From positions 17,770-56,448 of the forward strand of contig WVWV01000131.1 in NCBI GenBank assembly GCA_011773845.1: DNA of 38,679 nucleotides. The letters are read 5' to 3'. The notes beneath the pieces were generated by a model. That model was not told where the DNA came from, searched no databases, and worked only from the letters and a program-made list of their open reading frames with translations. Numbering within the stretch: the stretch's first letter is position 1; every line of letters begins with the position of its first letter. Source of the DNA: Lysobacterales bacterium (GTDB lineage Bacteria; Pseudomonadota; Gammaproteobacteria; Xanthomonadales; SZUA-36). A program made the translations under genes and the position numbers. Below, piece after piece: positions 1 through 38,679 of the stretch.

Positions 1-1
1 A

Positions 2-1354
2 TACCGCGGTCTTCGGGTCGATGCCGAGGGCTCGCAGCTTACGATAGAGGTGCGTGCGTTCCATGCCGACCGCCTCCGACAGCTTGCCGACGCTGCCGCC
101 AGCCTTCTTCAGATGATAGACCAGGTAGTCGCGCTCGAACTGCTCCCGCGCCTCGCGCAGTGGCAAGTCGAACGATTCCGGACGGGACGGCGGCACCGGC
201 TCGATGGCAGGGGCGTTTTGCCGCAGGGCTTCCTCCACTTCGCGCGCGGAGATGTCGCCTTCCTCGCCGAGGATCAACAACCGTTGCACCAGGTTGCGCA
301 ATTCCCGCACATTGCCCGGCCAGGCGTGATTGCGCAGCCGGTTGAGGGCGGAAATCGAGAAACTCCGGTAGCTCAGTCCCTCGTTGGCCGGAAACCACTC
401 GGCATAGAAACGCACCAGTTCGGGTATGTCCTCGGGGCGCGAACGCAGGCTTGGGACCTGCAGGGGCAGCACGTTGAGACGATAGTACAGCGCTTCGAGC
501 ACCTGGCCCGTCTGCACGAGCTGGTCGAGATGTTCCGGCGCGCTGGCGATCAGGCGGCAGTCGAGCGCCTGCTCCTCCCGGCTGCCTGTGGGGGTGAACA
601 CCCCGGATTCGAGCACCGCGTCCAGGCGTTTCTGCGCGGCCTCCGGCAGCTGATGCAGCTCCGGAATGAACAGCGTGCCCCCCTGGGCGCGCTCCAGCAG
701 TCCGGGACCTGCCGGCCCGTCCGCGCCGAGGAGGTAGTCGCGCGCACCCTGGCCGGCCAGCTGGAAGTGATCCAGGACCACCATTGCCCCGCCCCACTCA
801 CCCTGCCGGTGGATGTAGGCGGCGACGGTTTCCTTGCCGCTGCCGGCCTCGCCGGTGATCAGCACCGGTGAGCGGTGGCGCGCGGCCTGGCGGGCCTTCT
901 GCCGCAGCAACTGCATGGCCGGGCTGCTGCCGAGCGGTTCGATCGGCACCGCGGCCCTTTCAGACGTCGCACGCGGCGGGCGCGTATCGCCGCCAAGCGC
1001 ATTCTCCACCGTGGCCAGCAGCTTGGCCAGCGACAGGGGTTTCTGGATGAAATCATGCGCGCCCAGGCGGGTCGCCTCGACCGCGGTCTCGAGCGTGCCG
1101 TGGCCCGACATCATGACCACGGGGCAGGGCAGCGATCCGCCCGCACCCCATTCCTTCAGCAGGGTGATGCCGTCGACATCCGGCATCCAGATGTCCAGCA
1201 ACACCAGTTCGGGTCGCTCGGCGGTGAATGCCGCGCGGGCGGCCTCGCCGTCCGCTGCGGAGGTCACGCGGTAGCCCTCGTCCTCCAGGATCTCTCCCAG
1301 CAGGTCGCGGATATCGGGCTCGTCGTCAACAACCAGGATTCGCGCTTCGGGCAT
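2..1354 (-). CDS. ntrX: NtrX-like response regulator, 3'-truncated by window edge
   Basis: This is the response regulator of the NtrY/NtrX two-component pair. The reading frame starts at an ATG at 1354 and stays open for 451 codons to the window edge, where it has probably almost ended. The receiver domain (about residues 1-120) has ILVVDDEPDIRDLL and the phospho-acceptor Asp in LVLLDIWMPDVDG. A AAA+ domain follows with Walker A ITGEAGSGKET. The C-terminal Fis-type helix-turn-helix contains ERTHLYRKLRALGI. The sigma54-contact motif GAFTGA is absent: the stretch reads LLGADGPAGPG and is shorter than usual. Walker B reads GGTLFIPEL where FLDE is expected. It can therefore probably dimerise and bind DNA, but is unlikely to be a normal sigma54 activator. 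It lies 87 bp downstream of ntrY. Confidence 0.88.
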   Translation of the reverse strand, partial: MPEARILVVDDEPDIRDLLGEILEDEGYRVTSAADGEAARAAFTAERPELVLLDIWMPDVDGITLLKEWGAGGSLPCPVVMMSGHGTLETAVEATRLGAHDFIQKPLSLAKLLATVENALGGDTRPPRATSERAAVPIEPLGSSPAMQLLRQKARQAARHRSPVLITGEAGSGKETVAAYIHRQGEWGGAMVVLDHFQLAGQGARDYLLGADGPAGPGLLERAQGGTLFIPELHQLPEAAQKRLDAVLESGVFTPTGSREEQALDCRLIASAPEHLDQLVQTGQVLEALYYRLNVLPLQVPSLRSRPEDIPELVRFYAEWFPANEGLSYRSFSISALNRLRNHAWPGNVRELRNLVQRLLILGEEGDISAREVEEALRQNAPAIEPVPPSRPESFDLPLREAREQFERDYLVYHLKKAGGSVGKLSEAVGMERTHLYRKLRALGIDPKTAV

Positions 1355-1441
1355 GGCCTGCGCCGGCTGTGGTAAGGAAACAACAGAATACCGGAATTGT
1401 GAGGCCGTTCCTAGCCGGCACGGCGCCGCCCGTCGCGCGCA

Positions 1442-3652
1442 TCACGCCGTATCGCGGGCCTCGCCGGTGCCCGGCTGGCCGAGCGTGAGGGGCAGCAGGA
1501 TCACGGCGCTGGCGCCGCCACCCTCGGGATTGCCTATGGCGATGCGGCCGTCGTGGTCCTCGACGATCTTGCGGCAGATCGCCAGGCCCAGCCCGCGGCC
1601 TTCCTGCTTGTGGGTGACATAGGGCTCGAAGGGCTGGCGGAGCACGGAGTCGGGATAGCCGGGGCCGTGATCGCGTACCTCCAGCCGCAGCCAGTCCGTG
1701 CCGTCGACCCTGATCGGGCGGGTGTCGATGCGGATGCGTGCCTTGGCGGCGTCGCCGGCGGCCTCGCAGGCGTTGCGTATCAAATTGTGCAGCAATTGGC
1801 GTATCTGCCCGGCGTCCGCCTCGAGAATGGCCTGGCCGGCGCCGGGCTCGAGGTCGATGTGCAGCCCGGGGTGGCCCTGCAGGTACAGCTCGGACACCTC
1901 CGCAATCAGCGGATCGAGTTTCAGGCGTGAGCGATCGAGCTCGGGTTCGCGCGCGTAGTCGCCGAAGGCGTCGACCAGGCCGCGTAACGCCTCCACCTGC
2001 GCCACGATGGTGCCGGCGCCACGTTCGAGCATCTGCGCGTCTCGCGCGTCCAGCTTGTCCATGAGCTTCATGCGCAAGCGTTCGGCGGCCAGCCGTATGG
2101 GCGTCAGCGGGTTTTTGACCTCGTGCGCGAGGCGCCGCGCGACCTCCGCCCAGGCCGCGTCCCGTTGCGCCTGGTTCAGCACGGTCACGTCATCGAACAC
2201 GATCACGCATCCGCCACCGGCGCCGGGCAGCCGCGATCCGCGCACCAGGAGCACCAGGGGAGCGCCTGGCTGGTCGAGAACGATCTCTTTCTGCCACTGC
2301 CCGCTGTCACGCTCCAGTTGGCGTTGCACAAAGTCGGCCAGGGGTTGCAGGTGGGGCGCCTGCAGCGGTAGTTCCGGCAGCCGATTTCCTTCCATCAGGT
2401 CCCGGGGCAGCCGCAGGATACGTTCCGCCGCGCGATTCGTGCGCACCATCCGCCCATCGGCATCGAGCGTGGCGACTCCCGCAGACAGGCTGCCCAGCAC
2501 GGTTTCGAGGTAGTCGCCCTGGGCCTTGAGCTGGGCCCGCCCGGACTCGGCCTCCTCGCTGGCGACGAGCAACGCCTCGGTCATGTCGTTGAACGCCCGG
2601 GCGAGAAAACCCAGTTCATCGCGAGTCTGGATTTCCACCGCCTGTTCGAGGTCGCCGCGGGCCACTTCGCGGGTGGCCTGTGCCAGGCGCGAAATCGGCG
2701 CCACCATGCGGCGCGCGGAGTTGAGGGCTGCCAGGATTGCCAGCAGCACGGTGAGCAGCAACACCAGCGAGAGGATCAGCAGGAAGCTTTGCTTCAACGA
2801 GTCGCGCAGATAACTCACGTTCTGGTAGTCGTAGTATTCCTCCTCGATGCTGGCGGTCAGGGCCGTGATTGACGCCGGCAGCGGGAAGATGGCCTGGAGC
2901 ATGAGCGTCGCCTGGCCGGGCCGGGTCGGGGGCAGTGAGCGCAGTACGCGAATCTGCAGGCCGCCGGCGGCATCCGGCTCGGCGGCCGCATATTCGCCGG
3001 TTTCGATCGCCTGCAGGAGGGCATAATCCCCGGGACGATCCAGGAGCAGGGCCAGGGGGTTGTAGTTGGCGGTCGCGAGGACTCCACCGTCCGCGCCCAG
3101 CACGGAGAGCTCGAGTGGCCCGGAGGCGTCGACCCGATCCAGCAGGGCCTGGCGCAGCAGTTCGGGCTCCTGCACCAGGTCGCCGATTTCGGCGCCGATA
3201 TCGAGCATCCGGTTGCGCACTTCGAGCGTGCGCAGGTCGAGGAACTGGCGGCCGAGCTGCAGCGAGTCCGCGAGCGCCGCCTCGACCTCGACGTCGAACC
3301 AGCTGTCCACGGTGCGGGTGAGGAAGTAGGCCGAGAAGACGTATACGATCAGGGCCGGCGGCAGGGAGAGCATCAGGAAGTTGCGTACCCAGCGCGCGGA
3401 CAGGCGGGCGCCGGGCGTTCCGCCCCGCACCCTTCGCCACAGCGAGACCATCCGCAGCACGATGCTTGCCAGCAGCAGGAGCAGCGCGACGCCAGTCAAC
3501 ACCAGCACCCACAGGTAGTGGCGCTGCAAGCCGCCCGTGTCCCGTTGCACATCGCTGACCAACACCAGCGATATCAGGATCACGGCCACCGCCGCCAGCA
3601 CGGGCAGGCCGCGAAACAACAGGCGCCTCAGGCGCTTATTCTGAATGGCCAT
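1442..3652 (-). CDS. ntrY: NtrY-type membrane sensor histidine kinase
   Basis: This inner-membrane histidine kinase is expected to phosphorylate the adjacent NtrX. The N-terminus has two hydrophobic segments and a third near residue 90. An extracytoplasmic sensor region follows, then a further membrane segment near residue 295 and a HAMP domain (ISRLAQATREVARGDLEQ). A PAS region covers about 370-480. The HisKA domain carries the phospho-acceptor His in RRLAHEVKNPLTPIRLAAER. The ATPase domain has N box NLIRNACEAAG, G1 VRDHGPGYP and G2 GRGLGLAICRKIVEDHDG. I chose the ATG at 3652; an in-frame GTG at 3679 would add nine residues. The start lies inside the end of the DUF4390 gene (25 bp overlap), so translation is probably coupled. 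The PAS and periplasmic regions suggest redox or nitrogen sensing, but the ligand is not visible. Confidence 0.93.
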   Translation of the reverse strand: MAIQNKRLRRLLFRGLPVLAAVAVILISLVLVSDVQRDTGGLQRHYLWVLVLTGVALLLLLASIVLRMVSLWRRVRGGTPGARLSARWVRNFLMLSLPPALIVYVFSAYFLTRTVDSWFDVEVEAALADSLQLGRQFLDLRTLEVRNRMLDIGAEIGDLVQEPELLRQALLDRVDASGPLELSVLGADGGVLATANYNPLALLLDRPGDYALLQAIETGEYAAAEPDAAGGLQIRVLRSLPPTRPGQATLMLQAIFPLPASITALTASIEEEYYDYQNVSYLRDSLKQSFLLILSLVLLLTVLLAILAALNSARRMVAPISRLAQATREVARGDLEQAVEIQTRDELGFLARAFNDMTEALLVASEEAESGRAQLKAQGDYLETVLGSLSAGVATLDADGRMVRTNRAAERILRLPRDLMEGNRLPELPLQAPHLQPLADFVQRQLERDSGQWQKEIVLDQPGAPLVLLVRGSRLPGAGGGCVIVFDDVTVLNQAQRDAAWAEVARRLAHEVKNPLTPIRLAAERLRMKLMDKLDARDAQMLERGAGTIVAQVEALRGLVDAFGDYAREPELDRSRLKLDPLIAEVSELYLQGHPGLHIDLEPGAGQAILEADAGQIRQLLHNLIRNACEAAGDAAKARIRIDTRPIRVDGTDWLRLEVRDHGPGYPDSVLRQPFEPYVTHKQEGRGLGLAICRKIVEDHDGRIAIGNPEGGGASAVILLPLTLGQPGTGEARDTA

Positions 3653-4149
3653 GTCGACCAGCTCGAATCGAGGCGCCACTCGGCGGAAAAACGCGCTGGC
3701 AGCTGCATGGGGGCGGGCAGCCTGGATCGCTCCAGGCGCACTCGGGTTCGGAACTCGTAACGGCCGGGCGCCAGCGCCCCCGTATCCATCACCAGGCGGA
3801 TATCGGACAGCGCGCCGAGCGCATGTCGCAGCCGCGGAAAGGTGCGCACTTCAACCTGCTCCGGGCCGGTGAGACGGTAGTGGCGGCTGAGGGGCAGGTA
3901 GCGCAGTTCGAAGCTGCGCGTGCTGTTCGTCAGCAGCGCGAGGGTGCGGCTGTCGCGTAATTCCATATCGATGCTGATGTGCAGGGGAACACCGTGATCC
4001 AGCGCAGTGGCCGCCTCCCGGCTGAGGCGGAGGTGCTGGTCGAATTGCGCAGACAGGTTGCGATAACCGGGCTCGACCCGGACCGCGTCGACCCGAAATC
4101 CATGGCCGGATTCCTCATGCGCGCACGCCGTGAGCAGCAGTGCCGCCAC
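3628..4149 (-). CDS. DUF4390 family protein, possible lipoprotein, start uncertain
   Basis: A DUF4390 protein commonly lies between rsmB and ntrY in gammaproteobacteria; its function is unknown. The conserved core is clear: EPGYRNLSAQFDQHLRLS, then DHGVPLHISIDMELRD, and later LARL-type strands ending in EWRLDSSW. The start is a problem. No ATG or TTG lies near the conserved part. The only standard in-frame starts are a GTG at 4149, used here, and an ATG at 4260 deep inside rsmB. The hydrophobic run VAALLLTAC followed by AHEES resembles a lipobox (LTAC), which would make it an exported lipoprotein. With the GTG start, however, the signal peptide would have almost no n-region. The gene overlaps the end of rsmB by 35 bp and the start of ntrY by 25 bp. 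Its position suggests a periplasmic partner of NtrY, which is inference. Confidence 0.7.
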   Translation of the reverse strand: MAALLLTACAHEESGHGFRVDAVRVEPGYRNLSAQFDQHLRLSREAATALDHGVPLHISIDMELRDSRTLALLTNSTRSFELRYLPLSRHYRLTGPEQVEVRTFPRLRHALGALSDIRLVMDTGALAPGRYEFRTRVRLERSRLPAPMQLPARFSAEWRLDSSWSTWPFRISA

Positions 4150-5422
4150 CAGATTTACGCAGCACCGCGTAGTAGAAACCGTCCATGTCGTCCTCGCCCG
4201 GCAGGACCTGCCGTTCCGGGCCGGCCAGGGCGGCGTCCCCGTGGCGCGACAGAAAGCCATGAATTTGCGCGCTGTTCTCACATTTGAGTACCGAGCAGGT
4301 CGCGTACACAAGCATACCGCCCGCATTGAGGAGGGGCCAGAGCCCCGCCAGTAATCGCTCCTGCTCGGCGACCGCGGCCGCGACCTGATCCGGCGTCCGC
4401 AGCCACTTGATCTCGGGATGGCGGCGGATCACCCCGGTGGCGCTGCACGGCGCATCCAGCAGGATCTTGTCGAACGGCTGGCCGTCCCACCAGGCAGCGG
4501 TGTCGGCGGCGTCCGCGGCGCGGGTCTCCACTGCCAGCCCCAGGCGCCGGCCATTCTGCATGACCCGCTCGAGACGGTCCGGGCGCCGGTCGATGGCCAG
4601 CAGCCGCACCGTGGGCTGGCGTTCCAGGATATGGCAGGCTTTGCCGCCCGGGGCGGCACAGGCGTCCAGAATGCGCTCGCCGGGCCCTGGCGAGAGGTAT
4701 TCGACGGCCAGCTGGGCGGCGGCATCCTGCACCGAGCAGAGACCCTGCTCGAAGCCCGGCAGCGCTTGCACCGGCCGGGCCTCTCCCAGGCGGATGGCGT
4801 CCGGTACGCCGGCGAGACCGGACCAGGCCAGCTCCGCCTCGTCCAGGGTCCGGCCGAAAGCCGACCGGGAAGTCTTGCGCCGGTTGACCCGCAGCCACAG
4901 GGGCGCAGCGCGGTTGTTGGCATCCACGATGTCCTGCCACTGGTTGGGCCAGTCCGCCTGCAGTTGGTGCAACAACCAGGGCGGATGGGCATGACGTTCC
5001 GGTTCGCGGGCCAATGCGGCGTCCAGTCGAGCCTGATTGCGCAGGAAGTTTCGCAATACGCCGTTGACGACCGCCACGGCCCATTCCTTGCCCAGCAGCC
5101 GCGCACAGCCGGCCGTTTCGTGCACCACCGCGTGAGGGGCGGTGGTGTCTTTCCACAGTTCGAAAAGTCCCAGCAGGATGAGCGACCGGATGTCGTCGTC
5201 GCGCTTCCTGAGAGGGCGCCTCAGCAGTTGCCCGGACAACCACTCGAGGGCATTGAGCCAGCGCAGCAGGCCATAGGCGAGGTGGCGGGCAAACGCCGCA
5301 TCCCGTTCCTGCAGCCCCCGTTCGCGCGCGCCGGCATCGGTCAGCGTTTCCCGCCCCGCCAGAACCGCAGTGGCGATATCGATGGCCGCGAGCCGGGCGT
5401 TGGCGGCCGGCGGCCCGCTCAT
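4115..5422 (-). CDS. rsmB: 16S rRNA (cytosine(967)-C(5))-methyltransferase RsmB
   Basis: RsmB (Sun/Fmu) methylates C967 of 16S rRNA using SAM. The protein is 435 residues, the usual length. An N-terminal NusB-like RNA-binding domain spans about residues 1-145. The C-terminal Rossmann methyltransferase has SAM motif I LDACAAPGGKACHILE, motif IV DAPCSATGVIRRHPEIKW with the Pro-Cys pair, and motif VI VYATCSVLKCENSAQ with the second catalytic Cys. The ATG at 5422 overlaps the fmt stop codon as ATGA, so translation is coupled. The C-terminus continues past the usual end (FYYAVLRK) by SGGGTAAHGVRA, which forms the overlap with the DUF4390 gene. Confidence 0.97.
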   Translation of the reverse strand: MSGPPAANARLAAIDIATAVLAGRETLTDAGARERGLQERDAAFARHLAYGLLRWLNALEWLSGQLLRRPLRKRDDDIRSLILLGLFELWKDTTAPHAVVHETAGCARLLGKEWAVAVVNGVLRNFLRNQARLDAALAREPERHAHPPWLLHQLQADWPNQWQDIVDANNRAAPLWLRVNRRKTSRSAFGRTLDEAELAWSGLAGVPDAIRLGEARPVQALPGFEQGLCSVQDAAAQLAVEYLSPGPGERILDACAAPGGKACHILERQPTVRLLAIDRRPDRLERVMQNGRRLGLAVETRAADAADTAAWWDGQPFDKILLDAPCSATGVIRRHPEIKWLRTPDQVAAAVAEQERLLAGLWPLLNAGGMLVYATCSVLKCENSAQIHGFLSRHGDAALAGPERQVLPGEDDMDGFYYAVLRKSGGGTAAHGVRA

Positions 5423-6369
5423 CGCTCTGTTTTGACCTCGTGCGCGCGCAGGAATGCCGCCACCGGCATGCGCCGGCCGCCGGGCTGCTGGATCTCGGTC
5501 AGGCGCAGCAACCCCGCTCCGGTGCCGACATCGATGCCGGCCTCGCTGCTGTCCCAGACCTGGCCCGGGGTGACCTCGCCCGGCGCTTCGACCACCTCGG
5601 CGGCCCACACCCGGAGCCGCTGGCCGTCAAGATCGCACCACGCCACCGGCCAGGGGTTGAAGGCCCGCACCTGGCGCTCGAGCACCGCGGCGGGCAAGCG
5701 CCAGTCCAGTCGCGCATCGTCCTTGGTCAGTTTGTACGCATAGGTGGCCTGCGCTGCCTGCTGCGGCTGCGGGGGTGGCAGGTCGCCGGCCGCGAGATGC
5801 TGCAGGCACTGCAACAGCAGATCGGCACCCAGGTCGGCCAGGCGGTCGTGGAGGCTGCCCCCGGTTTCGTCAGGGGCGATGGCGGTTTCCTCGCAGCGGA
5901 ACACCGGGCCGGTGTCGAGGCCCTGTTCCATGCGCATGATGCATACGCCCGTGACCGCGTCACCGGCCTCGATGGCGCGCGGGATCGGCGCCGCGCCACG
6001 CCATCTCGGCAGCAGCGAGGCATGGATGTTCCAGCACCCGTGCCGCGGCATGCCCAGGACCGCGGGCGGCAGCAGGAGACCATAGGCGACCACCACCAGC
6101 AGATCCGGTCGCCATGCCGACAGTTCATTCTGCACCGCGGGTCCGTCGAGCCTGGCGGGCTGCAGCACCGGGATGTCATGCGCGGCCGCCACGCGCTTGA
6201 CCGGGGAGGGGTGCAGCCTGCGCCCGCGCCCGGCGGGACGGTCCGGTTGGGTGAGCGCCGCCAGCGGCGGGTGGCCGGAGTCGATGAGGGCCTGGAGCGC
6301 GGTGGCGGCGAATTCCGGCGTGCCGGCAAACAGCAGTCTCAGGCCATCGCCGGCGGTAGCTTGCGACAT
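5419..6369 (-). CDS. fmt: Methionyl-tRNA formyltransferase
   Basis: Fmt formylates the amino group of Met on initiator tRNA using 10-formyltetrahydrofolate. The ATG at 6369 gives 316 residues, the family norm. The N-terminal formyltransferase fold opens with LRLLFAGTPEFAATALQALI. It has the folate-binding stretch GRGRRLHPSPVKRVA and the catalytic region WNIHASLLPRWRGAAPIPRA, whose Asn and His belong to the conserved NxH..D triad; the Asp lies in MEQGLDTGPV. The C-terminal OB-fold tRNA-binding domain begins near residue 205 (TYAYKLTKDDARLDW). It lies 13 bp after def and overlaps rsmB by ATGA. Def, Fmt and RsmB together serve translation initiation and 16S modification. Confidence 0.97.
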   Translation of the reverse strand: MSQATAGDGLRLLFAGTPEFAATALQALIDSGHPPLAALTQPDRPAGRGRRLHPSPVKRVAAAHDIPVLQPARLDGPAVQNELSAWRPDLLVVVAYGLLLPPAVLGMPRHGCWNIHASLLPRWRGAAPIPRAIEAGDAVTGVCIMRMEQGLDTGPVFRCEETAIAPDETGGSLHDRLADLGADLLLQCLQHLAAGDLPPPQPQQAAQATYAYKLTKDDARLDWRLPAAVLERQVRAFNPWPVAWCDLDGQRLRVWAAEVVEAPGEVTPGQVWDSSEAGIDVGTGAGLLRLTEIQQPGGRRMPVAAFLRAHEVKTER

Positions 6370-6382
6370 GTGGGCCGAGGTC

Positions 6383-6913
6383 TTACAGGGCGGGGCCGAC
6401 CGCTGACTCCTGAACGGCCTGGCGGCGCTGCTTGGCGAGCCGCTTGCGCACCATCTGGCGCTTGAGCGGCGAGAGGTAATCCACGAACAGGCGACCCTCG
6501 AGGTGATCCATCTCGTGCTGCAGGCAGACCGCATGCAACCCGCTGGCATCCTCTTCGAATTCGATGCCGTGCCGGTCCCGTGCCCGGATCCGGATGTGCT
6601 CGGCGCGCTCCACGTTGGCGTAGACGCCCGGCACCGACAGGCAGCCTTCCTCGCAGACCTGCTCGCCCTCACGGGAAATGATTTCGGGGTTGATGTATTC
6701 CCGGGGCTGGTCGCGGCTTTCGCTGACGTCCAGTACCAGCAGGCGGACGTGGCGATCGACCTGGGTGGCGGCCAGTCCGATTCCATTGGCCGTATACATG
6801 GTGCGGAGCATGTCCGCTACCAGGCCCTGCAGGTCGGCATCGTAAACCGTCACCGGCTGCGCGACGGTCCGCAGCCGGGGATCGGGAAATTCCAGGATTT
6901 GAAGTTCCGCCAT
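6383..6913 (-). CDS. def: Peptide deformylase
   Basis: Def removes the N-formyl group from nascent proteins in the cytoplasm. All three metal and catalytic motifs are intact: motif 1 GIGLAATQV, motif 2 EEGCLSVPG with the metal-ligand Cys, and motif 3 QHEMDHLEG with the HExxH His pair and Glu. The length is 176 residues. The C-terminal tail is basic ([15 protein letters not shown]). It is the first gene of the minus-strand operon def-fmt-rsmB-DUF4390-ntrY-ntrX. It is divergent from the tsaP-like gene across a 143 bp AT-rich gap that should hold both promoters. Confidence 0.98.
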
Positions 6914-7056
6914 GCGCTTTGCGTGCCCCGGGGATGAATTAGATGCACTTTCGCATCACTTTAATTATGATAGCCAACAAACAATAACATTCGCTAGCGA
7001 CCCAAGATCGATGCATGGGACGGAATGGCCGGATGCCTGCGGTTAGGGAAGGAAAC
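6914..7056. promoter_or_regulatory. Divergent promoter region between def and tsaP
   Basis: This 143 bp gap separates the divergent def operon and the tsaP-like gene. It is strikingly AT-rich at 6950-6990 against a GC-rich background. On the plus strand TATGAT (6966-6971) is a good -10 box. On the minus strand CATAAT (6969-6964) overlaps it, so the two promoters may share a core. I cannot find a convincing -35 at normal spacing for either. A GAAGGAAAC ribosome-binding site precedes the tsaP ATG at 7057. Confidence 0.45.
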
Positions 7057-8229
7057 ATGATGAGGAAGTTCATTGGCCTCGTTCTCGTGGCCATGCTGGC
7101 GGGGGCCGCCGCGGCACAGGATGTGTCCGTGCGGGCCGATCATCCGGATGAATACGTCGTGGTCAGGGGCGATACCCTGTGGGACATTGCCGGTCGGTTC
7201 CTCGACAAACCGTGGCAGTGGCCGGCCATCTGGCACGCCAACCCGCAGATCGCCAATCCGCACCTGATCTACCCGGGCGATCGCATATCCTTGATTTACA
7301 TCGATGGCATGCCGCGACTGGTGGTGGACCGGGGCAAGCAGCCGATCAAGCTCAGCCCCGAGATGCGCAGCACCGGGCGTGAGGCGATCCCGCCCATTCC
7401 GTATGAGCGGCTGAAGCCGTTCATCAAGAATGCCCGTATCGTGAGTGAGGCAGAATTTCTCAGCCTGCCGTACATCATCGCCAACTACGAGCAACGCCTC
7501 AACGTGACGGTGGGCGACCGGACCTACGCGCGCGGATTGACCGCCGCAGTGGGCCAGGAATTCGTGGTTGCGCGCCTGAACAATATCTACTACAGCATGA
7601 GCGACACGAAGCGTCGCGCCGAGCCGACCCTGCATGGCGACACGACCAGCAAGGCGTTGACCTTGCCCAGGGGGTTCTGGCGGCCGGTGGACACCTGGTT
7701 CCGTTCCACCGATATCATTGGTTACGAACTGGTCGAGGTCAGCCGGGCGGTGGTCAAAAAGGCCGGGGATCCGGCCATTCTGGAGGTGGAGTCCGGACGC
7801 ACCGAGGTCCAGGACGGCGATTACCTGCTGCCGCTCGACGACCATCGATTCGATTCGCATTTCTACCCTCGCCCGATGAGTGCCATGCCCGGCGACATGC
7901 TGGTGCTGGCCGTGGAGGGCGGCATCCACGGGGTTGGGCAGTTCCAGATCGTTGCCATCAGCGGCGGGGCGAATCAGGGCGTCGAGCCGGGCCATGTATT
8001 TTCCGCCTTTCGGCCTGGGGAGACGGTTCGCGACAAAGTCAAATATCCTAAGGGTAGCTGGGCAGACGCGACGACGTGGAGCAAGGACAAAGTCACATTG
8101 CCGGCCGAATTCGATGCCCATATCATGGTGTTCAGGGTGTTTGACGAGGTGAGTTACGCCATGGTCATGGATGGTGAACGCATGGTTCACGAACACGACG
8201 AATTGCGGCATCCGGACGAGACCCTGTAA
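7057..8229 (+). CDS. tsaP: LysM-domain periplasmic protein, TsaP-like
   Basis: This is an exported peptidoglycan-binding protein of 390 residues. A signal peptide (MMRKFIGLVLVAMLAGAAAA) is followed by a LysM domain at about residues 27-80 (EYVVVRGDTLWDIAGRFLDK ... NPHLIYPGDRISL). The remainder is a long beta-rich region of the kind annotated FlgT-C-like. It occupies the same slot between def and dprA as PA0020 of Pseudomonas aeruginosa, described as TsaP, which anchors the type IV pilus secretin to peptidoglycan. The function here is transferred by domain layout and position; no pilus gene lies in the window. I chose the ATG at 7057 because GGAAGGAA lies just upstream; an upstream in-frame start at 7015 would bury the signal peptide. 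Confidence 0.85.
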   Translation: MMRKFIGLVLVAMLAGAAAAQDVSVRADHPDEYVVVRGDTLWDIAGRFLDKPWQWPAIWHANPQIANPHLIYPGDRISLIYIDGMPRLVVDRGKQPIKLSPEMRSTGREAIPPIPYERLKPFIKNARIVSEAEFLSLPYIIANYEQRLNVTVGDRTYARGLTAAVGQEFVVARLNNIYYSMSDTKRRAEPTLHGDTTSKALTLPRGFWRPVDTWFRSTDIIGYELVEVSRAVVKKAGDPAILEVESGRTEVQDGDYLLPLDDHRFDSHFYPRPMSAMPGDMLVLAVEGGIHGVGQFQIVAISGGANQGVEPGHVFSAFRPGETVRDKVKYPKGSWADATTWSKDKVTLPAEFDAHIMVFRVFDEVSYAMVMDGERMVHEHDELRHPDETL

Positions 8230-8256
8230 GCCCCGGTCACACCCAGGATTCTCTTC

Positions 8257-8281
8257 GCGGGGGTGCTTCATGCACCCCCGC
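8257..8281. other. Strong GC hairpin between tsaP and dprA
   Basis: A perfect 10-bp inverted repeat, GCGGGGGTGC (8257-8266) and GCACCCCCGC (8272-8281), encloses a 5-nt loop. It lies 27 bp after the tsaP stop and 20 bp before the dprA ATG. The 3' flank is CGCGTTTGAG, so there is no U-run and it is not a typical intrinsic terminator. It may reduce read-through, protect the upstream mRNA, or affect access to the dprA ribosome-binding site GAGGGGG (8289-8295). Confidence 0.6.
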
Positions 8282-8300
8282 CGCGTTTGAGGGGGCGCGT

Positions 8301-9482
8301 ATGCTGCGGGAATGGTTGATCGTCCTGCGGGCGATGCCGATGGGAGGACAGCGTCTGCTGAACGCCCTGCACGCTTGCGGGGGCATCCGGCAGCTGGTCG
8401 CCGCGCCCGCTGCGCAGTTGCGCCAACTCGGGCTTGCGCCCACCACCGTGGCGGCGATCCGCAGGCCCGATGCGGCACGCATCGCCGCCGACCAGCGCTG
8501 GCTGAACCAGGCCAATCGGCACCTCATCACCTGGGACCAACCCGCATATCCGGCGCTGCTGAGACAGGCGCCCTCGCCGCCCGCCGCCCTGTTCGTCGAA
8601 GGCGAACCGGCCCTCTTGTGGCAGCCGCAGCTGGCCATCGTGGGCAGCCGCAAGCCGACTGCCGGGGGTCTCGACCATGCACGGGCCTTCAGCCGTGCGA
8701 TGAGCCGGCGCGGGTTTGCCGTGACCAGCGGGCTGGCCAGCGGGATCGACTCGGCGGCACATGCGGCGGCCCTGGATGTCGGCGGCACCACCCTGGCGGT
8801 GATGGGTACCGGGCCAGATCGGATATACCCGGCCAGCAGTACCCGCCTGGCCGAACGCATCGTGCGCGGTGGAGCGCTGGTGAGCGAGTTGCCACCAGGG
8901 CAGCCGCCGCGCAAGGCACATTTTCCGGCCCGCAACCGGATCATCGCGGGGTTGAGCCTGGGGGTGCTGGTGGTGGAGGCCGGGCTCGGGAGCGGCTCCC
9001 TGATCACGGCTCGGCTGGCAGCGGAGCAAGGTCGCGAGGTGTTCGCGGTACCCGGCTCACTACGCAACCCCATGGCCCGCGGTTGTCATCGGCTGATTCG
9101 CGACGGGGCGATGTTGGTGGAGGATCCCGACGACATGGTGGCCGAACTGCGGCCCGTGGCATCCGCGCTGGCCATCGCGCTGGGCGGCCAACTCCTGCCC
9201 GAAGACCGCGAGCGCGCGCCGGGGCCGTCGTGGCCATCGAGCTGCGCTGAAATGCCGGACATGATGGCGGACCCGGATTACCGCCGGCTATGGGCGGTGC
9301 TCGGGCACGACCCGAAGCCTGTGGATTGCCTGGTCACGCAGTCCGGGCTGCGGGTGCAGGCGGTCTCGTCGATGTTGCTGATGCTGGAGTTGCGCGGCCA
9401 GGTCGAGGTCTTCGAAGGTGCGAAGTACGCGCGCCGCAATGCCGGTGTCGAGGGCGGGAAATCGGCCGAAAACCGCGGATAG
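8301..9482 (+). CDS. dprA: DNA-processing protein DprA
   Basis: DprA binds incoming single-stranded DNA and loads RecA during natural transformation. The protein has 393 residues. An N-terminal helix-hairpin-helix/SAM-like region (about 1-70) is followed by the extended Rossmann fold. Visible motifs include IVGSRKPTAGGLDHA, TSGLASGIDSAAHAAAL, VMGTGPDRIYPASS, FPARNRIIAGLS and EAGLGSGSLITARLA. The C-terminal winged helix (about 320-385) ends in LRVQAVSSMLLMLELRGQVE. The ATG at 8301 has a G-rich ribosome-binding site (GAGGGGG). It follows tsaP after a strong hairpin and precedes smg, the usual gammaproteobacterial order. No other competence gene is present here, so transformation ability cannot be judged. 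Confidence 0.96.
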   Translation: MLREWLIVLRAMPMGGQRLLNALHACGGIRQLVAAPAAQLRQLGLAPTTVAAIRRPDAARIAADQRWLNQANRHLITWDQPAYPALLRQAPSPPAALFVEGEPALLWQPQLAIVGSRKPTAGGLDHARAFSRAMSRRGFAVTSGLASGIDSAAHAAALDVGGTTLAVMGTGPDRIYPASSTRLAERIVRGGALVSELPPGQPPRKAHFPARNRIIAGLSLGVLVVEAGLGSGSLITARLAAEQGREVFAVPGSLRNPMARGCHRLIRDGAMLVEDPDDMVAELRPVASALAIALGGQLLPEDRERAPGPSWPSSCAEMPDMMADPDYRRLWAVLGHDPKPVDCLVTQSGLRVQAVSSMLLMLELRGQVEVFEGAKYARRNAGVEGGKSAENRG

Positions 9483-9597
9483 GTTCCAATGGTTGAATTG
9501 TCGACCGATCTCATCCATGCTGCGCATGCAAAACGATGTGCGGCGTGACCGGCCGCGCGGGCATCGCCGGGACCCACGACCGAGCAGAGGGCGCTCC

Positions 9598-10074
9598 ATG
9601 AAAGAAAACGTACTCGACGTTCTGATGTTTTTGTTCGAGCGGTATTTTTACGACGAGCCAGAGCACGAGACGGATCGCGAGACCATGGAAGAAAACCTTC
9701 ACCAGGCGGGGTTCAGTAGCGCCGAGATTGCCAAGGCCTTCCATTGGCTGGACGGCCTCGCCGAGCAACGCCACCAACCGGAGCTCAACCTGCAGGCGGA
9801 CCGCCCCATCCGCGTGTACGTGAAGCGCGAGCTCGATCGCATGGACACCGAGTGCCGGGATTTCTTGATGTACCTCGAGAACATCGGCATTCTCGACGCC
9901 CTGCGACGTGAATTGGTGCTGGACCGGCTGTTGGCGCTGGAATCCGACGAAATCTCGCTTGAGGACGTGAAATGGGTGGTGTTGATGGTGCTGTTCAACC
10001 AGCCGGGCCAGGAAGCCAATTACGCCTGGATGGAAGACCTCATGTTTGACAGCGAGCAGGAGTATCGGCACTAA
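9598..10074 (+). CDS. smg: Smg / DUF494 family protein
   Basis: Smg is a small conserved gammaproteobacterial protein of unknown molecular function that is usually encoded next to dprA. This copy has 158 residues and starts at the ATG at 9598 (KENVLDVLMFLFERYF). It has an acidic helical region (EPEHETDRETMEENLHQAGF) and ends with the conserved block WVVLMVLFNQPGQEANYAWM. No enzyme motif, signal peptide or membrane segment is visible. It ends in three consecutive in-frame TAA codons (10072-10080). A 115 bp gap with no further recognisable element separates it from dprA. Confidence 0.94.
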   Translation: MKENVLDVLMFLFERYFYDEPEHETDRETMEENLHQAGFSSAEIAKAFHWLDGLAEQRHQPELNLQADRPIRVYVKRELDRMDTECRDFLMYLENIGILDALRRELVLDRLLALESDEISLEDVKWVVLMVLFNQPGQEANYAWMEDLMFDSEQEYRH

Positions 10075-10099
10075 TAATAAGAAGAAGGCCTGGCCGCTT

Positions 10100-10136
10100 G
10101 CCCGGCTCCACGCGAGCCCCAACGGCTCGACCGGGC
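10100..10136. other. Compound GC hairpin in smg-topA gap
   Basis: In the 161 bp gap between smg and topA, GCCCGG (10100-10105) pairs with CCGGGC (10131-10136). These flank an inner stem CGAGCC (10113-10118) and GGCTCG (10124-10129) with loop CCAAC. There is no U-run, so it is not a standard terminator. It may be a transcript end or a topA leader element. I see no clear promoter hexamer pair upstream of the topA ATG at 10236. Confidence 0.4.
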
Positions 10137-10235
10137 CGTAACCGCGACCGGGTCAGGGGAACCCGAATCCAGTGGGCGACAGCGCAAGCCGGGCGGGCCC
10201 TCGGTGGTATACCCGGCTGATATTGATCGATCCGT

Positions 10236-12626
10236 ATGGCCAATAATTTGCTCATTGTAGAGTCGCCGGCCAAGGCGACCACGATCAACCGTTACCTCGG
10301 CGACGATTTCGAGGTACTGGCATCCTATGGGCATATCCGCGACCTGCCCTCCAAGGATGGCGCGGTGAACACGGACGAGCACTTCGCCATGCGCTACGAG
10401 CTGAGCGAAGGGAGCAAGAAGCACGTCGACCGCATCTGCAGCGCCGCCCGGCAGGCCGATGCAATCTACCTGGCCACCGACCTCGATCGCGAGGGTGAGG
10501 CCATTTCCTGGCATATCCACGAGATTCTGCGCGAGCGCGGGATCGCCCAGAACGTACCCTTCTATCGGGTCGAATTCTCGGAGATCACCCCGCGGGCGAT
10601 CGAGGAGGCCATGCGCAACCCGCGCGAGCTGTCAATGGACCTCGTCAACGCCCAGCAGGCGCGCCGGGCGCTCGATCACCTGGTCGGTTTCAACCTGTCG
10701 CCGCTGCTGTGGAAAAAGATCAAGACCGGCCTCTCGGCTGGCCGCGTGCAAAGCCCGGCGCTTCGGCTCATCGTGGAGCGCGAACGCGAGATCGAGCGGT
10801 TCAAAGCCCAGGAGTACTGGAGCATCGAGGCCGATCTGCTCAAGGACGACCAGCCGTTCGTCGCCAACCTGGTGCAGTTGGCGGGCCGGAAATTCCAGCA
10901 GTTCGACATTGGCGACGCACAACGCGCAGCGGAAGTGCGCGAGCGGCTGCTGGCCGCAGCAGGAGGGCAACTCAAGGCCGACCGGATCACCCGCAAGCAG
11001 CGCAAACGCAGGCCGGCGCCGCCCTTCATCACCTCCACCCTGCAACAGGATGCCGCGCGCAAGCTGAGATTCTCCGCGCAGCAGACCATGCGCATTGCCC
11101 AGCAACTGTACGAGGGTGTGCAGATCGAGGGAGTTCGGGAAGGCCTGATCACTTACATGCGGACCGACTCCGTGGCCCTGTCGCGGGACGCCTTGGGGGA
11201 TTTGCGCGGGCTGATCAGCTCGAAGTTCGGGCCCGATTATCTGCCGGAAAAACCGGTGTATTACAAGACCAAGTCGAAGAACGCCCAGGAGGCCCACGAA
11301 GCCATTCGGCCCACCTTCGCGGACCTCACCCCGGAGCGGGTCAAATCGTTCCTGTCCCCGGACCAGTTCAAGCTCTACGAACTGATCTGGAAGCGTGCCG
11401 TCGCAAGTCAGATGCGCCCGGCCCTGCTCGACACGGTTGCGGTGGAATTCGACTGTGGCACGGAGGGGGTATTCAGGGCCAATGGCTCCGTGATCACCTT
11501 CCCTGGTTTTCTCGCCATCTACGAGGTGAGCGTGCCGCAGGGCGAAGAGGAGCAGGAGCGCCGCCTGCCTTCGCTCGATGAGGGCGAGCGGGTGCAGTTG
11601 GCCGAGATTCGCGCCGAGCAGCACTTCACCGAACCCCCGCCGCGCTATTCCGAGGCCAGCCTGGTCAAGGCCCTGGAGGAGTACGGCATCGGCCGGCCTT
11701 CGACCTACGCCAGCATCATATCGACCCTGCTGCGGCGCAATTACGTGGTGCTCGATCGGCGCCGCTTCATACCAACCGACACGGGCCGGGTGGTGGAACG
11801 CTTCCTGGAAAACCACTTCGATCATTACGTGGATTACGAATTCACCGCGCGCCTGGAGGACGAGCTCGACGCCATCTCCCGCGGCGAGCGGGACTGGATC
11901 CCGGTGCTGGAGGAATTCTGGGAACCGTTCATCGGGCGGGTCCGGGAGAAGGAACAAAGCGTCAGTCGCGAGGAGGCAAAACAGACGCGTGTGCTGGGCA
12001 CGGATCCCAAGACAGGCAAGGAAGTGTCGGTGCGGCTCGGCCGGTATGGCCCCTACGCGCAGATTGGCACCCGCGAGGACGAGGACAAGCCGCAATTCGC
12101 GGGCCTGCGCAGCGGCCAGAGCCTCGAGACGATCGCCCTGGAGGAGGCGCTGGAGTTGTTCAAGCTGCCGCGCGACCTCGGTTTCACACCGGAAGGCGAG
12201 GAAGTGGCCGCCGGCATTGGCCGTTACGGCCCATTCATACGCTATGGCAAGAAATTCGTGTCCCTCAAGGAGGAGGATCCCCACACGGTGACGCTCGCGC
12301 GCGCCCTGGAACTGGTCGCGGAGAAGAAGGCGTTCGATGCCAACCGGGTCATTCGGCAGTTCGAGGGCACGGACATACAGGTGTTGAGGGGGCGCTACGG
12401 GCCGTACATCACCGATGGCGCGAAGAATGCCCGCGTGCCGAAGGACCGGGAACCCGAATCCCTCACGCAGCGGGAATGCGAGGAGTTGTTGGCCGCCGCT
12501 CCTGAGCGGAAGCGCGGGCGCAAGAAGGCGGTGCGTAAAAAAGCGGCCACCCGTGCGGGTGCGGGAAGGAAAAAGGCGGCCCGCAGCGCAGACTCCGAGC
12601 CGGCCCCCGCGACGCCGTCGGATTGA
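10236..12626 (+). CDS. topA: DNA topoisomerase I (type IA) with Toprim-associated C-terminal repeats
   Basis: TopA relaxes negatively supercoiled DNA through a covalent 5'-phosphotyrosine. The protein has 796 residues. The Toprim domain opens with NNLLIVESPAKATTINRYL and has the acidic triplet in ATDLDREGEAISWHI. The catalytic Tyr is Y307 in EGLITYMRTDSVALS. The core ends near residue 575. It has none of the Cys4 zinc ribbons found in enterobacterial TopA. The C-terminus carries repeated RYGPY/RYGPF modules (VRLGRYGPYAQIG, GIGRYGPFIRYG, LRGRYGPYITDG) and a Lys/Arg-rich tail (RKRGRKKAVRKKA), probably for DNA binding. tsaC starts 10 bp later. In E. coli this slot holds yrdD, a short topoisomerase-like zinc-ribbon gene. 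Confidence 0.97.
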   Translation: MANNLLIVESPAKATTINRYLGDDFEVLASYGHIRDLPSKDGAVNTDEHFAMRYELSEGSKKHVDRICSAARQADAIYLATDLDREGEAISWHIHEILRERGIAQNVPFYRVEFSEITPRAIEEAMRNPRELSMDLVNAQQARRALDHLVGFNLSPLLWKKIKTGLSAGRVQSPALRLIVEREREIERFKAQEYWSIEADLLKDDQPFVANLVQLAGRKFQQFDIGDAQRAAEVRERLLAAAGGQLKADRITRKQRKRRPAPPFITSTLQQDAARKLRFSAQQTMRIAQQLYEGVQIEGVREGLITYMRTDSVALSRDALGDLRGLISSKFGPDYLPEKPVYYKTKSKNAQEAHEAIRPTFADLTPERVKSFLSPDQFKLYELIWKRAVASQMRPALLDTVAVEFDCGTEGVFRANGSVITFPGFLAIYEVSVPQGEEEQERRLPSLDEGERVQLAEIRAEQHFTEPPPRYSEASLVKALEEYGIGRPSTYASIISTLLRRNYVVLDRRRFIPTDTGRVVERFLENHFDHYVDYEFTARLEDELDAISRGERDWIPVLEEFWEPFIGRVREKEQSVSREEAKQTRVLGTDPKTGKEVSVRLGRYGPYAQIGTREDEDKPQFAGLRSGQSLETIALEEALELFKLPRDLGFTPEGEEVAAGIGRYGPFIRYGKKFVSLKEEDPHTVTLARALELVAEKKAFDANRVIRQFEGTDIQVLRGRYGPYITDGAKNARVPKDREPESLTQRECEELLAAAPERKRGRKKAVRKKAATRAGAGRKKAARSADSEPAPATPSD

Positions 12627-12636
12627 GGCCGGGCCC

Positions 12637-13200
12637 ATGCGGCACTCGCTCGTGAGCGCCATCGAAGCTGCTGAACTCCTGCGTCGCGGAAAGTTGGTCG
12701 CCTATCCCACCGAGGCGGTGTTCGGCCTGGGGTGCGACCCGCGCAATGAATCCGCCATCAGGCAGTTGCTGGCACTCAAGCACCGCCCGCCCGAGGCGGG
12801 CCTCATTTTGATCGGCAGCGACCTGGCGCAGTTTACTCCCTGGATTGGCGAGGTAACCACCGAACAGCGGGCGCGGGCGCTGGAGACCTGGCCGGGACCG
12901 GTCACCTGGCTGTTTCCGAGGGCGCCGGGGGTCTCCGACCTGGTGGCCGGCGCGCACGATACCATCGCCATCCGGGTCACCGCGCATGCGGCCAGCCGCG
13001 CGCTCTGCGAGGCGTTCGGCGGGGCGGTTGTGTCCACCAGTGCCAACCCGCATTCGGCGCCGCCGGCGCGCAGCGCGGGCGAGGTCGAGATCTATTTTGG
13101 CAGTTTCATCGGGGGCATCCTGGAGGGCGCGCTGGGCGGGCGCCAACAGCCCAGCGAGATCCGGGACCTCAGGACCGGCCGGGTGGTGCGCGAGGCCTAG
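12637..13200 (+). CDS. tsaC: Threonylcarbamoyl-AMP synthase TsaC
   Basis: TsaC (YrdC/RimN) makes threonylcarbamoyl-AMP from Thr, bicarbonate and ATP for t6A37 modification of ANN-decoding tRNAs. The ATG at 12637 gives 187 residues, the short form without the Sua5 C-terminal domain. Motifs include KLVAYPTEAVFGLGCDP at the N-terminus, the nucleotide-binding LALKHRPPEAGLILIG, WPGPVTWLFP, and VVSTSANPHSAPPA. It lies between topA and hemF on the same strand; its stop TAG is directly followed by the hemF ATG. The partner tsaD is in the same window at 31400-32428; tsaB and tsaE are not. Confidence 0.96.
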   Translation: MRHSLVSAIEAAELLRRGKLVAYPTEAVFGLGCDPRNESAIRQLLALKHRPPEAGLILIGSDLAQFTPWIGEVTTEQRARALETWPGPVTWLFPRAPGVSDLVAGAHDTIAIRVTAHAASRALCEAFGGAVVSTSANPHSAPPARSAGEVEIYFGSFIGGILEGALGGRQQPSEIRDLRTGRVVREA

Positions 13201-14115
<915 letters not shown>

Positions 14116-14144
14116 GGGCAGCCCGGCCACGGCGCACCCGGCGC

Positions 14145-14174
14145 AAAAAAAACCCCGGAAGCGAACTTCCGGGG
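14145..14174 (-). terminator. Intrinsic terminator downstream of polA
   Basis: On the minus strand a perfect 9-bp stem CCCCGGAAG/CTTCCGGGG (14174-14153) with a TTCG tetraloop is followed by eight T (14152-14145). It is the strongest intrinsic terminator in the window. It ends polA transcripts or the candidate small RNA, 172 bp past the polA stop. In the plus direction the stem lacks a U-tail, so it would not terminate hemF efficiently. Confidence 0.88.
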
Positions 14175-14270
14175 CGAATCAGGATTCGGTAATAAAGGGG
14201 GGACTGACCGAATCCGTCGTTCGGCCCGTCCAGGGAGGGGTACGGGCCTCGCTGAATGACTCAGCGTAAC
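14145..14270 (-). ncRNA. Candidate small RNA downstream of polA, sX13/Spot 42 position
   Basis: The 230 bp gap between hemF and polA contains four hairpins in series on the polA strand. H1 is CGCTGA/TCAGCG (14266-14250). H2 has stem GGCCCGT/ACGGGCC (14248-14223) and loop ACCCCTCCCTGG. H3 has stem GGATTCGGT/ACCGAATCC (14215-14182) and loop CAGTCCCCCCTTTATT. H4 has stem CCCCGGAAG/CTTCCGGGG with loop TTCG (14174-14153), followed by eight T. H2 and H3 therefore present C-rich, anti-Shine-Dalgarno-like loops, and H4 with its U-tail is a typical Hfq-RNA 3' end. From memory, Spot 42 (enterics), ErsA (Pseudomonas) and sX13 (Xanthomonas, about 115 nt, C-rich loops) lie next to polA. The 5' end is a guess, as I find no strong -10/-35 pair. 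It could instead be only the polA 3' UTR. Confidence 0.6.
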
Positions 14271-14345
14271 TTTGAGACAATTTTCAGCGCCGGGAGTTCA
14301 GCCGGGTTGCCGGCGGATGCGCGCTGCAGGCGGGCAGGCGCCCTG

Positions 14346-17036
14346 CTAGTGGGCGCTGTCCCAATCGGCTCCGCTGCCGGCCTCCACCACCAGCGGCACC
14401 TCGAGCCTGGCGGCCTTCGCCATGCGTTGCACGACGCCCTCGCTCACCGCTTCCAGCTCCTCGCGTGGCACTTCGAGCACCAGTTCATCGTGCACCTGCA
14501 TGACCAGGTGCGCTGCGGGATGCGCCTGCGTCAGCCACCGGTCCACCTCCAGCATGGCCTGTTTGATGATGTCGGCCGCCGTTCCCTGCATGGGCGCATT
14601 GATGGCGGCGCGTTCCGCGGCCTGGCGGCGTTGCAGGTTGCCGGCGTGAATGTCCGGCAGGTAGAGCCGCCGGCCCCTCAGGGTCTCCACGAAACCCTGG
14701 TCGCGGGCTTGCTGCCGGGTGCGTTCCATGAACTCGGCCACGCCGGGATAACGCTCGAAATAGGTGTCGATATAGGCCTGCGCTTCAGCCCGGCCGATAT
14801 CCAGCTGGCGTGACAGGCCGAACGCGGACATGCCGTACATCAGGCCGAAATTGATGGCCTTGGCGGCGCGGCGTTGATCGGCGGAGACCTCGTCGTACGG
14901 CGTTCCGAACACCTCTCCGGCGGTGGCGCGGTGAATGTCGACGCCCTGCTGAAACGCTTCCAGCAGGCCCGGGTCGCCGGAAAAATGGGCCATGATGCGC
15001 AATTCGATCTGCGAGTAGTCGCAGGCCAGGATGCGCTGCCCGCGCGGCGCGATGAAGGCCTTGCGGATGCGGCGCCCCTGGGGGGTCCGGATGGGGATGT
15101 TCTGCAGGTTGGGGTTGGCCGATGACAGGCGGCCGGTGGCGGCAACCGCCTGATGATAGGAGGTGTGCACGCGGCCGGTCTCCGGGTTGATCTGCTCCGG
15201 CAGGCGGTCCGTGTAAGTCGACTTCAGCTTGGAGAGCGAGCGGTATTCGAGGATCAGCTGCGGCAGTTCGTACTCGCCGGCCAGCTCCTGCAGTACATCT
15301 TCCGCGGTCGAAGCCTGGCCCTTGGGGGTCTTGCGCAGCACCGGCAGCTCCAGCTTGTCGAACAGGATGTCCTGCAACTGCTTGGGCGAGCCGAGGTTGA
15401 ACGCCTGTCCGGCCGCCTCGTGCGCACGGTGCTCGAGGTCCGCCATCTGGGCCGCCAGCTCGCGGCCTTGGGCGGCAAGCAGCTCGCCGTCGATCAGGAC
15501 CCCGCGCTGCTCCATCCGCGCCAGCACCGGTATCAGGGGCACCTCCAGTTCCCTCAGCAGGCTCGCCAGCGTGGGGTTCTCCTGCAGGCGGGGCCAGAGA
15601 TGCTCGTGCAGCTGCAAGGTGATGTCGGCGTCTTCGGCCGCGTAATGCCCGGCGGTTTCCACCTCGACCTGGCTGAACGGGATCTGCTTGGCGCCCTTGC
15701 CGGCGATGTCCTCGTAGTGGGTCGTCTGCCGGCCGAGGTACTTCAGCGCCAGCGAATCCATGTCGTGCCGGCTGCCGGTGCTGTTCAGCACATAGGATTC
15801 GAGCATGGTATCGAAGGCCACCCCGCCGATGGTCAGGCCGTAGCGGGACAGCACGTTCATGTCGTATTTGATGTGCTGCCCGACCTTCGCGGGGTGCTCC
15901 GCTTCCAGCAGGCTGCGCAGGGCTGCCAGCACCTCGTTGCGCGGCAACTGCGCGGGCGCGCCCGGATAGTCATGGGCCAGGGGCACGTAGGCCGCCTCCC
16001 CGGCGTGCGTGGCGAAGCTCAGGCCCACCAGGTCCGCACGCATGGGGTCGAGGTCCGAGGTCTCGGTATCGAAGGCGAACAGATCGGACGCCCCCAGGCG
16101 CTCGATCCAGCGTGCCAGTTCCGATGCATCGGTCACCAGCTGATAGTCGGCGGCGCCCGCGACCGGGTCCTCGGCGCCCAATTCCTGTAGCCAGCTGCTG
16201 AACTCATAGCGCTCGAGGAACGCGCGCAATGCGGATTCATCGACGGCCTCGCGGCGCAGCTCGCCCGGCGAGGTCTCCAGCTCGACATCGTGCCGGATGC
16301 GCGCCAGCTCGCGGGACAGCGGCAGCTTCGCCAGCGCGGCGCGCAGGTTCTCGCCGATCTTGCCGCTGATGTCGTCGGCCTGCGCCATCACCGTATCCAG
16401 ATCGCCATGCTGCTGCAGCCACCTGGAGGCGGTCTTCGGTCCGCACTTCTCCACGCCCGGGATGTTGTCCGACTTGTCGCCGGTGAGCGCCAGGTAGTCC
16501 ACGATCTGCTCCGGTCGCACGCCGAACTTGTGCTCCACCGCCTCGGCATCCAGGGTGGTGTCGGTCATGGTGTTGACGAGCGTGGTGTGGGGGCTGACCA
16601 GTTGCGCCAGGTCCTTGTCGCCGGTGGAGATGACGACATCCATGCCCGCCGCCTCGGCGCGTGCGGCCAGCGTGCCGATCACGTCATCGGCCTCCACGCC
16701 GGGAACCTGCAGCAGCGGCAGGCCGAGAATGCCCACCAGTTCCAGGATTGCTTCCACCTGGCGGCGCAGTTCCTCCGGCATGGGTGGCCGGTGGGCCTTG
16801 TATTCGGGGTACATGCGGTGGCGGAACGTGGGCCCCGGGGCATCGAACACCACCGCGATGTGCTCGGGCTGCGCCTCGTTGAGCAGGCGACGCAGCATGT
16901 TGGCCACGCCCAGCAACGCGCCGGTCGGCTCGCCTGCGGAATTGGTCAGGTTGGGCAGTGCGTGGAAGGCCCGGTACAGATAGGAGGACCCGTCGATCAG
17001 GTAGATCGGGGAACGGCTTGCGTGCGGGTCATTCAT
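14346..17036 (-). CDS. polA: DNA polymerase I
   Basis: Pol I does Okazaki fragment maturation and repair synthesis. The ATG at 17036 gives 896 residues. The 5' nuclease domain (about 1-290) begins with PIYLIDGSSYLYRAFHALPN and has VEADDVIGTLAARA, ISTGDKDLAQLV and GDKSDNIPGVEKCGPKTA. The 3'-5' proofreading domain keeps its acidic motif (FAFDTETSDLDP), unlike some Pol I proteins. Polymerase motifs are A DYSQIELRIMAHFSGDP, B RRAAKAINFGLMYGMSAFGL and C QVHDELVLEV. It is divergent from the DUF2782 gene over a 134 bp gap with two palindromes. Downstream lie the candidate small RNA and a terminator. engB, often adjacent to polA, is 3.5 kb away. Confidence 0.98.
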   Translation of the reverse strand: MNDPHASRSPIYLIDGSSYLYRAFHALPNLTNSAGEPTGALLGVANMLRRLLNEAQPEHIAVVFDAPGPTFRHRMYPEYKAHRPPMPEELRRQVEAILELVGILGLPLLQVPGVEADDVIGTLAARAEAAGMDVVISTGDKDLAQLVSPHTTLVNTMTDTTLDAEAVEHKFGVRPEQIVDYLALTGDKSDNIPGVEKCGPKTASRWLQQHGDLDTVMAQADDISGKIGENLRAALAKLPLSRELARIRHDVELETSPGELRREAVDESALRAFLERYEFSSWLQELGAEDPVAGAADYQLVTDASELARWIERLGASDLFAFDTETSDLDPMRADLVGLSFATHAGEAAYVPLAHDYPGAPAQLPRNEVLAALRSLLEAEHPAKVGQHIKYDMNVLSRYGLTIGGVAFDTMLESYVLNSTGSRHDMDSLALKYLGRQTTHYEDIAGKGAKQIPFSQVEVETAGHYAAEDADITLQLHEHLWPRLQENPTLASLLRELEVPLIPVLARMEQRGVLIDGELLAAQGRELAAQMADLEHRAHEAAGQAFNLGSPKQLQDILFDKLELPVLRKTPKGQASTAEDVLQELAGEYELPQLILEYRSLSKLKSTYTDRLPEQINPETGRVHTSYHQAVAATGRLSSANPNLQNIPIRTPQGRRIRKAFIAPRGQRILACDYSQIELRIMAHFSGDPGLLEAFQQGVDIHRATAGEVFGTPYDEVSADQRRAAKAINFGLMYGMSAFGLSRQLDIGRAEAQAYIDTYFERYPGVAEFMERTRQQARDQGFVETLRGRRLYLPDIHAGNLQRRQAAERAAINAPMQGTAADIIKQAMLEVDRWLTQAHPAAHLVMQVHDELVLEVPREELEAVSEGVVQRMAKAARLEVPLVVEAGSGADWDSAH

Positions 17037-17071
17037 GCCATGCGTGGTCCGAAATCGGGTTCGCCGGTCTG

Positions 17072-17116
17072 GTATGCTGAGCATACTCAAAGCCATGACC
17101 ATGATACAGGTCATGG
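17072..17116. promoter_or_regulatory. Two palindromes in the polA/DUF2782 divergent promoter region
   Basis: The 134 bp gap between divergent polA and the DUF2782 gene holds two perfect inverted repeats. The first is GTATGC-TGA-GCATAC (17072-17086). The second is CCATGACC (17093-17100), an 8-nt spacer, and GGTCATGG (17109-17116). Both look like dimeric regulator sites placed to act on either gene. The regulator is not identifiable from the sequence. Confidence 0.45.
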
Positions 17117-17170
17117 GTGTTGCGGAATCGCTGTGGAATTCTGGTGATGTGTGCACGGAGAGCGCGAGAC

Positions 17171-17518
17171 ATGAGGAGACGATTCGCCGGGGCCATCCTG
17201 TCCCTCGGGCTGGTCGCGACGGCCGGCGGGCAGGACAATGGCGAGCAGGCGGGCGACCCCGCCGCGCCGCCCCCGCTGCCGCCGAAAGTGCAGGGTGAGC
17301 AGTTCGAGCCCACCGTGATCATCCGCCGCGAGGAGGAGCGGTTGGTCGAGGAGTACAGCATCCAGGGCCGCGTGTACATGGTCAAGATTACGCCGGTCAA
17401 GGGGCCGCCATATTATTACCTCGACACCGACGGCGACGGGCAGCTGGAGTTGCAGCCCGGCAAGGAGGCCCTCGAGCCGGTCCGACCTGCCTACTGGAAG
17501 GTCAAGGAGTGGGATTGA
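17171..17518 (+). CDS. DUF2782 domain-containing exported protein
   Basis: This is a small secreted or periplasmic protein of unknown function. DUF2782 genes are regularly found beside polA in gammaproteobacteria. The ATG at 17171 follows GGAGAG and gives 115 residues. An N-terminal signal peptide (RRRFAGAILSLGLVATAGG) is followed by a Pro-rich linker (DPAAPPPLPPKVQG). The conserved domain follows: EPTVIIRREEERLVEEYSIQ, GRVYMVKITPVKGPPYYY and DTDGDGQLE. No catalytic motif is visible. The TRAP permease gene begins 4 bp after the stop, so they are probably co-transcribed. An in-frame start at 17117 is less likely because it would bury the signal peptide. Confidence 0.87.
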   Translation: MRRRFAGAILSLGLVATAGGQDNGEQAGDPAAPPPLPPKVQGEQFEPTVIIRREEERLVEEYSIQGRVYMVKITPVKGPPYYYLDTDGDGQLELQPGKEALEPVRPAYWKVKEWD

Positions 17519-17522
17519 CGCC

Positions 17523-18032
17523 ATGGGGCGGAGCCGGGCGATGGGGGGCTTGGAGCGGCTGATTGCGGCCCTGGGCCGTGCCGTCGCATGGCTGACCCTG
17601 GTCATGGTGCTGGTGACGGTGTGCATCGTGGTGCTGCGCTACGGGTTCAACCTGGGCTGGATCTGGCTGCAGGAATCCGTGGTGTACATGCACGCTGCGG
17701 TGTTCATGCTGGCTGCCGCATGGACCCTGCAGGATGACGGCCACGTGCGGGTCGACATTTTCTACCGCGAGCGCAGCGATGCCTACCGCGACTGGGTGAA
17801 CCTCGCCGGGTACCTGTTCCTGCTCATGCCGTTTTGTGTCTGTCTCATGGTCATGGGCTGGGAATACGTGGCGGCCTCCTGGCGCCTGCTCGAAGGCTCC
17901 CGGGAAGCCGGCGGCCTGCCCACGGTGTACCTGCTGAAATCACTGATCCTGTTGATGCCTGCGCTGCTGCTCGCGCAGGCACTGTGTGCCGGCGTCGCGG
18001 CCATCGGCAGGCTCCGCGCCGAACCGGGCTGA
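17523..18032 (+). CDS. TRAP transporter small permease (DctQ-like), lone subunit
   Basis: DctQ proteins are the four-helix membrane subunit of TRAP transporters, which import organic acids with a Na+ gradient and a periplasmic binding protein. This protein has 169 residues with four hydrophobic segments at about 22-42, 53-72, 95-118 and 135-158. The family core is clear: WIWLQESVVYMHAAVFMLAA and LQDDGHVRVDIFYR. The large permease (DctM) and binding protein (DctP) that normally accompany it are absent: trmH begins 10 bp downstream. It is complete, with no sign of truncation. It may have a partner elsewhere or a separate role. An alternative ATG lies at 17541. Confidence 0.88.
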   Translation: MGRSRAMGGLERLIAALGRAVAWLTLVMVLVTVCIVVLRYGFNLGWIWLQESVVYMHAAVFMLAAAWTLQDDGHVRVDIFYRERSDAYRDWVNLAGYLFLLMPFCVCLMVMGWEYVAASWRLLEGSREAGGLPTVYLLKSLILLMPALLLAQALCAGVAAIGRLRAEPG

Positions 18033-18042
18033 TCGCAGCGGG

Positions 18043-18711
18043 GTGACTCCGGAGCGGCGACGAACCGTGGACCGGGTGCTGGCGCTGCGCCAGCCCGACC
18101 TCACCGTGCTGGCCGAGCGCCTGCACAAGCCCCGCAATCTCTCCGCCGTCATCCGGACCTGCGACGCCGTGGGCATTGACGAGGTGCACGTTGTTCCGGG
18201 TGACGAGACGCCACGCAAGCACTGGCATACCTCCCAGGGCGCCGAGAAGTGGGTGGCGGTGCGAGCGCACTCCGACGTGGCCGCAGCTGTGAAATGGTTG
18301 CGCAGGCGCGGTTTCCAGCTACTGGCGGCGCACGTTTGTGATGGCGGGATCGACTACCGCGAAGCCGACTATACGCAACCCACCGCGCTGGTCATGGGCA
18401 CGGAGGCGTTCGGGGTCAGTGATGAGGCCCTGCGACTGGCGGACCAGGCAATCTTCGTGCCGATGATGGGCATGAGCCAGTCACTCAACGTCTCGGTCGC
18501 GTGCGCGGTGGTGCTGTACGAGGCGCAGCGTCAGCGGCAGGTGGCCGGCTTGTACCACGAGCGGCGCCTGGAGGATGCCCGCTACCACCACTTGCGTTTC
18601 CAATGGCTGCATCCCAAGCTGGCCCGGTATTGCCGCGAGCGGGACCTCGACTATCCGCCGCTGGACGAGGACGGGAACCTGGCCGGGCCCATGCCCCGCC
18701 CTGCGGACCCT

Positions 18712-18723
<12 letters not shown>
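18043..18723 (+). CDS. trmH: tRNA (guanosine(18)-2'-O)-methyltransferase TrmH
   Basis: TrmH (SpoU) 2'-O-methylates G18 in the D-loop of tRNAs. It is a SPOUT methyltransferase with a deep trefoil knot. I chose the GTG at 18043 (TPERRRTVDRVLALRQPDLT), which matches the N-terminus of E. coli TrmH and gives 226 residues. The three SpoU motifs are present: HKPRNLSAVIRTCDAVG with the catalytic Arg, ALVMGTEAFGVSDEALRLAD, and VPMMGMSQSLNVSVACAVVL. The C-terminal extension (about 165-226) matches the family's tRNA-binding helices. Its 3' end overlaps the convergent aroE by 12 bp, with no terminator between them. Confidence 0.95.
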
Positions 18724-20582
<1,859 letters not shown>

Positions 20583-21206
20583 TCAGTTCGCGGCAGGCCC
20601 TTGCGGCTGCGTATCGAGGCCAAACCACCGGCTCAGCATGGTGACCAGCTCCTCCAGGCCATCGCCCGTGCTGGCCGAGAATACCTGGACACTGGCGCCG
20701 GCGGGAAGCTGGCGGCGAACGGCGAGCAGGGTGGACTGGCGGGGGCCTCGTTTCAGCTTGTCGGCCTTGGTGAGCAGTACATGGCAGGGAATGCCCGCGA
20801 CATCGCACCATTGCAGCATCTGAAGGTCGAAGGGCTTCAGTGGATGACGGATGTCCATCACCAGGACCACGCCGCACAGGCTTTTCCTTCCCTCGAAGTA
20901 CTTTTGCATCAGCCGTTGCCAATGGTGTTTCAGCGCCTTCGGCACCCGTGCGTAGCCGTAGCCGGGCAGGTCCGCGATCCGCCGCTCGCCATCGAGTTCG
21001 AAGATGACGATCTGGCGGGTGCGGCCCGGGGTCTTGCTGGTGCGTGCCAGCGACTTTTGCCCGGTCAGCGTGTTGATCGCGCTCGATTTGCCGGCATTGG
21101 AACGCCCGGCGATGGCGATCTCGATGCCGCTGTCCACAGGCAGTTGGCGCAACTCGTGGGCGCTCAGCGCATAGCGGGCGCTGCGAAATGGGTTGACGCT
21201 GGCCAT
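20583..21206 (-). CDS. engB: Ribosome biogenesis GTPase EngB (YihA/YsxC)
   Basis: EngB is an essential GTPase in 50S subunit assembly. The ATG at 21206 (ASVNPFRSARYALSAHELRQ) matches the usual family start and gives 207 residues. G motifs are G1 IAGRSNAGKSSAINTL, G2 region ARTSKTPGRTRQI, G3 IADLPGYGYARVP, G4 LLTKADKLKR and G5 FSAS. A longer in-frame start at 21284 is unlikely because it would cover the divergent promoter region. It is divergent from cytochrome c4, the conserved polA-engB-cc4-dsbA association, although polA is here separated from engB by trmH, aroE and hemB. Confidence 0.96.
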   Translation of the reverse strand: MASVNPFRSARYALSAHELRQLPVDSGIEIAIAGRSNAGKSSAINTLTGQKSLARTSKTPGRTRQIVIFELDGERRIADLPGYGYARVPKALKHHWQRLMQKYFEGRKSLCGVVLVMDIRHPLKPFDLQMLQWCDVAGIPCHVLLTKADKLKRGPRQSTLLAVRRQLPAGASVQVFSASTGDGLEELVTMLSRWFGLDTQPQGPAAN

Positions 21207-21237
21207 ATGAGCGAATTCCGTCGGCAGTTCCGGTGGC

Positions 21238-21266
21238 TGGAATGACGCCTGGTAAACCGGGATAAT
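21238..21266 (+). promoter_or_regulatory. Probable cytochrome c4 promoter, divergent with engB
   Basis: GATAAT (21261-21266) is a five-of-six -10 box, with TGGAAT (21238-21243) 17 bp upstream as a weak -35. On the opposite strand the same stretch reads TATTAT, a possible engB -10, so the two promoters probably overlap. The cytochrome c4 ATG at 21314 has GGAGAA just upstream. Confidence 0.4.
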
Positions 21267-21313
21267 ACCGCCCGGTTCGATCATTGTACGCATACCGCCC
21301 CGGAGAACGTGAG

Positions 21314-21937
21314 ATGAAGCTTTCCCTGCAGGTCCTGGCCGGCATGATGCTGTCGCTGGCCGTGACCGCGAACGCGGCCGACGTGGCCGCCGGCAAGGAC
21401 AAGGCCGGCATGTGTGCCGCCTGCCATGGCATCGACGGTAACAGCACCGTGGCCCTGTGGCCGCGGCTGGCGGGGCAGCATGCCGCTTACCTGGAGCGGC
21501 ACCTGAAGCTGATCCAGTCCGGTGCCCGGTCCGTGCCGGAAATGGCGGGTATCGCGGCCGTGCTGACCGAGCAGGACATGGCCGACCTGGCGGCGTATTA
21601 CGCGGCGCAGCAACCGGCGCCGGCGGTGGCCGACGCCGCACTGGTCGCCGCCGGCGAACTGTTGTATCGGGCCGGTAACCCGGACACCCGGATCCCGGCC
21701 TGCATGGCCTGCCACGGGCCCGCGGGTGAGGGCAATCCGCTGGCCGGGTACCCGGCGCTGGCCGGCCAGCATGCGGCCTATACCGCGCGCATGCTGAATC
21801 GCTACAAGGACGGCGAGCGCTGGGGCGCAGAGGATGCCGCCAGCGGCGTCATGGTGGGTGTCGCCCGCTATCTGAGCGATGCCGAGATCGAAGCGGTGGC
21901 CAGCTACATTCAGGGACTGTACAGCCAGGCCGAATAA
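21314..21937 (+). CDS. Dihaem cytochrome c4
   Basis: Cytochrome c4 is a periplasmic, usually membrane-associated, dihaem electron carrier that can donate to cbb3-type oxidases. It has 207 residues. A signal peptide ends near ANA-AD (residues 20-22). Two class I cytochrome c domains follow: haem 1 at C34-A-A-C-H38 and haem 2 at C130-M-A-C-H134. Both halves share the GQHAAY motif (RLAGQHAAYLERHLK and ALAGQHAAYTARMLN), showing internal duplication. Gene order engB / cc4 - dsbA is conserved in gammaproteobacteria. A short GC stem AACCGCC/GGCGGTT (21958-21974) follows the stop and has only a weak T-rich flank. Confidence 0.95.
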   Translation: MKLSLQVLAGMMLSLAVTANAADVAAGKDKAGMCAACHGIDGNSTVALWPRLAGQHAAYLERHLKLIQSGARSVPEMAGIAAVLTEQDMADLAAYYAAQQPAPAVADAALVAAGELLYRAGNPDTRIPACMACHGPAGEGNPLAGYPALAGQHAAYTARMLNRYKDGERWGAEDAASGVMVGVARYLSDAEIEAVASYIQGLYSQAE

Positions 21938-22011
21938 ACTCGGGTGCAGGGCAGTGGAACCGCCGGCGGCGGTTGCGGTCATTTTAACGGGCAGGCGGCA
22001 GGAGAGGTTGG

Positions 22012-22677
22012 ATGAAACACTTGGCACTGATGGGTACGCTGCTGTGGATGTGTGGCGCTGGTTCGGCATGGGCGCAGGCCGAAACCCAGGAGCCCTTCCA
22101 GGAGGGCGTGCATTACGTCCGGATCGACCAGGCGCCGGCGCCCCGGGACATCGTCGAGGTCACCGAGGTGTTCAGCTACCGGTGCTCCCACTGCAACACC
22201 TTCGAGCCCTACATGCAAGCCTGGAACGCCCGCAAGCCGGCCGGCGTGGAACTGACCCGCATCCCCGTGGTGTTCGGCCGCCGGGACTGGGAGCTCTACG
22301 CACGCGCATACGTCACCGCCAGCGTGATGGGCATCGCGGAGCAAACCCACGTGCCGATGATGGATGCCATCTGGAAGGAACGCCGCGACATGCGCAGCAT
22401 GGAGGCACTGGCGGACTTCTACGCCGGTTTCGGCGTCACCCGCGAGCAGTTTCTCGCTACCGCCGAGTCGTTCGCGGTGGACGCGCAGATGCGGCGCGAG
22501 CAGCGCCAGGTGCAGATCTACGGGGTGACCGGCACGCCGACCCTGATCGTCAACGGCCAGTTCCGCGTGGCCGGCAACCAGGCCGTTCCGAGCTACGACG
22601 ACATGCTCCGGGTGGTCGACTACCTGGTTGCCCGTGAACTCGCGGCGTTGGAGTCCACGCCCGCCGCCGATTCGTGA
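22012..22677 (+). CDS. dsbA: Thiol:disulfide interchange protein DsbA
   Basis: DsbA introduces disulfide bonds into periplasmic proteins. It has 221 residues. A signal peptide ends at AWA-QA (about residue 21). A thioredoxin fold with a helical insertion follows. The active site reads C58-S-H-C61; the textbook E. coli motif is CPHC, so the dipeptide differs at the first position. The cis-Pro loop VTGTPTLIVNGQFRV is normal. A good ribosome-binding site AGGAGAGG (22000-22007) precedes the ATG. DsbA, placed right after cytochrome c4, probably also serves c-type cytochrome maturation in the periplasm (inference). The TauE/SafE gene converges on it with a 10 bp gap and no terminator. Confidence 0.94.
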   Translation: MKHLALMGTLLWMCGAGSAWAQAETQEPFQEGVHYVRIDQAPAPRDIVEVTEVFSYRCSHCNTFEPYMQAWNARKPAGVELTRIPVVFGRRDWELYARAYVTASVMGIAEQTHVPMMDAIWKERRDMRSMEALADFYAGFGVTREQFLATAESFAVDAQMRREQRQVQIYGVTGTPTLIVNGQFRVAGNQAVPSYDDMLRVVDYLVARELAALESTPAADS

Positions 22678-22687
22678 GACGGCTCGG

Positions 22688-23464
22688 CTAAGCCAGCATG
22701 CGGGCGGCGACCAGGAGCAGGAACGCTCCGAACACCCGCCGCACCACCACCGGGCGACTGCGGTGCACGAGTCGGGCGCCCAGCGGGGCGGTGGCCACGC
22801 TGAACAGGACGACGCCCACCAGCGCCGGCAGGTGCACATAGCCCAGCACCCATCGATCGCCGCCGGCGGGGCCGATGGCGATGAACATCACCGTGCCGGC
22901 CAGCGCGATCGGGTAGCCACAGGCAGCTGCGGTGGCCACCGCGCGTGGTGCCCGGCAGCCATGCCAGAGCAGCCACGGCACGGTCATGCTGCCGCCCCCG
23001 ATACCCACCAGGCTGGAAATACCGCCGATCACGTAACCCGTGAAGGTCATGGGCAGCGAGCCGGGCAGCGATCGCTGGCCATCGACCTCACGGCCCGACG
23101 CGAGGTGCAGGCCCGCCACCAGGGCGAACCCGCCGAACACGGCCGCCAGGTGGTCGCTGCTCAAATGGCCGGCCAGCAACACGCCGCTGACCGCTCCGGC
23201 CAGCAGGCCCGGCGTCAGGGTGCGGGTCACCCGCCAGTCGATGGCGCCGGCGCGGTGATGCGCGACGACCGAACTCAGCGAGGTGAATAGCATGGTTGCC
23301 AGCGAGGTGGCCACCGCCGTGTGCACGGCCATCGTGGACAGGCCCGGGTGCTGGGTGAACAGCCAGGTCAGCGCGGGGACCAACACCAGGCCGCCGCCAA
23401 TGCCGAGATAACCCGCCAGGAAACCGGCGGTACTCCCGATCAGGGCATAAGCCAGCCAGGTCAT
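22688..23464 (-). CDS. TauE/SafE family membrane permease
   Basis: TauE/SafE proteins are membrane permeases proposed to export sulfite, sulfoacetate or related anions. This one has 258 residues and about seven to eight hydrophobic segments. The two family repeats each carry a glycine motif: GFLAGYLGIGGGLVLVPAL at residues 14-32 and GGISSLVGIGGGSMTVPWLL near 150-170. A His-rich cytoplasmic stretch SSVVAHHRAGAIDWR is typical. The substrate cannot be inferred because no sulfur gene is nearby. It is convergent with dsbA and divergent from the lytic transglycosylase. Confidence 0.9.
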   Translation of the reverse strand: MTWLAYALIGSTAGFLAGYLGIGGGLVLVPALTWLFTQHPGLSTMAVHTAVATSLATMLFTSLSSVVAHHRAGAIDWRVTRTLTPGLLAGAVSGVLLAGHLSSDHLAAVFGGFALVAGLHLASGREVDGQRSLPGSLPMTFTGYVIGGISSLVGIGGGSMTVPWLLWHGCRAPRAVATAAACGYPIALAGTVMFIAIGPAGGDRWVLGYVHLPALVGVVLFSVATAPLGARLVHRSRPVVVRRVFGAFLLLVAARMLA

Positions 23465-23505
23465 TCGCCGTCGCCCGCGCCCGCGCCGCGCGTTCCGATC
23501 ACTGC

Positions 23506-23534
23506 TTGCTGCCGACCGGGAGTTTGCATAAATT
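23506..23534 (+). promoter_or_regulatory. Weak candidate promoter for slt
   Basis: TTGCTG (23506-23511) and TAAATT (23529-23534) are spaced by 17 bp in the 81 bp gap between the divergent TauE/SafE gene and slt. Both hexamers match the consensus only partly. The start site would lie very close to the slt ATG at 23546, leaving little leader and no clear Shine-Dalgarno sequence. Confidence 0.25.
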
Positions 23535-23545
23535 TAGAGCCGCCG

Positions 23546-25570
23546 ATGAAGACGAACGTGCCCGCAAGCATAACCCACCGCGTCAGCCGGCCCTACCTGC
23601 GTCGATTCGGGCAAGTCGCCCTGGCGCTGCTGCTGGGTTGCCAACTGCCTGCCACAGCGCTTGCTGCGGGGGACGAGCGGGAACGATTCCGCCAGGCGTG
23701 GGGTGCCGCCAGCCACGGGGACCACGCTCGATTCCGGGAACTGAGTCGGGGGCTGGAGGGCTACCTCCTGTTTCCCTACCTGCGATACGAGGACCTGCGG
23801 GAACGTCGCGCGCGCGCGCCGGCGGCGGAGTTGGCGGCGTTCCTGGATGCCCACCGGGAGTGGGCCTTTACGGACGGCTTGCGTAATGCCTGGCTGAAGT
23901 CGCTGGCCCAACGGCGGCTGTGGCAGGACCTGATGGCGCACGGTGGCGGCAGCGCGGACACCGAGATTCGCTGCCACCTGGCCCGGGCCAGGATCGAGCT
24001 GGGCCTCACTGCCGAGCTGCTGTCCGAGGTGCAAGCCCTGTGGGCGGTGGGCCGGTCCCAGCCCGATGCCTGCGACCCGGCCTTCAAATGGTTGCGGGAC
24101 GAGGATGGCATCACCCCGGCGTTGGCGTGGGAGCGTGTGCGGCTGGCAATGCTGGCCGGCAACCCACGGTTCACGCTGTACCTGGCCCGCTTCATTCCGG
24201 CCGCGGAGCGGGTCTGGCTGGAGCGGTGGCAGAAGCTGAACGCGGAGCGCTACCGGGGTCTGCAGCAGGCCCGCCACTGGCCGGACCGTGACCTGCCACG
24301 CATGATTGCCGCCATCTCCCTGCAGCGCCTGGCCAGTTACGATGCGGCCCAGGCGATGGGCGCGTTCCGCGTGCTCGACGGTCATTTCCAGTGGGAGGCC
24401 GGCGTGCGCGGCGCGACGGTGCGCGAAATCGCCCTCCAGGCTGCCGTTTCGCTGGCCCCCGACACTTCCGACATGATGCGCGAGGTGCCGGACAGTCACC
24501 GCGACCCGCAACTGCTGGAATGGTGGGCGCGACAGGCCTTGTCGGCCGGCGACTGGACCAGTCTGCAGCGCTTGATCGGGCAGTTGCCCGCCGAATCGCG
24601 CACTGACGGTCGTTGGCGTTACTGGCTCGCGATCGCGCACCTGGAACAGGGTCGGCAGGCGGAGGGTATCGCCGGGTTGCACGAACTGGCACTGGACACC
24701 AGTTACTACGCGTTCCTGGCGGCCGATCGGTTGCAGCACCCGTATACCATCTGTCCGCGCGAACCGGAATTCGACCGCGAAGCCATCCGGGTGCTCGGAC
24801 AGCGGGACGACCTCCAGCGGGCCCTCGAACTCAGGGCGGTGGGGTTGCATGACTGGGCGGTTGCCGAATGGTCGCGGGCCGCCGGCCGGCTCAGCCGGGA
24901 CGAGCTGCCAGTGGCCGCTGCCGTGGCCCACGAAGCCGGCTGGCATGACCGGGCGATCCATGCGCTGGGCGACAGCGGCGAATTACGCTACTACGCCTGG
25001 CGGTTCCCGATGCCCTGGCAAAGCGAGGTTGCCCGGGAGGCCAACCGCCAGCAACTGGACCCGGCCTGGGTGTTCGGGGTGATGCGCTCGGAGAGTGCGC
25101 TGATGGAATCCGCCCGCTCCCCGGCCGGAGCAATGGGCCTGATGCAGGTCATGCCGAATACCGCGAGGCGCCTGGCCCGGTCGCATGGGCTTGCGTATAC
25201 CGGGCGCAGCCAGCTGCGCGATGGCGAACAGAACATCCGCTTCGGCACCACCTTCATGCGCGAGCTGATGGACCGGTTCGAGCAGAACCCGGTGCTGGTC
25301 ATGGGCGCCTACAATGCAGGTCCGCGGGCGGTTGAACGCTGGCTGAGTTCACGGCCAAGCCACGACACGGAGGCCTGGATCGAAACCCTGCCCTATTACG
25401 AGACGCGCGATTACATACCGCGCGTGCTGGCATTCACGGCCATCTATGACTGGCAGATCAACCAGAAAGTACAGCGCATCTCCAGCCGAATGCCGGGCAT
25501 CGATTCCGGTACCATAGGCAACCCGGAAACAGCCGAGGTGGTGTGTCTGGCCGCCCGCCAGGATGCCTAG
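23546..25570 (+). CDS. slt: Soluble lytic murein transglycosylase (Slt70-like)
   Basis: Slt cleaves the MurNAc-GlcNAc bond of peptidoglycan and forms 1,6-anhydroMurNAc. The ATG at 23546 gives 674 residues. After a basic n-region comes a signal peptide (VALALLLGCQLPATALAAG). A long alpha-superhelical U and L domain covers about 40-485. The C-terminal SLT domain has catalytic Glu E516 in GVMRSESALMES, then SPAGAMGLMQVMPNTARRLA and VMGAYNAGPRAVERWL. GCQL is a possible lipobox, but the AxA site 10 residues later fits ordinary cleavage. The next gene starts 2 bp after the stop, so the two are probably an operon with cca. Confidence 0.95.
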   Translation: MKTNVPASITHRVSRPYLRRFGQVALALLLGCQLPATALAAGDERERFRQAWGAASHGDHARFRELSRGLEGYLLFPYLRYEDLRERRARAPAAELAAFLDAHREWAFTDGLRNAWLKSLAQRRLWQDLMAHGGGSADTEIRCHLARARIELGLTAELLSEVQALWAVGRSQPDACDPAFKWLRDEDGITPALAWERVRLAMLAGNPRFTLYLARFIPAAERVWLERWQKLNAERYRGLQQARHWPDRDLPRMIAAISLQRLASYDAAQAMGAFRVLDGHFQWEAGVRGATVREIALQAAVSLAPDTSDMMREVPDSHRDPQLLEWWARQALSAGDWTSLQRLIGQLPAESRTDGRWRYWLAIAHLEQGRQAEGIAGLHELALDTSYYAFLAADRLQHPYTICPREPEFDREAIRVLGQRDDLQRALELRAVGLHDWAVAEWSRAAGRLSRDELPVAAAVAHEAGWHDRAIHALGDSGELRYYAWRFPMPWQSEVAREANRQQLDPAWVFGVMRSESALMESARSPAGAMGLMQVMPNTARRLARSHGLAYTGRSQLRDGEQNIRFGTTFMRELMDRFEQNPVLVMGAYNAGPRAVERWLSSRPSHDTEAWIETLPYYETRDYIPRVLAFTAIYDWQINQKVQRISSRMPGIDSGTIGNPETAEVVCLAARQDA

Positions 25571-25572
25571 AG

Positions 25573-26508
25573 ATGCGGATCGTTTTGATTGGTGGCAGTG
25601 GATTTCTGGGCCGGTTCGTGGTGCGGGAACTGGTCGCGGACGGGCACCTGTGCACGGTGCTGACCCGCAGCACCCGGCGGGCCCGGTCGTTCGCCCTGCA
25701 ACCCGGCGCCCGGGTCGCTTGCGCGGATGTCTATGCGGTCGAGGAACTGGTCCGCCAGATGGACGGAGCGGGCGCCGTCGTGAGCATGGCAGGCATACTC
25801 AATGAACGCGGGTTCAGCGGCAAGGGCTTCCGCCGGGTGCACGTGGAGCTGGTCAAAGGCATCATTGAGGCAGCGGCACGCGCCGGGGTCCGACGCTTGT
25901 TGCATGTCAGCGCGCTCAACGCCGGCAAGGGCACCAGCCATTACCTGCAGACCAAGGGCGAGGCCGAGGAATTGATCCGCCAGTCGGGGCTGGATTACAC
26001 CATCTTCCAGCCATCCGTAATCTTCGGTGAGGGCGACCAGTTCTTCAATCGCTTTGCCGACCTGCTCCGGTGGACGCCGGTGCTGCCGCTGGCCTGCCCG
26101 GATGCGCGCTTGCAGCCGGTGTTTGCCGGTGACGTCGCCGCGGCCATGGCCGCGGCGCTGGAGGATTCCGGCGCCGTCGGCCGCAGCTACCAATTGGCCG
26201 GTCCGCGCGTGTTCACGCTGCAAGAGCTGGTGCAATGGACCGCCCGAGCGATCGGGCGGCGAACGTGGGTGCCGGGTTTGCCGCCGGTGCTTTCCAGGTT
26301 GCAGGGCCTGGTCATGGACTGGGTGCCCGGCAAGCCGTTTTCCAGCGACAACTACCGCTCGTTGCAGACGGACAATGTGGCCGATCGCAATGCGCTTGAA
26401 CATTTCGGCATTGTGCCCGGTTCGGTGGCAAGCATCGTTCCGGACTACCTGGGGACCTCGATTCACCAGCGGCGATTGAGTGAAATCCGAAAACAGGCCC
26501 GGCGCTGA
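25573..26508 (+). CDS. NAD(P)-binding SDR, complex I NDUFA9-like
   Basis: This is an atypical/extended short-chain dehydrogenase of the group related to mitochondrial NDUFA9. It has 311 residues. The Rossmann motif is at the N-terminus (MRIVLIGGSGFLGRFVVREL), and the Gly-rich GGSGFLG fits NAD(P). VHVELVKGIIEAAARAGVRR and HYLQTKGEAEELIRQSGL follow; the Y-x-x-x-K pattern survives only as YLQTK. FQPSVIFGEGDQFFNRFADL is the typical family block. Such genes lie beside slt and cca in related genomes, and their exact substrate is unknown. The ATG at 25573 follows slt by 2 bp, and the stop overlaps the cca start as TGATG. Confidence 0.9.
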   Translation: MRIVLIGGSGFLGRFVVRELVADGHLCTVLTRSTRRARSFALQPGARVACADVYAVEELVRQMDGAGAVVSMAGILNERGFSGKGFRRVHVELVKGIIEAAARAGVRRLLHVSALNAGKGTSHYLQTKGEAEELIRQSGLDYTIFQPSVIFGEGDQFFNRFADLLRWTPVLPLACPDARLQPVFAGDVAAAMAAALEDSGAVGRSYQLAGPRVFTLQELVQWTARAIGRRTWVPGLPPVLSRLQGLVMDWVPGKPFSSDNYRSLQTDNVADRNALEHFGIVPGSVASIVPDYLGTSIHQRRLSEIRKQARR

Positions 26509-27743
26509 TGGAGCTCGCCACCTACCTGGTGGGCGGTGCGGTGCGGGACGAGCTGCTCGGATTGCCGCCTTCCGAGCGCGACTGGGTGGTCACCGGAAGC
26601 ACGCCCGAGGCGATGCAGGAGGCCGGATTCCGCCAGGTCGGCAGCAGTTTCCCGGTGTTCATTCATCCCGAGACCGGCGAGGAATACGCCCTGGCACGGA
26701 CGGAACGCAAGGCCGGCCATGGCTACCACGGATTCAATGTCGATTTCGATCCCGCGGTCACCCTTGAGCAGGATCTGGAGCGAAGGGACCTGACCGTCAA
26801 TGCCATGGCACGCGACGAGGCAGGCACGTTGATCGACCCCTTCGGCGGCCAGCGGGATCTCGAACGGCGCATCCTGCGCCACGTGTCCCCGGCCTTTGCG
26901 GAGGATCCGCTGCGGGTGCTGCGGGTCGCGCGGTTTGCCGCCCGCTTCGCGGAACTCGGCTTCACGGTCCATCCGGAAACCCTGGAATTGATGCGGCACA
27001 TCGCGCGGACCGGTGAACTCGGGCACCTGGTGCCGGAGCGGGCCTGGCAGGAAATCCAGGCTGCCCTCGCCAGCCCCAGGCCCAGTGAATTCATCCGCGT
27101 GTTGCGCGCCGCCGACGCGCTGGCCGTGCTGCTGCCAGAGGTAGAGGCGTTGTTCGGCGTACCGCAGGACCCGCGCCATCATCCCGAGATCGACACCGGC
27201 GAGCACCTGTACCTCGCCGTCGATCAGGCGGCGGCGCTGGGCGGCGGCCCCGAGGTGGTGTTCGCCGTGCTGGTCCATGACCTCGGCAAGGCCCTCACGC
27301 CCGCCGCGGAACGACCGGCACACCATGGGCACGAGGCCCAGGGATTGCCACTGGTGGATGCCGTGTGCGAGCGCTTCCGGGTGCCGGTCGCAACCCGGCG
27401 GCTGGCGCGCCAGGTTGGCCGCCACCACCTGCGCTGTCATCGTATCCTGGAGGCCCGGCCCGGCACGGTCATGAGCTTGCTGGAGGGGCTCGATGCCTTC
27501 CGGCAACCGGATCTCGATGCCTTCATCATCGCCTGCCAAGCGGACTACCGGGGTCGTGCCGGTCGTGCGGACTGTGCCTACCCGCAAGGACCTTACCTGC
27601 GTGAGGCATTGCAGGCGGCGCTGGGCGTGCGCGCTCGGGATCTGGGCGGTGAGGACGACGCGCCCGGGCCGCAACTGGGCGAGCGCTTACGGCAGGCCCG
27701 GATCCGCGCGATCGGCGAGGTGACGATCCCACCGGCGCAATAG
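26508..27743 (+). CDS. cca: Multifunctional CCA-adding tRNA nucleotidyltransferase
   Basis: Cca builds or repairs the 3' CCA end of tRNAs without a template. It has 411 residues, the size of the gammaproteobacterial class II enzyme with an HD domain. The head has YLVGGAVRDELLGLPPSERD with the glycine motif and the metal Asp pair in ERDWVV. QDLERRDLTVNAMA and RVLRVARFAARFAEL are the nucleotide-recognition and neck motifs. The HD phosphohydrolase domain follows with HHPEIDTGEH and VLVHDLGKAL. The start overlaps the upstream stop (TGATG). The last 57 bp overlap the convergent VanZ-like gene, so the two 3' ends are antisense. Confidence 0.97.
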   Translation: MELATYLVGGAVRDELLGLPPSERDWVVTGSTPEAMQEAGFRQVGSSFPVFIHPETGEEYALARTERKAGHGYHGFNVDFDPAVTLEQDLERRDLTVNAMARDEAGTLIDPFGGQRDLERRILRHVSPAFAEDPLRVLRVARFAARFAELGFTVHPETLELMRHIARTGELGHLVPERAWQEIQAALASPRPSEFIRVLRAADALAVLLPEVEALFGVPQDPRHHPEIDTGEHLYLAVDQAAALGGGPEVVFAVLVHDLGKALTPAAERPAHHGHEAQGLPLVDAVCERFRVPVATRRLARQVGRHHLRCHRILEARPGTVMSLLEGLDAFRQPDLDAFIIACQADYRGRAGRADCAYPQGPYLREALQAALGVRARDLGGEDDAPGPQLGERLRQARIRAIGEVTIPPAQ

Positions 27744-28064
27744 CCCGCGCGCTGGCGTGCGCAACACCATCAGGGCCAGCAGCACGCCCGCGAGATTGGC
27801 GGCGGCGTCTCGCCATTCCAGTTGGCGGTAGCCGGTCCAGAACTGCGCCAATTCCAGCACCAGGCCCAGCAGCGTCAGGAATGCCGCCCAGTGCCGCTTG
27901 CGGGCCGGCTGCACCATGCCCCACCAGTACATGACCACACCATAGGCGAGCAGGTGACCGAGCTTGTCACCGCCGGGCAGGGGGGGTGCCGGGCCCAGCC
28001 TGATCAGGGACAGCGTGACCAGCCCGAACACCATCAACCATCCCAGCGCGGTCCACAGGCGCAT
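27687..28064 (-). CDS. VanZ-like family membrane protein
   Basis: This is a small polytopic membrane protein of the VanZ-like family, which has no established general function. It has 125 residues and four hydrophobic segments at about 5-22, 36-51, 59-76 and 88-102. The conserved polar residues of the family are visible: GGDKLGHLLAYGVVMYWWG, ELAQFWTGYRQLEWRDAAAN and LAGVLLAL. The ATG is at 28064. The C-terminal 57 bp are antisense to cca, and I see no terminator. The MidA-type methyltransferase lies 17 bp upstream on the same strand, so they are probably co-transcribed. Confidence 0.85.
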   Translation of the reverse strand: MRLWTALGWLMVFGLVTLSLIRLGPAPPLPGGDKLGHLLAYGVVMYWWGMVQPARKRHWAAFLTLLGLVLELAQFWTGYRQLEWRDAAANLAGVLLALMVLRTPARGLLRRWDRHLADRADPGLP

Positions 28065-28081
28065 GGCGCGCAATGCTGCGG

Positions 28082-29266
28082 TCACAGCCGGTAACGCAGA
28101 TCGAGCTGGCGGAACCCGCACAGCGAAGGAGCCGCATCCCGCGTGAGCGCCAGGGCCTGAAAGCGTTCGCCCATGGCGCCGGGCAGGGTCAGGTTGCGGA
28201 TCTCGGTGGCCAGTTCGAGACGCTCCGCGGGCGGGCAGTCGTCGAGTGACGCCAGCAACTCGTCCAGTCCTGAGCCCAGCAGGAACATGGCCTGGCTGGT
28301 GTAGCCTGCGCACTCGAAACCGGCCGCCTGCCCGGCTTCCGCCAGCGCGGTGAAGTCCACGAAACTGCTGATATCCAGCAGGCCGGGCCACCGGAACGGA
28401 TCGCCCGTGCCGCGATGCCGGTAATGGCAGACCAGGGTGCCGGTGCGGCGCTCGGGGAGGTAATACTCGCGGCGGGGGTAGCCGTAGTCGAAGAACAATG
28501 CCACCCCGCGTCGCAGTCCCTGGCCGAGGCTCGCCAACCAGGGCTCGAGGTGGAGGTTGATTTCCGACCGGTAGCCGTCGGGCAACTCGCTGAGCCGCGT
28601 GGAAAGCCGGGCGCGCACGCAGGTGTCCAGCGGCGCCGGAGCCGGAGCCGGCTGCCAGTGGAACCGATCCTGCTGGCATCCCACCTGCAGTTCCAGAATC
28701 TCCCCGGCGCGCCACTCGAATCGCTCCACGGGCAGGGCGTCGACCACCTCGTTGGCCAGCATGATGCCCTGCCAGGGTTGTTCCGGGGGTTGCTGCAACC
28801 ACTCGACGCGCGGCAGAAACTCCGGTGCCCGGCGCGCGAGCGTGGCGCGCTGGACCGCGCGCAGGGAGGCGCTGCGCTCCAGGATGAGGTAACGCCCGGG
28901 CACGCGCCCGGGCGGCAGGGCCAGCAGCAGATCGGCCGCCAGGTGGCCCCGTCCGGCGCCGATTTCGAGAATGGTGTCGGTGTCCAGCTCGGCGGCAATC
29001 TCGGCGACCTGCACCGCCAGGCAGTGGGCGAAAACCCGGCCCAGTTCCGGGGCGGTGACGAAATCCCCACCGGCACCGAATTTCTGCAGCCCGGAGCTGT
29101 AGTAACCCAGCTCGGGCTCGTACAGCGCGCGTTCCATATAACGGGAGAAGGGCAGGTTGCCGTGCTGTTCGATCTCCTCGCGAATCCGGCCGCGCAGCCG
29201 CGCGCTCAGGCGCTTGAGCTCGGCAGGCGGTTCGGGCAGGATGGCGCGGGCAGGGGCGGGTGACAT
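28082..29266 (-). CDS. MidA/NDUFAF7-family SAM-dependent methyltransferase
   Basis: This SAM-dependent methyltransferase belongs to the DUF185/MidA family. The mitochondrial member NDUFAF7 methylates an Arg of complex I subunit NDUFS2; the bacterial substrate is not established. The ATG at 29266 gives 394 residues. Family blocks are LPFSRYMERALYEPELGYYS, FGAGGDFVTAPELGRVFAH, the SAM motif ILEIGAGRGHLAADLL, MLANEVVDALPVERFEW and LFFDYGYPRREYY. The gene is divergent from the pteridine reductase across 30 bp, leaving little room for two independent promoters. No nuo gene lies in the window. Confidence 0.93.
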   Translation of the reverse strand: MSPAPARAILPEPPAELKRLSARLRGRIREEIEQHGNLPFSRYMERALYEPELGYYSSGLQKFGAGGDFVTAPELGRVFAHCLAVQVAEIAAELDTDTILEIGAGRGHLAADLLLALPPGRVPGRYLILERSASLRAVQRATLARRAPEFLPRVEWLQQPPEQPWQGIMLANEVVDALPVERFEWRAGEILELQVGCQQDRFHWQPAPAPAPLDTCVRARLSTRLSELPDGYRSEINLHLEPWLASLGQGLRRGVALFFDYGYPRREYYLPERRTGTLVCHYRHRGTGDPFRWPGLLDISSFVDFTALAEAGQAAGFECAGYTSQAMFLLGSGLDELLASLDDCPPAERLELATEIRNLTLPGAMGERFQALALTRDAAPSLCGFRQLDLRYRL

Positions 29267-29296
29267 GACGAGGTAGTTTCGGTGAGCAGTGGAGCG

Positions 29297-30034
29297 ATGT
29301 CCAGACAACGAGTGGCCCTCATAACGGGGGCGGCGCGTCGCATTGGGGCAGCCATCGCCAGTGAGTTGCATGCCCGCGGATGCCGGGTGGTGCTCCACTA
29401 TCGTTCGAGCGCCGATGCGGCCGAGCGGTTGGCTGCCGACCTGAACCGCGCGCGCGCCGACAGCGCGGTGCTGGTGCAGGCGGACCTGACCCGCGACGAG
29501 GGCCCCGCGCAATTGGCGGAGCGGCTGCGCGAGCTGTCGCCCGGCCTCGACCTGCTGGTCAACAACGCATCGCGCTTCTATCCGACCCGGGTCGGCGAGG
29601 TGACCACGGAGCACTGGCGGGACCTGGTGGGCAGCAACCTGCGGGGCCCCTTTTTCCTGTGCCAGGCATTGCTGCCGGAACTGCGCCAGAACAGCGGGGC
29701 CATCATCAATATTCTCGACATCCACGCGGAACGACCCATGCGAGGGCACACCGTTTACTGCATCGCCAAGGCCGGCCTGGCCATGATGACACGTTCTCTG
29801 GCCCGCGAGTTGGCGCCGGAGGTGCGGGTCAATGGCGTGGCGCCTGGCGCCATCCTGTGGCCAGAGGAGGAGCCGGGGAGCGAGATGAAGGCGCACATCC
29901 TGGGACGCACCGCGCTGGGCCGCCTGGGTTCCCCGCAGGACATCGCCGGGGCCGTCGCCTACCTCGGGCTCGAGGCGCCCTACGTCACCGGCCAGGTGCT
30001 GGCCGTGGACGGAGGCCGCAGCCTGAATATCTGA
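29297..30034 (+). CDS. Pteridine reductase-like SDR (FolM/PTR1 type)
   Basis: This is a short-chain dehydrogenase likely to reduce dihydromonapterin, dihydrobiopterin or folate with NADPH. The ATG at 29297 has GGAG upstream and gives 245 residues. Motifs include the NADPH loop ALITGAARRIGAAIA (the ARRIG form is typical of pteridine reductases), LLVNNASRFYPT, the catalytic Tyr and Lys in YCIAKAG, and APGAILWPEEEP. The C-terminus ends GQVLAVDGGRSLNI. The pterin genes folB and folK lie 0.5-1.4 kb away on the other strand, which supports a pterin role. A GTG at 29282 is a possible alternative start. Confidence 0.9.
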   Translation: MSRQRVALITGAARRIGAAIASELHARGCRVVLHYRSSADAAERLAADLNRARADSAVLVQADLTRDEGPAQLAERLRELSPGLDLLVNNASRFYPTRVGEVTTEHWRDLVGSNLRGPFFLCQALLPELRQNSGAIINILDIHAERPMRGHTVYCIAKAGLAMMTRSLARELAPEVRVNGVAPGAILWPEEEPGSEMKAHILGRTALGRLGSPQDIAGAVAYLGLEAPYVTGQVLAVDGGRSLNI

Positions 30035-30084
30035 GGGCGTTTCGCCGCTCGCCTCCGGCCCGGGCCCGGGTTCCGCAACAGCCG

Positions 30085-30474
30085 CTAGGACAGGGTTCGC
30101 GGCACCTGGGAGGAGTGATGGTGCAGTATCGGCCGCGCACTGGATACATCGATCACGAACGTGAACCGGGACGGAAACGTCAGGTTGTCCTCATCCACGT
30201 CGAAGCGGAATGAATACACACCGGTCAGCACGAACATGTACTCACCGACCTGCATTTCCCGCACGCTCCCGCCGTGCAACTCGACCTGCAGGTTGCTGCG
30301 CGTTGCGAGTTGGTGGAAATAGGCGCTGATTGCCTGCGTGCTGGCAAGCGCGTGCGGCGAGAAGGTTGGCAGCAAGGTGGCGTGTTCGGCGTACAACTCC
30401 AGCACGGCGTCCGGGTCAGCGCGGCCGACACGGTCAATCCACTGCAGGAGTACGTCTCTGGCGGTCTGTGTCAT
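30085..30474 (-). CDS. SnoaL/CaMKII-association-domain-like protein
   Basis: This protein has a NTF2-like fold (DUF4440/CaMKII_AD type). Such proteins can be enzymes, ligand binders or oligomerisation modules, and the role is not predictable here. The ATG at 30474 has a good AGGAGA ribosome-binding site and gives 129 residues. The N-terminal helices include VLLQWIDRVGRADPDAVLEL, then YAEHATLLPTFSP with the usual NTF2-like first strand. The C-terminal strand ends HHHSSQVP, which resembles the HHSS..P ending of the CaMKII association domain. No signal peptide is present. It lies 69 bp downstream of folK and may be read from the same operon. Confidence 0.78.
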   Translation of the reverse strand: MTQTARDVLLQWIDRVGRADPDAVLELYAEHATLLPTFSPHALASTQAISAYFHQLATRSNLQVELHGGSVREMQVGEYMFVLTGVYSFRFDVDEDNLTFPSRFTFVIDVSSARPILHHHSSQVPRTLS

Positions 30475-30543
30475 GTGGTGTCTCCTGTGCATTCCCATGC
30501 CGGCGCTGCGCCCGGCACCCGGCGCCGTAACGCCATGACCGGG

Positions 30544-31041
30544 TCAGCCGCCATCGAGGTCAAGGTCCACGGGCTCGAGGCTCACGCCTTCGAGCCCTGA
30601 AGCCTTCCACAGTTCCTGCATCGTCTGGCGCTCCAGTGGGTGCACCAGGTCGGGCGCCAGGTCGCTGAGGGGCTTGAGCACGTGTGCGAAGCTGAGGATC
30701 TCCGGGCGTGGCAGCTGCAGGTCCCGGTCATCCAGAACCCGGTCATCGAACAACAGGATGTCGATATCCAGTGTCCGGTCGGAAAATTTCGGCGCCGTCC
30801 GGTCGCGCCGGAACCGATCTTCCAGCGCACGCAGGAAGTGCCGCAACTGCTGCGGTGAGCGTGGGGTCACGACCTTCGCGACCAGGTTGATGAAATCATT
30901 GCCGGTGAAACCGACGGCGCGGCTGCGATAGATCGGGGACAGCGCGCAATCGGCAAAATGTGCGCGCAGTTCGCTGACGGCGGCGCGGATATGGAATTCG
31001 GCATCAATGTTGCTGCCGAGGCTGAGGAAGGCGACGCTCAC
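30544..31041 (-). CDS. folK: HPPK, 2-amino-4-hydroxy-6-hydroxymethyldihydropteridine pyrophosphokinase
   Basis: FolK transfers pyrophosphate from ATP to 6-hydroxymethyl-7,8-dihydropterin in folate synthesis. The GTG at 31041 ([20 protein letters not shown]) gives 165 residues and overlaps the folB stop as GTGA. Motifs are SLGSN at the start, NDFINLVAKVVT, RFRRDRTAPKFSDRT and the metal/substrate block LDIDILLFDDRVL. The region around KFSDRTLDIDIL differs from the common GPRTLDLDLL but keeps the two Asp of the metal site. HPHL-type C-terminal residues are present as LPRPEILSFAHVLKPL. Confidence 0.93.
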   Translation of the reverse strand: MSVAFLSLGSNIDAEFHIRAAVSELRAHFADCALSPIYRSRAVGFTGNDFINLVAKVVTPRSPQQLRHFLRALEDRFRRDRTAPKFSDRTLDIDILLFDDRVLDDRDLQLPRPEILSFAHVLKPLSDLAPDLVHPLERQTMQELWKASGLEGVSLEPVDLDLDGG

Positions 31042-31403
31042 CCGGGTCGTGGGCCCCGCTCGATGATGACGCCTACTGCGCTGGAACCGCGCACCGCCCC
31101 GGGCTTGCTCAGCTTGAGGCGCAACCACGTCACTGGAAACTCCTCCAGGATGATGCGGGCACAGTGCTCGGCCAGCGCTTCCACCAACTGGAACTCGCTC
31201 GCCTCCACGAACTGGATGAGGCGCTTCGATACCGCTTTGTAATCCAGCGTGTCCTCGATGCGGTCGGTGTCTGCCGCGGCCCCGATATCAAAAGCCATTT
31301 CCAGGTCCAGGCTCACGGTCTGGGTAATCTCCCGCTCCCAGTCGAATACGCCGATGACGGTCTGGATCCGCAAGTCGTCGATAAACACGATATCGCCTGT
31401 CAT
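31038..31403 (-). CDS. folB: Dihydroneopterin aldolase
   Basis: FolB converts 7,8-dihydroneopterin to 6-hydroxymethyl-7,8-dihydropterin, the substrate of the adjacent FolK. It has 121 residues. Visible motifs are [20 protein letters not shown] with the substrate-binding Glu, [34 protein letters not shown], and [20 protein letters not shown] with the catalytic Lys. Its start ATG overlaps the tsaD stop (ATGA), and its stop overlaps the folK GTG, so tsaD-folB-folK should be one coupled operon. Confidence 0.96.
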
Positions 31404-32428
31404 GCCATTGCCCCCGGGAGTGGTTCCAGGCTGTCCAGCGGCCACCGTGCCCGCGCCTCGATCGCAAGCCCTTCGGTGGCGCCGGCCTGCAGCCGCTGGC
31501 AGCCCGCGAATGCGATCATGGCGCCATTGTCGGTGCAGAATTCGAGCCGCGGATACGACACTTTCCAGCCATATTTGCGGCCCGCCGCGCGCAACCCATC
31601 GCGCAGGGCCCGGTTGGCGCCGACACCGCCGGCAACCACCAGTGTCCGCGCGCCCGTGTGCTGCATGGCCCGACGGCACTTGATGACCATCGTGTCGACC
31701 ACCGCGCACTCGAATCCGGCGGCAATGTCCGCCGCCGCGCCCGGTTCTTCGGCATGGGTGCGCCACAGGTTGAGGGTGTGCGTCTTGAGGCCGCTGAAGC
31801 TGAAATCCAGGCCCGGTCGGTCGGTCATCGGCCGCGGAAATGCATAGCGTTGCGGGTCTCCCTGTTGCGCCAGGCGAGCCACCGCGGGCCCGCCCGGGTA
31901 GCCCAGTCCGAGCAGCTTGGCCGTTTTGTCGAATGCCTCGCCGGCGGCGTCGTCCAGGGTCTCGCCCAGCACCGTGTAGCCGCCAACGCCCGTGACTTCC
32001 ACCAGCATCGAGTGCCCGCCCGACACCAGCAGCGCCACGAACGGGAATTCCGGTGGCTCAGGCTCCAGCATGGGTGCCAGCAGGTGGCCCTCCATGTGAT
32101 GCACCGCGACCGCGGGGCAGTCCAGCGCCAGCGCCAGGCTGCGGCCGACCGCGGCGCCCACCAACAGGGCGCCGATCAGCCCCGGGCCTGCCGTGTAGGC
32201 GACCCCATCGATGTCCTCGCGGCGGCGGCTGGCCTCCGACAGGCAGGCATTGACCAGCGGCAACAGTTTTCGAACGTGGTCCCTGGAAGCGATTTCAGGG
32301 ACGACGCCACCGTAATCGGCGTGCAGTTCCACCTGGCTGTAAAGCGCGTGCGCGAGCAGACCCTGCTCGCTGTCGAACAGGGCCACGCCCGTCTCGTCGC
32401 ACGATGTCTCGATTCCAAGTACCAGCAC
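31400..32428 (-). CDS. tsaD: tRNA threonylcarbamoyladenosine synthase subunit TsaD
   Basis: TsaD (Gcp/YgjD) transfers threonylcarbamoyl from TC-AMP, made by TsaC, to A37 of ANN-decoding tRNAs. The GTG at 32428 ([18 protein letters not shown]) gives 342 residues and aligns with the normal N-terminus. Motifs include the metal-binding [43 protein letters not shown] and [13 protein letters not shown]. The terminal metal Asp lies in [13 protein letters not shown]. An upstream in-frame TTG at 32476 is less likely. It is divergent from the gamma-glutamyltransferase; in E. coli its divergent neighbour is rpsU. Confidence 0.97.
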
Positions 32429-32564
32429 AATTGCAAGCCCGTTCTGACCGGCCGAATCGCGGGCATTGTAATCCAAGCCCGGGCGGACTTCTGCCCGGGC
32501 AGCGCCGCGCGATGCGGATCAATACATCGGGTAAGATGGTTCACGGCACGAAAGGAGGCAGGCA

Positions 32565-34130
32565 GTGGCGGATAATCTGGGCATCGTGGCTGCGGGGCAC
32601 CGGGAGACTTCCCGCTCTGCCGTCACGATGCTGGAGGCCGGCGGCAACGCGTTTGATGCCGTACTGGCGGCGCTCTGCACTGCCTGTGTCGTGGAGCCCA
32701 TGCTGACCAGCCTCGGTGGTGGCGGATTTCTGATGGCCCAGCCGGCTGGGCAACCGGCCCGCGTCTATGACTTCTTCGCCCACACCCCGTCCCGGCGCCT
32801 GCCCCCTGAAGCCCTGGATTTCTACCCGATCGTCGCGGACTTTGGCACCGCTACCCAGGAATTCCATATCGGCATGGGATCCATTGCCGTGCCCGGCGTC
32901 GTGGCCGGACTGTTCGAGGTCCATCGCCAACGCTGCCGGCTGCCGTTCGCCGATATCCTCGCGCCCGCCACGGTGCTGGCGCGCGAGGGTGTGGAGATGA
33001 ATGACTTTCAGCACTACATCAGCACCATCCTGCTGCCCATCCTGAGCGCCTCGCCGGGCGCCATGCGCCTGGCAGCCACCGCGGCGCGGCCCGACCAGAT
33101 CGCGCCGGCGGGTGCCACGGTCACCAACCCGGATCTTGCCGCGACCCTGGAGGCATTCGTGACCGAGGGTGAAGACCTCTTCTATCGCGGCGAGCTGGCC
33201 AGTCAGCTGGTGCGTGACTGCCAGGAGCACGGAGGGCTGCTCACCCTGCGCGACCTGGAGAATTACCGGGTGCGGGTCCGGTCACCCGTCCGCTTCAGTT
33301 CTCATGGTGCGCATTTCGCGCTCAACAGCCCGCCCTCGCCCAGTGGTTGCCTGATCGCTTTCGCGCTGGCCTTGCTCGAAGACCAGGCCCTGAGCTCATT
33401 GCAATGGGGACACGCGGAGCACGCGCTCGCGCTGGGACGGGCGATGCGGCTGGCGGGGCAACTGCGGCGCGAGCACAGGGTGGACCTTGAGCTGGATGAC
33501 GATAAGGTGGCCGCCATCCTGGATGCGGGCCACCTTCGCAAGTGGTGCGATGCGATGGCGGATTCGCCGATGTCATCGCGGGGCACCACCCACATCAGCG
33601 TGGCGGATGCGGAGGGCAACCTGGCCAGCCTCACCGTCTCCAACGGGGAAGGTTCCGCCTATGTCCTGCCCGGCACCGGAATCATGCTGAACAACATGCT
33701 GGGCGAGGAAGACCTTCACCCGGCGGGCTTCCATCATTGGCCAACCGACCGGCGCATGGTCTCGATGATGTGCCCGACCGTCGCCACGCTCCCGGATGGC
33801 AGCCAGGTGGCCCTGGGCACCGGCGGTTCCAACCGTATCCGCAGTGCGATCCTCCAGGTTCTCCTCAACCTGTTGGAATTCCGCATGCCGCTGGAGCAGG
33901 CGGTGGCGTCGCCCCGCCTGCATCTGGAAGGGAGCCACCTGAGTATCGAAAGCGGCTTTGATTCCTTGGCGCTGGATTGTCTGCGACAGGAATGGCCGGA
34001 TGTGCGCATCTGGCCGGAGCCCAGCCTGTTCTTCGGTGGGGTCCACGCAGTCGAGCGGCTGGCGGACGGTGGTTTCCGGGGTGCCGGTGATCCCCGCCGC
34101 GGCGGGGTGGTCGCCCTCGCGGTCCGCTGA
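32565..34130 (+). CDS. Gamma-glutamyltranspeptidase-family protein without signal peptide
   Basis: GGT-family proteins cleave or transfer the gamma-glutamyl group of glutathione or related compounds. They self-cleave before a catalytic Thr. The GTG start at 32565 has an excellent AAAGGAGG site six bases upstream and gives 521 residues. The N-terminus begins at once with the conserved IVAAGHRETSRSAVTMLEAG, so no signal peptide exists, while E. coli GGT is periplasmic. The self-cleavage and catalytic Thr is T341 in SSRGTTHISVADAEGN. GGGGFLMAQ and GTGGSNRIRSAILQVL are the other family blocks. The family also contains cephalosporin acylases and other Ntn hydrolases, so the substrate is open. It is inserted between tsaD and rpsU. 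Confidence 0.88.
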   Translation: MADNLGIVAAGHRETSRSAVTMLEAGGNAFDAVLAALCTACVVEPMLTSLGGGGFLMAQPAGQPARVYDFFAHTPSRRLPPEALDFYPIVADFGTATQEFHIGMGSIAVPGVVAGLFEVHRQRCRLPFADILAPATVLAREGVEMNDFQHYISTILLPILSASPGAMRLAATAARPDQIAPAGATVTNPDLAATLEAFVTEGEDLFYRGELASQLVRDCQEHGGLLTLRDLENYRVRVRSPVRFSSHGAHFALNSPPSPSGCLIAFALALLEDQALSSLQWGHAEHALALGRAMRLAGQLRREHRVDLELDDDKVAAILDAGHLRKWCDAMADSPMSSRGTTHISVADAEGNLASLTVSNGEGSAYVLPGTGIMLNNMLGEEDLHPAGFHHWPTDRRMVSMMCPTVATLPDGSQVALGTGGSNRIRSAILQVLLNLLEFRMPLEQAVASPRLHLEGSHLSIESGFDSLALDCLRQEWPDVRIWPEPSLFFGGVHAVERLADGGFRGAGDPRRGGVVALAVR

Positions 34131-34145
34131 GCGCTCATTTGACTT

Positions 34146-34175
34146 TTGCACGCACGCCATACAACGCGGTAGAAT
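34146..34175 (+). promoter_or_regulatory. Promoter of the rpsU-yqeY-dnaG-rpoD operon
   Basis: TAGAAT (34170-34175) is a five-of-six -10 box. TTGCAC (34146-34151) is the -35 with an 18 bp spacer. A TTGACT seven bases upstream (34139-34144) is too far for this -10. The expected start near 34182 gives a leader of about 50 nt to the rpsU ATG at 34233. The 102 bp gap after the gamma-glutamyltransferase stop holds no terminator. Confidence 0.65.
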
Positions 34176-34232
34176 ATCTGGCTACGCCCGCGTGGGGCGG
34201 GACCAACCCGTGGCAGCGAATTTGGAGTTGAA

Positions 34233-34448
34233 ATGCCCAGCGTAAAAGTCCGCGAAAACGAGCCATTCGAGTACGCGTTGCGACGCTTCAAGCGCTCGTG
34301 CGAAAAAGCCGGCATCCTGGCGGAGACCCGGCGCCGCGAGTATTACGAGAAACCGACGCAGGAGCGCAAGCGCAAGGCGGCGGCGGCCGTCAAGCGCAAT
34401 CTGCGCCGGCTGGCGCGCGACGTCAACCGACGCACTCGGTTGTACTGA
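34233..34448 (+). CDS. rpsU: 30S ribosomal protein S21
   Basis: S21 is a small basic protein of the 30S platform near the anti-Shine-Dalgarno end of 16S rRNA. The full length is 71 residues ([20 protein letters not shown] start, ...[10 protein letters not shown] end), matching the family. The ATG at 34233 has TGGAG at 34223-34227. It opens the classical macromolecular synthesis operon, followed by yqeY after 42 bp, then dnaG and rpoD. Confidence 0.98.
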
Positions 34449-34490
34449 CCACCCCGGGGCGCCGCGTCCTGCGGTGCCGGTACAGCCTTG

Positions 34491-34937
34491 ATGTCACTCA
34501 AGAACCGTATCCAGGAAGATGTCAAGCAAGCCATGCGGGCCCGTGACAAGGCGCGCCTGGCCGCCCTGCGCCTGATTACGGCATCGATCAAGCAGAAAGA
34601 AGTCGACGACCGCGCCGAGCTCGACGATGGGGGCGTGTTGGGGGTGCTTGACAAGATGGCCAAGCAGCGGCGTGAGTCACTCGGGCAGTTTCTCGACGCC
34701 GGGCGCGAAGACCTGGCCCGCCAGGAACAGTTCGAGCTGGATCTGCTCGCCGAGTACATGCCGGAGCCATTGGGCGAGTCGCAATTGACCGCGCTGATCG
34801 ATCAGGCGATCGAAGCAACCGGCGCCAGCACCATTCGCGACATGGGCCAGGTCATGCAGAACCTGCGCGGCCAGGTGCAGGGTCGCGCGGACATGAAGGC
34901 CGTGAGCGACGCCGTCAAGGCGAAGTTGAACGCCTGA
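34491..34937 (+). CDS. yqeY: GatB/YqeY domain-containing protein
   Basis: YqeY proteins resemble the C-terminal tRNA-binding part of GatB of the amidotransferase. They occur alone in many bacteria, and their role is not firmly known. It has 148 residues starting at the ATG at 34491 (SLKNRIQEDVKQAMRARDKA). The conserved parts are LAALRLITASIKQKEVDDR, ELDLLAEYMPEPLGESQL and DMGQVMQNLRGQVQGRADMK. It is normally found between rpsU and dnaG in non-enteric gammaproteobacteria. It ends 61 bp before dnaG, a gap in which I see nothing. Confidence 0.95.
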   Translation: MSLKNRIQEDVKQAMRARDKARLAALRLITASIKQKEVDDRAELDDGGVLGVLDKMAKQRRESLGQFLDAGREDLARQEQFELDLLAEYMPEPLGESQLTALIDQAIEATGASTIRDMGQVMQNLRGQVQGRADMKAVSDAVKAKLNA

Positions 34938-34998
34938 TGATCACCATGGCCGCAGCCGCTGAACTCGCTGCGCCACACCTCCGGGGGACGGTCGCGCG

Positions 34999-36735
34999 AT
35001 GAGCGGGCGCATTCCTGAGTCGTTCGTGGAAGAACTGCTGGCGCGTACCGACATCGTCGAGGTCATCGAGCGCCGCGTCGAGCTCAAGCGCGCGGGTGCC
35101 GAATTCAAGGCCTGTTGCCCGTTCCACGAGGAGAAGACGCCCTCGTTCACCGTCAGCCCCCGCAAGCAGTTCTACCACTGCTTCGGCTGTGGGGCGCACG
35201 GTTCGGCCATCGGCTTCCTCATGCAGTTCGAAGGCCTGGAGTTTCCGGATGCGGTCGAGGAACTGGCGCGCAACGCTGGCCTCGAAGTGCCGCGGTCAAA
35301 GTCGCGATCCCAGCCCCGGGCGCAAGCCGGACTGTACGAGGTGCTGGAACGCGCAGCGGAATTTTTCAGCGCCCAGCTGCCCACCCATGCCGGGGCGGTC
35401 GAATACCTGAAATCCAGGGGGCTCTCGGGCGAAATCTGCCGTGACTTCCGCATCGGTTATGCGCCGGATTCCTGGCACGCGTTGCAGGAGCATCTCGGGC
35501 GCGAGGCCGGGATGCCCACGCTGATGCAGCGTGCCGGGTTGTTGAGCGAGGGCAAGGGCAAGTCATACGACAAGTTCCGCAACCGCATCATGTTTCCGAT
35601 CCAGGACCGACGCGGGCGCGTGATTGCTTTCGGCGGGCGCGCGCTGCAGGACGATGGCCCGAAATACCTCAATTCACCGGAAACCGAAATCTTTCACAAG
35701 GGCCGCGAGTTGTATGGCCTGTACCTCGCCCGGCAGCGCGCCGGGCGGCTGGCGTCCATCATCGTGGTCGAGGGCTACACGGATGTCGTGGCCCTGGCCC
35801 AGTTTGGCCTGCGCCACGTGGTCGCGACGCTGGGGACTGCCACCACGCTGCAGCAGGCAGAGCTGCTGTTCCGGGCCGCCGACACGGTCGTGTACTGTTT
35901 TGACGGAGACGAGGCCGGCCGCAAGGCAGCCTGGCGGGCGCTGGAGGCGACCCTGCCGCAGTTGCGCGAGGGGCGCCAGGCCCGGTTCCTGTTCCTGCCC
36001 GAGGGCGAGGACCCCGACAGCCTCATCCGGCGCCAGGGCAGGGAGGCTTTTGAAGAGTTGCTCGAAGACGCCCAGCCGTTGTCGGAATTCCTGTTCGAAC
36101 ACTTCACCGAGCAACTCGACATGCAAAGCATCGATGGCCGGGCGCGGCTGGTTGAACTGGCCATGCCCCTGCTCGACGCCCTGCCCGCGGGCGTGTTTCG
36201 CAACATGATGCTGGAACGGCTGGAATCGCTGGCGCAACATCGACTTCCATCCCAGCGGCGGCCCCCGGCGCCGGCCGGTGGCCGGGCACCGGCAGAGCGC
36301 TCCGGCTCCGCCCGCACGCCCATGCGACTGGCGATGGCGCACCTGGTGCAGAATCCCGGGCTGGTCGAGTATGCCGGCACGCTCGACGAGTTCGCGGGCT
36401 GTGATCTACCCGGCGTGGACCTGTTTCTCGAGCTTGTTGAGTTCTGTGGGCAACGCCCCAATATCACCACCGCTCAATTACTCGAACTGTGGCGTGACCA
36501 TCCAGGGCAGAAACACCTGCGCAAGCTGGCGATGTGGCAACTGCCCGGGGCGCCGGAGCAGCAGGCGCTCGAGTTTCGGGATGCGGTGACGGGGGTCAGG
36601 TTGCAATGGGTTGCGCAGCAACTGGCGAGCCTGCCCAGGATCGTGGAGCAGAGCAACGAGGAGCGGGATCGATTTCGCGATTTGCAGCAGCGTCAGCAGG
36701 ACCTGAAGAAGGACCTGCGGGGCGCCCTCGACTGA
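34999..36735 (+). CDS. dnaG: DNA primase
   Basis: DnaG makes the RNA primers for replication at the fork and contacts DnaB helicase. It has 578 residues. The zinc-binding CHC2 domain is at the N-terminus: KACCPFHEEKTPSF and FYHCFGCGAHGSAIGF. The catalytic core has RIMFPIQDRRGRVIAFGGRA. The Toprim motifs are VVEGYTDVVALAQFG with the catalytic Glu, and YCFDGDEAGRKAAWRA with the metal-binding DxD. A less conserved linker (about 415-440, Pro/Arg/Ala-rich) leads to the helicase-binding domain ending in QQRQQDLKKDLRGALD. It is the third gene of the rpsU operon, and rpoD follows after 73 bp. Confidence 0.98.
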   Translation: MSGRIPESFVEELLARTDIVEVIERRVELKRAGAEFKACCPFHEEKTPSFTVSPRKQFYHCFGCGAHGSAIGFLMQFEGLEFPDAVEELARNAGLEVPRSKSRSQPRAQAGLYEVLERAAEFFSAQLPTHAGAVEYLKSRGLSGEICRDFRIGYAPDSWHALQEHLGREAGMPTLMQRAGLLSEGKGKSYDKFRNRIMFPIQDRRGRVIAFGGRALQDDGPKYLNSPETEIFHKGRELYGLYLARQRAGRLASIIVVEGYTDVVALAQFGLRHVVATLGTATTLQQAELLFRAADTVVYCFDGDEAGRKAAWRALEATLPQLREGRQARFLFLPEGEDPDSLIRRQGREAFEELLEDAQPLSEFLFEHFTEQLDMQSIDGRARLVELAMPLLDALPAGVFRNMMLERLESLAQHRLPSQRRPPAPAGGRAPAERSGSARTPMRLAMAHLVQNPGLVEYAGTLDEFAGCDLPGVDLFLELVEFCGQRPNITTAQLLELWRDHPGQKHLRKLAMWQLPGAPEQQALEFRDAVTGVRLQWVAQQLASLPRIVEQSNEERDRFRDLQQRQQDLKKDLRGALD

Positions 36736-36784
36736 GTGGGTTGCGACGCAGTCGCGCCAGGTCGCTGCGATACCGCCCATGGTC

Positions 36785-36790
36785 TATAGT
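36785..36790 (+). promoter_or_regulatory. Possible -10 box just upstream of rpoD
   Basis: TATAGT (36785-36790) matches five of six bases of the -10 consensus. It lies only 18 bp before the rpoD ATG at 36809. No good -35 occurs 16-18 bp upstream. If real, the transcript would start about 10-12 nt from the ATG and have no Shine-Dalgarno site. Confidence 0.3.
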
Positions 36791-36808
36791 TAGCTAGCCA
36801 AGATTTTT

Positions 36809-38635
<1,827 letters not shown>

Positions 38636-38679
38636 TGCGACTGCGAAATGCGCTTCCCGCACAGGCCCGCCCCCGCGGG

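Follow-up and report, generated by a model that had tools for sequence, protein, structure and literature searches.

Does the gap downstream of polA in the genome of this uncultured Lysobacterales bacterium hold a small-RNA gene in its own right, and is that gene related to the regulatory RNAs already known from the polA locus? One of these, sX13, a virulence RNA of Xanthomonas, was described as confined to Xanthomonadaceae, and the authors raised the question of whether similarly acting sRNAs are encoded beside polA in other bacteria (PMC3771888). Spot 42 of Enterobacterales and Vibrionaceae is likewise encoded next to polA, requires Hfq, and concerns carbon metabolism (PMC3771888). The reading that best accounts for the results as a whole, with a probability of roughly 0.72 drawn from sequence analysis, is that the gap carries a small-RNA gene which is a sister of sX13, belongs to a class-wide family at polA-engB, and would act in trans as a repressor induced by envelope stress. 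The window referred to below is the whole stretch of DNA that was analyzed (38,679 nt).

Architecture of the Predicted RNA

The features of the locus are as follows.

13201..14115, plus strand: hemF (coproporphyrinogen III oxidase), the convergent neighbor (Pfam Coprogen_oxidas, 447 bits)
14346..17156, minus strand: polA, the upstream neighbor on the same strand (Pfam DNA_pol_A, 538 bits)
14145..14266, minus strand: predicted sRNA of about 122 nt, its predicted 5' end taken from the promoter (+/- 3 nt) and its predicted 3' end from the terminator
14250..14266, minus strand: hairpin H1, CGCTGA-GTCAT-TCAGCG, variable in sequence among relatives and with a loop that is not C-rich
14223..14248, minus strand: hairpin H2, seven perfect pairs and the C-rich loop ACCCCTCCCTGG at 14230-14241
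14182..14215, minus strand: hairpin H3, nine perfect pairs and the C-rich loop CAGTCCCCCCTTTATT at 14191-14206
14145..14174, minus strand: intrinsic terminator with nine perfect pairs, a TTCG loop and eight T

Read directly, the sequence places the start of the predicted RNA 79 nt past the polA stop codon. The four hairpins, the C-rich loops on H2 and H3 and the terminator had all been described in the sequence-only reading, and they were confirmed both by this direct read and by folding; the segment 14145-14290 of the minus strand folds at -62.1 kcal/mol compared to -41.6 +/- 4.0 kcal/mol in 200 shuffles (z = -5.1), none of which was equally low. Within the H2 loop, two inner C-G pairs are possible, leaving a seven-nucleotide CCTCCCT apex. 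A terminator scan returned a single site, on the strand of the sRNA, and an Rfam scan of the whole window at the gathering threshold gave no match.

The Pfam matches also bear out the identity of the two neighbors. In the gap itself (14116-14345), hemF is convergent to polA and occupies the place that is taken by engB in many other gammaproteobacteria that bear the RNA. The grouping of polA, the RNA and hemF is kept at loci L002, L003, L004, L006, L202, L204 and L206.

Conservation and Covariation

When 61 related genomes were searched at the DNA level, homologues appeared in several genera. Among polA-downstream regions across the order, the same architecture was present in the family of the window organism (f1), in Wenzhouxiangellaceae (f9) and in other families. 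Since MAFFT misaligned the hairpins in the distant set A2, the alignment A1 and the model-fitted alignment A3 were used instead. In A1 (n = 11), the core of the H2 loop, CTCCCT, is identical in all eleven sequences and the H2 stem is changed on both sides.

In the model alignment of 60 homologues, 96% of cells are paired, a percentage that is inflated by the fitting of the alignment to the structure; weight is placed on the number of types of compensatory pair and on the conserved loops. Changes on both sides occur in 24 of the 26 pairs, so the compensatory stem changes around constant C-rich loops that the earlier reading had proposed to look for in relatives are present. They extend to 7/7 pairs of H2, where 97.5% of cells are paired, and to 9/9 modeled pairs of H3, the loop of which holds three C positions that are 100% conserved in the 60 sequences. 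The covariation score of 0.638 compares to 0.21 in shuffled alignments and 0.03-0.11 when the pairing partners are slid. The covariation, together with the model matches described below, supports the earlier proposal of a small-RNA gene beside polA with C-rich loops as its conserved part. From these sequence patterns, 14145-14266 on the minus strand is almost certainly a stand-alone small-RNA gene.

Relationship to sX13

Two models with disjoint seeds were compared. R1 was seeded with f1 and f9 sequences only, excluding Xanthomonadaceae (f2) and a further family, f12, while R2 was seeded with f12 and Xanthomonadaceae sequences only. R1 scores the window RNA, one of its own seeds, at 94.2 bits; its scores rise to 61 bits at f12 loci, and it detects the sX13 loci of Xanthomonadaceae at 22-31 bits, at the same coordinates as the Rfam sX13 model RF02232. 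In other classes, R1 gives background scores of up to 29 bits, which overlap those of the sX13 loci; on the Xanthomonadaceae side, the link therefore depends on genomic position and R2. In the opposite direction, R2, which is independent of the window, gives the window RNA a score of 35.0 bits (E 1.7e-6). This match is conservative since the automatic structure of R2 lacks H2. With detection in both directions, homology to sX13 is well supported.

Applied to the RNAs downstream of polA, RF02232 itself gave 75-124 bits in Xanthomonadaceae and 40-55 bits in f12, where some scores exceed the cut-off of 50. Dokdonella fugitiva (Rhodanobacteraceae) is also above the cut-off with 50.8 bits, and L003, a close relative of the window, scores 35.1 bits against the same cut-off. 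Searched genome-wide at E <= 1, RF02232 had matches in 87 of the 200 genomes from the order; in one f1 genome, G035, the match (E 0.007) falls exactly at the candidate downstream of polA.

The window RNA and sX13 have in common the location downstream of polA, the order of the hairpins with the terminator hairpin last, a length of about 115-122 nt, C-rich loops on two internal hairpins, and mutual detection by the models. They differ in that sX13 has three C-rich apical loops (4C, 4C, 5C) whereas the window RNA has two, its terminator loop being TTCG. Family f1 lacks the C-rich third loop that f9, f12 and Xanthomonadaceae have. The earlier suggestion of an sX13-like RNA outside Xanthomonadaceae therefore stands as kinship, on the evidence of R1 and R2; strict membership of the sX13 family is unsupported because RF02232 fails to match the window RNA at E <= 10 and the third C-rich loop is absent. 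The window RNA is very probably a divergent sister of sX13.

Distribution and Comparison with Other RNAs

R1 was built from Xanthomonadales RNA sequences alone and is blind to neighboring genes. Over 274 genomes sampled across the class, matches at E <= 1e-4 were found in 86. The best matches lie within 1.5 kb downstream of polA in 34 of the 58 genomes where both the match and polA could be placed, 32 of these 34 being on the polA strand, and polA, engB or both adjoin 17 of the 19 top-scoring loci of the class-wide set.

The arrangement varies in places. Downstream of polA, the RNA occurs in three to four tandem copies in Salinisphaera shabanensis L161 (2627-3174, plus strand) and in a relative, L216 (G372:C33, 1499-2249, minus strand), each copy having a sigma-E-like promoter and a terminator of its own; in L216, engB lies beyond them. 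The remaining R1 matches in the genome of the window organism (G000) that were inspected, L208 and below, have hairpins and terminators with no C-rich loops like those of H2 and H3; they look like chance matches and were set aside. At L368 (G037:C22:263789-263877), two hairpins with C-rich loops (CCCCTCCCTCC and GCTCCCTCCCGC) follow directly on a coding frame with a phasin-like end, and similar short matches occur in other Xanthomonadaceae. These are possibly a separate C-rich RNA derived from a 3' untranslated region.

In Rfam, the best match to the window RNA is anti-hemB (RF02837, Burkholderia RNA 7) at 33.0 bits against a cut-off of 49.5, with the CCTCCCTG loop and the terminator aligned; the anti-hemB model has 81 positions and the window RNA about 122 nt. 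Locus L228 (G358:C11, 1520-1625, plus strand), which adjoins engB, reaches 51.7 bits and is above the Burkholderia anti-hemB cut-off. This sequence match suggests that anti-hemB is a member of the RNA family found at polA-engB. Spot 42 (RF00021) gave 20.9 bits against a cut-off of 80.

ErsA of Pseudomonas is a sigma22-dependent RNA encoded at polA-engB, and for at least one of its targets it relies on a U-rich region that is unstructured (PMC8575079). It shares the polA-engB locus and has a C-rich terminator loop, where the window RNA has TTCG. The ErsA model (Pseudomon-1, RF01719) did not match the window RNA at E <= 10, and the comparison of ErsA with R1 yields only 16-20 bits.

Likeness extends to another class as well. 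The alpha-r14 and cuckoo RNAs of Alphaproteobacteria carry CCUCC-type anti-Shine-Dalgarno loops on successive hairpins, as the window RNA does, and the alpha-r14 model (RF02344) scores the window RNA at 28.2 bits against a cut-off of 58.8. Anti-Shine-Dalgarno loops could have evolved independently, as they may have in cuckoo/alpha-r14, leaving the window RNA and sX13 non-homologous. C-rich loops are known in the unrelated Staphylococcus aureus RNAIII and in a Helicobacter pylori RNA (PMC3771888), and the weak RF02344 matches to the group range over 28-50 bits. Such convergence is nonetheless very unlikely given the shared locus, the identical order of hairpins, the graded intermediates through f12, and the mutual detection by models made from disjoint families. 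Common descent with sX13 is preferred.

Predicted Promoter and Independence from polA

Two elements upstream of H1 resemble a promoter of the sigma-E (RpoE/AlgU) type, TGAACT-N17-TCTCA. This promoter, like the class-wide family, is an addition to the sequence-only reading.

14295..14300, minus strand: -35 element TGAACT, of the sigma-E type
14273..14277, minus strand: -10 element TCTCA of the same promoter

Homologues have a conserved element 5' of hairpin 1 that reads GGAACTT, TGAACT or GAAACT, followed after 15-18 nt by TCNNA. A fixed (loose) form of the motif was present in 49 of 66 homologue upstream regions, whereas shuffled sequences gave 1.2 on average and never more than 5. Where the match was strict, the interval between the end of the -10 element and the first position matched by the model (hairpin 1) was 1-8 nt in most homologues. 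By sequence, a promoter of the sigma-E/sigma22 type is also common to the window RNA and ErsA, the element being present at ErsA in the named Pseudomonas genomes examined.

The window organism encodes RpoE (323 bits, well above the model cut-off). The element GGAACTT-N16-TCAGA (GGAACTTGGCCGGCCCGGGGCAGTCAGA, L348) precedes the matched frame by about 226 nt, and similar elements precede rpoE in three relatives (G000, G010, G020 and G001 in all), pointing to autoregulation of rpoE.

For the window RNA, sigma-E control is probable from these motifs. A related but different account is that the RNA is real and akin to sX13 while its promoter is a housekeeping one and its expression constitutive, as has been reported for sX13 in Xanthomonas (PMC3771888). 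The -35 element of the window, TGAACT, is weaker than GGAACTT, from which it departs. The fixed promoter pattern was found in 0/13 upstream regions of Xanthomonadaceae, unlike the window RNA, and this result is consistent with a constitutive sX13. For the window RNA itself, a constitutive promoter is unlikely: a scan upstream of the sRNA found no sigma-70-like promoter, the sigma-E-type element is strongly enriched in f1, f9 and the class-wide set, and the same element lies upstream of rpoE.

A promoter of its own also bears on another explanation of the gap, in which the segment is only a terminator region, either the 3' untranslated end of polA or a barrier between the convergent polA and hemF genes, with no function in trans. 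The segment does sit between convergent genes and does end in a strong terminator. This explanation is highly improbable, however, when set against the conserved promoter, against two extra hairpins with invariant C-rich loops that termination does not need, and against the Salinisphaera tandem copies with their separate promoters and terminators. Furthermore, the RNA is downstream of polA but on the opposite strand in genera g8 and g11, and it is found away from polA in several f9 genomes. The reading as a stand-alone gene under probable sigma-E control is retained in what follows.

Proposed Mode of Action

Under the preferred reading of an envelope-stress-induced repressor, envelope stress would free RpoE, which would transcribe the RNA from its dedicated promoter as far as its terminator. 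The CCCCUCCCUGG and GUCCCCCC loops would then base-pair with ribosome-binding sites rich in G (GGGAGG, AGGGGG) so that the translation of a set of mRNAs would be blocked. By analogy with known RNAs, repression through loops and G-rich sites is fairly likely. Repression by sX13 depends on its C-rich motifs as well as on G-rich motifs in the target mRNAs, and sX13 is reported to act without Hfq (PMC3771888); ErsA represses oprD and algC (PMC5819304, PMC8575079). The genome of the window organism encodes Hfq, but given this report on sX13 the earlier assignment of the hairpins to the architecture of Hfq-dependent RNAs is left unsupported.

Candidate targets were sought at several levels. A search of four genomes for CCAGGGAG-N-ATG found no target common to all. 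The hfq gene, which is a target of sX13, has no 4G motif at its start region in G000. A LysM/BON-like protein with CCAGGGAG at its ribosome-binding site in L258 (G020) and L296 (G001) was dropped as a conserved target, since the search for an orthologue in G000 and G013 found none. Across 639 predicted genes (about 0.8 Mb of G000), defined by a home-made gene caller and a signal-peptide rule, exported proteins paired no better with H2 or H3 than other genes did (p 0.93 and 0.89).

Within the genome of the window organism, a pilO-like gene at L377:10478 (plus strand) has the ribosome-binding site CAGGGAGGGG, which is perfectly complementary to the H2 loop over 10 nt. An hflC-like gene at L410:19266 (minus strand) has GGGAGGGG; both names were read by eye from the protein start. 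The two sites are leads only, since chance gives a few such matches in a G-rich genome. In the window, the sequence-only reading had offered the GAGGGG upstream of dprA at 8289 as an example of a complementary site; the motif is present, though on its own it is no proof of pairing.

That no target set stood out would also fit a sponge, in which the C-rich loops would serve to sequester another RNA or an RNA-binding protein and not to pair with ribosome-binding sites. The requirement of sX13 repression for its own C-rich motifs and for the G-rich motifs of mRNAs (PMC3771888) argues against a sponge, and so does the make-up of the loops, which do not contain repeated GGA boxes; a CsrA sponge is thus unlikely. 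Sponge activity of any kind is considered improbable, and action on ribosome-binding sites remains the favored mode for the RNA.

Implications for the polA-engB Locus

Because relatives of the window RNA are found at the same spot in many gammaproteobacteria, regulatory RNAs that were named separately may share one origin. It may be proposed, tentatively and at somewhat less than even odds, that a single sigma-E-driven ancestor gave rise to sX13, ErsA, anti-hemB and the window RNA, and possibly to Spot 42 as well. This ancestor would have had C-rich loops and lain at the gammaproteobacterial polA-engB locus, to be retained, tandemly duplicated, moved or switched to another promoter as lineages diverged. 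Its founding function would have been the control of envelope stress through G-rich ribosome-binding sites. In the literature searched, with most subscription journals outside its reach, no paper links sX13 to sigma-E or unites these RNAs as one family.

To the question of whether sX13-like sRNAs are encoded at the polA locus elsewhere, the window RNA and its relatives give, at the level of sequence, an affirmative answer across Gammaproteobacteria. The common sigma-E-type promoter suggests a hypothesis about the conditions under which the RNA is produced, and it would tie the separately named RNAs to one locus.
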